From Lishizhenia tianjinensis (GTDB lineage Bacteria; Bacteroidota; Bacteroidia; Flavobacteriales_D; Crocinitomicaceae), in assembly GCA_943330745.2 (NCBI GenBank), contig CALQIX020000014.1:1-64000 (forward strand): DNA of 64,000 bases. Reading direction: 5' to 3'. Made by a program: the position numbers and the translations under genes. The notes below the pieces were generated by a model. It worked only from the letters and a program-made list of their open reading frames with translations, was not told where the DNA came from and made no database searches. Shown here in pieces: positions 1-64,000 of the stretch. Every line of letters starts with the position of its first letter. Position 1 is the stretch's first letter.

Positions 1-3000
1 GATGGATTCACCGTAACCGTTAAGGTGAATGGTGTTCCTGCACACGTTCCTACTGTTGGTGTTACTGTGTATGTTGCCGTTTGAACAGCATTTGTTGGAT
101 TTGTTAAAGTTCCGGTGATACTCGTTGCTCCTGTGCCAGAGGCTCCTCCCGTCAATCCTCCACTCACCGTTGGCGCGGACCAGCTGTATGTGGTACCTGC
201 TGGTACTACTCCATTTGTTGTGTTTACTGGGGTTGAACTAAAGGCTATTCCACTACAAACTGTATTGGTCATTGCTGTTATTGAAGGTTTTGGATTAATT
301 GTAATTGTTTCAGTAAAATTAATCAACCCGTTACATCCTGAATTCCCTGAAATATATACCGCAGGAGTCACCGTTGTTGCAGTTATGCCTGAATTACAAT
401 AGGATTGTGAAATGTTTTGGGTTGTATTTGGGGTCAACGAACTAAATGAACCTGAGCCATAAGGAAAGAAACTAACTGATGATACATTATTTGTTATTAC
501 TGAAATAGTTGCGTTATAGCAGGTACATCCAGTTAAACTAGCATTAGTAATATCAAGGGTTGCTGAAGGTCCCCCAACAGTTATTGTCGAAACTTGTTGT
601 GTGCTTGTACAACCAGTTAATGACGTTACCGTTAAAAGCACATTATAAGTTCCGGGAAGAGTATAAGTAGTTGAAGGCGACCAAGATGTTGAGGTTTGGC
701 CATTTCCAAAATCCCACTGAGCAGATGAAACATCAACATTATTCGTTGATAAATTGTTAAATGTCACTTGGTTAGGAGGTGAGGAATTGAAACAACTAAA
801 AGTTGCTGTTGGAGGGTTAGCCGCTGCCAAAACATCAAAAACAGAAATTGCTATCGTGGTATCATCAACACATCCAAGGTTATCAGTTACGGTTAACGTT
901 ATCGATTGATTTCCCTGCTGTATAAATGTAAATGTACCAAAACTTGATCCTGATGCTGTTGCTGGGGACGCATTGGTGGCGGACCAGTTATACGTTGATA
1001 GACCCACTCCCATTGAGTTATTTGAAACAACAACTGTTTGGTTATTACAAATATAATTACGATTAATCGTGAAACTAGCTGTAGGTTTACGAACAATAAT
1101 TGTTCGCGTCGTTGTTTTCGTACACGCTAAAACAGAAGCATCTGTTACCGTTAAAGTTATTGTGTACACACCAGGGGTTGAATACGTATGAGATGGATTC
1201 GAAACATTTCCTGATGTAGTTGTACCATCTCCCCAATTCCATAAACGAGAAGCGATTGAAGTTACTGGAGCGGATGAATTATCAGTTGCAGTAAAAGACG
1301 AACCAACACAAACCGTGTCTGGAGCAGAGAATGTTCCAATTATTCCATTAACTTTAATCGTATTGGTAACTATTTGATAGCATGACACCGTTGAAGTATT
1401 AGTCCCTATGGTTGTAATGTTATCTCTTCTGTTTCGCATCGCAATTGGATAAATTCCAGGCGTCCAAGCAATATTTGCTGATTGCAAAACGGATGTCTCT
1501 GAAAAAGTATACGCTCGTGGAGTTCCTTTAAAATAAGTTCCAGTTGACCACTGATAACCATTTGCAGGGTTCCAGTCCCATTGCGAAAAATTACTTGAAG
1601 ATCCTGTACTACCTAGTTGGGGAGAAGGCGTTGTGTTTACAAAGGTTAAAATGCCCCCTAAACAAACCTGATTGGTTGCCACACAAGTTGTAGGAGTAAA
1701 TGATGTACCATTCCACGTCGGTACACAGGAAGGAGAAAAAGATTGAAATGAAGCTAAATTATTCGGAAAACAACTGATGGAGGCCGTAGCCGTTGAATTA
1801 CTACAACCCGTTGTTACATCTGCTGCTGTAAGTGTAACAGTGTAAGCTAAAGAGCTGTAAGAACTAAAAGTATGTGAAGGTGAGGGTAACGTTGATGAAT
1901 TCAATGCACCAGAACCGGGATCACCAAATGACCACGCATATGTTGTACTTGCTGTTGTCCCCGTTGAAGCATTTGTAAATGTCCTCGTTAATTGATTATC
2001 ACAATCAACTGTACTTGCCGTAAATGATGCGACTGGCCCTTTTACAATAACAGTAATTTGTGTAGCCGTACCAGAACAGCTTAAAACGGGCCCAACCGTT
2101 TTGAAAGGAATCATTGTAACAACAAATGTTCCCACTGAACTGAAAGTATGACACGTTGGATTAACTAAAGGATCTGTATACTGAAATGCACTTCCATCAC
2201 CCCAATCCCAGCGTAAAGTATCCGCACCTGTTCCTGAAAAATTAAAGCAAAATGAATTCCCAGTTAAACATTGAGAGACTGGTGTAGTAGATGTAATTGT
2301 TCCCGTAGGTGGAACTCCAGAACCAACTGTTATAGTATTCGCAAATGTAGTTGTTGTTATACACCCATTGGCACTTGTGGAAGTCATGGTAATACTATAA
2401 TTACCAGACGAATTGTAGGTAACCGGAACGGGACCTGCACCAGTGTAAGATGCCGGAGATCCGCCGGGAAAAGTCCATGAAACACCACCCGTAGCATTTG
2501 TAGAGGTAGATGTATAAGAAGTGGTTACAGGTGAAGAACACGCATTATTAGTGGCGATCGTATAGTTATTAACTGGTTTTGGGAATATGGTAATCACATA
2601 ACTAATTTGTGGTCCCGCGCACCCGTTTGCTGTTGGTGTTACAGTATAAGTGACCGTTGCATTACTTGCGCTGGTACTAATAATTGTCATGATGGGTAAA
2701 TTCCCCGTACCACTTGCAGAATACCCACTCAATGACGCAGCCGGTGTTGCTGTTGCCGTCCAGGAATAGGTTGTGCCAGCTAAAGAACTTGTCCATGGAA
2801 CCGCGGTTGTGGCAACCCCTGTACAAACACTTTGAGCAAGAGTTGAATTAGTAATAGCAGGGGGAGACGTTAATGTTACTACTGATGTTGCTGACGTACT
2901 AGAACAAAATCCATCAGAATAGGTAACCGTATATGTTCCAGCGGTTGAAACAATGATTGATGGTGTTGATAAACCATTACTCCAACTGTATGTTCCTGTT

Positions 3001-3941
3001 GTTCCACTTGCGGTAGCTGTTATTGTATCGGAAGAACCATTACAAACTGCTAAATTGGGAGAATCGACAATAACAGTGGGTAAAGCGCGAACCGTTACAA
3101 GCACCGTTTGCGTGGTAGAGCAACCATTTGGTGCCGTTGTGGTAACTTGATAAGAAACTAAAATATTGGAACTTGTACTATTAGTCAATGTCTCACTAAT
3201 ATTTCCTGTGCCAGATCCGGTATTAGGGGTAATATTTGGGATTGCTGGTCGCGACCAACTAAACGTACATCCTACCGTGGAACTTGTTGGTGTATAATTA
3301 AACGTGCTGCCACTACAAACTGCATTAGGGTTTATGGGGCTTGACAAACTTGGGGAAGGCTTTACTGTAACAGTTGCAATCGTTAAGGTATCAAAGCAGC
3401 CTACAGAATTGGTAATAGTTGCCTTTGGCTTAAAAATTAAATTTCCAGAAGTGGAATTTGTATAGGTGTAAGAAAAATCTTCTGCTGAAGAAATAAAACC
3501 ATTTGCTGTATTGATTGAATAAGAAACAATTGACCCGCTACCTGCTACACAAGACCCATTAAAAACCACATTCATGGGTGAACAACCCGTTGTTGGAGTA
3601 ACACTATAAATGATTGATGGTTTTGCATAAACCGTCAGATAGTCAAGCTTCGTTACGCTAGCAGTCCCTCCCGAAATGACGGTCAATTTCACATCATACA
3701 AACCTGCTGTAGTTAGTACTACACCAATCGTATCATTTCCAGAGTAGTTGCTTACAACCCCTGTTGGGCTGGTAATTTGCCAAGAATATGCAGCTGAAGG
3801 ATAAGTGGTGTTGTTAGCGGTTAGAATAAACAGACTTCCTGGGCACTGGGTTGAGTCAATTGCTTGAAAGTTTGCATTTTGAGCAGACACATTGCCTACC
3901 AAAAAAATAAAAAGTAGTATGATAAATTGCTTGATATTCAT
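1..3941 (-). CDS. Giant secreted PKD-domain adhesin-like protein (N-terminal part, runs off left edge)
   Basis: The reading frame is open from the ATG at 3941 to base 1, so at least 1313 residues are present and the C-terminus is missing. A signal peptide is visible (MNIKQFIILLFIFLVGNVSA, then QN). The rest is a chain of Ser/Thr/Val/Gly-rich Ig-like beta domains. PKD signatures appear as WDWGDG (near 2190-2212), WSFGDPGSG (near 1921-1937), WNWGDG (near 1219-1245) and WDFGNG (near 692-719), alternating with PKD-like units containing YSW, VCSG and TYTVTPT. Such proteins in Bacteroidota are surface or secreted adhesins, usually exported by the T9SS and ending in a type A or B sorting domain; that end lies outside the window. 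SprB-like gliding adhesin is one possibility, a PKD-type cargo protein another. Repeated Cys pairs suggest a disulfide in each domain. It is a single transcription unit with its own -7 box. Confidence 0.85.
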   Translation of the reverse strand, partial: MNIKQFIILLFIFLVGNVSAQNANFQAIDSTQCPGSLFILTANNTTYPSAAYSWQITSPTGVVSNYSGNDTIGVVLTTAGLYDVKLTVISGGTASVTKLDYLTVYAKPSIIYSVTPTTGCSPMNVVFNGSCVAGSGSIVSYSINTANGFISSAEDFSYTYTNSTSGNLIFKPKATITNSVGCFDTLTIATVTVKPSPSLSSPINPNAVCSGSTFNYTPTSSTVGCTFSWSRPAIPNITPNTGSGTGNISETLTNSTSSNILVSYQVTTTAPNGCSTTQTVLVTVRALPTVIVDSPNLAVCNGSSDTITATASGTTGTYSWSNGLSTPSIIVSTAGTYTVTYSDGFCSSTSATSVVTLTSPPAITNSTLAQSVCTGVATTAVPWTSSLAGTTYSWTATATPAASLSGYSASGTGNLPIMTIISTSASNATVTYTVTPTANGCAGPQISYVITIFPKPVNNYTIATNNACSSPVTTSYTSTSTNATGGVSWTFPGGSPASYTGAGPVPVTYNSSGNYSITMTSTSANGCITTTTFANTITVGSGVPPTGTITSTTPVSQCLTGNSFCFNFSGTGADTLRWDWGDGSAFQYTDPLVNPTCHTFSSVGTFVVTMIPFKTVGPVLSCSGTATQITVIVKGPVASFTASTVDCDNQLTRTFTNASTGTTASTTYAWSFGDPGSGALNSSTLPSPSHTFSSYSSLAYTVTLTAADVTTGCSNSTATASISCFPNNLASFQSFSPSCVPTWNGTSFTPTTCVATNQVCLGGILTFVNTTPSPQLGSTGSSSNFSQWDWNPANGYQWSTGTYFKGTPRAYTFSETSVLQSANIAWTPGIYPIAMRNRRDNITTIGTNTSTVSCYQIVTNTIKVNGIIGTFSAPDTVCVGSSFTATDNSSAPVTSIASRLWNWGDGTTTSGNVSNPSHTYSTPGVYTITLTVTDASVLACTKTTTRTIIVRKPTASFTINRNYICNNQTVVVSNNSMGVGLSTYNWSATNASPATASGSSFGTFTFIQQGNQSITLTVTDNLGCVDDTTIAISVFDVLAAANPPTATFSCFNSSPPNQVTFNNLSTNNVDVSSAQWDFGNGQTSTSWSPSTTYTLPGTYNVLLTVTSLTGCTSTQQVSTITVGGPSATLDITNASLTGCTCYNATISVITNNVSSVSFFPYGSGSFSSLTPNTTQNISQSYCNSGITATTVTPAVYISGNSGCNGLINFTETITINPKPSITAMTNTVCSGIAFSSTPVNTTNGVVPAGTTYSWSAPTVSGGLTGGASGTGATSITGTLTNPTNAVQTATYTVTPTVGTCAGTPFTLTVTVNP

Positions 3942-3961
3942 CCTTTTAAATGGTCTTTATT

Positions 3962-3969
3962 GAAAGGTA
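3962..3969 (-). promoter_or_regulatory. -7 box TAccTTTc for the PKD adhesin
   Basis: The minus strand reads TACCTTTC, one mismatch from the Bacteroidota -7 consensus TAnnTTTG. It lies about 20 nt before the ATG at 3941. No convincing -33 element was found. Confidence 0.45.
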
Positions 3970-4067
3970 TAAAAATAAAATTGATTTCTGAAATAAAAAA
4001 CTAAGAAGGTTTAATTTATTAACATCCATTTTTGCAAAAAATAAAGTTTTTATTGATGTGGTTGGAT

Positions 4068-4991
4068 TTAGACGCTTGAATGATTTGTTGGTTGCTTAAT
4101 AAAAACGGAGTGTTTTAAATTATTATATGGCTCAATATGAATTAGAACATCATGAATTTCAGGCAGTTGTTGTAATAAATAATCTTTGAATTCGTGCGCA
4201 ATTTTATGTCCTTCACTTACAGAAATCGCCCCTTTCACTTCCAAGTGTAAATCAACAAAATATGTCATACCTGTTTTTCTCACTAAACACTTTTCAATCC
4301 CCTCTACACCAGTAACATGAGTTTCTAGTTTTTTAATTTTATCAATTAAATCATGGTGGTTATGCTCGTCCAGTATTTCACCCAAAGCGGGCCTAAATAT
4401 TACAAAGGCATTGTAAACGATAAATAATGATGCCGCAATGGCAGCCCAATCATCTGCCTTGGCGAAGGCCGGACCAAAAACCAAAGCCAAAGAAATACCC
4501 GTTAAAGCAATTAAGGAAGAGATTGCGTCACTTCTGTGGTGCCAAGCATCGGCTTTAAGCGATAAAGAATTGATCTTTTTTCCTTTTGATAACACATAGC
4601 GATAGGATAATTCTTTCCAAATAATAATTCCAATTAATACAAAAACTGTAAATAGCTCAGGTTGTTCTTGGTCAACAGATAAATGCTGTATTCCATTATA
4701 AGCGATAAGTGTTGCGGATATTAACAAAAACCCAACAACACCAAAAGTAACGAGCGCCTCCGCTTTTCCATGACCATATGGATGATCATCATCTGCAGGT
4801 TTGGTTGAATAATAAATTCCAAATAACACTAAAAAAGAGGCTAACACATCCGTTGCAGATTCAATCGCATCGGCAATTAATGCATCCGAATGCCCTATTG
4901 TTCCTGAAAAACCTTTAATTACAGAAAGTAAAACACTTGAAATAATGCTCCAGAATATGGTTTTATATGCTGTTTTTTTTGCATTTTTCAT
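4068..4991 (-). CDS. Cation diffusion facilitator (CDF) family metal efflux transporter
   Basis: This 307-residue inner-membrane protein exports divalent metal ions (Zn/Fe/Mn/Cd-type substrates) by metal/proton antiport in the CDF family. The family hallmarks are present. TM2 carries HSDALIADAIESATDV, with the metal-binding HxxxD arrangement. The loop DDDHPYGHGKAEAL follows. TM5 carries DAWHHRSDAISS, supplying the second HxxxD. The C-terminal cytoplasmic domain (from about residue 205) has the ferredoxin-like fold pattern and His-rich stretches (DEHNHHD). An in-frame TTG at 5000 would add three residues, but it overlaps the promoter box, so the ATG at 4991 is the likely start. The gene is divergent from the TonB-C/barrel gene. 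The exact metal cannot be assigned from sequence alone. Confidence 0.92.
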   Translation of the reverse strand: MKNAKKTAYKTIFWSIISSVLLSVIKGFSGTIGHSDALIADAIESATDVLASFLVLFGIYYSTKPADDDHPYGHGKAEALVTFGVVGFLLISATLIAYNGIQHLSVDQEQPELFTVFVLIGIIIWKELSYRYVLSKGKKINSLSLKADAWHHRSDAISSLIALTGISLALVFGPAFAKADDWAAIAASLFIVYNAFVIFRPALGEILDEHNHHDLIDKIKKLETHVTGVEGIEKCLVRKTGMTYFVDLHLEVKGAISVSEGHKIAHEFKDYLLQQLPEIHDVLIHIEPYNNLKHSVFIKQPTNHSSV

Positions 4992-4997
4992 TGTAGA

Positions 4998-5005
4998 CAA
5001 AGGTA
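4998..5005 (-). promoter_or_regulatory. -7 box TAccTTTG for the CDF transporter
   Basis: A perfect TAnnTTTG box on the minus strand ends 6 nt before the ATG at 4991. Transcription would therefore begin at or within a few bases of the start codon, implying a leaderless or nearly leaderless mRNA. Confidence 0.65.
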
Positions 5006-5038
5006 TGAAGGATATATGATAGTTGTATTCAAAATAAG

Positions 5039-5046
5039 TACATTTG
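5039..5046 (+). promoter_or_regulatory. -7 box TAcaTTTG for the TonB-C/barrel gene
   Basis: A perfect TAnnTTTG box ends 17 nt before the ATG at 5064. It is back to back with the minus-strand box at 4998-5005, so the two divergent promoters share about 70 bp. Confidence 0.6.
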
Positions 5047-5063
5047 CATATTAAATTTAGTTT

Positions 5064-6092
5064 ATGAAATATTGTTTTAGTATTGTTTTTTCACTGATTT
5101 CCATATGTATATTTAGTCAAGACGGAAATTCAGACGCTCAATTTCCGGGAGGAGAAAAAGCACTGAATCAATTTTTAGTTGATAATCTAGAATTTCCTGA
5201 AATCTGTATAGACATGCAGGCAAGCGGAAGAGTCTTCATGAAATTTATGGTTGAAAAAGATGGGACGATTACAAATATTGAACTTGAAGCAAACAATACA
5301 GATTGTGATGCATTTGTGAATGAGGCAAAACGTGTAATAGAACTAATGCCTAAATGGATTCCGGGAACGGTTGCCGGTGACACCACTAAAATACAATGCC
5401 TATTACCTATAAACTTTACCCATTCAGAAGTTTCAGAAGACGATAAGGATGATAAGATGTATGAGCCTAATTGGGCGGGCTTTGAATTCGGTGTGATTCA
5501 ACTATTAAGCTCAAGTGGAACCACTACGTTTGACCAACATCGATATTGGGAAAATAAAACCGGAAAATCGTGGAATTTTAATTACAATTTTGCTGAATAC
5601 AAGTTTCCACTCTTCAAACAATATCTTGGAATTACAACCGGTTTAGGTTATTCCATCAAAGGGATTGGTTTGCAAACAAACTACCAATTAGTACACTCCT
5701 CGGATTCTGTTTATGCCATCGATGGCTTGAGTAACCTAAAAACAAACAAACTCACAAGTCATTATATTAGCATCCCACTTTTACTGGAATTTGCAACAAA
5801 AAAAGACACCAAAAAGAATTTTTATGTAAGCGCTGGAGTCATTGGCTATTGGAGATTTTCTTCCTATTTAGTTCAAAAAGGAACAGACGGAAATGGGGAT
5901 AATTTCACTCATTATACTTATTCCAGTTATAATTCAACGCGTTTCAATTTGGAAGGAACGATTCGTGCAGGCTATAGTTATGTCGGGCTTTTTGCGGGAT
6001 ATCAATTAACCTCATTCTTTAAAAAGAATGAAACCGTTGGTGTATTTCCTTTGCGAATTGGACTTTCAATAAATGTGGATTATTTCCAATAA
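5064..6092 (+). CDS. Fusion of a TonB C-terminal domain with an outer-membrane beta-barrel
   Basis: The product has 342 residues. A signal peptide (MKYCFSIVFSLISICIFSQ) is followed at about residues 25-120 by a TonB C-terminal domain of the Bacteroidota type, recognisable from FPGGEKALNQFL, GRVFMKFMVEKDGTI, the EA.RV segment and MPKWIPGTVAGD, ending in LPINF. Unlike real TonB, it has no N-terminal membrane anchor or Pro-rich spacer. After an acidic linker (EDDKDDK) the remaining ~200 residues show alternating hydrophobic/aromatic strands and end in VDYFQ, typical of small outer-membrane porin-like (PorT-family) barrels. The inferred topology is a periplasmic TonB-C module tethered to an outer-membrane barrel. 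Its partner and function are unknown. It stands alone, divergent from the CDF gene. Confidence 0.75.
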   Translation: MKYCFSIVFSLISICIFSQDGNSDAQFPGGEKALNQFLVDNLEFPEICIDMQASGRVFMKFMVEKDGTITNIELEANNTDCDAFVNEAKRVIELMPKWIPGTVAGDTTKIQCLLPINFTHSEVSEDDKDDKMYEPNWAGFEFGVIQLLSSSGTTTFDQHRYWENKTGKSWNFNYNFAEYKFPLFKQYLGITTGLGYSIKGIGLQTNYQLVHSSDSVYAIDGLSNLKTNKLTSHYISIPLLLEFATKKDTKKNFYVSAGVIGYWRFSSYLVQKGTDGNGDNFTHYTYSSYNSTRFNLEGTIRAGYSYVGLFAGYQLTSFFKKNETVGVFPLRIGLSINVDYFQ

Positions 6093-6264
6093 TGATTTTA
6101 TCACCCTATTTTTTTGGTTAGACTTTAAGATCTCAATTGAATTTTTATAAAAATGAAAAATCTTAGTTAATCTATTTCATTTTCAGTTGGTTTTCGGGCT
6201 GTTTAATTCCTTATATGACTCAAAAATCATTTCTTTCATAATTAACGTTCCCGTTAACAGACAT

Positions 6265-7845
6265 TTATTTTTCTATGATTATTTTTTTAAAATAAATATT
6301 CTCTTTGGTTGAGAGCTTCATTAGGTATAAGCCATTTGGTAAATCAAGCTTTAATTTAGTTGATTGAAGTACTTCAGTAAAAACAAGATTCCCGTTAACA
6401 TCAATTAATTCAACTTTGTAGTTGTTTGTAATTTCACCAAGATTTTCAATCAAGACTTCTCCATTCGAAGGATTTGGGAAAATAATAATATCCTTTTGAT
6501 CTAATTCGTTCACATTGGCTGAAACTTGATTGCAATTGTAAGTAATCTGATTCAAATAAAATTGTTTTACTGAATCTGCGGTTTCAATTAATGTTTGCAC
6601 ATTTTGTAGATTGTTTCCTCCTGAACGCGAATAAATGATAGCCAAGTCATAACAACTCATTTCATTGGGAAAAAGAGAAGTTGATTGCATAACCATTATT
6701 CCACGTCTATCTCCTGCTGGGTTATTATTTGTTCCTTCTGTCCATCCTGTGCCGGTTGTTGGATTTCCATCAAACATAAAGTTTGTTGGTGTTGTGGTTC
6801 CTCCTGTAGAGGACGAATATCCCATTCCGCCTGATGTCCAAGATTCTCCATTGGCCCACTTAGCTGACATGAAATTCCAATACTCTGCATCTATTGCAGG
6901 GTCACTGTATGGATAACTATAATTGCTTCTGTAATATCCACAAGTTACCATTGGTTTGGACAAACTAACGACACCCAATGCCGGTGGATTGATGCCGTAT
7001 CCATTATTATCAAAATTATCACCGTTATAGAAATACATCATGTCTTTATTTGGCGCACAACCAAAGTAATCGTCCGTGTAATTTCCTATGTCTGCGTCCA
7101 TATACAACCCAAATTTCACTGTGGAAAATTGTTGACTTCCTCGATTAATTACACGGACATTTAAAAAAGTTGTGGTATCAAGAAAATTATTACCAGCATA
7201 TTGTGATGCCATAATGTGAAGCTCAATTTCAAGCGGAATCCCATTACTTTGTGTATGTAAACCTTTATCATCGTTTAGAATGATATATGAAGAAATATCA
7301 CCTCTGACATCTGGATAATCACCATCCATTGGATTGTATATATTATCTAAATTTATATCAATAAAGGGAGCTAAGTTGGCAGATACACCCAAATTAACAT
7401 CTCCATTTCCGGGCCAATTCGCAATAGAAGGAACAGGAACATAACCTGAAGATAAATAATTTGCAACGTGGTTATCAATCTCGGTTCGTGTGACAGTCCA
7501 AATGCATTGATTATACTTTTGCAGAAATAGCGAGTCGTTATAAGAATCTGTTACTGAATATGGGCCTGGAAAATAATCTTGCCCTGATCCTGAATATCTC
7601 ATAGCTGCTAAATGTAAATTGCCCTGCAAGTCGGTTGCGCCAACCCAAAAACTGCTGCTATATATGACATTTAACCCACTGTTTTTTGGAACCTCATACG
7701 AGGGAAAACCTTGTGTGTTATTTTGAAAAAGGATTGCGCTATTGGTAAATTTGGCGGCTACACTGTTGTAATCAAGAACACTTACGGAACTTTGGGAGAA
7801 TGCATTGAAAGTTATAATGCTAAAAAAAAGGAGGTGAATTTTCAT
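6265..7845 (-). CDS. Secreted protein with T9SS type A sorting domain
   Basis: The product has 526 residues. A signal peptide (MKIHLLFFSIITFNAFS) is followed by a ~430-residue passenger rich in Asn, Gly and Tyr, with no family I can name. It contains several Asp/Asn-rich stretches (DINLDNIYNPMDGDYPDVRG, MDADIGNYTDDY) that may bind calcium. The last ~75 residues form a T9SS type A C-terminal sorting domain: the segment beginning IIIFPNPSNGEV, then ELIDVNGNLVF, then LPNGLYLMKL, and a basic end. This domain directs outer-membrane translocation and surface attachment or release. The gene lies between the TonB-C/barrel gene and mutS and appears monocistronic. Confidence 0.88.
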   Translation of the reverse strand: MKIHLLFFSIITFNAFSQSSVSVLDYNSVAAKFTNSAILFQNNTQGFPSYEVPKNSGLNVIYSSSFWVGATDLQGNLHLAAMRYSGSGQDYFPGPYSVTDSYNDSLFLQKYNQCIWTVTRTEIDNHVANYLSSGYVPVPSIANWPGNGDVNLGVSANLAPFIDINLDNIYNPMDGDYPDVRGDISSYIILNDDKGLHTQSNGIPLEIELHIMASQYAGNNFLDTTTFLNVRVINRGSQQFSTVKFGLYMDADIGNYTDDYFGCAPNKDMMYFYNGDNFDNNGYGINPPALGVVSLSKPMVTCGYYRSNYSYPYSDPAIDAEYWNFMSAKWANGESWTSGGMGYSSSTGGTTTPTNFMFDGNPTTGTGWTEGTNNNPAGDRRGIMVMQSTSLFPNEMSCYDLAIIYSRSGGNNLQNVQTLIETADSVKQFYLNQITYNCNQVSANVNELDQKDIIIFPNPSNGEVLIENLGEITNNYKVELIDVNGNLVFTEVLQSTKLKLDLPNGLYLMKLSTKENIYFKKIIIEK

Positions 7846-7913
7846 GAGAGATTATTTTTAAGTCTACTTCAGGAAACGGAAGTTTCGACCAACAAGAGGT
7901 GTGGTAAGCGAAA

Positions 7914-7921
7914 TAAAGGTA
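7914..7921 (-). promoter_or_regulatory. -7 box TAccTTTa for the T9SS cargo gene
   Basis: The minus strand reads TACCTTTA, one mismatch from TAnnTTTG. It lies 68 nt before the ATG at 7845, a long leader by the standards of this window. Confidence 0.35.
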
Positions 7922-7947
7922 GTAGAGTAGTCTCTATGTTAAAATCC

Positions 7948-10575
7948 CTACCCCCCTGTCAATTTCTTGATTTCGTGTAATTTCATCAAGGCCTCCACCG
8001 GTGTTAGTGTGTTGATGTCTATCATGATCAATTCTTCATGAATTTGTTCTAAAACCGGATCATTTAATTGAAAGAAACTCAACTGCATATTGGCCGTGTC
8101 TGGCTTTACTGATTTTACTGCGTCGTTATGATTTCCTACTTGTTGATGCGTGGCTTCTAATTCGCGCAACACTTCCTCAGCACGTTTTACCACAATTGGT
8201 GGCATCCCTGCAATGCGAGCAACATGAATTCCAAATGAGTGCTCACTTCCGCCTTCGATTAACTTTCGAAGAAAAAGAATTCGTTTACCTACCTCTTTTA
8301 CGGCTACCGTATAGTTTTTAATGCGCGCATACTGTTTAGTCATTTCGTTTAGCTCATGGTAGTGAGTTGCAAATAATGTTTTACATTTTGCCTTCGGGTT
8401 TTCGTGCAAAAACTCAGCAATCGCCCAAGCAATTGAAATTCCATCATACGTACTAGTCCCTCTTCCGATTTCGTCTAACAAGATCAAACTTCGGGGTGAA
8501 ATATTATTCAATATACTAGCTGTTTCATTCATTTCAACCATAAAGGTAGACTCACCTGAAGATATGTTATCTGACGCCCCCACTCGAGTAAATACTTTGT
8601 CAACTAACCCTATTGTAGCCGAATCAGCAGGAACAAAAGAGCCCATTTGGGCTAATAATACGATCAAAGCCGTTTGACGCAAAATAGCACTTTTACCACT
8701 CATATTAGGACCCGTAATCATCATGATTTGCAAATCATCATTCGACATCCGTAGTGAATTAGGAATATACTCTTCGCCTACTTTTAATTGCTTCTCAATC
8801 ACCGGGTGCCTGCCATTTCTAAACTCTAAATCCAAGCCATCGGTAATTTCTGGTTTATTGTAATTCTGCTCCAAAGCAAGAAAAGCAAACGAACTGAGGC
8901 AATCCAATCGTGCAATCAACAATGCATTTTCTTGTACTTGCAAGGTATACTTAGATGCTTGTTCCACGATCTCTTGAAATAAAGCCGTTTCAATTTGATG
9001 AATTCGATCTTCAGCACCAAAAATTTTGGTCTCGTATTCCTTTAATTCTTCGGTGATATACCGTTCTGCATTCACTAAGGTTTGTTTCCGAATCCATTCA
9101 GGCGGAACTTTGTCTTTGTGTGTATTACGCACTTCAATATAATACCCAAAAACACCATTAAACGCAATTCGTAAACTGGTAATACCTGTTCTTTCTGCTT
9201 CTCGTTTTTGCAAATCCTCCAAATAATCCCTACCGTTTTCGCGGATATTTCGAATCTCATCTAGTTCAGCATGGAAACCTGCACGAATAACGGGGCCCTT
9301 ACCCACAAGAATTGCTGGTTCTGCAGCCAATTTTGTTTCAATCAAAGCAATCAACTCTGAACACGGATTCAAGCGTTTTACCAAATCAACTATTGCATTT
9401 GTTTTCGCGTTACGCAACAGGTTTTTAAGCGGATCTATTTGTTCCAACGTTCGTTTTAAAAAAACCAATTCTTTTGGATTGATTTTGCGTACTGCCACTT
9501 TAGAAATCAAGCGCTCCAAATCACCTATTTCAGCCAAAATCTCCCGAATCGAATCATTGATGTCGTTTTCTTCTTTTAAATAGGCAACTGTATCCAATCG
9601 TTCTTGAATGGGTTTTTTATGTTTTAACGGAAGGACAATCCACCTGCGCATCATTCTTCCCCCCATTGGAGAGATCGTTTTATCAATCACATCGGCTAAA
9701 GTGGTTGCGTTATCATGTGGTGAATGTAACAACTCCAAATTGCGCACTGTAAATCGATCTAACCAAACGTATTTATCTTCCTCAATCCGATTCAAGGCTG
9801 TGATGTGTCCAAGATTTGCATGTTGATTTTCATTGAGATAATGCAATACGGCACCAGCAGCAATGATTCCCATGTCCAGGTTTTCAATGCCAAACCCCTT
9901 TAACGATTTTGTGCCAAAATGTTTGGTGAGGCTTTCTAGTGCAAAATCAGGTGTAAATACCCAATCATCGAAGCGGAAAGTGTAATAGTTTCCATTAAAA
10001 TTTTCAGAAAATTCCTTCGCTCTATTTCGTTGATACACAATTTCTGAAGGCTCAAAGCTGCTGATTAATTTGTCAATATATTCTTGATTGCCTTGGGCAA
10101 CCAAAAACTCACCTGTTGATACATCCAAAAAAGAAATGCCATGCTCCGTTTTACCTAAATGAATGGCACATAAAAAGTTGTTTTTTCCTTTTTCAAGCAC
10201 TTGATCATTAAAAGAAACACCCGGTGTAACCAATTCTGTAACGCCTCTTTTGACAATGGTTTTAGTCATTTTTGGATCTTCCAATTGATCACACACCGCA
10301 ACCCGCTGACCCGCTCGCACCAATTTAGGTAAATACACTTCTAGTGAATGGTGCGGAAATCCTGCTAATTCGATTGTTGCAGCGGCTCCATTTTTGCGCT
10401 TCGTTAAAACAATTCCCAGGATTTTAGCTGTTTTTATAGCATCCTCACCAAATGTTTCATAAAAATCTCCCACACGGAAAAGAAGCAATGCTTCCGGATG
10501 ACGCGCCTTTATTTGATTGTATTGCTTCATCAAGGGCGTTTCCGCGTAACTTTTTTCTTCTAGATTCTTCGACAA
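7948..10575 (-). CDS. mutS: DNA mismatch repair protein MutS
   Basis: This 875-residue protein recognises mispaired and unpaired bases and couples ATP hydrolysis to recruitment of MutL. The N-terminal mismatch-binding domain has the Phe-x-Glu motif within [13 protein letters not shown]. The core and clamp domains follow. The C-terminal ABC-type ATPase has Walker [10 protein letters not shown] (about residue 623), Walker B with signature [14 protein letters not shown] (about 698) and the conserved FATHYHEL. Length matches the family. No ATG fits the N-terminus: the frame begins at a TTG giving [19 protein letters not shown], which aligns with the usual MutS start, whereas the next ATG (MKQY) would remove the conserved lead-in. 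The gene is divergent from the RNA methyltransferase at 10661. Confidence 0.97.
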
Positions 10576-10603
10576 GTGAAAAGATTTTATGATTTTTGAG
10601 CTG

Positions 10604-10611
10604 TAAAGATA
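10604..10611 (-). promoter_or_regulatory. -7 box TAtcTTTa for mutS
   Basis: The minus strand reads TATCTTTA, one mismatch from TAnnTTTG, 29 nt upstream of the TTG start of mutS. Confidence 0.4.
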
Positions 10612-10660
10612 AAATCAACCAACTCGAGTTCAAAATAAAATCCAAATATCTTATCAACAG

Positions 10661-11197
10661 ATGAATAGAAAACTGAAATTGTGGGAATTGAATCGAGTAG
10701 ATGAAAACACCTATAAGGAACAAAGAAAATTTCCCATTACCGTTGTTTTGGATGACATTCGTTCATTCAATAATGTTGGATCCTTCTTTAGAACTTCAGA
10801 TGCGTTTAATATTGAAAAAATATATTTGTGTGGAATAACCCCTCTACCGCCTCACCGAGACATTCAAAAAACAGCCTTGGGAGCAACGGAAACAGTTGAG
10901 TGGGAACATCGTGAATCAATCGTAGAGCTTATAAAAGAACTAAAATCACAAGGTAAAACTATTAGTTCTATAGAACAGGTAGAAAAAACGCTTTTGTTAA
11001 ATCAAATTGATGAGTTGAAGGCCTCAACGAACGTATTGATTTTTGGAAACGAAGTTCATGGCGTGAACCAAGCTATCATTGATTTGTCAGACTACATCAT
11101 TGAAATTCCTCAGTTTGGAACCAAACACAGTTTGAATGTCAGTGTGTGTGCCGGAGTTGTTTTATGGGAATTTGTGCGTGACAGAAAAGTGGACTAA
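10661..11197 (+). CDS. SpoU/TrmH-family RNA 2'-O-methyltransferase
   Basis: This 178-residue SPOUT methyltransferase transfers a methyl group from S-adenosylmethionine to a ribose 2'-OH in tRNA or rRNA. The three SpoU motifs are visible: motif 1 around LDDIRSFNNVGSFFRTSDAF (residues ~30-49, with the catalytic Arg), motif 2 IFGNEVHGV (~127) and motif 3 IEIPQFGTKHSLNVSVCAG (~146-164), which form the knotted cofactor site. There is no N-terminal L30e-like RNA-binding domain, so this is the minimal catalytic form. The target nucleotide cannot be assigned. It starts about 85 nt from mutS on the opposite strand, with no strong promoter box nearby. Confidence 0.9.
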   Translation: MNRKLKLWELNRVDENTYKEQRKFPITVVLDDIRSFNNVGSFFRTSDAFNIEKIYLCGITPLPPHRDIQKTALGATETVEWEHRESIVELIKELKSQGKTISSIEQVEKTLLLNQIDELKASTNVLIFGNEVHGVNQAIIDLSDYIIEIPQFGTKHSLNVSVCAGVVLWEFVRDRKVD

Positions 11198-11224
11198 CAA
11201 GTAATCCAAGCGCTTCATTTTGGT

Positions 11225-11232
11225 TACCTTTG
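11225..11232 (+). promoter_or_regulatory. -7 box TAccTTTG for the ATP-grasp gene
   Basis: A perfect TAnnTTTG box lies 15 nt before the ATG at 11248. It rules out the in-frame TTG at 11230 as a start, because that codon overlaps the box. Confidence 0.6.
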
Positions 11233-11247
11233 ATTCAAGAGAGGAAC

Positions 11248-12267
11248 ATGTATAAGAAAGTAAATAAAATTCCCGGTTACCTGCGAGATTTTGCCAAGCG
11301 CGGGAAAAAAATTGGTTGGATAAACATGCTCCGAGAACTTTTTCATTACAATCGATTTTATTATTCACTACTGAAAAAGAACGGAGTCTCAACCAGTAGT
11401 AAAACGATCCTTTACCATACCGCCTTTTACGCCAAAGTTGTTCATTTATTTAGCGACATTTCAAAAGAAGAACTGCTTAAAATAATTCCTCGAAGCGTTA
11501 CCCATGGAATTTATGAAAAACTACAGATAAACCGGCAGGATATTACCTATGACAAACATAATATGTATGAACGCATGCATCAGAACAGCATTAGCATACC
11601 ACATCTATTTGTAGTCACCGATTCACAGAGCCAATGCCTCATTGAAAACACAACATTTACTGAATTGACAAAAAACGCAACAAACCAACGCATTCTTGCC
11701 AAACCTCGTTTTGCTAATGGCGGAAAGGGCATTCACCTCCTTTCGCCACAAGATTCAATCTTACCCAACTATATTTATCAATCATTCGCATACAACCACC
11801 CAGATATAATCGATTTACAAGGATCCGATTACTGTGGAACTATTCGATATGTGGTTTATCAACAAGGTGAAAAAAACCTACTTCCTGTTGCCGCATCCAT
11901 TCAATTAAATGGCGGAAAAATAACCGATCACATGATCAACGGAGGCTCCATTAGTGCTTCCATTGATTTAACTAGCGGAAAACTTTCGAGCCTTGGTTTG
12001 GATCACCAAGGTAAATTGTATGAAAAGAACCCCCTGTCGGGTAAGAAAATCAGTGGTTTTCAAATTCCGTTTTGGAAGGAGCTACTGGCGTTGGTTGAAA
12101 AAACTTGCAATGCCTACCCAGAATTGCCCTTGATTGCCTTTGATATTGCTATTACAGAAGCGGGACCTGTGCTCTTAGAAATCAATGCTGGATGCGGTAC
12201 CGTAGCAGCACAATTTGATAAGGGGTGGTTGGAACATCCTTTTGTAACAGATCATTATATGATGTAA
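11248..12267 (+). CDS. Sugar-transfer-associated ATP-grasp protein
   Basis: The 339-residue product resembles the sugar-transfer-associated ATP-grasp family, found in polysaccharide and capsule loci, where an ATP-grasp ligase is thought to modify glycans or their carriers. The N-terminal ~110 residues form the characteristic helical region. The ATP-grasp core follows, with a Lys in ILAKPRFANGGKGIHLL (a glycine-rich nucleotide loop), a metal-binding Asp in AFDIAI and the terminal metal/ATP motif LLEINAGCG. No signal peptide is present, so it should be cytoplasmic. The next gene starts one base after its stop codon, so the two are probably co-transcribed. The substrate is unknown; assignment rests on motif recognition only. 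Confidence 0.75.
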   Translation: MYKKVNKIPGYLRDFAKRGKKIGWINMLRELFHYNRFYYSLLKKNGVSTSSKTILYHTAFYAKVVHLFSDISKEELLKIIPRSVTHGIYEKLQINRQDITYDKHNMYERMHQNSISIPHLFVVTDSQSQCLIENTTFTELTKNATNQRILAKPRFANGGKGIHLLSPQDSILPNYIYQSFAYNHPDIIDLQGSDYCGTIRYVVYQQGEKNLLPVAASIQLNGGKITDHMINGGSISASIDLTSGKLSSLGLDHQGKLYEKNPLSGKKISGFQIPFWKELLALVEKTCNAYPELPLIAFDIAITEAGPVLLEINAGCGTVAAQFDKGWLEHPFVTDHYMM

Positions 12268-12268
12268 A

Positions 12269-13312
12269 ATGAAACTATCCTTTTGTGTTTTTTTATTGTC
12301 TTTTTCAATTTCGCTTTCTTTAAATTCTCAAAAAAGAAACTATATAAAATATTACAAATTAATAAATAAAGCAGAGGAGTGCTTTACGGTAAAAAAAGAC
12401 AAATCATGCTTTACATATTTTGATAAAGCATTTAAAGAAAACAAACCCTTTCTCAAAGATCCATTTATCGCAGCTCAAATAGCATTTTTCCTAAATGATA
12501 CTTCCGCTTTTTATAGGTATTTGAAAATAGGTTTTGAAAACGGAATGCCTATAACAGCTATTAATGTTTCACCAATTATTAAGACAAAATCTACAATTGA
12601 AATAATAAATAAAATAAATAATATTTACACAACTCATCATTCGAAAAAAGCAGTCAATGAAAAAGATTATGACTGGATTTGCTTAAAATGTTACCAATCC
12701 GATAGTCTAAAAGTTAAGGTTGGAGTAGAGTCTGAATTTTATCAAAATGAGGACGAAACAAGAAGGTATATTTTAGATAGTTTTTTATTGCAAGGAAAAT
12801 TTCCAAACGAAAAATTGTTTGGAATTACAACCAACAAATCATTAATTGATTTTTATAAAAAATATAACCGCACACCCGTTTATCCCGAGGGTTTAACAGA
12901 TGATTATTTCGAAGAATTTGAATTGAGATTAAAATGTCCTTTCAATATAATTTTACATTCAAAATGCTTTTTTACAGAAAATAAGAAATTATTTTATCAA
13001 GCTATGATAAATGGATACATTCATCCTAAAGAATTTGGAATATTAGAGGAAACATCAATCATATGGCACCAAAATACAGCCGAGCACCCAAATGAATCAT
13101 GTGAAAAAGCAAAATATAAAATCTGTTATAATATTTTTTCGAAATCTCCTTTTGAAAAAGAACATATATTTGATAACACAAATAACGGTTTGAAAATAGT
13201 TGAAAAAAACCGATTAAAAATATACATGCAGAAATATAGTGTGGATCTTAGTAAAAAAAATTTAGAAAAAGAAATTGGTATAAAGTTCTTTTTTGATTTT
13301 AAAGATAGATAA
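12269..13312 (+). CDS. Secreted protein of unknown function
   Basis: The product has 347 residues and a clear signal peptide (MKLSFCVFLLSFSISLSLNS, then Q). I do not recognise the family. Residues ~25-130 look helical, with spaced aromatic/Ala pairs (KAEECF, CFTYFDKAF, FIAAQIAFF) that could be tetratricopeptide-like repeats. The C-terminal half is Lys/Asn/Phe-rich and contains several Cys (CLKCYQ, RLKCPFN, HSKCFF, KYKICYN) that could pair in the periplasm or outside. It begins one base after the stop of the ATP-grasp gene, which implies co-transcription. It is visibly more AT-rich than its neighbours, with many AAA, ATA and TTT codons, which may signal a recently acquired or lineage-specific gene. 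Confidence 0.7.
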   Translation: MKLSFCVFLLSFSISLSLNSQKRNYIKYYKLINKAEECFTVKKDKSCFTYFDKAFKENKPFLKDPFIAAQIAFFLNDTSAFYRYLKIGFENGMPITAINVSPIIKTKSTIEIINKINNIYTTHHSKKAVNEKDYDWICLKCYQSDSLKVKVGVESEFYQNEDETRRYILDSFLLQGKFPNEKLFGITTNKSLIDFYKKYNRTPVYPEGLTDDYFEEFELRLKCPFNIILHSKCFFTENKKLFYQAMINGYIHPKEFGILEETSIIWHQNTAEHPNESCEKAKYKICYNIFSKSPFEKEHIFDNTNNGLKIVEKNRLKIYMQKYSVDLSKKNLEKEIGIKFFFDFKDR

Positions 13313-13395
13313 ACACCAATCTAATTTTAAGCATATTTTATTTTTCCAATCTCCCATTATTTCATAAAAAAGTAGGTTTCCCTCAAAAGTTGGTC

Positions 13396-13403
13396 TACCT
13401 TTG
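13396..13403 (+). promoter_or_regulatory. -7 box TAccTTTG upstream of the DEAD-box helicase
   Basis: A perfect TAnnTTTG box lies 52 nt before the ATG at 13456. The longer leader is compatible with 5'-UTR regulation, common for cold-induced RNA helicases, but no structure was identified. Confidence 0.55.
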
Positions 13404-13455
13404 TCAAAATTCTATGTTTTCACTCTTTTTTGTCTTCGTAGAATAAAATCTATTT

Positions 13456-14586
13456 ATGACATTTAAAGAACTAGATCTTTTAGAGCCGATCTTAAACGCT
13501 CTTGAAAAACAAGGATATTCAACTCCCACTCCGATTCAACAACAAGCCATTCCAATCATTCTTTCCGGATCAGATATCATGGGTTGTGCGCAAACTGGAA
13601 CTGGAAAAACGGCTGCCTTTGCTATTCCAATTCTTCAGAATTTAACGAAAAACAAACGCCCAGAAGGACGTCGACGAATCAGAACACTGATCTTAACTCC
13701 AACGCGTGAATTAGCTATTCAAATAGAGGAAAACATTAAGGAATATGGAAGTAACTTAGACATCCGTCATGCTGTTATCTTTGGTGGAGTGAGTCAATTG
13801 AATCAAATTAATCGACTAAAAAGCGGAATTGATATTTTAGTGGCAACTCCTGGTCGTTTACTCGACCTACAACAACAAGGATTTGTTGATTTACGCAGCC
13901 TAGAGGTTTTTGTACTTGACGAAGCAGACCGCATGCTGGACATGGGTTTCATTCACGACGTGAAAAAAATTATCAAACTCATACCAACTAAAAGACAAAC
14001 CTTATTCTTTTCGGCTACGATGCCCAAAGAAATAAAAACCCTTGCAAGCACCATTTTAACTAACCCCAAACAAGTGGTGGTTACACCTGTTTCCTCTACT
14101 GCCGAAACCATTGACCAGAAACTGTATCACCTACTAACCGCTCAGAAAAAAGATTTGTTGTTGCATTTGTTAAATGAAAGCAAAACCGGATCAGTATTGG
14201 TGTTTACCCGCACCAAACACGGGGCAGATAAAGTGGTGAAAATATTGATTAAAGCAAACGTTAAAGCAGCCGCAATCCATGGAAATAAATCACAGAATGC
14301 GCGTCAAAATGCGCTAAACAATTTCAAAAACAAAGAACTACGCGTTTTGGTAGCAACCGACATTGCCGCTCGAGGTATCGATATCGACGAATTAGCATTG
14401 GTGATTAACTACGATATTCCAAATATTCCCGAAACGTATGTGCACCGTATTGGACGTACAGGTCGAGCAGGAGCAAGTGGTAAAGCCATTTCTTTTTGCG
14501 ACAAAGAAGAACAAGCTTACATTCGCGATATTCAAAAACTAATTGGCTTGCAAATTCCGGTAGTTAGAAATCATCCATTTAGTTGA
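13456..14586 (+). CDS. DEAD-box ATP-dependent RNA helicase, RhlE-like
   Basis: This 376-residue enzyme unwinds short RNA duplexes using ATP in ribosome assembly or mRNA turnover. Motifs appear in order: Q motif [14 protein letters not shown], Walker [10 protein letters not shown] (I), PTRELA (Ia), TPGR (Ib), LDEADRML (II), SAT (III), FTRTKHGAD (IV), [10 protein letters not shown] (V) and [10 protein letters not shown] (VI). It ends ~15 residues after the second RecA domain and lacks the long basic C-terminal tail common in RhlE and DeaD, so it is a minimal core helicase. The start follows the usual TFKELDL opening. A degenerate single-domain relative lies 3 kb downstream on the same strand. 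Confidence 0.95.
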
Positions 14587-14759
14587 TTTTCATAAACTGT
14601 TTGGGTTTATAACTTCACTGCAACTAAGTAATTCAAAGTCGCTGCGTTTTTTCATTTGGGTCGGAATTGGTTCGTAGGGGTTGAAAAGAAAGAAGCTCCA
14701 CATCGGCAAGTCATTTAGATTCATGCCTCAATCATTATTGAATTCATTTGCAACGAAAA

Positions 14760-14787
14760 AATAAAATAAAAACCGCATATTTGCGGT
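14760..14787 (-). terminator. Possible rho-independent terminator, orphan
   Basis: On the minus strand, stem ACCGCA/TGCGGT with a 4-nt loop is followed by a T-rich run (TTTTTATTTTATTTTTT). No minus-strand gene precedes it, so it may be a relic or may act bidirectionally after the helicase transcript. Confidence 0.35.
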
Positions 14788-14895
14788 GAATAATTTAGTT
14801 TTTAGATCGGAATTGTTATGAGTGAGTTTTGTCTTTAACCAGCCAGGCAAGAGCAATTGAATAAAAGGTAATTTGGAAATAATTAACCGAACCAT

Positions 14896-14903
14896 TATCT
14901 TAG
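14896..14903 (+). promoter_or_regulatory. Possible -7 box TAtcTTaG for the toxin-antitoxin pair
   Basis: TATCTTAG is one mismatch from TAnnTTTG and sits 17 nt before the antitoxin ATG at 14921. Confidence 0.35.
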
Positions 14904-14920
14904 TAGAAATAAAAGATGAA

Positions 14921-15163
14921 ATGGCACAAGCTGATGTAATTAGAAATGGAATTATCGATAAATTACTTGCGATCTCAGACAAAGAATATTTAATGGCTTT
15001 GCTTCGTTTGGTAGACAATAGCGCCGTTCAGGACGAAAGAATTAAATTAAGCAAAGAACAGAAGTTGATGCTTGAAATGAGTGAGGCGGACATTCTTGGT
15101 GGCCAAACAATTTCTCAAAATGATCTAGACAGAAACGATCTCGAATGGCTAAACGGAAAATAG
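14921..15163 (+). CDS. Antitoxin of a RelE/ParE-type toxin-antitoxin pair
   Basis: This 80-residue acidic protein has the layout of Bacteroidota antitoxins paired with ParE/RelE toxins: a helical N-terminus (DVIRNGIIDKLLAISDKEYL), then KLSKEQKLMLEMSEADI and a terminal ISQNDLDRNDLEWL that would wrap the toxin. An upstream in-frame TTG (14873) is possible, but the ATG at 14921 gives the usual family N-terminus. Its last 19 nt overlap the toxin gene, the standard translational coupling. It would neutralise the toxin and probably autoregulate the pair, although no DNA-binding fold is obvious. Confidence 0.75.
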   Translation: MAQADVIRNGIIDKLLAISDKEYLMALLRLVDNSAVQDERIKLSKEQKLMLEMSEADILGGQTISQNDLDRNDLEWLNGK

Positions 15164-15366
15164 CCTGGACCAATACGGCTGCTAAACATTTAAATATAAT
15201 TGCTAAAAATCCAGAAGCATTTAAAGAAACCGATTTTCATAATGTGAGGGAGTCTGCAATGGGGCATTTTAGTATTTATTATAAAATTACGTGCGATCAA
15301 ATAATCGTTGTGGCTTTTTGGGACAATCGTCAAGATCCAAAAAAACTTTTAAAAGAGATTTCTTAA
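15145..15366 (+). CDS. RelE/ParE-type toxin, apparently shortened
   Basis: The product has 73 residues. The N-terminus (KIAWTNTAAKHLNII) and C-terminus (GHFSIYYKIT, then IIVVAFWDNRQDPKKLL) match Bacteroidota ParE/RelE toxins, which are usually ~95-100 residues. About 20-25 residues between these parts, the second helix and the strand after it, appear to be missing, with the frame preserved. The gene overlaps the antitoxin. The intact C-terminal strand and DNRQDPKKLL motif suggest recent loss, so the toxin may be inactive, or it may be a genuinely short form. An in-frame sequence continues beyond its stop (see 15367-15542). Confidence 0.65.
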   Translation: MAKRKIAWTNTAAKHLNIIAKNPEAFKETDFHNVRESAMGHFSIYYKITCDQIIVVAFWDNRQDPKKLLKEIS

Positions 15367-15542
15367 TTTCAATGCTGGCAAAAATACCGCTTTACGCAAA
15401 AAGCAACGCTTACACAACAACAATTTGATGAATCTGTGTATATTTATGGCGGGAATAAGAGGGTTGTGAGTAAGTTTCAACAATTAAAACAGAGGAAGTC
15501 GAAAACCCCATTTAGAGTAGGTAATAATTTAAGTTATATTAT
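15367..15542 (+). pseudogene. Possible gene remnant downstream of the toxin
   Basis: Directly after the toxin stop, in the same frame, ~57 codons stay open to a TGA at 15546-15548. They contain protein-like sequence (LTQQQFDESVYIYGGNKR, then VVSKFQQLKQRK) but no start codon near the beginning. It reads like the C-terminal end of a lost gene. I cannot name the family, and an ordinary non-coding spacer is possible. Confidence 0.3.
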
Positions 15543-16748
15543 ATGATGTCAGAAGTTTTATCGTGGATGTTTTTTGTGATGACCGTTGGTTTCATTTTTT
15601 ACTGGTTAATATCCTATTGTTTTCTAAAAATAGGCTTCTATTTCAATGTAAGCGCTGGAGGCATAGAATTTTTTAGGATTTGGCTAAAGCCCCTGTTCAT
15701 ATTAAATTTTTCATGGTTTGTAATTATAGAAATTGTTTTTTCATTAGTTTACTGGACCGCCTTTATTCTTTTAAAAGTTTTACCTTTTGGCTCCCCGGCA
15801 ATATTATTTGTTAATGGATTACATTCTGACGATCCTGGAGTAATGTCTTGGTTGATCATTTCTATTATTATTTATTGTTTTGTGATGGTGCCCTATTTTT
15901 TTCTTCAACATAAGTTGAGTTTTTATTTTAAAAGAACGATATTCACTAAAATTACCAAATCGATTAATGCAAAAAACAGTAAGTTTCATGGTCAGTCTGC
16001 TAAACTAAAATTAGACCAAAATTTATATACTCAACTCGCTGCAAAAGATGAAACCATCAAAGAATGGATTAAAAATTCAATTGAGAACCATGAATCAAAC
16101 CCTGGTGATGAGCATAAGCGTTTTTCAATTAGTAATACAGCAACCGATCATATGTCATGGGAGATAAATAACATATCAGTAGAGTTTTATGAGGCTGAAA
16201 TCGCCTTTGACGGCACAATAAAAAAAATAGATAGTAAGGGAAATAATAGCTATAAATCAACTTTAGCAAAGGAATTATTTGATGGAATTGTGATTGTTGT
16301 AAAAGATATGTTCAAAGAACCTTGGGAACCAAATTTGTTTGAGACGGAGCGCACATTTATTGGGAAAGAAAAAAAGAATAGAATAATTCATGAGCAAAGT
16401 GTTTTAATAGGACTATATAACGAGCTTGTCTTCAAAACAATTTCCACGAAAACTCCCGCTGCATATAATGATAGTAAAATTGAACAATATAATAAACCTG
16501 AAAAACTTAAAATACAAACGGAATCTTTATTTCAATTTATCTTTTGTAATAAGAAAGATCTTTATCTTTTTTTAAAAACAGAATTAGATGGTACTGCTTT
16601 TGACCTTAATATGAATATTTCCGTAAATAAAAGTATAGAACTCTTCAAACAAGATCTATTATTGGTCGAGTCTGCAATGGGCGAAATAAAACAGATAATA
16701 CAATTTATTGAAGAGAATAATATTCAGTATGGTAAAGACGTGGCCTAG
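15543..16748 (+). CDS. Membrane protein of unknown function
   Basis: The product has 401 residues. The first ~145 hold about four membrane segments (around residues 7-30, 48-78 and 103-123 by hydrophobicity). The rest is a soluble, charged domain with a beta-rich middle (SVEFYEAEIAFDGTI, ELFDGIVIVV) and a helical end. The middle is faintly reminiscent of DUF3137-type membrane proteins, but I cannot confirm that. Two adjacent ATGs (15543 and 15546) are possible starts. It is AT-rich and lies in the accessory islet, followed by another small membrane protein, so horizontal acquisition is plausible. Confidence 0.6.
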   Translation: MMSEVLSWMFFVMTVGFIFYWLISYCFLKIGFYFNVSAGGIEFFRIWLKPLFILNFSWFVIIEIVFSLVYWTAFILLKVLPFGSPAILFVNGLHSDDPGVMSWLIISIIIYCFVMVPYFFLQHKLSFYFKRTIFTKITKSINAKNSKFHGQSAKLKLDQNLYTQLAAKDETIKEWIKNSIENHESNPGDEHKRFSISNTATDHMSWEINNISVEFYEAEIAFDGTIKKIDSKGNNSYKSTLAKELFDGIVIVVKDMFKEPWEPNLFETERTFIGKEKKNRIIHEQSVLIGLYNELVFKTISTKTPAAYNDSKIEQYNKPEKLKIQTESLFQFIFCNKKDLYLFLKTELDGTAFDLNMNISVNKSIELFKQDLLLVESAMGEIKQIIQFIEENNIQYGKDVA

Positions 16749-16841
16749 AGTGAAACCATTATTGCTCTACCTCAGTCGCAACAAAGGTCAACATCGCCTA
16801 AATGCAAAACGTGATGCATTAATACTAAAACGATTAAATTT

Positions 16842-17207
16842 ATGAAAAATGAAATAAAAGAAATTTTTAGTGGTGTTTTTAGTAAATCACTACTAAACCT
16901 CATAGTTGGATTAGGAATTAGTATTTCTACAATTCTAATATTCGAACTTCCGAAAAATATTGGAGATTGGAGTAAAATTTATAACATTGGTGAGGGGGTA
17001 GTAATCCCTATGTGGTTTCCTTTGAAATGGATTGTGACTTCCAATCCTTTATTATTCTGTAATAGTTTTATCATTGGATTTCTAATTTCAAACTTACTTA
17101 TCAAAGAAATGCAAATTATAACATTTCAAAAAAAACTTTATCTATTATCGTTTATTATACTTTGGATACTTTCGGTACTACTATTTGCAGGAAATTTTTG
17201 GTTCTAG
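16842..17207 (+). CDS. Small membrane protein of unknown function
   Basis: This 121-residue hydrophobic protein has three likely membrane segments (about residues 13-34, 66-87 and 96-119). I recognise no family. It follows the 401-residue membrane protein by 93 bp on the same strand and is equally AT-rich. Its final codons merge with the remnant at 17206-17370, so its natural C-terminus may have been altered by the same rearrangement. Confidence 0.5.
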   Translation: MKNEIKEIFSGVFSKSLLNLIVGLGISISTILIFELPKNIGDWSKIYNIGEGVVIPMWFPLKWIVTSNPLLFCNSFIIGFLISNLLIKEMQIITFQKKLYLLSFIILWILSVLLFAGNFWF

Positions 17208-17370
17208 AGCTTGGGTTATTTGTAATGCTTTTGAAGCTGAACTTGTTGGACTTAAATTTTCCAAAGGTGCCATTCAATTCTCCTTGGATAACCCTATTCC
17301 TAAAGAACTAATTCAAAAAATTGTGTTGTTTCGATTGGAAGAAATTGAGACAATGATGCAGGAAAAATGA
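17206..17370 (+). pseudogene. C-terminal remnant of a DUF1801 (YdhG-like) protein
   Basis: About 54 codons carry the C-terminal signature of DUF1801 proteins: a Lys-Gly-x-Ile-Gln-Phe strand (KGAIQFSLDNPIP), then a helix (ELIQKIVLFRLEEIE). The usual ~80 N-terminal residues are absent, and the frame begins inside the end of the previous gene. It is therefore a truncated relic rather than a working gene, consistent with decay of the surrounding islet. Confidence 0.6.
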
Positions 17371-17375
17371 GTTAA

Positions 17376-17445
17376 GTCTCCTCCCTAAGTCCCTCCTCAA
17401 AGAGGGAAAACTTCCTGCAACGAGGGAGGATTGAGGTGGGTGACT
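17376..17445. repeat. Intergenic repeat, copy 1
   Basis: A ~70-bp element with CT-rich and GA-rich halves that can fold back (CCCTCCTC with AAAGAGGG). It ends in a 35-nt segment at 17411-17445 that recurs at 17549-17583 with only two mismatches. The mix of direct and inverted repetition resembles the short dispersed intergenic repeats of Bacteroidota genomes. Confidence 0.7.
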
Positions 17446-17513
17446 TGTTGAATTACAAAACAAATTATCTTTTCACTAACTTGGTATCTATTATTAATTA
17501 GCAAAAATTGATT

Positions 17514-17583
17514 ATCCCCCTTGATCCCCCTTCAAAGGGGAAACATAACTTCCTCCAACGAGGGAGGATTGAGGCGGGTGACT
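17514..17583. repeat. Intergenic repeat, copy 2
   Basis: The second copy of the ~70-bp element. Its last 35 nt (17549-17583) match copy 1, and its first half carries the corresponding inverted repeat (CCCCCTT with CAAAGGGG). It ends 11 nt before the -7 box of the next gene, so it abuts that promoter. Confidence 0.7.
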
Positions 17584-17594
17584 GTTAAAATCGC

Positions 17595-17602
17595 TACCTT
17601 TG
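17595..17602 (+). promoter_or_regulatory. -7 box TAccTTTG for the DEAD-box-like gene
   Basis: A perfect TAnnTTTG box ends 7 nt before the ATG at 17610, predicting a leaderless or nearly leaderless transcript. A TTG about 22 nt further upstream could serve as the -33 element. Confidence 0.6.
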
Positions 17603-17609
17603 CCAATAC

Positions 17610-18158
17610 ATGGAAAACACAGAACTTACATTGCGCATTGGAAAAGCACTCAAATCGGGACAATCCGTTTTGGGGGCAGCATCGTTCGAAGAATACAAAA
17701 ACCAATTAGTGGAATGGATAACGCTTTTTGTTCCACAAGCCGAGGAAGGTTCTCCAAGGGCCATCATCATTGCTTCATCTGAACAAGAAGCCCGAGAAAT
17801 CCATGAAATTATCACCGCCGGAACGCGGAGCCTAGATCTAACCGTTGACTTGGTAACTGAAAAAGGTAAAAAACTGCAACAGCGCAATGATTTATTCGAT
17901 GGAACAGAAATTATTGTGGGAACAGCACGTCGCATTTGCGAAATGTACTTCCAAAATGGATTCAATGTTTCTAAACTGCGGTTGTTCGCTGTATTGGAAA
18001 TGGAAACTCAAATGCGTCAAGGATTGAAAGGATATATTTTGCGCTTGGCCGAAAGTTTACCAAAATGCAAACAATTATTGTTGACCAAAAACGCTGACGA
18101 AATTCGAGTACAAGAATACGTGGAAGAAATGATTCCTTCAATTCAACTCATTGAGTAA
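17610..18158 (+). CDS. Degenerate DEAD-box helicase-like protein, single RecA domain
   Basis: The 182-residue product aligns by eye along its length with the first RecA domain of the RhlE-like helicase at 13456. GQSVLGAASFEEYKN (17-31) corresponds to the Walker A region, RAIIIASSEQEAREI (50-64) to motif Ia, GTEIIVGTARRICEM (98-112) to motif Ib, LFAVLEMETQM (125-135) to motif II, and KCKQLLLTKNADEI (about 155-168) to motif III. Every catalytic signature is changed: no GKT, PTRELA to SSEQEA, TPGR to TARR, DEAD to EMET, SAT to TKN. There is no second RecA domain. It should not hydrolyse ATP as a helicase does; a scaffold or regulator of RNA helicases is an inference. The frame is intact with its own promoter, so it is probably functional rather than a pseudogene. 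Confidence 0.65.
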   Translation: MENTELTLRIGKALKSGQSVLGAASFEEYKNQLVEWITLFVPQAEEGSPRAIIIASSEQEAREIHEIITAGTRSLDLTVDLVTEKGKKLQQRNDLFDGTEIIVGTARRICEMYFQNGFNVSKLRLFAVLEMETQMRQGLKGYILRLAESLPKCKQLLLTKNADEIRVQEYVEEMIPSIQLIE

Positions 18159-18159
18159 T

Positions 18160-19296
18160 TTATCCTTTGGTAATTGTGATTTCCGTTATCTCCGGATAAA
18201 TCCCTACCCTACCCGGAAAACCTAAATAACCAAATCCACGATTGACATATAAAAACTGTTGCCCCACCTGATACAAGCCCGCCCATTTTTTATAGCGCAA
18301 CGACACCGGACTCCATTTGATACCAAATCGCTCAATGCCAAACTGCATTCCGTGTGTATGTCCAGACAGCGTAAGATCAATGTCTGTGTCTAATACTTGT
18401 AAATCAAAATGGCTGGGATCATGAGAAAGTAAGATTTTAAGCACGGCGTCTGGAACACCTTTTAATGTATGTGCCAATTTTCCGCTCTGACGAAAGGGTG
18501 CTTTTCCCCAGTTTTCTACGCCCAAAAGCCAAATATCTTTTTCCAATTCGATTGATTCATTCAACAAAGGCGTAAAACCAATTTCGCGGTGTTTTTCAAT
18601 CAAAGATTTTAAATTCTGAACCTTGTGATCATCGGCTTCCCAACGCACATAATCCCCGTAATCATGATTGCCCAAAATACTATATTTTCCTTTTTTAGCT
18701 TGGATTCTTGAAAAAACGGGTTCCCACCCATCCATTTCAGAAGCGGTATTGTTTACCAAATCGCCCGTGAAAAAAACATAATCTGCCTCTAAGGAATTAA
18801 TTATGTCTATTGCACGCTCAACTTTCGCATGATTATTAAAAAAACTTCCTACATGAATGTCGCTTATTTGAACGATTTTTAATGTGTTCACTTCCTCCGG
18901 AAAATGAGGAAAAGAAAGTTGAATGCGGTGTGTTTTCCAATTCCAACGACCATAAAAAATACCAACCAATATTCCCAAAAACAACAATGTCGAAAGTGTC
19001 CAGCCAACAATCTTTAATGATTCATTTCCAGTCACGTGAAATAATAAACCGGGAACTAAATACATCATACCGGGAACGCCAAAGAGAATAAACGCGCCAA
19101 ATGCAGTAAAGCCATTTTTGAAATCATTGTGTTTGCGCTGACTGAAAAAATAAATGAGAAAACCGAATGAAAACAAAAACACAATCAATTGAATCCAACC
19201 GATGGTTTGCAAAATGATAGATGTTTCTGAAAGAAACGATTGAGTAAAAATCACTTGGGTAAATATGATCAAGCCAAAAATAAAGAGAAAAGGCAT
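18160..19296 (-). CDS. Membrane-anchored metallophosphoesterase
   Basis: The product has 378 residues. About four hydrophobic segments occupy the first ~140, followed by a calcineurin-like phosphoesterase domain. Its dinuclear-metal ligands are all visible: QISDIHVGSF (DxH), FTGDLVN (GD), ILGNHDYGDY (GNHD), LLSHDPSHF and LSGHTHGMQ (GHTH). The family hydrolyses phosphoesters; membrane-anchored members of this YkuE/YaeI type act on envelope lipids or nucleotides, but the substrate is unknown here. The in-frame TTG at 19311 lies within the promoter box, so the ATG at 19296 is preferred. Its end is one base from the stop of the converging helicase-like gene. Confidence 0.88.
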   Translation of the reverse strand: MPFLFIFGLIIFTQVIFTQSFLSETSIILQTIGWIQLIVFLFSFGFLIYFFSQRKHNDFKNGFTAFGAFILFGVPGMMYLVPGLLFHVTGNESLKIVGWTLSTLLFLGILVGIFYGRWNWKTHRIQLSFPHFPEEVNTLKIVQISDIHVGSFFNNHAKVERAIDIINSLEADYVFFTGDLVNNTASEMDGWEPVFSRIQAKKGKYSILGNHDYGDYVRWEADDHKVQNLKSLIEKHREIGFTPLLNESIELEKDIWLLGVENWGKAPFRQSGKLAHTLKGVPDAVLKILLSHDPSHFDLQVLDTDIDLTLSGHTHGMQFGIERFGIKWSPVSLRYKKWAGLYQVGQQFLYVNRGFGYLGFPGRVGIYPEITEITITKG

Positions 19297-19308
19297 AGTT
19301 GTTTTTTG

Positions 19309-19316
19309 CAAAGTTA
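19309..19316 (-). promoter_or_regulatory. -7 box TAacTTTG for the metallophosphoesterase
   Basis: A perfect TAnnTTTG box on the minus strand ends 12 nt before the ATG at 19296 and contains the TTG that would otherwise look like a start. Confidence 0.55.
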
Positions 19317-19417
19317 ATTAGCTTCCAAATTCGAACATCATTTAAAACATAATGTTCGTTAATATTTATGTGAATCATCCTTTTGGAACAATACACGTTT
19401 TGATCTGTTTAATTATC

Positions 19418-20332
19418 ATGGAAAAACAAGCCATTATTAAAATAGAACATTTAGCCAAAAAATTCGGGTCTTTTGAAGCCGTGAAGGACGTTTCTTTTAC
19501 TGTAAATAAAGGAGATGTGTTCGGTTTTTTAGGTCCTAATGGCGCTGGAAAAAGCACAACGATTCGTTGTTTGTTGTCATTAATTAGTCCAGATAAAGGA
19601 ACTGTCGAATTGTTTGGACAATCGTTGGCTAAAAATAGAGCTGATATCCTGAAAAATATTGGAAGCATTATTGAAAAGCCTGATTTTTACAAATACCTTT
19701 CTGCACAAAAAAATTTAGAGATTTTCGCTCGAATTTCTGGAGCCAATGTAAGCGCAAAAGACATTGCTGAAATGCTGGATTTTGTTGGTTTAGGTAACCG
19801 AGCGAAACACAAGGTAAAAGGGTTTTCTCACGGAATGAAACAACGTCTCGGGATTGCACAAACGCTCTTGCACAAACCAGAATTAATCATTTTGGATGAG
19901 CCAACTACCGGATTGGATCCTCAAGGGATTGTTGAAATACGAAACCTCATCCTTCGCTTAAAAAACGAACAAAATAAAACAATTCTATTGTCTTCACATC
20001 AACTTTCTGAAATTGAGTTGATTGCCAACAGAATGGTAATCATAAATCAAGGAAAATCAGTTGTTGAAGGCGACGTTTCTAGCTTGTTAAACAGCGAAGA
20101 AACCCTTGTGAGAATAGAATTGAACGATGTAGAAAAAGGAAAAAGCGTGATTCGGGAAAAACTCAATGTTTCAACTATTACTCAAATTTCAGGAAATGAA
20201 CTTGAGGTAAACATTAGTAAAAAAAGAGTTCCTGAATTATGTAAAGCATTGATAGATGCTGATTTGGCTATTCACGCCATTGAACCCAAACGAAAACTAG
20301 AGGATTACTTCATGAAAATTATCCAGGCCTAA
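19418..20332 (+). CDS. ABC transporter ATP-binding protein
   Basis: This 304-residue ATPase belongs to an ABC-2-type exporter. The motifs are complete: Walker A GPNGAGKSTT (about residue 40), Q-loop region, signature FSHGMKQRLGIA (the S-x-G-x-K/Q variant), Walker B LIILDEPTTGLDP and the H-loop SSHQLSE. The C-terminal ~80 residues form the regulatory tail common in multidrug or lantibiotic-type ABC-2 systems. The frame opens at 19352, but the ATG at 19418 (MEKQAIIKIE) gives the normal start. Its stop overlaps the permease start by one base (TAATG), so the three genes from here to 21872 are one operon. Confidence 0.93.
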   Translation: MEKQAIIKIEHLAKKFGSFEAVKDVSFTVNKGDVFGFLGPNGAGKSTTIRCLLSLISPDKGTVELFGQSLAKNRADILKNIGSIIEKPDFYKYLSAQKNLEIFARISGANVSAKDIAEMLDFVGLGNRAKHKVKGFSHGMKQRLGIAQTLLHKPELIILDEPTTGLDPQGIVEIRNLILRLKNEQNKTILLSSHQLSEIELIANRMVIINQGKSVVEGDVSSLLNSEETLVRIELNDVEKGKSVIREKLNVSTITQISGNELEVNISKKRVPELCKALIDADLAIHAIEPKRKLEDYFMKIIQA

Positions 20333-21174
20333 TGTTACTTAAAAACACCTATAACGAGTTTATTAAAATTGTTGCAAAACCTAGAAGTTATTTAGGTTTT
20401 GGGGCGTTAACACTACTCATTGCAATCATTATTTTTGCCATGAAAGCAGATGGGGAAACCATTGTTTCATTCATCACCGCAAGTTTTGAGCAAACCCTAT
20501 CATTCAACGGTAAATTAGTCAATGGAAACCTGATTGCTTTTATCATCCTTCAAATGTTGGTGGTTCACATTCCTCTGTTAGTGGCTTTGGTAACAGGAGA
20601 TTTAATTTCTGGCGAGGCGGCAATGGGCACTGTTCGAATGCTAGCAACCAAACCCATTTCTCGTACACAAATTGTGTTATCAAAATTTATTGCCGGTGCA
20701 ATTTACACCTTGCTCTTAACCGTTTGGTTGGGATTTCTTTCCCTGTTTGTTTCTCACCTTGTTTTTGGTGCAGGTGATTTAATTGTATTGAACAGCGATG
20801 GATTAGTGATTCTTCAAGAAGCAGACATTCTTTGGCGCTTTGGTTTGGGGTTTTGTGTTGCCTTTCTGTCCCTTTTAACGGTAGCAACATTGTCCATTTG
20901 TTTATCTGCTTTTGCAGAAAATTCCGTTGGGCCGATTGTTTCAACCATGGCAATCATCATCCTTTTCACTATTATTGGAAGCCTCGATGTAACTGTTTTT
21001 GATACTATTAAACCTTATTTATTTACAACACACATGGCTTCATGGCGCAGTTTCTTCGAGGATCCTGTTCCCTATGATTCCATTATCCAATCCATAGTCG
21101 TTTTATTGGTGCACATTGTTGTTCTAATTGGAATAACGCTTTATAAGTTTAACAAAAAAGACATTACATCCTAA
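20332..21174 (+). CDS. ABC-2 type transporter permease
   Basis: This 280-residue integral membrane protein has about six membrane segments and a long extracytoplasmic loop after the first. The loop and the following GDLISGEAAMGTVRMLATKP match ABC-2 family permeases, with the cytoplasmic coupling segment GTVRMLATKPISR before TM3. It pairs with the ATPase encoded directly upstream, sharing a TAATG junction on both sides. The substrate is unknown; the downstream LolA-like protein hints at lipid or lipoprotein-related export. Confidence 0.88.
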   Translation: MLLKNTYNEFIKIVAKPRSYLGFGALTLLIAIIIFAMKADGETIVSFITASFEQTLSFNGKLVNGNLIAFIILQMLVVHIPLLVALVTGDLISGEAAMGTVRMLATKPISRTQIVLSKFIAGAIYTLLLTVWLGFLSLFVSHLVFGAGDLIVLNSDGLVILQEADILWRFGLGFCVAFLSLLTVATLSICLSAFAENSVGPIVSTMAIIILFTIIGSLDVTVFDTIKPYLFTTHMASWRSFFEDPVPYDSIIQSIVVLLVHIVVLIGITLYKFNKKDITS

Positions 21175-21872
21175 TGAAAAAACTCTTCCTTCTCTATTTT
21201 CTTTGCTTCGCAGCCATTTCATTTGGTCAAACCGCGAATGCCGTTATTGATAAAATCAATGCTAAACTCATCGCTGTAAAAGATTACACAGTAAATGCGA
21301 ACATAAACGCCAACATTCCGATGATTAAAATCATGCCTTCTAACGTGAAAATTTACTTCAAACAAAAAGATAAGTTTAAAATAGAATCGAAGGGCATTGT
21401 AATTGTTCCAAAACAAGGTTTTACTGAACTCAATAGTTTCATCTCCAACAAATCAAAATATACAGCAGTCTTTGGTGAAAATGCCGTAATTGGAAAAGTA
21501 CAAACACGATTAATTAATATCATTCCAAATGAAGGAACCGGTGATATTGTATTAGCTAAAATATGGGTAGATGTCGCAAAATCCGTAATCATGAAATCTC
21601 AAATTACCACCTTAAGCAACGGAACAGTAAATGTAGATTACACCTACGGAGATCAAATTTCGCGTGGATTGCCAAGTATAATGAAGTTTGAAATTGATGT
21701 AAAAAAATTCAAGATACCTAAAAGTGTTGCTTCTGATATTAATAAATCATCCGCAGATAAGAAAAAAGCCAGCGCTAATCAAAAGACAAAGGGTATAATT
21801 ACAATTACATTAAGCAATTATAAAATTAATACGGGGCTCAGTGATGCCCTTTTTGTTAAGAAGAAAAATTAA
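21174..21872 (+). CDS. Periplasmic LolA-like outer-membrane lipoprotein-sorting family protein
   Basis: The product has 232 residues with a signal peptide (MKKLFLLYFLCFAAISFG, then Q). The mature part begins NAVIDKINAKLIAVKDYTV and continues in alternating beta strands (VKIYFKQKDKFKIES, ITTLSNGTVNVDYTYGD), the pattern of the LolA/LolB half-barrel that binds acyl chains in the periplasm. A Lys/Ser-rich insert (KSSADKKKASANQKTKG) is unusual. It starts with a TAATG overlap with the ABC permease, so the three are co-translated. True LolA function is not certain, since many Bacteroidota proteins share this fold. Confidence 0.65.
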   Translation: MKKLFLLYFLCFAAISFGQTANAVIDKINAKLIAVKDYTVNANINANIPMIKIMPSNVKIYFKQKDKFKIESKGIVIVPKQGFTELNSFISNKSKYTAVFGENAVIGKVQTRLINIIPNEGTGDIVLAKIWVDVAKSVIMKSQITTLSNGTVNVDYTYGDQISRGLPSIMKFEIDVKKFKIPKSVASDINKSSADKKKASANQKTKGIITITLSNYKINTGLSDALFVKKKN

Positions 21873-21927
21873 ATGTTGTATTGTTTTCCAGACATTTTTA
21901 ATGTTTATTTTACTCAATTAAGCTTCA

Positions 21928-23067
21928 TTAATTGCTAGGAAAATTCTGGATAAACAGTTCACTAAACCCAAATGGGAAGCGATATAAATTAGCATCAGTT
22001 GACAAAAGAATAATAACTTCATTTTCAGCTATTTCTTTTTTGAAATCTATATTTGAAGCAATAGTTGGTTTGTCATAGTGATCGGGATATACCTCCTGAT
22101 TGTAAAACCAAAACTTTCCATTATTAAATAAACTTGAAGAAAATCCTGCATTAAACATTCCCCAATAATAGCTATCAGCAATAACCATTGTTTTATGTTT
22201 GTTTTGTTCGGGGTTTTTAATTTCAAAAGTAGGATAAGCCATTGGATAGGTGGCTGTTTGAAAAATTAAATTTAATCCTTCACCAATATCATAATCTCTA
22301 TCTTTGTTTTTTACTGACATTTCAACGGAAGTAATTGTTAACGCTGGGTATTGAAGCCCCGATTTTCTTTCGATAAATTGTAATAAAGAATCCATAGCTA
22401 TTACCTCTCCATATTTACTCCAATGTATCCCGGATTGAGGAAAAAGAGGATACTTCGATGTGGATTTTAGTTTCAAAAACCAATCTTTCATATCTACAAG
22501 ATTCAATCCGTAGGTCTTCATAAACCCTCTATAGTCATCATAATTGGTGCGGCCTTTTTTTCTTCTGCATGAATCAGGAAAATACTCTGGGAAAAAGGAT
22601 CCCTTACCCGGAGCTAGCACAATTATTAATGTTTTGTTCATTTCCTTCAGTTTTGTTTGCACATACTTTAAACGCACCACATTTTTTTCAATGCTATCCT
22701 TTCCAATATAATCTAATCCATAATAGGACTTGATGTAATTATATTCATACAAATAGCCATTTTTACCGATAACAACACCATTCGCTTGAACTTTTTGATA
22801 TATCCAATATTTTAACTGATTGTTTAAACGAATAAAACTAGAACGGAAACCAAACTTTTCATTAAAATATTTTTCATAATCTTCTTGAAAAAAACCACTC
22901 TGCAAGCTATCGATAGTGCACCCGGGCATTTTTGGTTCCACAATGGCGCCTTTCAATGCTTTTTCATTGGAGAAATGAGTAAAAAACTGAATTAATGGAA
23001 CACACATCCCTAGTATCAAGATATAAAACATGATTTTCTTTATTCGATCCGAATTTCTGTTTTCCAT
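21928..23067 (-). CDS. AlgX/AlgJ-like SGNH-hydrolase, polysaccharide O-acetyltransferase partner
   Basis: The product has 379 residues: one N-terminal membrane anchor (about residues 12-30), then a periplasmic domain of the alginate O-acetyltransferase AlgX/AlgJ type (DHHW family). Visible hallmarks are VVIGKNGYLYEYNYIK, IVLAPGKGSFFPEYFPD, the catalytic-type SGIHWSKYGEVIAMDSL (the H-W-S motif) and VIADSYYWGMF, where the SGNH Ser follows Asp. It would transfer acetyl groups passed from the adjacent MBOAT protein onto an extracellular polysaccharide. The ATG at 23067 overlaps the MBOAT stop (TGATG), giving translational coupling. The glycan is unknown. Confidence 0.82.
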   Translation of the reverse strand: MENRNSDRIKKIMFYILILGMCVPLIQFFTHFSNEKALKGAIVEPKMPGCTIDSLQSGFFQEDYEKYFNEKFGFRSSFIRLNNQLKYWIYQKVQANGVVIGKNGYLYEYNYIKSYYGLDYIGKDSIEKNVVRLKYVQTKLKEMNKTLIIVLAPGKGSFFPEYFPDSCRRKKGRTNYDDYRGFMKTYGLNLVDMKDWFLKLKSTSKYPLFPQSGIHWSKYGEVIAMDSLLQFIERKSGLQYPALTITSVEMSVKNKDRDYDIGEGLNLIFQTATYPMAYPTFEIKNPEQNKHKTMVIADSYYWGMFNAGFSSSLFNNGKFWFYNQEVYPDHYDKPTIASNIDFKKEIAENEVIILLSTDANLYRFPFGFSELFIQNFPSN

Positions 23068-24491
23068 CAAAATCTAAAATAAATGAACGGGTTAAATCCT
23101 GTCGCCGTAATATAGCTTGCTGATATTCCATATAAAATAACAGCACAAAACAACACTAATAAAGCTTGTGAAATTGAATAATTCCATTCTTTATAAATCG
23201 TGGTTTGAATTTGTTTTCCAATTCTCGTTAATCCGATAAATGAAATAAAGGCTGCAAGAATTAACGTTAGTACAAACTCTTTATTAATCAATGTTTTTGG
23301 TAGATTGAAATCAAATGAAAATAGAATTTTAATGTAATTGATGGCATCAGAAAAATTCTCCAAACTGAAAAACACCCAGCCAATCATGACAACCATAAAA
23401 GTGAAAACCACACTTGGAATAGTCCCAATTGCCTTCAGTACTTTAGCCAAAAACATTCTGTCTAAAATCAAAAAAAGACCGTGAAAAGCTCCCCAGATTA
23501 TAAAATTCCAGCTTGCTCCATGCCATAAACCAGACAATAAAAAAACCAAAATGAGATTGAAATACACGCGCGACTTACTTTTAACTTGATTTCCCCCTAA
23601 AGGAATGTACAAATAGTTTTTCATCCAGGTTCCCAAAGTCATGTGCCATCTGCGCCAAAATTCGGTAATACTTCGAGAATTATACGGATTATCAAAATTC
23701 TCTGAAAAAGAAAACCCCATAATTTTCCCAATACCAATAGCCATATCCGAATAGCCTGAAAAATCAAAATATATTTGAAATGTGTATGCTAAAATTCCAA
23801 GCCAAGCACTAAAGGAATCTAATTGATTAAAAGGTAAATTCATCGTCGTGGTTGCAAATTCACCAAGAGCATTGGCAATTAACACTTTTTTTGCTAAACC
23901 GATAGAAAAGCGATAAAATCCAAAAATCTGATTATCCGTTGTTTCATCACGATTTGGAATTTGGCCGGCAATTACATTAAATCGCACAATGGGGCCGGCA
24001 ATTAATTTTGGAAAGCAAACGATGTATAATAAATAATGATGAATCCTTTTTAAAGGTGCGTGAACTCCTCGATAAACATCAATTGCGTAGGTCAAGGTTT
24101 CAAACGTATAAAAAGAAATTCCGATTGGGAGCGCAATTTTTATCCAAGAAACTTCATTAACTCCAATTGATCCAAGCACTGAATTGACATTTTCAATAAA
24201 GAAATTGGCATATTTAAAATAAGCGAGTAATCCTAAATTTAATGTGAGGGAACCCACCAAAAAAAGTTTTTTCCTTGCAACTGTTTTTGATTTGTAGATT
24301 TCATTGATTAGAAAAAAATCTATAATCGTCGCAGAGACTAATAAATAGATAAAAAGTGGAGCTCCCCAATAATAAAAAGCCAAACTAGATATAAGAATCC
24401 AACTGTTTTTAAATTGTTTGGGAAGTAAAATATATCCTACTAAAAATGCGGGAAAAAAAAAGAATAAAAAGAAGGAACTACTAAATACCAC
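23067..24491 (-). CDS. MBOAT-family O-acyltransferase (AlgI-like)
   Basis: This 474-residue polytopic inner-membrane protein moves acetyl groups across the membrane for polysaccharide O-acetylation. About eleven membrane segments are visible. MBOAT signatures are FDFSGYSDMAIGIGKIMG, FWRRWHMTLGTWMKNYLYIP and the invariant His in LSGLWHGASWNFIIWG. The GTG at 24491 yields MVFSSSFFLFFFFP, matching the family's typical MVFSS opening. The upstream TTG at 24497 is rejected because it touches the -7 box. It is the first gene of a two-gene operon with the AlgX-like protein. Confidence 0.92.
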   Translation of the reverse strand: MVFSSSFFLFFFFPAFLVGYILLPKQFKNSWILISSLAFYYWGAPLFIYLLVSATIIDFFLINEIYKSKTVARKKLFLVGSLTLNLGLLAYFKYANFFIENVNSVLGSIGVNEVSWIKIALPIGISFYTFETLTYAIDVYRGVHAPLKRIHHYLLYIVCFPKLIAGPIVRFNVIAGQIPNRDETTDNQIFGFYRFSIGLAKKVLIANALGEFATTTMNLPFNQLDSFSAWLGILAYTFQIYFDFSGYSDMAIGIGKIMGFSFSENFDNPYNSRSITEFWRRWHMTLGTWMKNYLYIPLGGNQVKSKSRVYFNLILVFLLSGLWHGASWNFIIWGAFHGLFLILDRMFLAKVLKAIGTIPSVVFTFMVVMIGWVFFSLENFSDAINYIKILFSFDFNLPKTLINKEFVLTLILAAFISFIGLTRIGKQIQTTIYKEWNYSISQALLVLFCAVILYGISASYITATGFNPFIYFRF

Positions 24492-24494
24492 AGC

Positions 24495-24502
24495 CAAATT
24501 TA
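24495..24502 (-). promoter_or_regulatory. -7 box TAaaTTTG for the MBOAT operon
   Basis: A perfect TAnnTTTG box ends only 3 nt before the GTG at 24491, predicting transcription from about the start codon and hence a leaderless mRNA. Confidence 0.55.
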
Positions 24503-24534
24503 ATTAAATCGCAAGTGATTTCAACCTAAAGTAC

Positions 24535-24542
24535 TATTTTCG
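24535..24542 (+). promoter_or_regulatory. -7 box TAttTTcG for the thiolase
   Basis: TATTTTCG is one mismatch from TAnnTTTG, 17 nt before the ATG at 24560. It forms a divergent promoter pair with the MBOAT operon. Confidence 0.35.
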
Positions 24543-24559
24543 TTTTAAATTTATTAAAA

Positions 24560-25768
24560 ATGAACCAAGAAGCATATATTATTGATGGAATTAGAACTCC
24601 TATTGGATCATTTGGCGGAATGCTTTCTCCTTTACGAGCAGATGATTTAGCCGCTTTAGCCATCAAAGCATTAGTCGAAAGGCATCCCAATCTAGATTTA
24701 ACTAAAATTGAAGACGTAATTCTAGGGTGTGCCAACCAAGCCGGAGAGGACAATCGAAACGTAGCACGTATGGCAGGACTCCTTGCCGGACTTCCGGTTG
24801 ATGTGGCTGGTGAAACAGTAAATCGCCTGTGTGCCTCTGGAATGGCGGCAGTTATTAATGCATCTCGGGCAATTAAAGACGGAGCAGGAGATTTATATAT
24901 TGCCGGCGGAGTAGAACACATGACACGTGGTCCTTGGGTGATTTCCAAAACTTCATCCGCCTTCGGAAGAGACGCTCAGATGTATGACTCCTCATTCGGT
25001 TGGAGATTCATCAACCCCAAAATGGAAGCAATTTATGGTGTAGACAGTATGGGGTTGACTGCTGAAAATTTAGTTGATAAATATGGCATAGAGCGCGAAG
25101 CTCAAGATAAATTTGCTTGTTGGTCTCAAGAAAAAACTGCTGCAGCTCAAGCAACTGGTTTTTTTGATGGCGAAATAACACCTATTTCTATTCCTCAAAA
25201 AAAGAAAGACCCAATTCTTTTTTCACACGATGAATTTGCAAGAGCATCCACCACCATGGAAAGTTTAAGTGGATTAAAACCAGCTTTCAAAAAAGACGGA
25301 ACAGTAACAGCAGGAAATGCATCAGGTTTAAATGATGGAGCGGCCGCGTTGTTAATTTCCTCTGAAACGGGAGTGAAAACACATCAACTCAATCCCATAG
25401 CGCGTATTGTAAGTGCAGCGGTTGCAGGAGTTGAGCCTAGAATCATGGGAATTGGACCAGTTATCGCCTCTGAAAAAGCACTTCAACGAGCAAGATTAAC
25501 ATTACACGACATGGATGTGTTAGAGCTCAATGAAGCTTTTGCAGCACAAGTACTTGCTTGCACACGCTCAATGGGCTTATCAGATATTGACCCACGTATA
25601 AATCCAAACGGAGGCGCCATTTCATTAGGGCATCCTCTGGGTATGTCGGGTGCGCGTTTATTGCTAACTGCCGCAAGAGAACTACAAAGAACGGGAAAAC
25701 GCTATGCATTAGTTACCATGTGTATTGGTGTTGGCCAGGGATATGCAACTGTTATTGAACGAGTATAG
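24560..25768 (+). CDS. Thiolase, acetyl-CoA C-acyltransferase (3-oxoadipyl-CoA thiolase-like)
   Basis: This 402-residue thiolase cleaves 3-oxoacyl-CoA with CoA to release acetyl-CoA. The catalytic residues are visible: the acyl-accepting Cys in [12 protein letters not shown] (about residue 92), the motif NEAFAAQ, the His in [16 protein letters not shown] and the second Cys in [11 protein letters not shown]. Length and the [18 protein letters not shown]-like opening resemble 3-oxoadipyl-CoA thiolases (PcaF/PaaJ), but fatty-acid beta-oxidation thiolases are close relatives. No other aromatic-degradation or beta-oxidation gene sits next to it; it is followed by a surface-lipoprotein gene 17 bp downstream. 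Confidence 0.9.
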
Positions 25769-25784
25769 TCTTATTAAGTAGAAA

Positions 25785-27368
25785 GTGAAAAATTATATAT
25801 ACATCTGTATCGTCCTTATACTTATTGCCTCGTGCAAAAAGAAATACACGTCTTGGAATACAGATTGGGCAACACCCATTATTTCCGACACGTTAAAACT
25901 GACCAATTTATTTAATGATTCAACCCTTACTGCATCCAATCAAACAACGATTAACGTTAATTTAACGCGCACACTCTTAGATATTCGCTTATCAGATATA
26001 ATTACCATACCAGACACTACGATAACACAAGTTTTCAGTCCCCTGTTTTCGTTAAACAACGTTCAGCCCGGAACAGCTTTCGTGAACACCATTGAAGAAC
26101 ATAGTTTTGATTTACAAGATGTTCAATTAAAAAAAATGCGGACTTCAGCGGGGAAAATAAAAGTGAAAGTTTTTAACCCCTTAACCACTAAAGCTTTTTT
26201 CACCATTCAATTACCTGGAGCCACCAAAAATGGTGTAGTATTCGAACAAACGTATTTCGTAAATGCAGGTACAATTGCGCAACCTAGCACCGCAGAAGAA
26301 GAACTAGATTTGAGCGGGTATGATATTGATTTAACCGGGGAATCTGGATTAAGCTATAATAAATTACAGTCAAAACTTAGCATTAAAACAGACCCAGACG
26401 GGCCGATTGTTTCGATTAATAGTCAAAATGATTTTACTTTTACAGGACAATTTTCCGGGTTGAAACTAGATTATGCGAAGGGATATTTTGGGAATCAAAT
26501 TATTTCAGATACCGCACTCTTTTCTATTCCTTACTTTAATAATGTAATTGGAGGAATGGTTGATTTACCAACCACCAATGTAACATTTCTTATAGAAAAC
26601 GGGATGAAAGTTTCCTTGAAAGGGATGCTAACACATGCGGAAAATACAAACGTGGTGAACAATACAGTAGCATTAAACTCAACTGAAATTGGCTCTAATT
26701 TTTATGTTTCTCCTGCAACGGGTAGTTGGACAACCTTACAACCAAGCGAACAAAGTATAAACTTTAATTCAACAAATAGTAATATTGAACAATATATTGA
26801 AAACCTAGGAGCAGAGCACAAGGTTGGATACCAACTACAACTGAACCCGTGGGGAAATGTTTCAGGTGGGTCTGACGAAGTGTTTCCAAATAGCCGAATA
26901 AAGGTGAAAGTCAATGTACAAATGCCCTTACAGGTGGGTGCTGATGGTTTAACCCTACGAGACACATTTGATTTTAATTTGAGTCAAGACCCCACTAAAA
27001 TTCATGCTAATTCAGGAATAATAACCGTTCAAGCAACCAATGCATTCCCAATTTCCTGTGAACCCACCCTTTATTTTATGGATGCAAACAATTTTGTTTT
27101 ACATACGGTATTGGGTTCATCTCAAATTGCTTCCAGTGTTTTGGGCTCATACAACCCAACCAGCCAATTAATTGAAAAGAAATCAAGTGTGGAGTTTATT
27201 TTACCAAAGGAATTGATTGCCGATTTAGATAAAATAAAATTTGTTTCCATTGAAGCGCGATTTGATACGCCAAATACAACTGGATCAAATCAACAACAAA
27301 GCATTCCATATGGTGCTTTTCTTGCGGTGAAGATGAACGTTAAACTAAACGGAACCATTATTTACTAA
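25785..27368 (+). CDS. Surface lipoprotein of unknown function
   Basis: The product has 527 residues and starts at a GTG. A lipoprotein signal is clear: a hydrophobic stretch, then LILIASC followed by KKK, so Cys18 would be lipidated. The mature protein is beta-rich and Ser/Thr/Asn-rich, with no family I can name; a middle section (about 130-330) repeats sheet-forming segments such as LDLSGYDIDLTGESG. Its stop overlaps the next gene's ATG by one base, and that gene encodes an outer-membrane barrel, so the two probably form a surface complex. The spacing to the thiolase (17 bp) suggests read-through, although the functions look unrelated. Confidence 0.75.
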   Translation: MKNYIYICIVLILIASCKKKYTSWNTDWATPIISDTLKLTNLFNDSTLTASNQTTINVNLTRTLLDIRLSDIITIPDTTITQVFSPLFSLNNVQPGTAFVNTIEEHSFDLQDVQLKKMRTSAGKIKVKVFNPLTTKAFFTIQLPGATKNGVVFEQTYFVNAGTIAQPSTAEEELDLSGYDIDLTGESGLSYNKLQSKLSIKTDPDGPIVSINSQNDFTFTGQFSGLKLDYAKGYFGNQIISDTALFSIPYFNNVIGGMVDLPTTNVTFLIENGMKVSLKGMLTHAENTNVVNNTVALNSTEIGSNFYVSPATGSWTTLQPSEQSINFNSTNSNIEQYIENLGAEHKVGYQLQLNPWGNVSGGSDEVFPNSRIKVKVNVQMPLQVGADGLTLRDTFDFNLSQDPTKIHANSGIITVQATNAFPISCEPTLYFMDANNFVLHTVLGSSQIASSVLGSYNPTSQLIEKKSSVEFILPKELIADLDKIKFVSIEARFDTPNTTGSNQQQSIPYGAFLAVKMNVKLNGTIIY

Positions 27369-28594
27369 TGAAAAAAATAACGCTAATATTCTTTTTATTA
27401 CACGGTTTACTTAGTAATGCTCAGTCATGGCTTCCTATTCAACAAGATACTTTACTCGAAAAGAGGCATGAATTGATTTTTACCGGAACAGCTGATTACG
27501 CTTCCACCTCATTACATAAATCACTAACACAAAAGTTATTTTATGGAGGAGAAATTACAGATGAAATCAAGGATAAAAGCTTAAAATTACACAAAGGAAT
27601 TAATCAATTTGGTTTAGATTTAAATGCGGAAATTGTATACCGAAATTTTCAAGCAAATTTATTTGGAAAAGCGAAATGGGGTTTTACCGTTAAAGCGGGA
27701 TATTATTCGTTCATCAATGCACGTTATTCAACAGACTTGTTTAAACTTACCTTTTATGGTAATGATAGTTTCATTGGAAACACCGCTTCGATTTCTGGAA
27801 CTCAATTTGCCGCATATGGATATCAAAAAATAGGATTTGGTTGGTTGGATAAAAAATCAAAATCATCCATTTCATTAAATCTCTATAATCTATCCAATTA
27901 CAGCGATGCCCTTATACGGAAGGGAGAAATATTTCAATCGCAAAACATTGACTCTTTATCCATTGCTTTTGATGGTCGAGCAAGTTTCACAAATGGATCT
28001 TCCTATTTTAAAGGATTTGGCGCCGGAATCGATGCAGATATTCGATTTACAGTGCCAACAAAAAACAATAAGGCCCTGTATTATCAATTGTTAGCAAAAA
28101 ATATTGGTTTTACCTCTTTGCGTGAATCAATGACAAGATATAGCGGAGACTCTGTCTTCACCTTCACAGGATTAACGTTTAATCAAGTGTTAAATGGAAG
28201 TTCATTTTTAGATTCTAATTTTTCGGTGTTAGATACATTAGGAATTCAACAATCCCAAACTAAAACAACTGTTTTTTTACCTGGATTTCTGCAATTTTCA
28301 AAATTAGTAGACACTCATTCAAGCAGAAGGCTTCAAGAATTTTATGGAATTCGCTTATTTCTTGCTTCTGCCTATACACCCCTCGTTTTTGCTGGACTAG
28401 ACTACCGAATTCCAATAGGAAAATCGAACGCGTTAAACATGGGTGTAAATTCAAGCTATGGAGGATTTGCTAAGTTTCGCTTTGGTTTATATTCAAGCCT
28501 GCGAATTAAAAACTGGAACCTTGGCTTAGCAAGTGAAAATATTATTGGTAAAACGGGACAATCCATATTAATTAGAATACAATGCGCTTTTTAA
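27368..28594 (+). CDS. Outer-membrane beta-barrel protein (DUF5723-like)
   Basis: The product has 408 residues with a signal peptide (MKKITLIFFLLHGLLSNA, then Q). The mature part alternates short hydrophobic and aromatic strands (GLDLNAEIVYRNFQ, FTVKAGYYSFINARY, YGGFAKFRFGLYSSLRI) and ends in an aromatic residue (IRIQCAF), as outer-membrane barrels do. The overall pattern resembles the DUF5723 barrels of Bacteroidota, which I cannot confirm. It shares a TAATG junction with the upstream lipoprotein, and its end overlaps the start of the next gene by 13 nt, so all three are translationally coupled. Confidence 0.72.
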   Translation: MKKITLIFFLLHGLLSNAQSWLPIQQDTLLEKRHELIFTGTADYASTSLHKSLTQKLFYGGEITDEIKDKSLKLHKGINQFGLDLNAEIVYRNFQANLFGKAKWGFTVKAGYYSFINARYSTDLFKLTFYGNDSFIGNTASISGTQFAAYGYQKIGFGWLDKKSKSSISLNLYNLSNYSDALIRKGEIFQSQNIDSLSIAFDGRASFTNGSSYFKGFGAGIDADIRFTVPTKNNKALYYQLLAKNIGFTSLRESMTRYSGDSVFTFTGLTFNQVLNGSSFLDSNFSVLDTLGIQQSQTKTTVFLPGFLQFSKLVDTHSSRRLQEFYGIRLFLASAYTPLVFAGLDYRIPIGKSNALNMGVNSSYGGFAKFRFGLYSSLRIKNWNLGLASENIIGKTGQSILIRIQCAF

Positions 28595-30042
28595 TTTTTT
28601 TTATCTTTTTAATTAATTGTTCGATATCATTCGGGCAAATTCATTTTTATAAAACCTACTCAGGAAATGGGTATGATAAAGCAGAGGGTATTGCCCAATT
28701 AGAAGACTCATCGTATATTATAACAGGAAGTTCAAGCAGTTGGAGTGGTAACTCAGATGCTTTCTTACTTCATTTGGACAGTTTAGGCAATTATTTGTGG
28801 AGTAGAAATTTTGGAGGACTAGAATCTGATTGCGGAAAAAGGGTTCTATACAATTCAGATTTAGGCTTTTATGTGGCTGGTTACTCGAATTCATATAACT
28901 CAAGCGGAGATTTTGATGCCTATTTACTAAAGACAGATGTTAATGGGAACGACTTGTGGCACAAAACATATGGCAAATCAACATCTTGGGAGCGGATAAA
29001 TGATGCTGTGATGACTCTTGATTCCGGAATAATTATGGTTGGTGAAACAGTAAATATGTCCAATGACAATTCTGATATTTACATTATAAGAACCACAAAG
29101 GATGGGGATACTCTTTGGACAAAGAATATTGGTGGGATGGGAAAAGACTATGCTAATTCAATTATAAAACTTGGAAATAACTATTTAGTAGGTGGGCAGT
29201 ATTTTATACCTGACTCAAACATGGTTAAAGGTTTTGTAATAGAACTAAATGATCAAGGGAGTGTTTTGAGTTTTGATACAATTTCAGATAAAACAGGAAA
29301 TTATTATGTTACAGACTTATCCCTTGGGGTTGGAAAATATTATGTCATCGGTTACAGAGAATATGCAGGAAATAATAACGATTATTACGGGGTATACGAT
29401 TTAAGTGGTAATTTAATAAATCATTACACGTTCGTTTATTCGGGATACACTACGATATTGAGCCAAGGTGCTTACATTCCTGCTAACGACAGGGTGGCAA
29501 TAGGTTATCAAACAATAAACCCCGGAACGAATCAGGATGCCTTTGATTTATCAATAGCCTATTATTATCCACAAAATTTATTTTACATCGCACCTATTTG
29601 GTCTGCTGCCATATCGAATTTTGGGCTTGATCAATTAAACGATTTAATTCCGACAAGTGACGGTGCATTTATTACAGTTGGTTTTAACTCAATAGTAGAC
29701 GATGGAATTGTTCAGCCAAATGGTGGAAGTAATATTTTTGTGGCAAAAGTAGGGCCCGATAATGTATTTCCAAATGCGTTCGGAACAATTTTAAACCAAC
29801 TTGTTATTACTCCAGAAATTACTTCTGAAAAAATTCATGTCTACCCAAATCCTATTTCTGATGTGTTGCACATTGAAATCAACCAACAGGAAAACAAAAC
29901 TATTAAACTCATCAATCACCTTGGGCAAATCGTGTTACAAGAAACCGGCATAGGAACCATACAACTGAATACATCCTGCCTAGCTGAAGGAGTGTATTTG
30001 TTAAGTGTTGAAGGTTTTGTCTACAAACTAATTAAGCGCTAA
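28582..30042 (+). CDS. Secreted repeat protein with T9SS type A sorting domain
   Basis: The product has 486 residues. A signal peptide (MRFLIFFIFLINCSISFG, then Q) is followed by ~350 residues of repeated beta-propeller-like units: Y-x-I-T-G-S-S, D-A-x-L-L-x-x-D-x-x-G, then L-W-x-x-x-x-G (SDAFLLHLDSLGNYLWSRNF and FDAYLLKTDVNGNDLWHKTY are two copies). The last ~75 residues are a T9SS type A sorting domain (HVYPNPISDVLHIEI, then LAEGVYLLSV, ending KLIKR). It would be exported across the outer membrane by the T9SS and could be displayed with the lipoprotein and barrel encoded upstream. Confidence 0.87.
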   Translation: MRFLIFFIFLINCSISFGQIHFYKTYSGNGYDKAEGIAQLEDSSYIITGSSSSWSGNSDAFLLHLDSLGNYLWSRNFGGLESDCGKRVLYNSDLGFYVAGYSNSYNSSGDFDAYLLKTDVNGNDLWHKTYGKSTSWERINDAVMTLDSGIIMVGETVNMSNDNSDIYIIRTTKDGDTLWTKNIGGMGKDYANSIIKLGNNYLVGGQYFIPDSNMVKGFVIELNDQGSVLSFDTISDKTGNYYVTDLSLGVGKYYVIGYREYAGNNNDYYGVYDLSGNLINHYTFVYSGYTTILSQGAYIPANDRVAIGYQTINPGTNQDAFDLSIAYYYPQNLFYIAPIWSAAISNFGLDQLNDLIPTSDGAFITVGFNSIVDDGIVQPNGGSNIFVAKVGPDNVFPNAFGTILNQLVITPEITSEKIHVYPNPISDVLHIEINQQENKTIKLINHLGQIVLQETGIGTIQLNTSCLAEGVYLLSVEGFVYKLIKR

Positions 30043-30126
30043 GTACTTGTTAATTGTTGTTGATTTCTTTCACTTAAATTTTAATAACTGCTCTTTTCCC
30101 AAGGCAATTAAACGTTCTATATTCGT

Positions 30127-30134
30127 TACCTTTG
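30127..30134 (+). promoter_or_regulatory. -7 box TAccTTTG for purH
   Basis: A perfect TAnnTTTG box lies 17 nt before the purH ATG at 30152, leaving a leader of about 10-12 nt. No purine riboswitch fits in that space. Confidence 0.6.
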
Positions 30135-30151
30135 CTCCCTAATTTCAGGGG

Positions 30152-31681
30152 ATGCAGACAAATAAAAAAATTCAATCCGCTTTAGTTTCTGTTTATAACA
30201 AAAACGGACTTGAGCCGATTGTTCGTGAATTACACAAACAGGGTGTTATTTTTTATTCAACAGGAGGAACGGAAGCTTTTTTAAAAGAATTGAACATTCC
30301 GGTTATTGCCGTTGAAGATATAACTTCTTACCCTTCTATTTTAGGAGGAAGAGTAAAAACATTGCACCCGAAAGTCTTTGGTGGAATATTAAATCGACGA
30401 GATGTAGAATCTGACCAACAACAAATTGCTGAATATGAAATCCCAGAAATTGACCTTGTTATCGTTGATTTATATCCATTTGAAGAAACTGTTGCCGCGG
30501 GAGGAACACAAGAAGAAATCATTGAAAAAATAGATATTGGTGGAATCTCTCTCATTCGGGCAGCCGCTAAAAATTACCAAGATGTTATTATTATTCCTGC
30601 TATGGCGTATTACGCTGAATTTTTAGACATAATCTCAACACAACAAGGGGAAACAACATTAGAACAACGTAAAACATTCGCAAGAGAAGCTTTTCATACC
30701 TCTTCGCATTACGACACACAAATATTCTCTTATTTTAATCAAGGAGAGCGGCCTTATTTAAAAGTAAGCGAGTTCAACTCTTCTGTTTTAAGATACGGGG
30801 AAAACCCCCATCAAAGAGGATTTTATCATGGGGATCTAAACTCCGTTTTTGATAAACTGAATGGAAAAGATTTGTCATATAACAATTTGTTAGATGTTGA
30901 TGCAGCGGTTAATTTAATGCATGAATTCAAATATGAAGACCCAACTTTTGCTATATTAAAACATAACAACGCTTGTGGTTTAGCAACAAGAAAAACGCTT
31001 TCTTTAGCATATCAAGATGCATTAGCAGGAGACCCTGTTAGTGCTTTTGGAGGGGTACTAATTGCTAACACTTCTATGGACAATCAAACGGCTCTAGCAA
31101 TGAACGATTTATTTTTTGAAGTAATCATTGCACCATCCTACTCCGCAGATGCATTGGAAACTTTAATAAGTAAAAAAAACAGAATCATTCTTCAACAAAA
31201 ATCTTTTGAATGGCCTAAAACCACCTTACGTTCTGCATTGAATGGTGTTTTAGAAGAAGACAGAAATGATAAAATGGAAACCGCTTCAGATTTAACAACA
31301 CAAACAAACTTATCTCCTTCCGAACAGGAAATCGAAGATTTATTATTTGCCAATAAATTAGTCAAACACACAAAATCTAACACTATTGTTTTAGCAAAAA
31401 ACAAACAATTATTAGCAAGCGGAACAGGTCAAACATCTCGTGTTGATGCCTTAAAACAAGCAATTCACAAAGCAAAATCTTTTCAGTTCGATTTAAGCGG
31501 TGCTGTTATGGCCTCCGACGCATTTTTTCCTTTTCCTGATTGCGTAGAAATAGCACACAACGAAGGAATTAACACCGTTATTCAACCGGGAGGATCTATA
31601 AAAGACCAACTTTCCATTGATTATTGCAATTCTGTTGAAATGAAAATGGTTTTTACGGGAACACGTCATTTTAAACACTAA
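30152..31681 (+). CDS. purH: Bifunctional AICAR formyltransferase / IMP cyclohydrolase
   Basis: This 509-residue enzyme catalyses the last two steps of IMP synthesis: formylation of AICAR with 10-formyl-THF, then ring closure. The N-terminal cyclohydrolase domain (1 to ~195) has the opening IQSALVSVYNKNGLEPIV, the STGGTEAFL loop and LGGRVKTLHPKVFGGILN. The transformylase domain has RYGENPHQRG, the catalytic Lys-His in LKHNNACGLA, DPVSAFGGV and the terminal QPGGSIKD. Domain lengths match the family. It is the first gene of the run that continues with the mreB cluster, the usual Bacteroidota arrangement, though an 81-bp gap separates it from mreB. Confidence 0.97.
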   Translation: MQTNKKIQSALVSVYNKNGLEPIVRELHKQGVIFYSTGGTEAFLKELNIPVIAVEDITSYPSILGGRVKTLHPKVFGGILNRRDVESDQQQIAEYEIPEIDLVIVDLYPFEETVAAGGTQEEIIEKIDIGGISLIRAAAKNYQDVIIIPAMAYYAEFLDIISTQQGETTLEQRKTFAREAFHTSSHYDTQIFSYFNQGERPYLKVSEFNSSVLRYGENPHQRGFYHGDLNSVFDKLNGKDLSYNNLLDVDAAVNLMHEFKYEDPTFAILKHNNACGLATRKTLSLAYQDALAGDPVSAFGGVLIANTSMDNQTALAMNDLFFEVIIAPSYSADALETLISKKNRIILQQKSFEWPKTTLRSALNGVLEEDRNDKMETASDLTTQTNLSPSEQEIEDLLFANKLVKHTKSNTIVLAKNKQLLASGTGQTSRVDALKQAIHKAKSFQFDLSGAVMASDAFFPFPDCVEIAHNEGINTVIQPGGSIKDQLSIDYCNSVEMKMVFTGTRHFKH

Positions 31682-31762
31682 CTTTACTAATAATAAAAAA
31701 ACTGAAACTTTTTTTTTGTTTTCTAGTACATACGTCCTATAATAATACCAAATAGATAGAAA

Positions 31763-32788
31763 ATGGGTTTGTTTAACTTCTTCACGCAAGAGATTGCCAT
31801 CGACCTTGGAACCGCCAATACACTGATTATCTGGAATGATAAAGTTGTTGTTGATGAGCCTTCCATTGTTGCTAAAGACATTCAAACAGGGAAAATTGTG
31901 GCCATCGGTAAAAAGGCCCAGCAGATGCATGGAAAGACCCACCGTCTAATAGAAACTGTAAGACCATTGAAAGATGGGGTAATTGCTGATTTCCAAAGTG
32001 CTGAACAAATGATTCGTGGAATGATTAAAATGATTAATCCAGGAAGACGCCTGTTTAATCCATCCTTACGCATGGTAATTTGTATTCCATCTGGAATTAC
32101 AGAGGTGGAAAAAAGAGCCGTAAGAGATTCCGCCGAACACGCAGGAGCTAAAGAGGTTTACTTGATTCATGAACCAATGGCTGCGGCTATTGGAATTGGA
32201 ATTGATGTCGAAGAACCTATGGGGAATATGATAATAGATATTGGTGGAGGAACATCTGAAATTGCAGTAATTGCCCTTGGCGGTATAGTGTGCGACAAGT
32301 CCATTCGTATTGCTGGTGATGATTTTACTAATGACATTGAAGAATATATGCGCCGTCAGCACAACATGTTGGTTGGAGAAAGAACTGCTGAACAAATAAA
32401 AATTGAAGTCGGTGCTGCCATTCCCGAATTAGATAATCCACCTGAAGATTATGCTGTGCGCGGGAGAGATTTAGTTACAGGAATTCCGAAAGAAATTGTC
32501 GTTACTTATTCAGAAATTTCCTATGCCTTAGATAAAACGATTGCTAAAATTGAAGAGGCGATATTAAGCGCATTAGAGTTAACTCCTCCGGAACTTTCTG
32601 CTGACATATATAAAACAGGAATCTATTTAGCTGGTGGAGGATCAATGTTGCGCGGATTAGATAAACGGATTTCAGCGAAAACAAAACTTCCTGTTTGGAT
32701 AGCAGAAGACCCATTGCGTGCCGTGGCCCGTGGAACAAGTATCGCATTAAAAAATATTAACAAATATCAGTTCTTAATACGCGATTGA
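31763..32788 (+). CDS. mreB: Rod shape-determining actin homologue MreB
   Basis: This 341-residue ATPase assembles into membrane-bound filaments that organise the peptidoglycan elongation complex. Actin-fold motifs are visible: phosphate-1 IAIDLGTANTLI (residues ~11-22), phosphate-2 MIIDIGGGTSEIAVI (~157-171), adenosine motif YLAGGGSMLRGLDKRI (near 290) and the conserved HEPMAAAIGIG. The N-terminal MGLFNFFTQE could provide the membrane-anchoring helix. mreC, mreD, PBP2, rodA and PBP1A follow in the same direction. Confidence 0.97.
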   Translation: MGLFNFFTQEIAIDLGTANTLIIWNDKVVVDEPSIVAKDIQTGKIVAIGKKAQQMHGKTHRLIETVRPLKDGVIADFQSAEQMIRGMIKMINPGRRLFNPSLRMVICIPSGITEVEKRAVRDSAEHAGAKEVYLIHEPMAAAIGIGIDVEEPMGNMIIDIGGGTSEIAVIALGGIVCDKSIRIAGDDFTNDIEEYMRRQHNMLVGERTAEQIKIEVGAAIPELDNPPEDYAVRGRDLVTGIPKEIVVTYSEISYALDKTIAKIEEAILSALELTPPELSADIYKTGIYLAGGGSMLRGLDKRISAKTKLPVWIAEDPLRAVARGTSIALKNINKYQFLIRD

Positions 32789-32824
32789 TTTAAAGATAAA
32801 CGCGGTGAATTGAATTTCGTTTTT

Positions 32825-32832
32825 TAACTTTG
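32825..32832 (+). promoter_or_regulatory. Internal -7 box TAacTTTG before mreC
   Basis: A perfect TAnnTTTG box ends 3 nt before the mreC ATG at 32836. It would give a leaderless mreC transcript separate from mreB. An in-frame TTG at 32830 overlaps the box and is unlikely to be the start. Confidence 0.5.
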
Positions 32833-32835
32833 CTT

Positions 32836-33675
32836 ATGCGAAATTTAGTCGCGTTTTTTCAGCGCTTTAAAATCTTTTTATATTTTTCATTGTTACAAGT
32901 CATTTCTTTGAGCTTGTATTTTAGCTATATCGCCTATCCGAAGGGACAGTTTTTAACATCATCATGGGCGGTAACCGGAACAATGCTTTCTTGGCAAAAT
33001 GATTTCACGAAGTTCATTCACTTAGACGAAACCAACGAAGCTCTTCAGCAGGAAAATGTACGGTTAAGAAAATTACAACTGACAAATTTCGTTAAGATTT
33101 CAACCGATCTTATTAAAATTAAAGACACAGTCTACAAACAACAGTACGAATATATTCCTGGAAGTATTATTAATTCGTCCGTTACGCGTAAAAATAATTA
33201 TTTCACCTTAAACATTGGTACCACTCAAGGCATTGAAATTGGGATGGGTGTTTTTTCAGACAAGGGAATTGTTGGTGTTATACACATGACAAGTAAAAAC
33301 TTTTCCCTCGTAAAAACAATCCTAACAGAAAACAGCAATGTAGATGTTTTAATTTATCCAAGTGGACTAACTGGATTATTAAAGTGGAATGGAAAAGATC
33401 CTATGCATGGGTCTGTTTTAGGAATATCCCAAGACATAAAACTTGCCAAGAATTCCACCGTTGTTACTCGTGGTGGTTCTGGTATTTTCCCAAAGGGTAT
33501 TCCAATTGGAAAAGTAGAAAAATTAATGCCTGTTGAAGGAAAACCAGTTTGGGATGTCGTTATAAAATTTTCAGAAGACTATCGCTCCTTGCAACATGTT
33601 TATGTTGTGAAAAACTTATTCATGGATGAACAAAAAAAATTAGAAAACGCAATTCCTAAAGAAGTAAAAAAATAA
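32836..33675 (+). CDS. mreC: Rod shape-determining protein MreC
   Basis: This 279-residue bitopic protein links MreB to periplasmic peptidoglycan synthases. One N-terminal membrane segment (about residues 12-32) is followed by a coiled coil (HLDETNEALQQENVRLRKLQ) and two beta-barrel lobes. These carry the conserved GSIINSSVTRKNNYFTLNIG, GIEIGMGVFSDKGIVGVIH and VVTRGGSGIFPKGIPIGKV. The ATG at 32836 (MRNLVAFFQRF) is chosen over the upstream TTG. Its TAA overlaps the mreD ATG by one base, so the pair is translationally coupled. Confidence 0.95.
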   Translation: MRNLVAFFQRFKIFLYFSLLQVISLSLYFSYIAYPKGQFLTSSWAVTGTMLSWQNDFTKFIHLDETNEALQQENVRLRKLQLTNFVKISTDLIKIKDTVYKQQYEYIPGSIINSSVTRKNNYFTLNIGTTQGIEIGMGVFSDKGIVGVIHMTSKNFSLVKTILTENSNVDVLIYPSGLTGLLKWNGKDPMHGSVLGISQDIKLAKNSTVVTRGGSGIFPKGIPIGKVEKLMPVEGKPVWDVVIKFSEDYRSLQHVYVVKNLFMDEQKKLENAIPKEVKK

Positions 33676-34190
33676 TGGATATTATCGTAAAACCTTTAAT
33701 TCAATTTTTTGGACTTTTGCTCTTACAAGTATTTATTTTAAATACTATTGAGCCCGGAATGGGAATTTATTTAATGGCGTATCCTTTATTAATAGCCATT
33801 TTACCCTTTAGCTACAAAGTGGTTACGGTACTAAGTATTTCCTTTTTAATGGGGTTTATGGTTGATCTTTTTTCAAACACCTTTGGGTTACACGCTTCAG
33901 CTGCTGTTACCATGGGAATGGCCCGGCCTTTATTGTATAAATATTTCGCGCCTCGTGATGGATATGATATATTGAGACAACCAAACGTGCTAGACATGGG
34001 GCTTCGCTGGCATATTTTAACTTTTGGGTCTTTATTGTTTATACACCATATTTGGTTTTTTCTTTTAGAGTCTTTCCGTTTCGATAATATAGCATCCGCA
34101 TTAATTAAAACACTGTTAAGTGGGTCATTAAGTTTAATTATCTGTTTGATAATTCAATATTTGTTCTTTAAAAAGGAAAAATCAAGATGA
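33675..34190 (+). CDS. mreD: Rod shape-determining membrane protein MreD
   Basis: This 171-residue hydrophobic protein has five membrane segments; MreD anchors the elongation complex with MreC. Sequence conservation is low in this family, but MDIIVKPLIQFFGLLLLQVF, the GFMVDLFSNTFGLHASAA loop (the D-x-F-x-x-x-G-L-H pattern typical of Bacteroidota MreD) and the position between mreC and PBP2 identify it. It overlaps PBP2 by 4 nt (ATGA). Confidence 0.92.
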   Translation: MDIIVKPLIQFFGLLLLQVFILNTIEPGMGIYLMAYPLLIAILPFSYKVVTVLSISFLMGFMVDLFSNTFGLHASAAVTMGMARPLLYKYFAPRDGYDILRQPNVLDMGLRWHILTFGSLLFIHHIWFFLLESFRFDNIASALIKTLLSGSLSLIICLIIQYLFFKKEKSR

Positions 34191-36058
34191 ACACAGATAA
34201 TCGGAAGTTTGTCATCATTTTTTTCGTGGTCATTGTTGGTCTTTTATATTCCATGCGCTTATTCTACATGCAAGTCGTTGATGAGTCTTGGGTACTCCGC
34301 GCACAAGAAATTGCAGAAAAAAGAAAAGAAATTACTCCAACCAGAGGAATTGTTTTTGACCGGAACAACAAACAAATCGTTTCCAATAAAGTCTATTATA
34401 ACTTAATGTTTGTTGAAGAAAAACTGATGAATTTTGATACCCTTGCATTTGCCAAGATGTTAGGCTGGAAAAAAGAGGAAGTTAGCGCTCGATTTCAAGA
34501 GATTAAAGAAGGTGAAGGATCTTACTATAATAAAAGCACAAAGAAAAGAACGTCTAATTATATGAGGTCACGGGCCTATCCTTTTTTAAAGGAATTAACA
34601 TTAGATGAGATTTTAAAAATTGCACCATTCCTTGATAAATTCCCTGGGTTTTATGAAGAGGCCACAAGTATGCGAAGCTATCCTTTTGCCAATGGGGCCA
34701 ACATTCTTGGTTATTTATCTGAAGTGACGGGAGAGGAAATAAAAAAAGATCGATTTTATAAACCCGCGAACAATATCGGACGAACAGGATTAGAAAAATT
34801 TTACGAAAAACAACTTCGTGGAATAAAAGGTATTCGGTATGTAATAACTTCAGCAATGAATGATGCTATTCAATCCTATGCTGGTGGTAAATATGATACG
34901 ATTGCAAAACCTGGCGCAAATCTTACATTGGGAATTGATATTGGCTTGCAAGCATATTCAGAACAATTAATGCAAAACAAAAAAGGCTGTATTGTTGCCA
35001 TTGAACCGTCATCGGGAGAAATATTAACATTTGTTTCCGCACCTTCTTTTGATCCTAACTTACTCATTGGTAAAAGAAACATCAGCGCGAACTACCCTAA
35101 ACTAAATAAAGACCCAAACCTCCCCTTATATCCTAGGCCTTTAGCATCAGAATATCCTCCAGGATCTATTTTTAAATTGGTTCAGAGTTTAATTGGAATG
35201 CAAGAAGGTGTTATTACTGAAAACTCTGGTTTTCCGTGTACAAAAAGTATGGTTGGCTGCCATAACCATCCAATGGCAACAGATATTCCAAAAGCAGTTC
35301 AATATTCTTGTAATCCATATTACTATTATGTAATGAAAAAAATCATTCAACAAGGAAAAAAGAAAAATGTGTTTGCCGATGCAGAAGAAGGATTAACAAA
35401 ATGGGTAAAATACATGAATAGTTTTGGTTTGGGGGTTAAAATGGAATCCGATATTACTGGAGTCAAAAAAGGATTGATTCCTGGACCAAAATTTTATGAT
35501 AAATGGTACGGATATCACAATTGGCAATTTAGCTCTATTCGATCTATCTCAATTGGTCAAGGGGAGGTAAAACTTACCCCGCTTCAAATGGCAAATATTG
35601 CAGCAATAATTGCTAATAGGGGTTGGTATTATACTCCGCACTTTGTAAAATCAATAGGAGGAAAAGGTCCAATGGAGGCCTTCAAGAAAAAAAACTACAC
35701 GATGGTTAATTCCAAGTATTATCCATCTGTGATTGAAGGAATGAGGCGCGTGGTGAATGAGTCTGGGGGTACGGCCGCTTCAGCTCGACTACAAGATATT
35801 GTAATTTGTGGTAAAACAGGAACAGTTCAAAACCCCCATGGAAAAGACCATTCTGTATTTATTGCATTTGCTCCCAAAGACAATCCAAAAATTGCCATTG
35901 CGGTATTTATTGAAAACTCCGGATATGGCGGCACGTGGGCGGCACCAACAGCTAGCTTAGTTATTGAGAAATTCTTAAAAGGAAAAATTTCAAACGAAGG
36001 AAAAGAAAAAAGAATAATGGATGCAAAATTGTCCAATATTGAAAATGAAAAAGAATGA
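34187..36058 (+). CDS. mrdA: Penicillin-binding protein 2 (peptidoglycan transpeptidase)
   Basis: This 623-residue class B PBP cross-links peptidoglycan in the elongation complex with RodA. One N-terminal membrane segment (about 7-25) is followed by a dimerisation domain starting ITPTRGIVFDRNNKQIVSN and containing NILGYLSEVTGEEI and NIGRTGLEKFYEKQLRGIKG. The transpeptidase domain has SxxK in YPPGSIFKL (about residue 325), SxN in QYSCNPYYYYV (about 374) and KTG in ICGKTGTVQNPHG (about 541). The stop of mreD overlaps its start (ATGA), and its stop overlaps the rodA start likewise. Confidence 0.96.
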   Translation: MNTDNRKFVIIFFVVIVGLLYSMRLFYMQVVDESWVLRAQEIAEKRKEITPTRGIVFDRNNKQIVSNKVYYNLMFVEEKLMNFDTLAFAKMLGWKKEEVSARFQEIKEGEGSYYNKSTKKRTSNYMRSRAYPFLKELTLDEILKIAPFLDKFPGFYEEATSMRSYPFANGANILGYLSEVTGEEIKKDRFYKPANNIGRTGLEKFYEKQLRGIKGIRYVITSAMNDAIQSYAGGKYDTIAKPGANLTLGIDIGLQAYSEQLMQNKKGCIVAIEPSSGEILTFVSAPSFDPNLLIGKRNISANYPKLNKDPNLPLYPRPLASEYPPGSIFKLVQSLIGMQEGVITENSGFPCTKSMVGCHNHPMATDIPKAVQYSCNPYYYYVMKKIIQQGKKKNVFADAEEGLTKWVKYMNSFGLGVKMESDITGVKKGLIPGPKFYDKWYGYHNWQFSSIRSISIGQGEVKLTPLQMANIAAIIANRGWYYTPHFVKSIGGKGPMEAFKKKNYTMVNSKYYPSVIEGMRRVVNESGGTAASARLQDIVICGKTGTVQNPHGKDHSVFIAFAPKDNPKIAIAVFIENSGYGGTWAAPTASLVIEKFLKGKISNEGKEKRIMDAKLSNIENEKE

Positions 36059-37452
36059 GAGAAAATAAATCGTTGACTGGTCGAATTGATTGGTTCTTGG
36101 TGCTCTTGTTGGTGCTACTCATTTCATTTGGTTTAGCTACTTTATATTCCGTGGCTTATAATGCAGAACACCCCTCAATTTTTGATTTATCTCAATTATA
36201 CGGAAAACAAATCATGTGGCTCGGTATTTCCTTATTTGTTGGATTCATTGTATATTTAATTGACTCGGATATTTATAAAAAATTTGCTCTTCCTATTTAT
36301 GGATTTGTGCTGTTTTTATTAGTGGTCGTATTGTTTATGCCTCCCGTAAATGGCGCTCGCGCCTGGCTGGGTATTGGCCCCTTGGGTATTCAGCCTGCAG
36401 AGTTTGCAAAAATTGCCGCGGCTTTAGTTCTTGCAAAGTTTATTAGCACAGTAAGTTTAAAAACGCAAAACACGCGACTCGTTTTAATTGCTTTTTCAAT
36501 TATTTTAGGACCCATGTTCTTGATTTTATTACAGCCAGACGCGGGTACATTTGTTGTTTTTACGTCCTTTCTTTTCGTTATGTATCGGGAAGGAATTACG
36601 TTTGATCCGCTTATTTTAAATGTAGTTAATTCTTTCCCAAATGTAAAGTTCAAGCAAACATGGGTAGGCACTCACTTTATTCCTATTCTTTTTGTGGTAA
36701 TAATATTGGCAATCATGACAATCCTATCTTCACGGGTGTTTGTCGTTTTTCCTTTTCTTTCTTCGATTGAAATCTCTGGATTTATTTTTATTCTTGTTGC
36801 CCTCTCTGTTGTTGGTTTTTTTGCGTTTTTCCTGGTTCAACAATTTGGTTCTAAAAGAGAAAGAAGCAATACAACCTTTGCTGTTTTATTGGGATATGGA
36901 TTATCATTAAGCGTTATTTTAACTGTTCATTTTGGTTTTTCCAGTTTAGCTCCTCATCAAAAAGAGCGTATTGAGTTTTTCCTTGGTATGCGTGAAGATC
37001 CAGATGGGGAAGACTACAACCGAAATAGAGCAATGGCCGCTGTTGGATCTGGCGGGTTTTCTGGGAAAGGATATCAAAACGCTTCTGTTTCAAGTGTGCG
37101 ATCGAATCACGTTCCGGAAAGTGAAACAGACTTTATATTTTGTCCGTTTGCGGAGGAATGGGGGTTTCTTGGCTCGTTGGTGTTAATCGTATTATACATA
37201 ACCATTTTAATTAGAATTATTTTTATTGCAGAGCGACAACGTTCTGTCTTTAATCGCGTATATGCCTATTGTGTGGCAATGATTGTGTTTTATCATGTAG
37301 GTATAAATATTGGGATGAATATTGGTTTTGCTCCAGTAATTGGTATTCCGCTTCCCTTTTTTAGCTATGGTGGCTCATCCATGCTATCTTTCACCATTAT
37401 GATGTTCATATTGTTAAAATTAGATAGTCAACGAATGGATGTTTTACGTTAA
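36055..37452 (+). CDS. rodA: Rod shape-determining SEDS glycosyltransferase RodA
   Basis: This 465-residue SEDS protein polymerises lipid II into glycan strands, partnered with PBP2 encoded directly upstream. About ten membrane segments are visible. Family motifs are NGARAWLGIGPLGIQPAEFAK, LLQPDAGTFVVF with the catalytic Asp, the conserved SGKGYQNA and HVPESETDFIFCPFAEEWGF loop, and GIPLPFFSYGGSSML near the end. It is longer than E. coli RodA (370) because of extra hydrophobic segments around residues 200-270, which is common in Bacteroidota. Confidence 0.96.
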   Translation: MRENKSLTGRIDWFLVLLLVLLISFGLATLYSVAYNAEHPSIFDLSQLYGKQIMWLGISLFVGFIVYLIDSDIYKKFALPIYGFVLFLLVVVLFMPPVNGARAWLGIGPLGIQPAEFAKIAAALVLAKFISTVSLKTQNTRLVLIAFSIILGPMFLILLQPDAGTFVVFTSFLFVMYREGITFDPLILNVVNSFPNVKFKQTWVGTHFIPILFVVIILAIMTILSSRVFVVFPFLSSIEISGFIFILVALSVVGFFAFFLVQQFGSKRERSNTTFAVLLGYGLSLSVILTVHFGFSSLAPHQKERIEFFLGMREDPDGEDYNRNRAMAAVGSGGFSGKGYQNASVSSVRSNHVPESETDFIFCPFAEEWGFLGSLVLIVLYITILIRIIFIAERQRSVFNRVYAYCVAMIVFYHVGINIGMNIGFAPVIGIPLPFFSYGGSSMLSFTIMMFILLKLDSQRMDVLR

Positions 37453-37485
37453 ATTTGGAATTATATTTTATAACTGAACCCGTTC

Positions 37486-39951
37486 ATGGAAAAAAAGAAA
37501 GAACCAAAAATAAAAGCAAAAAACAATAAAGTTGTTTGGGTGTTTTGGAGCATTGCCTTAATTCCCTTTTTACTAATTGTAAGTTTACTAGTTTTTCAAC
37601 CTGAAGATTCCATGCCACCCGTTTCTATGTTGGATAATCCACCTGAATTACAAGCATCTTTAGTGCTTGCTGAAAACGGAGATACTATTGGTCGTTATTT
37701 TAAAGTAAACAGAACGAGTACGACCTATGCAAATATTTCACCTTACATTCTTGACGCCTTAATTTCAACAGAAGATGAGCGGTTTTTAGAACATTCCGGT
37801 GTGGATTTTAAAGCCTTAGGTCGAGCTGTGGCTAAAGCTGGTAAAGCAGGGGGAGCGTCAACAATTACTCAACAATTATCTAAATTAATTTTCACCCTTC
37901 AACGCCGAGAAAGGGAAGAAATGGCCAAAATGACCGGTAAAACGGAAGAATTAGATGAATCAGATAATATTTTCAAACGAATTGGTGAAAAAGCAAGAGA
38001 AAATATTATTGCTACACGTCTTGAAAAACGATTCACCAAAGAAGAAATTATTACCATGTATTTAAATCAATTTGATTTCTTATACAATGCCGTCGGGATT
38101 GAAAACGCAGCCAAAATTTATTTTAATAAAACAGCCAGAACCGTAACGAAAGAAGAGGCGGCTGTGCTTGTTGGTATGTGTAAAAACCCTTCACTTTATA
38201 ACCCATATACCCCGAAAATAAAAAATTACGAACGAATCTTAGCAGGAGAAAAAGGAGTTGATGCAAGTAAAATTGGACGAGAAGAAATTGCTGAAAGAAG
38301 AGCAAAAGATTCATTACGAGCTGTTGAGAGGAGAAATCAGGTATTAATGCAGTGGTTAAAAAACACGGAAAAAAACAATCCAGCAATAAAAAATAAAATA
38401 ACTCGAGCAGAATATGATGAATTAAAATCTAAGCCAATTGTTCTTGATTATCAACGCGTTGACCACAAAGACGGTGTCGCTCCTTATTTTAGAGAAGCTC
38501 TAAGAAAGGAACTTACTGAGTTGTTTGGTAAAAAAAATCCAGACGGTTCTCTGATGTATAAACGAGAAGACGGTCTACAATACAATATTTATCAAGACGG
38601 GTTAAAAATTTATACTACGCTTGACTTAAAAATGCAAAAACACGCGGAATATGCGGTTGATAGGCACTTAAGAACAGAGCTTCAAGGATTGTTTAACAAC
38701 AACTTTAAAACGCTTCGAAACCCACCCTTTTCCAATTCCCTTTCTCAAGCAAACATCGATCAAATTATGCAAAATGCGCGTAAATCAACCGATCGATATC
38801 GACAACTTAAAAAAGACGGTGCATCCGATGATGAAATAAGAACCAATTTCAAAAAACCGGCACAAATGCGTGTGTTCTCTTACCGTGGTGAAATTGATAC
38901 TGTTATGACTCCAGACGATTCAATTCGCTATTACAAAGGATACATCCACGCCGGATTAATCTCTATTGAACCACAGACTGGATTTGTGAAAGCCTGGGTT
39001 GGTGGTGTAGACATCAAACATTTTGCATATGATCATGTGAGAACAGGTAAAAGACAGGTGGGATCAACCATGAAGCCTTTTGTTTACTGTACAGCAATGA
39101 ATATGGGAGTGGCAAAACCTTGCTCGCCAGTTAGCGGAACGACTTGTGTGGATATTTATGATACTGAGGGGAACGACACAGGCAGAAAATGGTGTCCAAA
39201 AGGAGGTGGTTCAGGTACAGTTGGCCAAGGATTGGTTAGTTCATCAAACCCCACAACAGCTTATTTAATGGGTTTAATGGGTGGTTTTGCTGGCCCTAAA
39301 ACACTTGCAAAATTCTTGGAATCCATGGATATTCATTTACCAAAGGAATCCATAACCCCAGCCATGTGTTTGGGTTCTGTTGACGTTTCTTTGTTCGATT
39401 TGGTTGGTGCGCAATGTGTTTTTGTTAATCATGGTATTTTCTTAAAGCCTCAAACCATTTTGCGTATTGAAGATAGAAATGGAAAAGTAATATACAGTGC
39501 AGATGGTAATCCTAAGGAAGTTTTTGACGAAAGTGCGGCATATGAAACATTAAAACTCATGAAAGGCGTTATTGAAAGAGGAACAGGAACTCGCTTAAGA
39601 AGCGGAATGCCATATGGAGGAATTAAGTATCCGATTGCGGGAAAAACAGGAACAACCCAAAACAACTCGGATGGTTGGTTTATTGGATTAACCCCAGAAC
39701 TTGTAACAGGCGTGTGGGTTGGTGCAGAAGATCGTGGTGTCCGTATTGAATATACAGGCCTAGCACAAGGAGCAACATTAGCTCTTCCAATTTGGGGTTA
39801 CTATATGAACAAGGTATACGCTGATCCAAAAATTGGGATCTCGACTGATGATTTCCCGGAACCTCCAAATTATGACAAAGATAAATATGCTTGTAAAGGA
39901 GAAGAAAAAGGTGGTAGAGAATTTAAAAATGAAAATCCTTTTGGTATTTAA
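37486..39951 (+). CDS. Class A penicillin-binding protein 1A (transglycosylase/transpeptidase)
   Basis: This 821-residue bifunctional peptidoglycan synthase has one membrane anchor (about residues 16-38) and a GT51 transglycosylase domain with catalytic Glu in STEDERFLEHSGVDFKA and GGASTITQQLSKLIF. A linker follows, then a transpeptidase domain with SxxK in QVGSTMKPFVY (about residue 528), SxN in VSSSNPTTAYL (about 585) and KTG in IAGKTGTTQNNSDGWF (about 720). An extended region around 265-330, rich in charged residues, is typical of Bacteroidota PBP1A. It follows rodA by 33 bp, so it appears to belong to the elongation operon, although in model bacteria it is usually unlinked. Confidence 0.96.
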   Translation: MEKKKEPKIKAKNNKVVWVFWSIALIPFLLIVSLLVFQPEDSMPPVSMLDNPPELQASLVLAENGDTIGRYFKVNRTSTTYANISPYILDALISTEDERFLEHSGVDFKALGRAVAKAGKAGGASTITQQLSKLIFTLQRREREEMAKMTGKTEELDESDNIFKRIGEKARENIIATRLEKRFTKEEIITMYLNQFDFLYNAVGIENAAKIYFNKTARTVTKEEAAVLVGMCKNPSLYNPYTPKIKNYERILAGEKGVDASKIGREEIAERRAKDSLRAVERRNQVLMQWLKNTEKNNPAIKNKITRAEYDELKSKPIVLDYQRVDHKDGVAPYFREALRKELTELFGKKNPDGSLMYKREDGLQYNIYQDGLKIYTTLDLKMQKHAEYAVDRHLRTELQGLFNNNFKTLRNPPFSNSLSQANIDQIMQNARKSTDRYRQLKKDGASDDEIRTNFKKPAQMRVFSYRGEIDTVMTPDDSIRYYKGYIHAGLISIEPQTGFVKAWVGGVDIKHFAYDHVRTGKRQVGSTMKPFVYCTAMNMGVAKPCSPVSGTTCVDIYDTEGNDTGRKWCPKGGGSGTVGQGLVSSSNPTTAYLMGLMGGFAGPKTLAKFLESMDIHLPKESITPAMCLGSVDVSLFDLVGAQCVFVNHGIFLKPQTILRIEDRNGKVIYSADGNPKEVFDESAAYETLKLMKGVIERGTGTRLRSGMPYGGIKYPIAGKTGTTQNNSDGWFIGLTPELVTGVWVGAEDRGVRIEYTGLAQGATLALPIWGYYMNKVYADPKIGISTDDFPEPPNYDKDKYACKGEEKGGREFKNENPFGI

Positions 39952-39954
39952 TAT

Positions 39955-40656
39955 ATGAATAAGGTAATTGATAACGTAGAAAAAGCATTAGAAGGAATTC
40001 AAGATGGAATGACGCTAATGGTTGGTGGCTTTGGTTTATGCGGAATTCCTGAAAATTCTATTGCAGAATTAGTTAAACTAGGTACAAAAAACTTAACGTG
40101 TATATCAAATAACGCCGGGGTGGACGATTTTGGTCTTGGACTTTTGTTGCAAAACAAACAAGTAAAAAAAATGATCAGCTCCTATGTTGGAGAAAATGAT
40201 GAGTTTGAAAGACAAATGCTTTCCGGGGAACTTGAAGTGGATTTGATCCCTCAAGGATCTCTGGCTGAAAGATGTAGGGCGGGTGGTGCAGGAATTCCAG
40301 CCTTCTTTACGCCTGCCGGTTTTGGAACAGAAGTAGCAGAAGGAAAAGAAGTTCGAATATATAATGGAAAGCCACACATTTTAGAGGAGGCGTTAACCGC
40401 GGACTTTGCGATAGTTAAAGCTTGGAAGGGAGATACAGAAGGTAATTTAATTTATAAAGCAACAGCCCGAAACTTTAATCCAATGATGGCGATGGCTGGA
40501 AAAATTACTGTAGCAGAAGTTGAAGAATTGGTTCCCGCGGGTCAGTTGGATCCAAATTCAATTCATACGCCAGGTATTTTTGTTCAACGGATTTTTAAAG
40601 GAGACAAATTTGAAAAGCGAATTGAACAACGAACAACACGTAAAAAGGAAATTTAA
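39955..40656 (+). CDS. 3-oxoacid CoA-transferase subunit A
   Basis: The 233-residue product is the alpha subunit of a class I CoA-transferase (ScoA/AtoD/PcaI type), which moves CoA from succinyl-CoA to acetoacetate or another 3-oxoacid. Signatures are [19 protein letters not shown], then a CoA-binding [20 protein letters not shown] and [20 protein letters not shown]. The catalytic Glu lies in the B subunit, which is normally encoded next door but is absent here: the next gene is convergent. It begins 4 bp after the PBP1A stop and overlaps the GT9 gene by 4 nt at its end. The B subunit must be elsewhere, or the enzyme is incomplete. Confidence 0.92.
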
Positions 40657-41645
40657 TTTTCTATTTGTTTATTTATTTCATCACTAATTATCTTTTCGTC
40701 TTGTAAATTCATACAAGAAAAATGGCCTTTTGGGCATGAGTGATAACCAATCTTTGAACAGGGGCGACACTTTAAACCTTTAACCTCGATTTGCACCGCT
40801 TGAGTTTTTCGTGTTGGTGTATATGCAGACATGCCAAAAGCCGGGGTTGTGTTTCCCCAAACAGAGACAATCGGTGTTTCAAAACAAGCAGCAATATGCA
40901 TTAATCCGGTATCGTGCGTCAATAAAACTGCGGATTGTTCAACAAGTGATGCGGATTGAAGTAAACTTAACTTACCGCAAAAAGAATGTGTTGATTGTGA
41001 TTTTAGATTCTCTATTATTTGTTGAGCGGCATGATCATCGTTTTGATTACCCAATAAAACAATAGGTAAGTGACATTTTTTTAAAACAGATATCATTTTC
41101 TCAACGGGTAATTTCTTCGTGTTAAACTGCGCTCCGACAGCAACAGCTAAATAGCCTTTTTTAGCTAACCCTATTTTTTCAATATCAAATTGATTTTCCT
41201 GATTAATATAAAGTCGGTTTGGGAGGCTATCGTTTTTAACATGTAACCGCGATACTGTAGAAAAATAACGATCGACAACATGTTCGTTTTTAGGAAGTAA
41301 ATTACGTTTAAATCGAGTAAAAATATACTTTTCAATATTTCTTTTCGGAAAAGAAAAACTCTTTGTTTGTAATGCCCACTTCAATCGTTTTGTGCGCAAA
41401 TTATTATGTAAATCAATTATGTAATCAAATTTTTCTATCTGAAGAGACTTAATTAATCTCTTCCAAGAATTAGACAAAACATGAGTTTTCGTCACATTTG
41501 GATTATACTTTACTAAATCCTGAAAACTGTTTTTGGTTAAATAATGAATTTCAGCATCTTGTATTTGTTCTTTTATACACCGCACAACAGACTCTGTAAG
41601 CACAATATCTCCGATGGAACTAAAGCGAACGACTAAAAACTTCAT
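40653..41645 (-). CDS. Glycosyltransferase family 9 (heptosyltransferase-like)
   Basis: This 330-residue GT-B enzyme resembles ADP-heptose:LPS heptosyltransferases. It has the N-terminal [20 protein letters not shown] (the R-x-S-x-x-G-D opening), the IDLHNNLRT segment, [16 protein letters not shown] and the donor-site [20 protein letters not shown] with [10 protein letters not shown] cluster of Cys near the end ([19 protein letters not shown]) resembles the CxxC...C tail of family members. It should act at the cytoplasmic face in lipopolysaccharide core assembly. It converges on the CoA-transferase gene and is separated from the upstream lipoprotein by a terminator. Confidence 0.9.
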
Positions 41646-41664
41646 TCTTTACAAATATCTCTAA

Positions 41665-41688
41665 TAAAAAAGCCCATTAAAATGGGCC
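41665..41688 (-). terminator. Rho-independent terminator of the rpiB-lipoprotein operon
   Basis: On the minus strand a perfect stem (GCCCAT pairing with ATGGGC, loop TTTA) is followed by TTTTTTAT. It lies just after the stop of the lipoprotein gene (41699), so it should end that transcript before the GT9 gene. Confidence 0.8.
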
Positions 41689-41698
41689 TTATCAAACA

Positions 41699-42136
41699 TT
41701 ATTTCTTTTTAGCACTTTCTTTTAATCCTATTTTCATCATGGCGGCAGTAAATTCACACCCTTTTTGTGCTTCAAATGCCTTTAACATTTTATCTTGTAC
41801 TTCTTTGTCTTGATCTAAAGTTTCCAAATCCTTATATTTTCCCTCTAAATCCTTTGTACATTTTTGAAGCGCGTTGGCGTAATTCATAAGACCTTCCGCG
41901 TCTTTCATTGCCATCATTGGATCAGCTTCAGCTCTTGCTTTCATAGCTCCTTCAATATCTCCTCCCGTTTTTGATACATCTACAATTGCTTTGTTCATTT
42001 CAGGAGAAATAGCGGACGAAGATTTTGATGCACAATCACATAAATCTTTCGCTACGTTTTTATAATCTTCTTCTCCTGCCAAATTACATGCAGAAAAAAT
42101 CATAAGTCCTGCAGTAAAATAAAATACTCTTTTCAT
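41699..42136 (-). CDS. Small lipoprotein of unknown function
   Basis: The product has 145 residues with a lipoprotein signal: MKRVFYFTAGLMIFSAC, where the Cys of FSAC would be lipidated. The mature part is helical, with Lys/Glu/Asp-rich segments and two further Cys (DLCDCASKSS), then another in LQKCTKDLEGKY and one in KGCEFTAAM. A four-helix or coiled-coil periplasmic protein is likely, but I recognise no family. It is the second gene of an operon with rpiB, 3 bp downstream, and is followed by the terminator at 41665-41688. Confidence 0.75.
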   Translation of the reverse strand: MKRVFYFTAGLMIFSACNLAGEEDYKNVAKDLCDCASKSSSAISPEMNKAIVDVSKTGGDIEGAMKARAEADPMMAMKDAEGLMNYANALQKCTKDLEGKYKDLETLDQDKEVQDKMLKAFEAQKGCEFTAAMMKIGLKESAKKK

Positions 42137-42139
42137 GGT

Positions 42140-42580
42140 TTATTTATTTATTATTATTTTTTCAATTCTCTTTTGGTGTCTACCACCTTCAAAATCTGTG
42201 TTTATAAATGTAGAAATAATTTCAATTGCTTTTTCAGTTGATATAAATCTAGCCGGAATTGAGACAATGTTAGCGTTATTATGTTGACGAGAGAGTGCTG
42301 CAATTTCTGGCTCCCAACACAACGCACCCCGTATGCCTAAATGCTTATTGACTGACATATTTATTCCGTTTCCACTGCCACAAATAACAATTCCTAAATC
42401 AGAAGATCCTGATTCAACTTCATTAGCAACTGCATGCCCATAATCCGGATAATCAACACTTTCCAAAGAAAAACACCCTTTATCAATAGGTGTAAAATTA
42501 TTTTCTTTCAGCCAATTTATTATCAGTTCTTTTAATTCAAAACCAGCGTGGTCACTTCCGATCGGAATAGTAGTTTTCAT
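42140..42580 (-). CDS. rpiB: Ribose-5-phosphate isomerase B
   Basis: This 146-residue enzyme interconverts ribose 5-phosphate and ribulose 5-phosphate in the pentose phosphate pathway. RpiB/LacAB features are the opening PIGSDHAGFELKELI (with the phosphate-binding SDHAG), the DYPDYGHAVA segment, the active-site Cys in VICGSGNGINMS (C-G-S/T-G-x-G) and RGALCWEP. The C-terminus FEGGRHQKRIEKI is conserved. Length matches the family. Confidence 0.95.
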   Translation of the reverse strand: MKTTIPIGSDHAGFELKELIINWLKENNFTPIDKGCFSLESVDYPDYGHAVANEVESGSSDLGIVICGSGNGINMSVNKHLGIRGALCWEPEIAALSRQHNNANIVSIPARFISTEKAIEIISTFINTDFEGGRHQKRIEKIIINK

Positions 42581-42594
42581 TTTTTTGTTTTTGA

Positions 42595-42602
42595 CAAAAC
42601 TA
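42595..42602 (-). promoter_or_regulatory. -7 box TAgtTTTG for rpiB
   Basis: A perfect TAnnTTTG box on the minus strand ends 14 nt before the rpiB ATG at 42580. Confidence 0.55.
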
Positions 42603-42914
42603 AGTAGTTATTCATAATTAACGAAAGTTACTGACATTTTTATTTTATCACTTAATTAAAAGCCTTATTGTTACTAGAAATTAAAATCACGTTATGAACG
42701 TCTATTTTAAATAAGTATTAATTCAATGTTAAAAACAACTCATAAATAAACCTTGCTTTATTACAAAATCTGTATATACTCGAACAAATAGGAGATACAC
42801 AAGAAAGTTAGCGGGTATTTTTAGGTTGTTTATCAGCATTCTATTCACTATTTTCGTTATTAACAATTCATTTTATTATAAACAAACCTATTTGAAGTAT
42901 AAAATTAACTTTTG

Positions 42915-42954
42915 AGTATTTATTTATTAATCAATTGATTAATAAATAAATACT
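42915..42954. repeat. Perfect 40-bp palindrome
   Basis: Every base from 42915 to 42954 pairs with its mirror base around the centre at AATT (42933-42936); the only G/C pairs are at positions 3 and 18 of each arm. After a mismatch gap, the outer arms TAACTTT (42906-42912) and AAAGTTA (42962-42968) extend the hairpin. The stem has almost no G/C and no T-run, so it is not a normal terminator. Confidence 0.9.
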
Positions 42955-43177
42955 TGTTAATAAAGTTATCTTATTATGTAAAACTCATTTTAGAAAAAAC
43001 ACATAATTTAGTTTTACACATATTAACAGCCTTAATAATAGTAATAAAAAGAAATTTTTAAAATATTAAAATCAATTTATTACTATTAATTATTGTTTTA
43101 GATTTTTAAGAAAAAAAGGAACCTTAATTTTTTAGTAAAAGAGTAACTTAGTACCTCGAAAACATCAATTTCTGATT

Positions 43178-46100
43178 ATGAACGCTTTTCAAATTTTACT
43201 TTCTCAAATTGATTCATTCATCCGGAAGTTCTACAAAAATCAAATTATTAAAGGAATTCTTTTATTTCTTGCAATCTTTTTATTTTCTTTTTTAGTTACA
43301 GTTGTCGGAGAATATTTTGGACATTTCGGACCTCAAGTTCGTGCATTTTTCTTTTTTAGTTTTATCATAATAAATGGTCTAATATTACTAAATTATATTG
43401 TAATTCCGATATTGAAATTAATATCATTTGGAAAAAGAATTAATCGATATCAAGCAGCAGAGATAATAGGGTCTTTTTTTCCTGAAGTTTCTGATAGATT
43501 AAAAAACACTTTGCAATTACAAGATTCGTTAGATTCTAATGAGGGAAATATTGAATTACTTAGAGCAAGTGTAGCACAACGTGCTAATTCTTTGAATTTA
43601 GTTTCTTTTACACAAGCAGTTGATTTTAGGGAAAATAAAAAATATTTAAAATATGTTATTCCTGTATTTTTGCTATTCATAACTATTTATTTATTTGCCC
43701 CTTCATGGGTGTTGGTAGGATCTGAGAGAGTACTAAATTACACCTCTGAATATAAACCTCAAGCTCCTTTTTCTTTTCATTTACAATCTACAAACCTTCA
43801 AATTGAAGAAGGACAGGATTTTAAAGTAGTAATTCAGTTAAAAGGGTCTGAATTTCCAGATCAATTATACCTTATAAATGAAAGTGGAAAATTTTTAATG
43901 GAAAAAACAGCTAAAAATCAATTTATTGGTTGGATGCGTAAGGTTAAGAACAGTACTAATTTTTATATTCAGGGAAATGAATTTTCTAGTTCTAATTATA
44001 CTTTAAAAGTAATTGGAAAAGCTGTAATAGGTAAAATGGAAGCGCAATTAGTTTATCCAAAATACCTCGGTAAAACCAATGAGCGTATAAAGAACGCAGG
44101 TGATTTAATAGTTCCGGAAGGCACAACTATTGAATGGTTGATAGAAACTAAAAACACGCAATACATTGATTTTATATTTAATGGCGTGCAAAAACGATTT
44201 TTGAGTCAACAAATAAAAATTCAGAAACCAATTAAAGATTCTTCGAAAGGAAAGATTCAATTTAAAAATGCAGTTACGAATAAAATTGATTCAACTAGTT
44301 TCATTGTTTCGGTAATTAAAGACGCTTTTCCATCAATTCAAGTAGAAGAATTTACGGATTCTATAAAAGAAGGTATTCGCTATTTTTCTGGACAGGTAGC
44401 TGATGATTATGGGTTGAATTCATTAAAATTTGTTTATACAGTTATTTCCGCCAATGGTAAAACAAAATCAAATACCTTACAAGTAAAGCAAACGATTGGA
44501 ACACAGGCTAATTTTGAATTTGCAGTTGATTTTAGACGAGAGAGCGTTCAATTAAAAGATAGAATTGAATATTATTTTATTGTTGGTGATAACGACGGAG
44601 TCAATGGAAGTAAATTTACGAAATCTCAGACTTATACATATGAATTACCCACATTAGAAGAGTTGAATGATATTAGAGAAGAAGATCAGGCTGAAATGCA
44701 AAAAAACATGTCTGATATAATTAAACAGACCCAAGATTTTCAAAATAAAGTAGAAAAATTGAAGAAAGAAATAATGAATTCTAAGTCAACTGATTGGGAT
44801 AAACTTAATAAGGTTGAGGATTTGAAAAAGGAACAAGAACTGCTGCAAGAATCATTGGAACAATTGAAAGAAAAAATGGATCAAAGTATTGAAGAGAAAA
44901 ATCAGTTGTCTGAAATGGATAAAGAACTTTTGGAGAAACAAGAAATGATTGAGAAATTGCTTGAAGAAGTGATGGATGATGAGTTAAAAAAACTCTTAGA
45001 TGATCTCATGAAAATGATGGAGAATAATAATAAGCAAGAACTTAAAAAAGAGATGGATAAAATTGATCAATCTGCGGAAGACATGAAAAAGCAATTGGAT
45101 CGAAGTTTAGAAATGCTGAAAAAGCTACAGGTGAACGAAAAAATTGACGACATAGAGAAAGAGTTAAAAGAATTAGCAAAAGAGCAGGAACAGCTTAAAA
45201 AAGATATTGAGGGGGATAAATTAACCAAAGAGGAAGAAATCAAGAGACAAGAGGATCTAAATAAAAAATTTGACGAACTTAAGAAAGAGTTAGATGAATT
45301 GAAAAAACTCAATGAAAAATTAGAAAAACCTATGGAATTAGGGGATACGGAGAAATCAGAGCAGAAGATATCGGACGATATGAAAGAATCTAAAGAGAGT
45401 TTAGATGATGGGAAAGAAAAAAAGGCGGGAGAAAAGCAAAAGTCTGCAGCAGATGAAATGAAACAACTTGCTGAACAATTAGATAAAAAACAACAGGATG
45501 CGAATAAGCAACAACAAGAAGAAGATATTGATTTGTTGCGAAATATTTTAGAGAGTTTAATTACCCTTAGTTTTAACCAAGAAGAAACAATGAATAAGTT
45601 TGCTAAAGTCAGCGATACTGACCCAGCATATAAAAAATATGGAAGGAAACAACGTTCTATTATTGATGATACAAAAATTATAAAAGATAGTTTATTGGCT
45701 TTAGCAAAACGACAACCGAAAATAGCAACATTTATTGATGCGGAATTGGCCGCAATTGATAAGAACCATGCATTAGCTGTTGATGATATTGATGAACATC
45801 GTAGAAGAGAATTAAATCAGCACCAACAATTAGTAATGACCTCTTATAACAACCTGGCCTTATTACTGAATGAAAGTCTTCAGTCCATGCAAAAAGAAAT
45901 GCAAAGCATGATGGATGGTTCAGGTCAATGCAATAATCCAGGTAAAAAAGGTAGGCCGAAATCAGGTCAAAATATGTCCTCACAAGACATGAAACAAATG
46001 TTAAAAAAGCAACTGGAACAGATGCAGAAAGGACAAAACGAGGGAGGATCAAAACCAGGTGAGAAAGGAAAAGGTGGAACGGATGGAAAACAAGGTGAAG

Positions 46101-46537
46101 GTGAGTTAAATGGTTTAGGAAATAAAGAAATTTCAAAAATGGCTGCTGAACAAAATGCGATACGGCAGCGATTGGAACAATTGAAAAAACAAATGAATAA
46201 AGAAGGTAAGGGAGAAGGAAATCAACTGGATCCTTTAATTAAAGAGTTAGAGAAACAGGAGAAGGAATTAGTCAACAAACGATTTAGTTCGGATTTAATT
46301 AATAGGCAAAAACAAATATTAACACGCTTATTGGAAAGTGAAAAAGCGTTGATGGATAGAGGTTTTGAAGAAAAAAGAGAATCAAAAAGCGGAAAAGATG
46401 ATTTTTCTGGTAACAAAATAAGATTTGATGAGTATAACAAGGAAAAATTGAAACAAACAGAAATACTTCGCTCTGCGGATCCTTTATATAGAAAGTATTA
46501 TAAAGACAAAGCAAATCAGTATTTCAATATAAAATAA
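43178..46537 (+). CDS. Large DUF4175-type membrane protein with long coiled coil
   Basis: The product has 1119 residues. Three membrane segments (about residues 23-46, 52-75 and 154-172) are followed by a beta-rich extracytoplasmic domain (~180-495) and a very long Lys/Glu-rich coiled coil (~495-790). Next come a helical segment, a Gly/Lys-rich flexible stretch (~905-990) and a final coiled part. Bacteroidota proteins of this shape are annotated DUF4175, with no established function. The ATPase, ybeY and mnmG genes follow in the same direction, a common Bacteroidota order. The dominant coiled coil suggests a structural or scaffolding role in the envelope. Confidence 0.75.
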   Translation: MNAFQILLSQIDSFIRKFYKNQIIKGILLFLAIFLFSFLVTVVGEYFGHFGPQVRAFFFFSFIIINGLILLNYIVIPILKLISFGKRINRYQAAEIIGSFFPEVSDRLKNTLQLQDSLDSNEGNIELLRASVAQRANSLNLVSFTQAVDFRENKKYLKYVIPVFLLFITIYLFAPSWVLVGSERVLNYTSEYKPQAPFSFHLQSTNLQIEEGQDFKVVIQLKGSEFPDQLYLINESGKFLMEKTAKNQFIGWMRKVKNSTNFYIQGNEFSSSNYTLKVIGKAVIGKMEAQLVYPKYLGKTNERIKNAGDLIVPEGTTIEWLIETKNTQYIDFIFNGVQKRFLSQQIKIQKPIKDSSKGKIQFKNAVTNKIDSTSFIVSVIKDAFPSIQVEEFTDSIKEGIRYFSGQVADDYGLNSLKFVYTVISANGKTKSNTLQVKQTIGTQANFEFAVDFRRESVQLKDRIEYYFIVGDNDGVNGSKFTKSQTYTYELPTLEELNDIREEDQAEMQKNMSDIIKQTQDFQNKVEKLKKEIMNSKSTDWDKLNKVEDLKKEQELLQESLEQLKEKMDQSIEEKNQLSEMDKELLEKQEMIEKLLEEVMDDELKKLLDDLMKMMENNNKQELKKEMDKIDQSAEDMKKQLDRSLEMLKKLQVNEKIDDIEKELKELAKEQEQLKKDIEGDKLTKEEEIKRQEDLNKKFDELKKELDELKKLNEKLEKPMELGDTEKSEQKISDDMKESKESLDDGKEKKAGEKQKSAADEMKQLAEQLDKKQQDANKQQQEEDIDLLRNILESLITLSFNQEETMNKFAKVSDTDPAYKKYGRKQRSIIDDTKIIKDSLLALAKRQPKIATFIDAELAAIDKNHALAVDDIDEHRRRELNQHQQLVMTSYNNLALLLNESLQSMQKEMQSMMDGSGQCNNPGKKGRPKSGQNMSSQDMKQMLKKQLEQMQKGQNEGGSKPGEKGKGGTDGKQGEGELNGLGNKEISKMAAEQNAIRQRLEQLKKQMNKEGKGEGNQLDPLIKELEKQEKELVNKRFSSDLINRQKQILTRLLESEKALMDRGFEEKRESKSGKDDFSGNKIRFDEYNKEKLKQTEILRSADPLYRKYYKDKANQYFNIK

Positions 46538-46550
46538 TTTATTGTTATAT

Positions 46551-46964
46551 ATGAAAGAAGGATATAAAATTATTGATTCCCTCCAAATACCCTCAGATTT
46601 TTCAGCCTTGGTAGATGTGGAAAATTTAGTAGATCGTGTTTGTGAAAATCTGGGCGTACAAGAAGATGCTTATGGTAATGTTTTGATTGCCGTAACAGAA
46701 GCTGTGAATAACGCCATTCAGCACGGTAATGTCTTTAAAACAGAATTAACTGTCGATGTTTCTGTAGGAGATCAGCCTGAAGAATTTTGTTTTAATGTCA
46801 AAGATCATGGTAAAGGGTTTGACTTTTCTAACTTACCTGACCCAACCGCACCTGAAAATCTATTAAAAGAAAATGGTAGAGGTATTTTTCTAATGAAGAG
46901 TTTATCAGATGATGTTGAATTTGAGGAAGAGGGGTCCAGTGTAAGTTTATATTTTGTTAAATGA
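46551..46964 (+). CDS. GHKL-type ATPase, RsbW/SpoIIAB anti-sigma-like
   Basis: This 137-residue single-domain ATPase has the GHKL fold: N-box LIAVTEAVNNAIQHGN, G1 box NVKDHGKGFDF and G2 box ENGRGIFLMKSLSDDV. This is the layout of anti-sigma serine kinases (RsbW/SpoIIAB). No anti-anti-sigma or sigma gene is adjacent, so the partner is unknown. The frame opens at a TTG (46542), but the ATG at 46551 is preferred. It starts 13 bp after the DUF4175 stop, and its stop overlaps the ybeY ATG by 4 nt. Confidence 0.85.
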   Translation: MKEGYKIIDSLQIPSDFSALVDVENLVDRVCENLGVQEDAYGNVLIAVTEAVNNAIQHGNVFKTELTVDVSVGDQPEEFCFNVKDHGKGFDFSNLPDPTAPENLLKENGRGIFLMKSLSDDVEFEEEGSSVSLYFVK

Positions 46965-47365
46965 TTGAATTTGAATTAGTTAATATAGAAATTCCGGTGT
47001 TTGAGCCGGAATTTTTTATTATATCCCTAACGAAAGTTATTAAAGATGAGGGTTTTGAGTTGGGTGATGTAACAGTTATTTTGGTTACTGATGGTTATTT
47101 ATTAGAATTAAATCAAAAACACTTGGATCACGACTATTATACGGACATTATTACATTTGATTATTGTAAGGAAAATGTTATTTCTGGGGATTTGTTTATT
47201 TCAGTAGATAGAGTGAGAGAGAATTCAGATACTTTTCAAACAGATTTTAAGGTTGAATTGAACCGAGTGATGATTCATGGTGTCCTACATTTATGCGGAT
47301 ATAAAGATAAAACAGATGAAGAAGAACGCTTTATGCGTTTGTTAGAAAACAAATATTTAAATTAA
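46961..47365 (+). CDS. ybeY: Endoribonuclease YbeY (rRNA maturation)
   Basis: This 134-residue metal-dependent RNase takes part in 16S rRNA 3'-end maturation and ribosome quality control. The family core is visible: [28 protein letters not shown] and the zinc motif [15 protein letters not shown]. The canonical motif is H-G-x-L-H-L-x-G-Y-D-H; here the third His is replaced, leaving Lys-Asp, a variant I associate with Bacteroidota. It overlaps the ATPase gene by 4 nt (ATGA). Confidence 0.92.
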
Positions 47366-47366
47366 T

Positions 47367-47382
47367 TGTTCCACGTGAAACA
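47367..47382. promoter_or_regulatory. parS chromosome-partitioning site 1
   Basis: TGTTCCACGTGAAACA differs at one base from the classic ParB-binding site TGTTTCACGTGAAACA. It lies between ybeY and mnmG, 6 nt before the mnmG ATG, so ParB bound here could also cover the mnmG start region. Confidence 0.88.
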
Positions 47383-47388
47383 ACAAGT

Positions 47389-49251
47389 ATGTTAGACGTT
47401 TATGATGTTATTGTAGTTGGTGCTGGTCACGCTGGTTGTGAAGCGGCAAATGCTGCTGGAAAAATGGGTAGCAAGGTTTTGTTGGTCACAATGAATATGA
47501 ATACCATTGCACAAATGAGCTGTAATCCTGCTATGGGTGGTGTAGCAAAAGGCCAAATTGTTCGTGAAATCGATGCGCTTGGTGGTGGCTCTGGTATTGT
47601 AAGTGATAAAAGTGCTATTCAGTTTAGAATGCTAAATCGATCCAAAGGTCCAGCTATGTGGTCGCCAAGAACACAAAACGATCGAATGAAGTTTGCAGAA
47701 GAATGGAGATTGTTGCTTGAACAAAATAAAAACGTTGATTTTTGGCAAGACACATGTAACGGAATAATAGTGGAAAATGATAGCATAAAGGGAATCAAAA
47801 CAGCTTTGGGGATAAATATTTATGCAAAGGCTGTGGTTCTTACGAATGGTACTTTTTTGAATGGTTTAATTCATTTAGGTGAAAAACAGTTTGGTGGAGG
47901 TAGGGTTGCAGAAAAAGCTTCAACAGGAATAACGGAAGATTTATTGAGTTATGGTTTTGTTGCTGGTAGAATGAAAACCGGCACCCCCCCTCGTGTAGAT
48001 GGTCGTTCGTTGAATTATGATTTAATGGAAGAACAATTAGGTGATATAAATCCGTCCAAGTTTAGTTTTTCAAATACAGCAGCACTCAAAAAGCAAAGAA
48101 GTTGTCATATAACTTATACTAGCCCTAATACGCATGAAATATTACGTACGGGTTTTGATCGTTCACCTATGTTTAATGGGTCAATTCAAAGTATAGGCCC
48201 GCGTTATTGTCCAAGTATTGAAGATAAAATAAATAGATTTGCGGACCGGGATAGGCATCAGATATTTGTTGAGCCGGAAGGATGGGATACTGTTGAAATC
48301 TATGTGAATGGTTTTAGCACGTCTTTACCAGAAGAAGTACAGTTAAGCGCTATGAGAACTATTCCTGGTTTTGAAAAAGCTAAGATGTTCAGACCTGGCT
48401 ATGCAATAGAATATGATTACTTCCCCCCTACTCAGTTGAAACACACTTTAGAAACTAAGCTAATTTCAAATCTTTATTTTGCTGGACAAATTAATGGAAC
48501 AACTGGATACGAGGAAGCTGCTTGTCAAGGGTTAATTGCGGGGATTAATGCAAACTTAAAAATAAGCGAATCACCTTCTTTTATTTTAAAGAGAAGCGAA
48601 GCATACATAGGAGTATTAATAGATGATTTAATTACAAAGGGGACAGATGAACCATACCGAATGTTTACGAGCAGAGCGGAATATAGAATCTTGTTACGCC
48701 AAGACAATGCAGATGTACGTTTAACTGAGCTCGGTTTAGGATTAGGTTTGAATAGCTCGGTGGAACTTGATCGTGTTCAACAAAAAGTGAATGAGACGAG
48801 TTTATTGTTAAGTACACTTAGAAAGACCGGAATTTCGCCTAATGATATAAATCCATTATTAACCAAAATGGATAGTGCACCTATAACCCAACAAGTGAAA
48901 TTAGCTTCAATTCTAGCTCGTCCACATATTGTAATAGATGATATCATTTCAGTTTCTCCAATATTAAAGGATTTGACAGATCATTGTTTAAATGAGAGTG
49001 TTGAACAAGCTGAGATTCAAATAAAATATACAGGATACATAGAGAGAGAGCAGGAACACGCACTCAAACTTGATCGATTGGAGTCTTTAGTAATTTCTGA
49101 TTCAATTGACTACTCAAAAATTAAAAGTATTAGCATTGAGGCCAGACAAAAATTGATTGCAATTATGCCTGCAACTATTGGTCAAGCGGCACGTATTTCG
49201 GGTGTTTCACCAAGCGACATTTCTGTTTTATTAATTCACTTGGGTCGTTAA
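47389..49251 (+). CDS. mnmG: tRNA uridine 5-carboxymethylaminomethyl modification enzyme MnmG (GidA)
   Basis: With MnmE, this 620-residue FAD enzyme modifies the wobble uridine of certain tRNAs. The N-terminal FAD-binding motif [14 protein letters not shown] is followed by GidA signatures [20 protein letters not shown] and [16 protein letters not shown] (with active-site Cys/Arg regions), and later [16 protein letters not shown] and [20 protein letters not shown]. The C-terminal helical domain is complete. It is flanked on both sides by parS sites. mnmG is often near the replication origin. Confidence 0.97.
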
Positions 49252-49267
49252 TGTTCCACGTGAAACA
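49252..49267. promoter_or_regulatory. parS chromosome-partitioning site 2
   Basis: The same 16-mer as at 47367-47382 (TGTTCCACGTGAAACA), starting at the base after the mnmG stop codon. Two identical copies 1.9 kb apart are strong evidence of a ParB-ParS partition region. Confidence 0.88.
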
Positions 49268-49630
49268 AATCATACTTCTTTCGATAATTAAGTAATAAGT
49301 GTTTCGGCCCTCTCTGTCAACACTACTAGTATTGTTGTTTGTTCCGAATTTTATATCGCTCGTAATCTTTAACGGCATGTATAGTTTCCTCAAAATTATT
49401 TATTTGGAAGATAAGAGAATTCTAAAAATACTGAACGAGAGAAAACACTAATTTGTTTATCGCTAAAATTAGAAGGTTTTGTTCTTATAAATTCTAGGTT
49501 GTTTTATAAAGCTTTAAATCTATCAACCTGTTTTTGTTTGTTTTTTTCAATAGCAAATTTATGCTTTCTGTATTTTCTTTTTCACAAAAGAGAACGAATT
49601 AAAAAGAAAAAAGTATAGCTTAACTTAACT
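49268..49630. other. AT-rich intergenic interval after parS 2
   Basis: 363 bp between mnmG and the convergent HAD gene. It contains no convincing gene; the minus-strand frame at 49175-49393 is antisense to mnmG and its end. A weak inverted repeat (TTTCTTTTT ... AAAAAGAAA, about 49575-49610) could act as a terminator-like hairpin. Nothing else stands out. Confidence 0.5.
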
Positions 49631-50308
49631 CTATGAATGACTATTCTCATTTTTTAATGAAAACAATAAATCTTCCATTGTATTAAACTGAAAGTCTGCA
49701 AGAGCAAGTTTTGGATTTGGGTGATGTGATTTTTCAGGAATACAAATTACAGTCATATTTGCCGCTTTACCAGCGATTACTCCGTTTAGTGAGTCTTCAA
49801 TAACGAGACATGCAGATGGAATACTACCTATATTATGTGCTGCTGTCAAATATACAGCAGGGTGTGGTTTTCCATGAGTTTCGGTTTCTGCAGAAAAAAC
49901 CCCATCGAATAATGATTTTATTTCGGTTTTCTGTAATACAGCCTCAATCAGTACTCTTGGTGAGGAACTGGCTAATCCAATTTTTTTGCTTTCTTTTACA
50001 AAACGTAAAGTTTCTTCAACACCAGGTAACAATTTACCTTCTGCATTTATGAGATTAACCATTTGGTTAATTATTTGATTTTCAATTATATAAGCTGGTT
50101 TTTGCCAGTTTTCTTTTTCTTTCCAAAAAGTTATGACGTGGTCGATTCTCATACCAACGGTTAATTGAAAATCAGATTTTGATAGGTTGGAACCTAGTGA
50201 ACTAAATACATCGTGCATTGCAATTTTCCATAATGGTTCTGAGTCAACTAAAACACCATCCATATCGAAAAGTATCGTATCGTAAGTTAGTAGGTCAAGC
50301 TTATTCAT
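49631..50308 (-). CDS. HAD-superfamily phosphatase (hexitol/2-deoxyglucose-6-phosphatase-like)
   Basis: This 225-residue HAD hydrolase has motif I FDMDGVLVDSEP (nucleophile and acid/base Asp), motif II IGLASSSPRV, the Lys in ETHGKPHPAVYLTAA and motif IV VIEDSLNGVIAGKAANM. The cap-domain sequence (WKIAMHDVFSSLG, VITFWKE) resembles YniC/HxpB-type sugar-phosphate phosphatases and beta-phosphoglucomutase. Its start overlaps the end of the upstream gene by 8 nt, so it is translated with it. Confidence 0.88.
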   Translation of the reverse strand: MNKLDLLTYDTILFDMDGVLVDSEPLWKIAMHDVFSSLGSNLSKSDFQLTVGMRIDHVITFWKEKENWQKPAYIIENQIINQMVNLINAEGKLLPGVEETLRFVKESKKIGLASSSPRVLIEAVLQKTEIKSLFDGVFSAETETHGKPHPAVYLTAAHNIGSIPSACLVIEDSLNGVIAGKAANMTVICIPEKSHHPNPKLALADFQFNTMEDLLFSLKNENSHS

Positions 50309-51149
50309 TTTTATACCTTCTTAATCGTTGTTTTCCGAGTAACCAATTTCTTTCATTTGCAATATAAATTGCACCGGTAGAAGTAACCGCAACGGACTCT
50401 CTTTGTTTGTACTTATTAAAACGCTTAGATTTTGTTTTTAAAAGCGTTTCACCGTGTTTAGAATAATAATTTAGCCTATTGTATGTCAAGCATAAAAATA
50501 ACTCATTATAGCTTGTTGCGGCCGTGAATGAATCTTTTGTCCAGTTTTTTGTTCCAGGAATTAATTCACTCGTTTTTTTCCAATTGCCAAGGGATAAATT
50601 TTGAATATGGATAGCATAAACAAAACACTTGCCGTCAAATGGTATTGTTCTACACTTGGTAAAAATCCACAAACTATCGTTTTGATAAACAAGACTTTCA
50701 GCATCAAAATAGCGATTTTCTGGTAATGCTGGATATTCGGTCTGCTCTGGATATGTAAAAGGATAAATTTCTGCTGAAACGGAGTCTTTTGTTAATATCT
50801 CATTTATGGATAATTTTAAAACGCGAAGTTTCTTTCTCTTGTTTTCATTATTACCGATATCGGCAATATATAGATTGCCTGAATTGTCTTTTGTTAAATC
50901 TTCCCAATCGGTGTTTTTCGCATTGTAAACGCGACATTCTTTTAAAATTGTACCAAATAGATTCAATACATAAATTATAGGTTCGTTGCCTCCATCGTTG
51001 TGTGCTAAAAGTAAACTATCACCAATACATTCAAGACCTGAAATTTCTTGTAGTTTAGGGCTTAATCGAAAAGATTTCTTGTGTTGTGCTTGAGCGTTTT
51101 GATTAAGAACGAACATTAAAAGAAAACAGAGGACGAGTCTATTTTTCAT
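50301..51149 (-). CDS. Secreted beta-propeller-like protein of unknown function
   Basis: The product has 282 residues with a signal peptide (MKNRLVLCFLLMFVLNQNAQA, then QHKK). The mature part shows propeller-like blades: ISGLECIGDSLLLAHNDGGN, NTDWEDLTKDNSGNLYIADIG, YFDAESLVYQNDSLWIFTK and VAVTSTGAIYIANERNWLLG. These resemble DWEDL...G.LYIADIGNN-type bacterial extracellular proteins, but I cannot name the family. There is no T9SS domain. It overlaps the HAD gene (8 nt) and the upstream CNNM/CorC gene (4 nt), so the three form an operon. Confidence 0.7.
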   Translation of the reverse strand: MKNRLVLCFLLMFVLNQNAQAQHKKSFRLSPKLQEISGLECIGDSLLLAHNDGGNEPIIYVLNLFGTILKECRVYNAKNTDWEDLTKDNSGNLYIADIGNNENKRKKLRVLKLSINEILTKDSVSAEIYPFTYPEQTEYPALPENRYFDAESLVYQNDSLWIFTKCRTIPFDGKCFVYAIHIQNLSLGNWKKTSELIPGTKNWTKDSFTAATSYNELFLCLTYNRLNYYSKHGETLLKTKSKRFNKYKQRESVAVTSTGAIYIANERNWLLGKQRLRRYKNE

Positions 51150-52408
51150 GGGTTTATTTTTATGCGTACAAGTTCGATTTTTCTATCGCTTACTTTCTCT
51201 ACATAAATCACCTTGTTTTTAATTTGAATTTTTTCACCTTCTTCAGGAATCGTTTCCAATTCTTGTATAATCAGTCCTCCAAGTGTTTCGTATGCTTCAG
51301 ATTCTGGAAAACCTAGATCAAATGTTTTGTTTAAATAATCAATTTCTACTCTTGCTGAAAAAAGATACTCTGTATCACTTATTTTTTGTTCTAACCAGTC
51401 GTCTTTATCGTGTTCGTCTTCAATGTCTCCAAAAATTTCCTCGATTACATCCTCAATAGTTATTAGGCCTGCAGTCCCACCATATTCATCCACAACAACC
51501 GCAATATTCCCTGCCTGTTTAGTGAATTGTTCAAGAATTTCACTTCCTGGAATTGCTTCAGGCACAAAGGATATCGGCATTAATATTTGTTTAATAGATT
51601 GAGGTTTTTTAAACATTTCAAATGAATGCACATAACCAATGATATTATCAACAGTATTTCGATATACAATAATCTTGGACAGGCCTGTTTTGATGAATAA
51701 ATTTGTTAAAACATCTATAGAGTCATCTACATCGACAGAAACAATTTCTGTTCTTGGAATCATACAATCGCGTGCTTTAACATTAGAAAAATCGAGTGCG
51801 TTTTGAAGAATTTGAATTTCGTTCCCAAAATGGGCTTCAGAGGAAATCTTAGCATGAATCTCATGTATAAAATGTTCCAAATCCACCTTACTAAAGATTT
51901 TCTCGTTTTTCTCAAGCTTTGTTCCTGTCAAGCGCAACAAGGATCCGCTTATGAAGAGCATAAATTGAGAGGGCAAATACAATAAAACATACAACACAAA
52001 AAGAAATCCAGAACCTAATTGAAGAAAACGATTGGGGTTTATTTGTACAAGCGCTTTTGGTAAAAATTCGGCTACAAATAAAACGAGTAATGTTGATAAA
52101 ACGGTTTGAACAATTAAAACTAATCCATTACTAGTTATATAGCTGCCGACAATTGGACTAAGTATTTCTGACGAAGCTAAACCAAATAACACAAGTGAAA
52201 TATTATTACCCAATAATAACATCGTAATCATGTTAGACTCACTCGAATAAAACACGCCGATAATTTTACTGCTTATCGTACCCTTTGTTTTATCAAGCTC
52301 TACTTTTAGTCGATTAGACGAAAGATATGCTAATTCCATACCTGAGAAAAAGGCGGAAAAAGCCAGGGAAAATAAAATTATTAGAAAATTTGTGCTTTCG
52401 GTGGTCAT
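51146..52408 (-). CDS. CNNM/CorC-family transporter with CBS domains (hemolysin-like)
   Basis: The product has 420 residues. The N-terminal CNNM (DUF21) membrane domain, with about three to four segments and SAFFSGMELAYLSSNRLKVE, is followed by a CBS pair (starting near VKARDCMIPRTEIVSVDVDD, with a second block near VVDEYGGTAGLITIEDVIEE). A CorC/HlyC C-terminal domain ends it (SETLGGLIIQELE-like in YETLGGLIIQELETIPEEGE). Relatives export magnesium or cobalt; GldE of gliding bacteria also belongs to this family, but the neighbours needed to call it GldE are absent. It overlaps the downstream propeller-like gene by 4 nt. Confidence 0.88.
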   Translation of the reverse strand: MTTESTNFLIILFSLAFSAFFSGMELAYLSSNRLKVELDKTKGTISSKIIGVFYSSESNMITMLLLGNNISLVLFGLASSEILSPIVGSYITSNGLVLIVQTVLSTLLVLFVAEFLPKALVQINPNRFLQLGSGFLFVLYVLLYLPSQFMLFISGSLLRLTGTKLEKNEKIFSKVDLEHFIHEIHAKISSEAHFGNEIQILQNALDFSNVKARDCMIPRTEIVSVDVDDSIDVLTNLFIKTGLSKIIVYRNTVDNIIGYVHSFEMFKKPQSIKQILMPISFVPEAIPGSEILEQFTKQAGNIAVVVDEYGGTAGLITIEDVIEEIFGDIEDEHDKDDWLEQKISDTEYLFSARVEIDYLNKTFDLGFPESEAYETLGGLIIQELETIPEEGEKIQIKNKVIYVEKVSDRKIELVRIKINP

Positions 52409-52419
52409 TAGAATTTGGT

Positions 52420-53697
52420 TTATTTAACTACGTCAAAACCAATGTCTTTTCTGTAGTAGGCACCGTCAAATTCGATTTTTTGTATACTCTCATAAGATTT
52501 TGCTAATGCAATTTCGAGATTTTTACCATAAGAAGTTACGGAAAGCACTCTGCCTCCGGAAGTATTTATAGATGGACCGTCTGCGGTTGTACCAGCGTGG
52601 AAAACTAAGCTATCTGTAACATTATTTAATCCATAAATTGGTAACCCGGTTTTATACGTTTCTGGATATCCCCCGGAAACCATCATGACCGTTGCTGCAC
52701 TTTGTTCAAAAAACTGAATGTCTCTTTCTGAGAGTGTATTAGTTGCAATCCCTTCGAAAAGATCTAAAATATCTGATTTTAAGCGAGGAATGACAACCTC
52801 TGTTTCTGGATCACCCATCCGGCAATTATATTCGATTACATAAGGTTCACCTTTCACATTAATCAATCCAAAGAAAATGAATCCTTTGTATGGAATATTA
52901 TCGTTTTTAAGCCCTTTTACCGTAGGAATAATGATTTGGTTGGTTACCTTATCCAAAAAAGCACCTTGCGCAAAAGGAACAGGAGATACTGCACCCATGC
53001 CCCCTGTGTTTAATCCGAGGTCATTTTCACCAATTCGTTTGTAATCCTTAGCTTCTGGCAATATTTTAAATGAATCACCGTCAGTTAATACAAAAACAGA
53101 CAATTCGACACCGCTTAAGAATTGTTCTATAACTACTTTTTTTCCAGCATCACCAAATTTATTATCCGACAATATCGTATACAATTCAAGTTTCGCTTCC
53201 TCAAGAGACTCCAAAATCAACACACCTTTTCCCGCGGCTAAGCCATCAGCCTTTAATACATAAGGAGCTTTCATTTTTTCCAAATACACCAATCCTTGCT
53301 CTAGTGTTTCTTTTGTAAAACTTGCATATTTAGCGGTTGGAATCGAGTGACGAGCCATGAATTCTTTTGCATAATCCTTGCTTCCTTCTAATTTTGCGCC
53401 TTCCTTTTGAGGACCAATTACTGGAATTTTTCTAAGTAATTCATCAGCTAAAAAAAAATCGTGAATTCCATTTACCAATGGTTCTTCGGGACCTACAACA
53501 ACCATGTCTATCTGGTTTTGCAAGACAAATTCTTTTATTTCATTGAAATCGTTTAGGGAAAGGGCTATGTTTTTACCAAAATTTCGAGTACCAGCATTAC
53601 CAGGGGCTATAAATAGGGCATCCAAAATAGAGCTTTGTGAAATTTTCCACGCCATTGCATGTTCACGTCCCCCAGATCCAAGCAATAATACTCTCAT
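52420..53697 (-). CDS. purD: Phosphoribosylamine-glycine ligase (GAR synthetase)
   Basis: This 425-residue ATP-grasp enzyme ligates glycine to phosphoribosylamine in purine synthesis. The opening MRVLLLGSGGREHAMAWKI, the loop VVGPEEPLVNGI, PYVLKADGLAAGKGVLI, NTGGMGAVSPVPFA and YNCRMGDPETEVVIPRLKSD are all characteristic. Length matches the family. It lies 15 bp downstream of purQ in the same direction, forming a purine gene pair. Confidence 0.97.
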   Translation of the reverse strand: MRVLLLGSGGREHAMAWKISQSSILDALFIAPGNAGTRNFGKNIALSLNDFNEIKEFVLQNQIDMVVVGPEEPLVNGIHDFFLADELLRKIPVIGPQKEGAKLEGSKDYAKEFMARHSIPTAKYASFTKETLEQGLVYLEKMKAPYVLKADGLAAGKGVLILESLEEAKLELYTILSDNKFGDAGKKVVIEQFLSGVELSVFVLTDGDSFKILPEAKDYKRIGENDLGLNTGGMGAVSPVPFAQGAFLDKVTNQIIIPTVKGLKNDNIPYKGFIFFGLINVKGEPYVIEYNCRMGDPETEVVIPRLKSDILDLFEGIATNTLSERDIQFFEQSAATVMMVSGGYPETYKTGLPIYGLNNVTDSLVFHAGTTADGPSINTSGGRVLSVTSYGKNLEIALAKSYESIQKIEFDGAYYRKDIGFDVVK

Positions 53698-53712
53698 TTT
53701 TAAAAGTGTCTT

Positions 53713-54396
53713 TTAGCAATTGTTTAATAAAGAATTAAATAGAAACAGTCCGTCTTCATTACTCAAAAAGGGGTCTGATGCGCGCTCTGGATGCGGCATC
53801 ATTCCAAAAACATTCTTGCCTTTATTGGTAATACCCGCAATATTGTTTAGTGACCCGTTTGGATTACTTTCATTTGTAACTAACCCGTTTTCGTCGCAAT
53901 ATTGAAAAAGAATTTGGTCATTGTCTTCTAACGATTTAAGCGTATTTTCATCCGTAAAAAACCGCCCTTCACCATGAGCGATTGGTATTTTATAAGAGCT
54001 GTTTTTAAGATCAATGGAAATAGCAGCAGAATGTGATACTGGCTTAAGGAAAGTGTTTTTACAAACAAAACGTTGGTTATTGTTATGTAATAATGCGCCA
54101 TCGACAAGTCCTGTTTCTGTTAGAATTTGAAATCCGTTACAAATACCCATTACAAAACCTCCTTTTTGAGCGTGTTTGATCACCTCGTTCATAATGGGAG
54201 AAAACCGAGCAATTGCTCCAGAGCGTAAATAATCGCCATATGAAAATCCACCCGGAATAATAATAAAACCCACACCTTGAAGCGATGTGTCTTTGTGCCA
54301 TAATTTTACTACCTGTTGATTGAGTTGTTCACGAAGTACATCAATCATATCTTGATCACAATTAGACCCAGGGAAGGTTATAACGCCAAATTTCAT
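53713..54396 (-). CDS. purQ: Phosphoribosylformylglycinamidine synthase subunit PurQ (glutaminase)
   Basis: This 227-residue class I glutamine amidotransferase supplies ammonia to FGAM synthase. It has FPGSNCDQDM near the start, the nucleophile Cys in MGICNGFQILTE and the catalytic His/Glu in GMMPHPERASDP. PurQ is a separate subunit here, so PurL and PurS are expected elsewhere. It is followed by purD at 15 bp. Confidence 0.96.
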   Translation of the reverse strand: MKFGVITFPGSNCDQDMIDVLREQLNQQVVKLWHKDTSLQGVGFIIIPGGFSYGDYLRSGAIARFSPIMNEVIKHAQKGGFVMGICNGFQILTETGLVDGALLHNNNQRFVCKNTFLKPVSHSAAISIDLKNSSYKIPIAHGEGRFFTDENTLKSLEDNDQILFQYCDENGLVTNESNPNGSLNNIAGITNKGKNVFGMMPHPERASDPFLSNEDGLFLFNSLLNNC

Positions 54397-54430
54397 TTTA
54401 AATATTTTTTAGGTAAATAAATCACCGAAT

Positions 54431-54438
54431 CAAAGGTA
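54431..54438 (-). promoter_or_regulatory. -7 box TAccTTTG for purQ-purD
   Basis: A perfect TAnnTTTG box on the minus strand lies 34 nt before the purQ ATG at 54396, between purQ and the upstream membrane-protein gene, so purQD has its own promoter. Confidence 0.6.
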
Positions 54439-54451
54439 ATTAAAATTATAG

Positions 54452-55420
54452 CTACCCAAATGGAAGAACAGCAAAAAATTTAACGAACGAATAACCTAAA
54501 GCGATAAAGAATAAAATCCCAGCGAAAAGGCGATAGTTTCTATTAATTAATGCATAATTGATGAAAAAAGGCAATGAAATTAAAACAAATGAAAAACGAT
54601 CAAATTGTCCGAAAAAGAATAAGTCATATCCACCTATGAATATCCCAAAAATTAAAAATCCCCAAACTGGAACCATCATTTTACGGAGACGTAACGTGGA
54701 TTTTACCGCGTTTGAACGCAAGCTCACAAAAGCAAGCAAGAACATAAATGTTAATATTATCAGCACAAAGAGTAGGTCAAAAACAATTATTTTCCATTTA
54801 GAAGGCACATTGAATAAATCAATTAGAATAACCTCTTCGTTTAAAAAATAATAAGAACCTACATAAACGAAAGGAATAAACAAGCCAACAATTGCTAAGA
54901 CAATATCTCTAAATTGAATAACTTTTAAATTTAAAACAGCGATAAAAAATGGTATTACATAAATTATTGTTGGGGGATGTATACAGAAACTTAACCCAAG
55001 TAATATAGCCCCATTGAACACATGTTTTTGATCTCCTTCTTTTTGTTTCAGTAATAAAGCCTCTCTAAAAACTGCGATTAACAACACATGCACCAGTAAA
55101 ATAGAATTGAAATAATAGAAACACGGGAACAAACTCATTAATACACAGTATAAGAAGCCTGTTGAATAAATCGTTTTGTCGTGAAATTCGTTTTCATTGA
55201 AAATTCGTGTCAGATTTAATGCATTTACCAATACAAGAATTCCGGCAAGCAAACGAGAGTAGAAAGGAGAAACAGTAAAAAGGTCTCCTAATAACCCTAG
55301 GTTATTAGACTCAGGAATAACTATTGAACTAGAAAAGAAGTTTAATAGATGAAAAATAATAAGAAGTAACGGCCCAAGAAAGAACCAAATTATCCTATAT
55401 TCCACAAAAAACCGAATCAT
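54452..55420 (-). CDS. Polytopic membrane protein (DUF6427-like), function unknown
   Basis: This 322-residue hydrophobic protein has about nine or ten membrane segments, with charged residues confined to short loops (FNENEFHDK, LKQKEGDQK). The shape and position next to purine genes resemble Bacteroidota proteins labelled DUF6427; I am not certain of that name. No catalytic motif is visible. A -7 box with one mismatch (TAacTTcG, 55425-55432) ends 4 nt before its ATG. Confidence 0.65.
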   Translation of the reverse strand: MIRFFVEYRIIWFFLGPLLLIIFHLLNFFSSSIVIPESNNLGLLGDLFTVSPFYSRLLAGILVLVNALNLTRIFNENEFHDKTIYSTGFLYCVLMSLFPCFYYFNSILLVHVLLIAVFREALLLKQKEGDQKHVFNGAILLGLSFCIHPPTIIYVIPFFIAVLNLKVIQFRDIVLAIVGLFIPFVYVGSYYFLNEEVILIDLFNVPSKWKIIVFDLLFVLIILTFMFLLAFVSLRSNAVKSTLRLRKMMVPVWGFLIFGIFIGGYDLFFFGQFDRFSFVLISLPFFINYALINRNYRLFAGILFFIALGYSFVKFFAVLPFG

Positions 55421-55424
55421 AAAG

Positions 55425-55432
55425 CGAAGTTA
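55425..55432 (-). promoter_or_regulatory. -7 box TAacTTcG for the membrane-protein gene
   Basis: One mismatch from TAnnTTTG; it ends 4 nt before the ATG at 55420, another near-leaderless arrangement. Confidence 0.4.
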
Positions 55433-55499
55433 GTCTTTTTGTCGGTTATTTCTTTTTTACAACAATATTACAAGCTGTTTTAAGTTCTATTTTTTAATT

Positions 55500-55507
55500 T
55501 ATATTTG
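55500..55507 (+). promoter_or_regulatory. -7 box TAtaTTTG for the DksA-like gene
   Basis: A perfect TAnnTTTG box lies 46 nt before the ATG at 55554, forming a divergent promoter region with the membrane-protein gene. Confidence 0.5.
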
Positions 55508-55553
55508 TACTAAACTAGGAAACCCGAGTGTTTCAATCATTAAAATAAATAGA

Positions 55554-55937
55554 ATGAGTCAAGAAAAAAATAAATATTCTGATAGTGAATTGGTTGAATT
55601 CAAAGAATTAATTCATAATAAGCTGAAGGAAGCACAAGAACATTATTCATTATTAATTGCGTCTTTATCACACAGTGATGACCACGGGACGGACGATACT
55701 GGTCGAACATTTAATATGATGGAAGATGGTTCTGAAACATTGTCAAGAGAAGAGGTTGCACAATTGGCTGCGCGCCAAGAAAAGTTCATTCAAAACCTGC
55801 AAAACGCATTAATTCGAATTGAAAATAAAACCTATGGTGTTTGTAGAGTCTCCGGAAAGTTAATTCCTAAAGAAAGATTGCGTTTAGTTCCTCACGCCAC
55901 GATGGGGGTTGATGCAAAAAACGCACAAAACAAATAA
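55554..55937 (+). CDS. TraR/DksA-family protein with degenerate zinc finger
   Basis: This 127-residue helical protein is of the TraR/DksA type, whose members bind RNA polymerase through the secondary channel. The coiled-coil hairpin region (about 10-85) contains DDHGTDDTGRTFNMMEDGSE, and the C-terminal region aligns with the DksA finger at ENKTYGVCRVSGKLIPKERL. Only one Cys remains; the other zinc ligands are lost, a variant I have seen in Bacteroidota relatives (GICRVTGKLIPKERL). Function may be transcriptional, but zinc binding is unlikely. lspA starts 3 bp after its stop. Confidence 0.82.
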   Translation: MSQEKNKYSDSELVEFKELIHNKLKEAQEHYSLLIASLSHSDDHGTDDTGRTFNMMEDGSETLSREEVAQLAARQEKFIQNLQNALIRIENKTYGVCRVSGKLIPKERLRLVPHATMGVDAKNAQNK

Positions 55938-55940
55938 AGG

Positions 55941-56585
55941 GTGAAGAAACAATTATTTATAGTTGGGTCAATTATCTTGGCGGTTTTATTGGTTGATCAA
56001 CTTGTTAAAGTTTATATTAAAACCCAATTTTTTCCTGGCGAAACAGTTTCTGTTTTCGGCGATTGGTTCGTGTTAGAGTACATTGAAAATCCAGGAATGG
56101 CTTTTGGAACAACATTTGGGTCCAAGGTTTGGCATAAATTAGCGTTAAGCGTGTTTAGAATTGCCGCAATTACAGGGATTTCTATTTATTGGTACAAACA
56201 AGCTAAAAAAGGAGCAAAAACAGAGTTTTTAGTTGCAATTGGACTAGTTTTAGCAGGGGCCACGGGTAATTTAATTGATTCCATGTTTTATGATTTGTAT
56301 TTCACGTTTGATCCTTGTATGCCATACAATGGAATGGAAGGATCAGGTGTTTTTGCTGACTGCTTCGGTTTTAAACGAGAGGTGCGGAACACCGGCTTTT
56401 TAATGGGGAATGTTGTTGATATGTTTAAGTTTCAAGCATTTTGGCCAACTTGGTTTCCTGTTATGGGAGGAAAAGAAGTTTTTCCCGCTATTTGGAATGT
56501 TGCTGATGCGGTCATTACATCTGGTGTAATATTGATATTTCTTAGACAAAGAAGTTATTTTAATGAAAAAAAGCAGTCCGTTTAA
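55941..56585 (+). CDS. lspA: Lipoprotein signal peptidase (signal peptidase II)
   Basis: This 214-residue aspartyl protease of the inner membrane removes signal peptides from prolipoproteins. Four membrane segments are present, with catalytic Asp in NVVDMFKF and in NVADAVITSG, and the conserved ENPGMAFG motif. It is longer than E. coli LspA (164) because of a ~40-residue insert between segments 3 and 4 (starting near FDPCMPYNG), which is usual in Bacteroidota. Translation starts at a GTG 3 bp after the DksA-like stop, so the two are coupled. Confidence 0.95.
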   Translation: MKKQLFIVGSIILAVLLVDQLVKVYIKTQFFPGETVSVFGDWFVLEYIENPGMAFGTTFGSKVWHKLALSVFRIAAITGISIYWYKQAKKGAKTEFLVAIGLVLAGATGNLIDSMFYDLYFTFDPCMPYNGMEGSGVFADCFGFKREVRNTGFLMGNVVDMFKFQAFWPTWFPVMGGKEVFPAIWNVADAVITSGVILIFLRQRSYFNEKKQSV

Positions 56586-56600
56586 TAGACTGCTTTTTTA
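56568..56600 (+). terminator. Rho-independent terminator overlapping the lspA stop
   Basis: A 12-bp stem (AAAAAAGCAGTC pairing with GACTGCTTTTTT) spans the last lspA codons and its TAA, with the T-run forming the 3' arm. The symmetric A/T arms could also terminate the ssb transcript coming from the opposite strand. Confidence 0.85.
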
Positions 56601-56616
56601 ATTTATCGATTGGTTT

Positions 56617-56943
56617 TTACAACCCTATTATTTGACGAACTTCAACTTCTGTGATGTTTTTTTTAATACCTGTTTGGGTTAAATAAGAGCGGTTTACTAG
56701 CCTTCCATGAATGGCAACTTTTTTACCCTTTTCACTATATTTTTCAATGAATTCTGCCATGTTTCCCCAAGCAAAAACACGGTGCCATTCTACGTCTTTT
56801 TTAAATTTTCCGCTATTACTTCTATAGGTGTTATCCGTTGCTAAGTTAAATCGGGCAATACTTTTACCATTCTCAAAACGCGTTATCTGTGTGGACGAAC
56901 CAATGTTGCCAATGAGTGTGATGTGATTTCTTACTGTTGTCAT
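56617..56943 (-). CDS. Single-stranded DNA-binding protein, paralogue C (OB fold only)
   Basis: The product has 108 residues: an SSB OB fold with the opening VRNHITLIGNIGSS, FENGKSIARFNLAT, the DNA-contacting EWHRVFAWGNMAEFI (compare WHRVVLFG in E. coli SSB) and KVAIHGRLVNRSYLT. It ends at VRQIIGL with no flexible linker or acidic tail, so it lacks the protein-recruiting tip (DDDIPF). It is the third of three tandem ssb genes, 14 bp after paralogue B. Confidence 0.9.
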   Translation of the reverse strand: MTTVRNHITLIGNIGSSTQITRFENGKSIARFNLATDNTYRSNSGKFKKDVEWHRVFAWGNMAEFIEKYSEKGKKVAIHGRLVNRSYLTQTGIKKNITEVEVRQIIGL

Positions 56944-56957
56944 ATGTGTGTATTTTA

Positions 56958-57278
56958 TTAATTATTTGGTATTAAGGTTAAGTCGTTGATTTCTATTTCT
57001 GATATTAATTTAGGTACGCCGCCCGCTTTATAAAATCGGCTTACGATTTTGCCCTCAATTGCTAGGTTCGTTCCTTTTAATTCTAATTCTTCAAGAACTT
57101 TAACCCATCTTCCCCAAGCGGTTAGGGTATGCCAGGTATCCCTTGATTTAGATTTGCCTTTTTCGTCGAAAAAGGTTTCTTTCGTTGACATCGTGAACTT
57201 CACTACTTTTTTTCCATTATCAAGTTCTATAAATTGTGCGGCAGATCGCGCTTTTCCTATTAGATTTACGTAATTCAT
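56958..57278 (-). CDS. Single-stranded DNA-binding protein, paralogue B (OB fold only)
   Basis: The product has 106 residues: the opening MNYVNLIGKARSAAQF, FTMSTKETFFDEKGKS, the DNA-contacting DTWHTLTAWGRWVKVLEEL and NLAIEGKIVSRFYK, ending at LTLIPNN with no acidic tail. It is clearly diverged from paralogues A and C, though the W-H-x(3)-A-W-G core is kept. It lies between paralogues A (11 bp) and C (14 bp), on the same strand. Confidence 0.9.
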   Translation of the reverse strand: MNYVNLIGKARSAAQFIELDNGKKVVKFTMSTKETFFDEKGKSKSRDTWHTLTAWGRWVKVLEELELKGTNLAIEGKIVSRFYKAGGVPKLISEIEINDLTLIPNN

Positions 57279-57289
57279 TCGTGTGGGTG

Positions 57290-57667
57290 TTATTTATTAT
57301 TCGTTTTTTGAGTTGTTTTTTCTATAGCTTTTTCATTGGTCGCTTTTAATACCAAGAATTCTGTTGCCTCCACGAAGGTGACAAATCGTTTTTCACCATT
57401 TTTCGTTTCATAGTTTTGATTAACTAACCGCCCCTCAAGTACGATTTCTTGTCCTTTATGAAGCGTTTTTTGCATACGTTGTGCTACTTTTCCCCAGGCA
57501 TTAATTGTGTGCCATTGCGTTTGGTCCTGCCATACGCCATTTAACTTGTATGATTCATTTGTTGCAACGGTAAAACGTGCTAGCGTTTTTCCTGTTTCAA
57601 ATGTTACCACTTCTGGATTTCCGCCCAGCCTACCGATCAAACTCACTTTGTTTCTTAGTGCATTCAT
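57290..57667 (-). CDS. Single-stranded DNA-binding protein, paralogue A
   Basis: The product has 125 residues: the opening MNALRNKVSLIGRLGGNPEV, FTVATNESYKLNGVWQD, the DNA-contacting QTQWHTINAWGKVAQRM and EIVLEGRLVNQNYETKNGEK, followed by a short basic tail (KAIEKTTQKTNNK) instead of the usual acidic tip. It is the first of the three tandem ssb genes. A full-length replication SSB with an acidic tail is probably encoded elsewhere, but I cannot see it in this window. Confidence 0.9.
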   Translation of the reverse strand: MNALRNKVSLIGRLGGNPEVVTFETGKTLARFTVATNESYKLNGVWQDQTQWHTINAWGKVAQRMQKTLHKGQEIVLEGRLVNQNYETKNGEKRFVTFVEATEFLVLKATNEKAIEKTTQKTNNK

Positions 57668-57977
57668 GTTTGTAAAAATTAAGGTTTGAAAAAATTGTTG
57701 TGTCCTATTTCGTTTTTGATTCGAATTGACTCTGCAAAGTTTCCATCACCTCAAAACTTTATTCGGTAATTAATCGTTTATTGTCGATTATTATTCGTTT
57801 GTAACTGCTTAAAATTGACTATGTGTTTGTTAATGAGGTAATTATATAAATAAAAAAATTATTTAAAACAAGTTAAAAAGAGCGATATTTATTTTTTTAC
57901 AGCTGCAAAAAACACTTATTCGAAGTGTAAAGAATATCCTATTCATTTTGTATCTTTACCACCCACAAAAAAACGGA
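57668..57977. other. Divergent intergenic region between ssb genes and malic enzyme
   Basis: About 310 bp holding promoters in both directions. A weak -7-like TAATTTTT (57674-57681, minus) precedes ssb-A. A small inverted repeat TAATCG...CGATTA (57771-57776 and 57785-57790) could be an operator. The box TATCTTTA at 57951-57958 serves the malic enzyme. No gene is seen. Confidence 0.5.
57951..57958 (+). promoter_or_regulatory. -7 box TAtcTTTa for the malic enzyme gene
   Basis: One mismatch from TAnnTTTG, 19 nt before the ATG at 57978. The TTG at 57948 overlaps this box and is an unlikely start. Confidence 0.45.
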
Positions 57978-60242
57978 ATGTCAAAAGTTAGAAAACAAGA
58001 AGCACTGGATTACCACTCAATGGGTAAACCAGGAAAAATAGAAGTAGTTCCTACAAAACCATATGCCTCTCAACGAGATTTATCACTTGCTTATTCACCG
58101 GGTGTCGCAGAGCCTTGTCTGAAAATAGCCGAAAATAAAGAGGATGTGTATAAATACACAAGTAAGTCAAACTTGGTTGCAGTAATCACCAATGGAACCG
58201 CGGTTTTAGGCTTGGGGGATATTGGTCCTGAAGCATCAAAACCTGTAATGGAGGGAAAGGGGCTGTTGTTTAAAATTTTTGCTGACATTGATGTTTTCGA
58301 TATAGAAATTGATGCAAGGGATCCTGAATTATTTATCCAAACGGTAAAGGCGATTGCTCCTACTTTTGGTGGAATTAATTTGGAAGACATCAAGGCACCT
58401 GAAGCATTTGAAATAGAAAGGCGTTTAAAGGAGGAATTAGACATTCCGATTATGCATGATGATCAACATGGCACGGCTATTATTTCCTCGGCGGCCCTAT
58501 TGAACGCACTAGAATTGGCGGGTAAAAAAATTGATGATGTGAAAATCGTTGTTTCTGGAGCTGGGCCCTCTGCTATGTCTTGCGCAAAATTATATCATTC
58601 TTTAGGGGCTAAGTTATCCAACATCTTCATGTTCGATTCAAAAGGGTTGCTTTCTAAAAAGCGAACTAATTTAGATGATTATAAACTGTTTTTTGCCGCA
58701 CATGAAAATGTTATTTCATTTGAAGAAGCATTTAAAGATGCTGATGTTTTTCTAGGATTGTCGCGTGCTGGTTTGGTATCAAAGGAAATGATTGCCGCCA
58801 TGGCGAGCGACCCAATTGTATTTGCTTTAGCTAATCCGGAGCCTGAAATTTCCTATAAGGATGCTACCTCTGTTCGGAAAGATATTATTTTGGCAACAGG
58901 CCGTTCTGACCACCCTAATCAGGTAAATAATGTACTTGGCTTTCCCTTTATTTTTAGAGGTGCTTTAGACGTTCGTGCAACTACAATTAATGAAGAAATG
59001 AAACTTGCAGCTGTTAAAGCAATAGCTGCTCTGGCTAAGGAAACTATTCCTGAAGAAGTAATTCAAGCTTATGGTGAAAAGAATATTTCGTTTGGTCGAG
59101 AACAAATCATTCCAAAGCCATTAGATCCACGCTTGATTCATTATGTAGCCCCGGCGGTCGCAAAAGCTGCGATGGATTCAGGGGTAGCAAAAAATCCAAT
59201 TTTAGATTGGGATGAATATGAGTCTATTTTAAAAAGCCGTTTAGGCCTCGATAATAAGCTCATTCGTAATATCACTACAAAAGCACAATCAAACCCTAAA
59301 AAAGTTGTTTACGCCGAAGGAGATAATATTAAAACATTGAAGGCTGCACAAGTAGCATTTGAGGAAGGGTGTGCATTTCCTATTCTCCTTGGTAAGAAAA
59401 AACGCATTGAAGCACTGATTGAAGAATATGGTATTGATTTGCCTGAAAAAATTATTGTAGACCCGAAATCGGAAGAAGAAGAAACAAGACGCACTGTTTA
59501 TGGTAAAGCTTTTTTCGAAAAACGAAAACGAAAAGGATTCACCGAATTTGAAGCGCTTCAAATTATGAGAGAACGCAATTATTTTGGTTCGATGATGGTC
59601 GATCAAGGAGATGCAGACGCAATGATTACAGGGGCAACAAGAAGCTATCGATCATCCATAAAGCCGGCTCTTCAAACTATTGGCTTACAAAAAGACGTGA
59701 ATTTGGTAGCAGGAATGTATATTCTCATTACTAAAAAGGGACCATTATTTTTAGCAGACACCACGGTAAATTTAAATCCAACGGCAGAGCAAATTGCGGA
59801 AATAACGGTAAATGTGGCTAAAACAATTCGTAAATTAAAAATGACTCCACGTATAGCCTTGTTAAGTTATTCCAACTTTGGATCTTCTCCTGGGGATGAT
59901 TCTGAAAAAATGGCCAAGGCTGTTCAGATTTTACATGAAAATCACCCAACCTTAATTGTGGACGGAGAAATGCAAGCCAATTTTGCTTTGAATAAAGAAA
60001 TGATGAATGAAAAATTTGCCTTTTCGCATTTGGCTAATAAAGAAGTAAACACGTTGATTTTCCCTAATCTTTCAGCTGGAAATATCGCATATAAGCTTTT
60101 ACAACAAACAACAGATGCGGATGCAATAGGACCTATTTTAATTGGATTAAAGAAACCAATTCATATTCTTCAGCTTGGTAGTTCGGTTCGAGAAATTGTG
60201 AACATGGTTAAAGTAGCTGTAATTGACGCTCAAAACAAATAA
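57978..60242 (+). CDS. maeB: NADP-dependent malic enzyme (fused to phosphotransacetylase-like domain)
   Basis: This 754-residue MaeB-type enzyme decarboxylates malate to pyruvate with NADP. The malic enzyme half (1 to ~430) has SLAYSPGVAEPC, VITNGTAVLGLGDIG, IMHDDQHGTAII, the nucleotide-binding VVSGAGPSAMSCAKL and FALANPEPEISY. The C-terminal half resembles phosphotransacetylase: VVYAEGDNIKTLKAAQ, ALQIMRERNYFGSMMVDQGD and GATRSYRSSIKPAL. The fused domain is usually regulatory, binding acetyl-CoA. The ATG at 57978 is preferred to the TTG at 57948. ruvA follows by 2 bp. Confidence 0.95.
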   Translation: MSKVRKQEALDYHSMGKPGKIEVVPTKPYASQRDLSLAYSPGVAEPCLKIAENKEDVYKYTSKSNLVAVITNGTAVLGLGDIGPEASKPVMEGKGLLFKIFADIDVFDIEIDARDPELFIQTVKAIAPTFGGINLEDIKAPEAFEIERRLKEELDIPIMHDDQHGTAIISSAALLNALELAGKKIDDVKIVVSGAGPSAMSCAKLYHSLGAKLSNIFMFDSKGLLSKKRTNLDDYKLFFAAHENVISFEEAFKDADVFLGLSRAGLVSKEMIAAMASDPIVFALANPEPEISYKDATSVRKDIILATGRSDHPNQVNNVLGFPFIFRGALDVRATTINEEMKLAAVKAIAALAKETIPEEVIQAYGEKNISFGREQIIPKPLDPRLIHYVAPAVAKAAMDSGVAKNPILDWDEYESILKSRLGLDNKLIRNITTKAQSNPKKVVYAEGDNIKTLKAAQVAFEEGCAFPILLGKKKRIEALIEEYGIDLPEKIIVDPKSEEEETRRTVYGKAFFEKRKRKGFTEFEALQIMRERNYFGSMMVDQGDADAMITGATRSYRSSIKPALQTIGLQKDVNLVAGMYILITKKGPLFLADTTVNLNPTAEQIAEITVNVAKTIRKLKMTPRIALLSYSNFGSSPGDDSEKMAKAVQILHENHPTLIVDGEMQANFALNKEMMNEKFAFSHLANKEVNTLIFPNLSAGNIAYKLLQQTTDADAIGPILIGLKKPIHILQLGSSVREIVNMVKVAVIDAQNK

Positions 60243-60244
60243 AT

Positions 60245-60820
60245 ATGATAGGACAATTAACAGGACGACTAATTGAAAAAACACCCACTGAAATTGTGGT
60301 AGATTGTGCTGGTGTTGGGTATGAAGTTCGAATATCATTAAACACATTTTCAGCACTTGGCACAGAAGAAGCGGTCAAGGTTTTTACCAAATTAATTGTC
60401 CGAGAAGACGCTCATTTGTTGTATGGTTTTCATACTAAAGAAGAACGCGAAATGTTTAATCATTTAGTGAGCGTTTCAGGAATTGGTCCAAATACAGCCA
60501 TGATTATGCTGTCTTCATTGACTCCCGACGAAGTTGCTAATGCAATTCAATCGGAGGATGTTAGAACGATTCAAAGCATTAAAGGAATCGGTGCTAAAAC
60601 GGCCCAACGAGTTATTATTGATTTAAAGGATAAAGTGTTAAAATTGAGCGTTGCGAGTGAAAATATAGCATTTAGTCACAATACAATTAGATTTGATGCG
60701 TTAAACGCTTTAGTTTCTTTAGGTTTTGATAAAAAATCTGCGGATAAAGTGCTGGATAAATTGGTTACAGGCCAAGAATCTCTTGAAGAATTAATTAAAG
60801 GAGCATTAAAATTATTGTAA
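60245..60820 (+). CDS. ruvA: Holliday junction branch migration protein RuvA
   Basis: This 191-residue protein binds the four-way DNA junction and guides the RuvB motor. Domain I opens MIGQLTGRLIEKTP, with the acidic pin near VVDCAGVGYEVR. Domain II carries two helix-hairpin-helix motifs (VSGIGPNTAMIML and IKGIGAKTAQRVIIDLKDK). Domain III, the small C-terminal helical domain that binds RuvB, is at the end (FDALNALVSLGFDKKSADKV). It starts 2 bp after the malic enzyme stop and is followed by sprA, a common order in Bacteroidota. Confidence 0.96.
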   Translation: MIGQLTGRLIEKTPTEIVVDCAGVGYEVRISLNTFSALGTEEAVKVFTKLIVREDAHLLYGFHTKEEREMFNHLVSVSGIGPNTAMIMLSSLTPDEVANAIQSEDVRTIQSIKGIGAKTAQRVIIDLKDKVLKLSVASENIAFSHNTIRFDALNALVSLGFDKKSADKVLDKLVTGQESLEELIKGALKLL

Positions 60821-60822
60821 CA

Positions 60823-63800
60823 TTGAATCGGAGAAAAATTAAAAATAGGTCGTTTGATAAGTGGTTGGTTTTATCACACTTTATTTTCGTCGGTTTTGGT
60901 TTTTTGGCACAAGACACCACCTTACAATATCCAATATCCAACCCATTAGACCCAACATTAAATACACCGCAAAGTTTTGATTTTGGTGATCCAAGTTCTG
61001 TTGAACAAACGGTGGTTTATGATCCCGTTACAGGAAAATACATTTTTACAGAACGAATGAGTAATGGTTTGTATTATCGATACCCGTCTATGATGACCTT
61101 AGAAGAGTATTTGGAATATGAACGAAAAAAATCAACAACATTAAATTGGCAAAAAAAGATTGAAGAACAAACAGAAAAAGGCCGCCCATTTGAGTTGCCG
61201 ATTAAAGTTGGTAGTAAATTGTTTGCAGACTTTTTTGGTGGAAATGAAATTGTGTTAAGACCTCAAGGTCAGGTGGAAGTTTCGCTTGGCGCCAATTATT
61301 CTAGATATGATAATCCAATCTTGCCGCTGAGACAAAGACAGATTACCCGTTTTGATTTTAACCAGCAAATTCAAATGAATTTAGTGGGACAAATTGGCTC
61401 TAAACTGAAAATAAATACCAGTTATAATACCCAAGCGGCTTTTGATTTTGATAATATTTCAAAATTAGAACACACGGGCAATGAAGATCAAATTTTACAA
61501 AAAATAGCCTTAGGACAAATTACCTTTGATTCTCCAACTTCATTGATTCAAGGATCCTCCACCTTGTTTGGTGCCAAGGCTCAATTAAAATTTGGTCGTT
61601 CTTATTGGGATTTATTTGCTGCCACTTCGAAAGGAAAAAGACAAGAAATAAATATTACTGGAAAATCTCAAGTGCAAAAATTTGAGTTGGGTGCAGATAA
61701 ATACGAAGCAAATAGACATTACTTTTTGAATCTATACCATCACGATAATTATGATGCAGCGATGGCTACCCTTCCTGTTGTTAGTTCCACAGCATATATT
61801 ACCCGAATTGAAGTTTGGTTAACCAATCGCACAAATAACACAGAAAATACCAGGAACATTGTTGCTTTCGCCGATTTGGGAGAGGCAAAACCAGCTAATT
61901 GTCAGGGAAATCCTGGTGGGTATGCAACAGAAATTAGGCCAGACAATGAATCAAATAATTTGTATCAATGGGCCTCTTCTCAACCACAGATTCGTGCTTT
62001 TCAAAATGCAGTAACCTCGCTCGCAACACAGGTGACAGCTCCGGGGCCATTTACGCAAGCAGTGCATTATGAAAAAGTTGAAAATGCGCGCAAATTAACC
62101 GAACAAGAATATACGTACAATGCATTATTGGGATATGTCTCATTAAATACCCCGCTAAATAATGATGAGGTTTTAGCAGTTGCATACGAATACACCTACA
62201 ATGGTGAAACGTTTCAAGTAGGTGAACTTTCAACAGATGGCGCTCAAGGACAAGAAGCGCTGGTGTTAAAATTATTAAAACCAACCATTACAAATCCGAG
62301 AAATAAAGTATGGGATTTGATGATGAAAAATGTTTATTCCATCGGTGCTTTTCAGGTAGATCAGACAGGGTTCAAAATTGATATACTTTATAACAATAGA
62401 GAGACTTCGGTGAATGTACCTTATTTTCCTATGACTGGTGTTGACGATCGTCAAATCGTTACGCTATTGGAAATGGACAAATTGAATCAAAATAATCAAC
62501 CATTTACAGATGGAGTTTTCGATTTTGTTCCTTTTACAATAACAGGAAATAAGATGGAAAATGGTGGAACTATCAATAAAAAAAATGGACGTATCTATTT
62601 TTCAACGATTGAACCTTTCGGAAAAACGCTTCAATCCAAATTAGTTGCAGCAGGAATAGCACCAACGTTAATTGATCAAGTTATTTATACAGAATTGTAT
62701 GATTCAACAATAACTGCCGCTCAACAAATTCCAGCTAAAAATAGATTTTCATTTAAAGGGGAATACCAATCTTCAATTACTTCGGATATTCCACTGAATG
62801 CACTTAATGTTCCGCAAGGCGCAGTAACCGTAACGGCTGGTGGAATAAAATTGACCGAGGGATTGGATTATTCTGTAGACTATAATTTGGGGCGGGTAAA
62901 AATATTGAATACTGGAATTTTAGAGTCTAATACCCCAATAAAAATTTCAATTGAAAGTAATTCTGTGTTTGGTTTCCAAGCAAGATCAATGATTGGCGGT
63001 AGATATAGTTATCGATTGAGTGATAAGTTTAATGTTGGTGCTACTGCTTTGCGGATGCTTGAGCGACCGGTTACTCAAAAGGTAGATATTGGCAACGAGC
63101 CGTTTAAAAACACCATGATTGGAGTAGATTTAGCATTCAAAACAAATTTGCCCTTCTTGACAAAACTAGTAGATTTTTTACCGGGTATTTCAACGAGTGC
63201 AATGTCAACCTTATCATTTACCGGTGAGGTAGCGCGATTAATTCCGGGCCAACCAAGAGCAATAAACAAAGAAGGAACGTCTTATGTTGATGATTTTGAA
63301 GCGTCACAAAGCGCAATTGATTTGCGTCAGTTTTCTTCTTGGAGAATGGCTTCTGTACCACAAGGTCAGCCAGATTTATTTCCAGAGGCCCAAACAAAGA
63401 CGCTTGCTGCTGGATATAAACGAGCCAAATTATCTTGGTATGTAATTGACCCTGTTTTCTATCAAGGAAACTCGTTGACTCCCCAACATATTAAGCAGAA
63501 TCCACAAATGTTAGCCGATAGTAGAATGAGGTTAGTCAATCAGGTGGATATTTTCCCGAACCTACAAATGCAATATGGATCAATACCAAATATTCCAATT
63601 CTTGATTTAGCTTTTTATCCGAAAGAGCGGGGCATGTATAATTACGACAAGTCAAGCACTATAAATCCGGATGGAACATTTACCAATCCCGAAAATCGAT
63701 GGGGCGGTGTAATGCGCTCATTAACTACGAATGATTTTGAGTTGGCAAACATTGAGTTTATTCAGTTTTGGGTGTTGGATCCTTTTAACGATGACGCTGA

Positions 63801-64000
63801 AAATGCAAACCCAAATTCCATGCATACCGGAGGAGATTTTTACATCAACTTGGGTAACATTTCTGAAGACATTTTACCGGATTCTAGAAAAAGTTTTGAA
63901 AATGGGCTACCTCCTTTAGGAACATCCATAACAGACAATTTAGACACAACCGCTTGGTCCAAAATCTCTACGCAACAAGTAGTCGTTAATGCTTTTGATA
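60823..64000 (+). CDS. sprA: T9SS outer-membrane translocon protein SprA (Sov), N-terminal part
   Basis: The frame is open from 60823 to the right edge, giving at least 1059 residues of a protein that is typically ~2400. SprA forms the giant 36-strand outer-membrane barrel of the type IX secretion system. The signal peptide starts from a TTG two bases after the ruvA stop (MNRRKIKNRSFDKWLVLSH, then hydrophobic, ending LAQDTT). SprA landmarks are FELPIKVGSKLFADFFGGNE, LRPQGQVEVSLGANYSRYDN, NQQIQMNLVGQIGSKLKINT, the plug/gate region (GTSYVDDFEASQSAIDLRQF) and SWRMASVPQGQ. The barrel's C-terminal strands lie outside the window. It exports the T9SS cargo proteins encoded at 6265, 28582 and probably 1-3941. 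Confidence 0.94.
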   Translation, partial: MNRRKIKNRSFDKWLVLSHFIFVGFGFLAQDTTLQYPISNPLDPTLNTPQSFDFGDPSSVEQTVVYDPVTGKYIFTERMSNGLYYRYPSMMTLEEYLEYERKKSTTLNWQKKIEEQTEKGRPFELPIKVGSKLFADFFGGNEIVLRPQGQVEVSLGANYSRYDNPILPLRQRQITRFDFNQQIQMNLVGQIGSKLKINTSYNTQAAFDFDNISKLEHTGNEDQILQKIALGQITFDSPTSLIQGSSTLFGAKAQLKFGRSYWDLFAATSKGKRQEINITGKSQVQKFELGADKYEANRHYFLNLYHHDNYDAAMATLPVVSSTAYITRIEVWLTNRTNNTENTRNIVAFADLGEAKPANCQGNPGGYATEIRPDNESNNLYQWASSQPQIRAFQNAVTSLATQVTAPGPFTQAVHYEKVENARKLTEQEYTYNALLGYVSLNTPLNNDEVLAVAYEYTYNGETFQVGELSTDGAQGQEALVLKLLKPTITNPRNKVWDLMMKNVYSIGAFQVDQTGFKIDILYNNRETSVNVPYFPMTGVDDRQIVTLLEMDKLNQNNQPFTDGVFDFVPFTITGNKMENGGTINKKNGRIYFSTIEPFGKTLQSKLVAAGIAPTLIDQVIYTELYDSTITAAQQIPAKNRFSFKGEYQSSITSDIPLNALNVPQGAVTVTAGGIKLTEGLDYSVDYNLGRVKILNTGILESNTPIKISIESNSVFGFQARSMIGGRYSYRLSDKFNVGATALRMLERPVTQKVDIGNEPFKNTMIGVDLAFKTNLPFLTKLVDFLPGISTSAMSTLSFTGEVARLIPGQPRAINKEGTSYVDDFEASQSAIDLRQFSSWRMASVPQGQPDLFPEAQTKTLAAGYKRAKLSWYVIDPVFYQGNSLTPQHIKQNPQMLADSRMRLVNQVDIFPNLQMQYGSIPNIPILDLAFYPKERGMYNYDKSSTINPDGTFTNPENRWGGVMRSLTTNDFELANIEFIQFWVLDPFNDDAENANPNSMHTGGDFYINLGNISEDILPDSRKSFENGLPPLGTSITDNLDTTAWSKISTQQVVVNAFD

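Follow-up and report, generated by a model that had tools for sequence, protein, structure and literature searches.

The gene at 17610-18158 on the forward strand of the window, by which we mean the whole 64-kb stretch of DNA that was analyzed, is an intact open reading frame of 182 amino acids from ATG to TAA, as originally predicted, and its product has the fold that DEAD-box helicases show in their first RecA domain (RecA1). This identity is firm. As for the mechanism, we infer, with a probability of roughly 0.4, a stand-alone RecA1 pseudohelicase that would act without ATP through its RNA-side face. The retention of the gene in many flavobacteria suggests that the protein now serves as a non-enzymatic binding part and not as an enzyme. 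Presumably, public annotation may well label such proteins helicases, and this would mislead.

At the level of the amino acid sequence, the similarity to DEAD-box RecA1 domains is weak, yet significant. The Pfam DEAD profile was matched with E=1.5e-5 and 25.3 bits, just below its curated cut-off of 26, and the NCBIfam RhlB model with E=2.3e-6 and 26.6 bits, its cut-off of 588 lying far above; sequence matches in the PDB included DBP5 (E=2.3e-8) and eIF4A (E=1.8e-5). The likeness to RecA1 of the RhlE-like helicase encoded at 13456-14586 of the window, which had been noticed by eye, was recovered with 20% identity over 128 amino acids at E=0.009, a value that holds for one single comparison. The AlphaFold2 model of the protein is of high confidence (pLDDT 93.8, pTM 0.91), and the 50 PDB matches listed by VIA-align show Z-scores of 24.2-27.1 with an rmsd of approximately 2 Å for 173-181 residues at 13-19% identity. 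Among the 50 matches listed by Foldseek, every title that names its molecule denotes a DEAD-box protein, and the others are pre-ribosome or spliceosome entries in which the chain is left unnamed in the title. As evidenced by the predicted model and by these structure matches, the protein has the RecA1 fold; the structure prediction that had been proposed as a check returned a confident DEAD-box RecA1 domain and no fold other than a RecA-like one. The fold is shared over the whole chain with the RecA1 domains of DEAD-box proteins (PF00270) such as Hera, CshA, eIF4A and Dbp10, and the arginine of their TPGR motif is kept. Unlike these helicases, however, the protein of the window has no RecA2 and has lost motifs Q, I, Ia, II and III.

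Aligned with canonical helicases, the protein reads ASFEEYK at motif I, where GxGKT is expected. The Q motif is unrecognizable, and the N-terminal helices that bear it in relatives are absent from the model. PTRELA has become SSEQEA in motif Ia and SAT has become TKN in motif III; the GG region reads EKG, so that the literal GG motif is lost, and TPGR is replaced by TARR with its arginine retained. The original prediction had the changes in motifs I, Ia and III right, but erred by one residue in motif II, where it had paired DEAD with EMET. DEAD aligns with LEME at residues 129-132, one residue before EMET, a register that fits the predicted strand 125-128. The second RecA domain (Helicase_C) is indeed missing, as had been stated: the frame comprises 182 amino acids, and a Pfam search at E≤0.01 yields DEAD alone. 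A helicase fold is thus found together with the loss of the catalytic motifs, and as judged from the alignment a catalytically dead, single RecA1 domain is supported. The features of gene and protein are collected in Table 1.

Table 1. Positions in the window of the pseudohelicase gene, its putative promoter box and the motif equivalents of its product.
Feature	Positions	Strand	Basis or remark
Putative Bacteroidota -7 promoter box TACCTTTG	17595..17602	+	7 nt before ATG; seen in relatives
Single-RecA1 pseudohelicase gene, 182 aa	17610..18158	+	Pfam and PDB sequence similarity; predicted structure and structure matches
Former motif I (Walker A), residues 24-30, ASFEEYK	17679..17699	+	alignment
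Helix after GG motif, residues 87-95, contains QQRND	17868..17894	+	rank 0.149 in members without GK[S/T]
TPGR equivalent TARR, residues 105-108	17922..17933	+	position 108 R or K in 120/123
Wedge-helix equivalent, residues 109-119, signature YxQNGxN	17934..17966	+	rank 0.029 in members without GK[S/T]
Former DEAD (motif II), residues 129-132, LEME	17994..18005	+	alignment

The original prediction further held that the gene is maintained and not decaying, and this was borne out by common orthologs, low dN/dS ratios and a confident predicted fold. Within the genus, 49 of 61 genomes, the own one included, match the protein of the window at E≤1e-8, some of these matches being fragments at contig edges only. 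In the own family, searched at 1e-6, the single-domain gene is present in 127 of 200 sampled genomes, that is in 129 matches less G066 and G166, whose sole match is a frame of 444 or 453 amino acids. A profile search of the order at 1e-15 gave matches in 297 of 299 genomes, many being ordinary helicases; among the matches listed, the single-domain frames are found in families f1, f3, f5 and f8 and score at least 156 bits, barring one fragment, and frames of more than 330 amino acids score below 140 bits. At 1e-42, matches were obtained in 28 of the 296 genomes sampled from the phylum, 24 with single-domain proteins (two of the own genus and 22 in family f17) and four with frames of 441-493 amino acids, and in the class 16 of 197 genomes match, 12 of them single-domain and four of 441-493 amino acids; the strict limits used for phylum and class favor near relatives, and the family may in truth be more widely distributed. 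In the named collection, the titles of the best 80 of 117 relatives are mostly those of Crocinitomicaceae or other Flavobacteriales assemblies. A cultured species, Taishania pollutisoli, is among these relatives, and some titles, of Chitinophaga, Chryseobacterium and Polynucleobacter isolates, look mislabelled. In eight genomes of the same genus that are 93-99% complete, the family profile finds only frames of at least 376 amino acids, so that the role of the protein appears dispensable in some species.

For the closest pairs, dN and dS are 0.0047 and 0.088 (window and L006) and 0.0071 and 0.198 (window and L096), corresponding to dN/dS ratios of 0.04-0.05. All other finite non-zero NG86 ratios printed are approximately 0.10 or below, with dS saturated in many pairs, including that of the window with L035. 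Both the spread of orthologs and the low dN/dS show that the protein is maintained by selection, and the search for orthologs, suggested at the outset together with the dN/dS analysis, found them to be widespread and not absent. A decaying pseudogene or a chance open reading frame would account for the loss of all catalytic motifs and for the eight genomes of the genus in which the gene is missing, but it is refuted by purifying selection in the close pairs and by the spread of orthologs, among them a full-length one in G189 that is 80% identical to the protein of the window. Start and -7 box are conserved, the predicted fold is confident, and we give this explanation practically no chance. 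A mobile gene was also considered and rejected. In a tblastn search with the protein of the window, no match was obtained in a plasmid collection of 72,556 records, and in the phage collection, queried with the relative L069, all 25 matching records are less than 60% identical, the 10 listed ones at 26.7-29.7% identity; the three annotated rows among the phage matches listed are named DEAD/DEAH box helicase.

Upstream of the gene, TACCTTTG is present as had been reported, but its spacing to the ATG is 7 nt and not 8. We take this element to be a putative Bacteroidota -7 box, and a box at this spacing would mean a nearly leaderless message. The same sequence occurs at identical distance in L096 and L125, and TACCTTTA is found in L095; farther upstream of the box, the sequences of L096 and L125 differ by eye. 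Note that the 64-kb window contains TAnnTTTG 41 times on one strand and 35 times on the other. The gap directly upstream of the gene contains a 37-nt direct repeat (17409-17445 and 17547-17583, 95% identical, spacing 138), of which a 15-base piece, with one mismatch allowed, has no other site in the own genome. Between the RhlE-like helicase and the pseudohelicase gene lie two open reading frames, 15543-16748 (401 amino acids) and 16842-17207 (121 amino acids), that have no Pfam match at E≤0.01 and look membrane-associated by eye. On the other side, the converging open reading frame ends at 18160, leaving the single base between both genes that had been described.

Loss of the nucleotide site is graded within the family. 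From 207 loci with a family frame of less than 270 amino acids, 123 with distinct last 120 residues were kept, and in 57 of these 123 distinct single-domain members GK[S/T] is retained in the aligned columns. The first residue of motif II is aspartate or glutamate in all 57 of them, versus 5 of the 66 others. On the tree, a minimum of five changes is required for motif I and of two for the motif II acid, and with so few changes the counts for the two motifs do not represent independent events. With GK[S/T] and an acidic residue in motif II, nucleotide binding is plausible in these 57 relatives, and the family at large might consist of unusual yet active ATPases or nucleotide switches in which other residues have taken the place of the lost motifs. 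We hold this to be very improbable, as the protein of the window retains none of motifs Q, I, II and III and DE is found at motif II in only two of the 123 members.

Descent was analyzed in two trees, the first with 60 members of less than 80% identity and the row of the window, and the second with 53 members of less than 75% identity, the long-branch members L064, L068 and L217 being excluded; both were midpoint-rooted for drawing. A structure alignment (A3) comprised 74 of 77 distinct relatives. The single-domain rows are found on one side of a branch with a support of 100/94, and the canonical helicases are set behind a long branch (0.88) with a support of 100/100. The nearest full-length rows are L227-L230 from families f14 and f89, whose order among each other and relative to the canonical group is settled by neither tree. 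These are two-domain proteins of 437-484 amino acids with a motif I of the GxGKTT or GxGKTTA type and DDAD, DDAH, DDAE or DGAD as motif II. Their Helicase_C matches are weak (22.7 to 34.6 bits), and by reading they are without ARGxD and HRxGR, the usual motifs of the second helicase domain. Decay of the second domain thus seems to have preceded its loss, an order of events that we infer from trees rooted at the midpoint. They may themselves represent a second pseudohelicase family, in other Bacteroidota.

A recent copy of the neighboring RhlE-like gene was rejected as the origin, with only 20% identity between the proteins and a tree that places the family by L227-L230 and not by L212. The own genome encodes five DExD helicases (L212-L216), two of which (L215 and L216, at G000:C11 and C21) are very similar proteins of 441 amino acids with DEVD as motif II, a pair that probably arose by recent duplication. 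At the L209 locus, the family gene is directly preceded by two frames of 237 and 140 amino acids that cluster with helicases and represent either a broken helicase or extra copies.

Conservation was expressed as a rank, the share of equal-length segments that are at least as conserved, using overlapping segments of one alignment and three samples: 15 canonical helicases, 37 thinned members with GK[S/T] and 23 thinned members without. For the canonical helicases, motif I and TPGR both rank at 0.006 and the wedge helix at 0.64. The corresponding values are 0.057, 0.044 and 0.126 for members with GK[S/T]. Once GK[S/T] is lost, motif I drops to 0.966, and high conservation is seen for the wedge helix (0.029), TPGR (0.128) and the helix after GG (0.149), but not for GG itself (0.256) or Ia (0.629). 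Unlike in DEAD-box helicases, conservation in these members has thus moved to the wedge-helix region, and the strongly conserved residues of the family include P49, R50, G98, R108, Y113, N116, G117, N119, R145 and S149. In DDX21, the wedge helix bends RNA (PMC7375243).

The shift of conservation from motif I to the wedge helix in members without GK[S/T] is what points to the RNA face. This reading is weakened by the loss of motif Ia and the literal GG, both RNA contacts in canonical enzymes, and by the acidic character of the protein of the window, whose pI is 5.2 (family median 5.6). As a hint of RNA binding, the isoelectric point was discarded as uninformative, given that the N-domains of 19 full-length comparators span a range from 4.7 to 10. 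Also, a protein might just as well be the ligand of the conserved face.

A dead RecA1 domain might also work through protein contacts and regulate a genuine DEAD-box helicase by competing for, or docking on, its partner or its RecA2. Pseudo-enzymes commonly regulate their active relatives, and the protein shares the fold of helicase N-domains, is acidic and has several DEAD-box proteins of the own genome as possible targets. In canonical helicases, however, it is the ATP-site side of RecA1 that faces RecA2, and the motifs Q, I, II and III of this side rank at 0.886, 0.966, 0.6 and 0.884 in members without GK[S/T] and are thus poorly conserved. Helicase-like genes besides the family gene moreover amount to only six rows (cluster 0) over 123 loci, the RhlE-like one of the window included, so that a steady helicase neighbor was dismissed. 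We therefore regard a partner or regulator of a helicase, a role raised in the original prediction, as unlikely.

More frequent in the neighborhood is a mazG-like gene, counted as a profile match within approximately 0.7 kb upstream of the family gene. Of 123 loci, 76 have this gene immediately before the family gene and 45 are without it, with two contigs too short, and in many of the 76 the two genes overlap by 1 or 4 nt. As this gene takes the upstream place in so many loci, the nearness of the RhlE-like helicase is a local feature of the window. Downstream, 51 of 123 loci encode a protein of approximately 124 amino acids, and each of the 51 also has mazG; the protein is missing in 69 loci, and three contigs are too short. 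The member tested (L081, 1459-1830) has no Pfam or NCBIfam match; it reads like the LRPILK and FTxEE proteins that go under the name of glyoxalase in Flavobacteriaceae. In 18 loci, place -2 is taken by a D-aminoacyl-tRNA deacylase (DTD), and likewise in 18 an RsgA-type GTPase is found at place -3. Among the 27 listed loci outside the mazG group, no common set of neighbors was seen beyond small groups of near relatives. These neighbors suggest, but do not prove, a role in translation or in ribosome quality control, and the hint is weakened by the position of the window gene outside the mazG setting.

The linkage itself could mean that the family is a nucleotide-handling accessory of the MazG-like pyrophosphohydrolase that senses or delivers nucleotides, with the copy of the window as a derived form; the overlapping genes and the retention of GK[S/T] in 57 of 123 members would be in line with such a role. 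It is nevertheless improbable. The linkage is missing in 45 of 123 loci, among them every f17 locus kept, and it occurs regardless of whether a member has kept the nucleotide site (L069, L102). In the genome of the window, mazG is located elsewhere, behind a gene that reads as tyrS-like, and it persists in seven of the eight genomes of the genus that lack the family gene, where neither the family gene nor the downstream partner is found within 1.5 kb on either side.

Returning to the pseudohelicase reading, a possible link to known proteins is provided by Cms1, a small DEAD-like protein. Its Pfam profile (CMS1, PF14617) is matched by four of 26 family members at E≤0.01, the best at 2.3e-4, and not by the protein of the window at this limit. 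Cms1 is a eukaryotic subunit of the U3-containing 90S pre-ribosomal complex, whereas the family is bacterial, and descent of the two from a common single-domain protein would be conjecture. Cms1 is named among the early factors that associate transiently with the 3' major domain in the SSU processome (PMC6579516). Another parallel is Utp25, a eukaryotic pseudohelicase of the SSU processome that is described as conserved and catalytically inactive (PMC9539457), with a helicase fold whose motifs are lost, as in the protein of the window. In Utp25, however, both RecA domains are present together with a long N-terminal region, whereas the protein of the window is bacterial and consists of one RecA1 domain. 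Among bacterial helicase relatives, PriA of Deinococcus radiodurans is termed a pseudohelicase (PMC4504706), but it is a replication-restart DNA helicase and not a DEAD-box protein. Pseudohelicases are thus already known, as exemplified by Utp25, and what is new here is a single-domain, bacterial one with intermediate steps still alive. Among the papers listed in searches of a mainly open-access literature, no description of this family was found.

The course of events may be pictured as follows. The ancestor would have been a two-domain atypical helicase, with GxGKT, DDAx and a degenerate RecA2, that lost its second domain. Many of its descendants probably still bind nucleotide without normal hydrolysis, and the clade of the window would then have lost nucleotide binding by giving up motif I and the acidic residue of motif II. 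With less certainty, the surviving function would reside on the RNA face that is formed by the helix after GG, TxRR and the YxQNGxN wedge-helix equivalent. By this face the protein might dock on RNA or an RNP, with ribosome assembly or the quality control of translation as the most likely setting. There it would keep RNA in place, bend it or bar access to true helicases, free of ATP. Half of an RNA helicase would in this way have become a protein that bends RNA or docks on an RNP independently of ATP, with a two-domain DDAx form, a single domain with GKT and one devoid of a nucleotide site as its living stages. Such a protein would be the counterpart, in bacteria, of the pseudohelicases of eukaryotic ribosome assembly; this proposal is tentative and somewhat doubtful as a whole.

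Pseudo-enzymes reveal which part of a machine stays useful without the engine. In the present family, the surviving series from two-domain atypical helicases to a dead half-helicase makes it directly testable whether hydrolysis, the second domain or ATP binding was lost first, and which followed. If the wedge-helix face is what works, a DEAD-box enzyme can be of use with nothing but its RNA-bending half, and an uncharacterized factor common to many flavobacteria would have been named.
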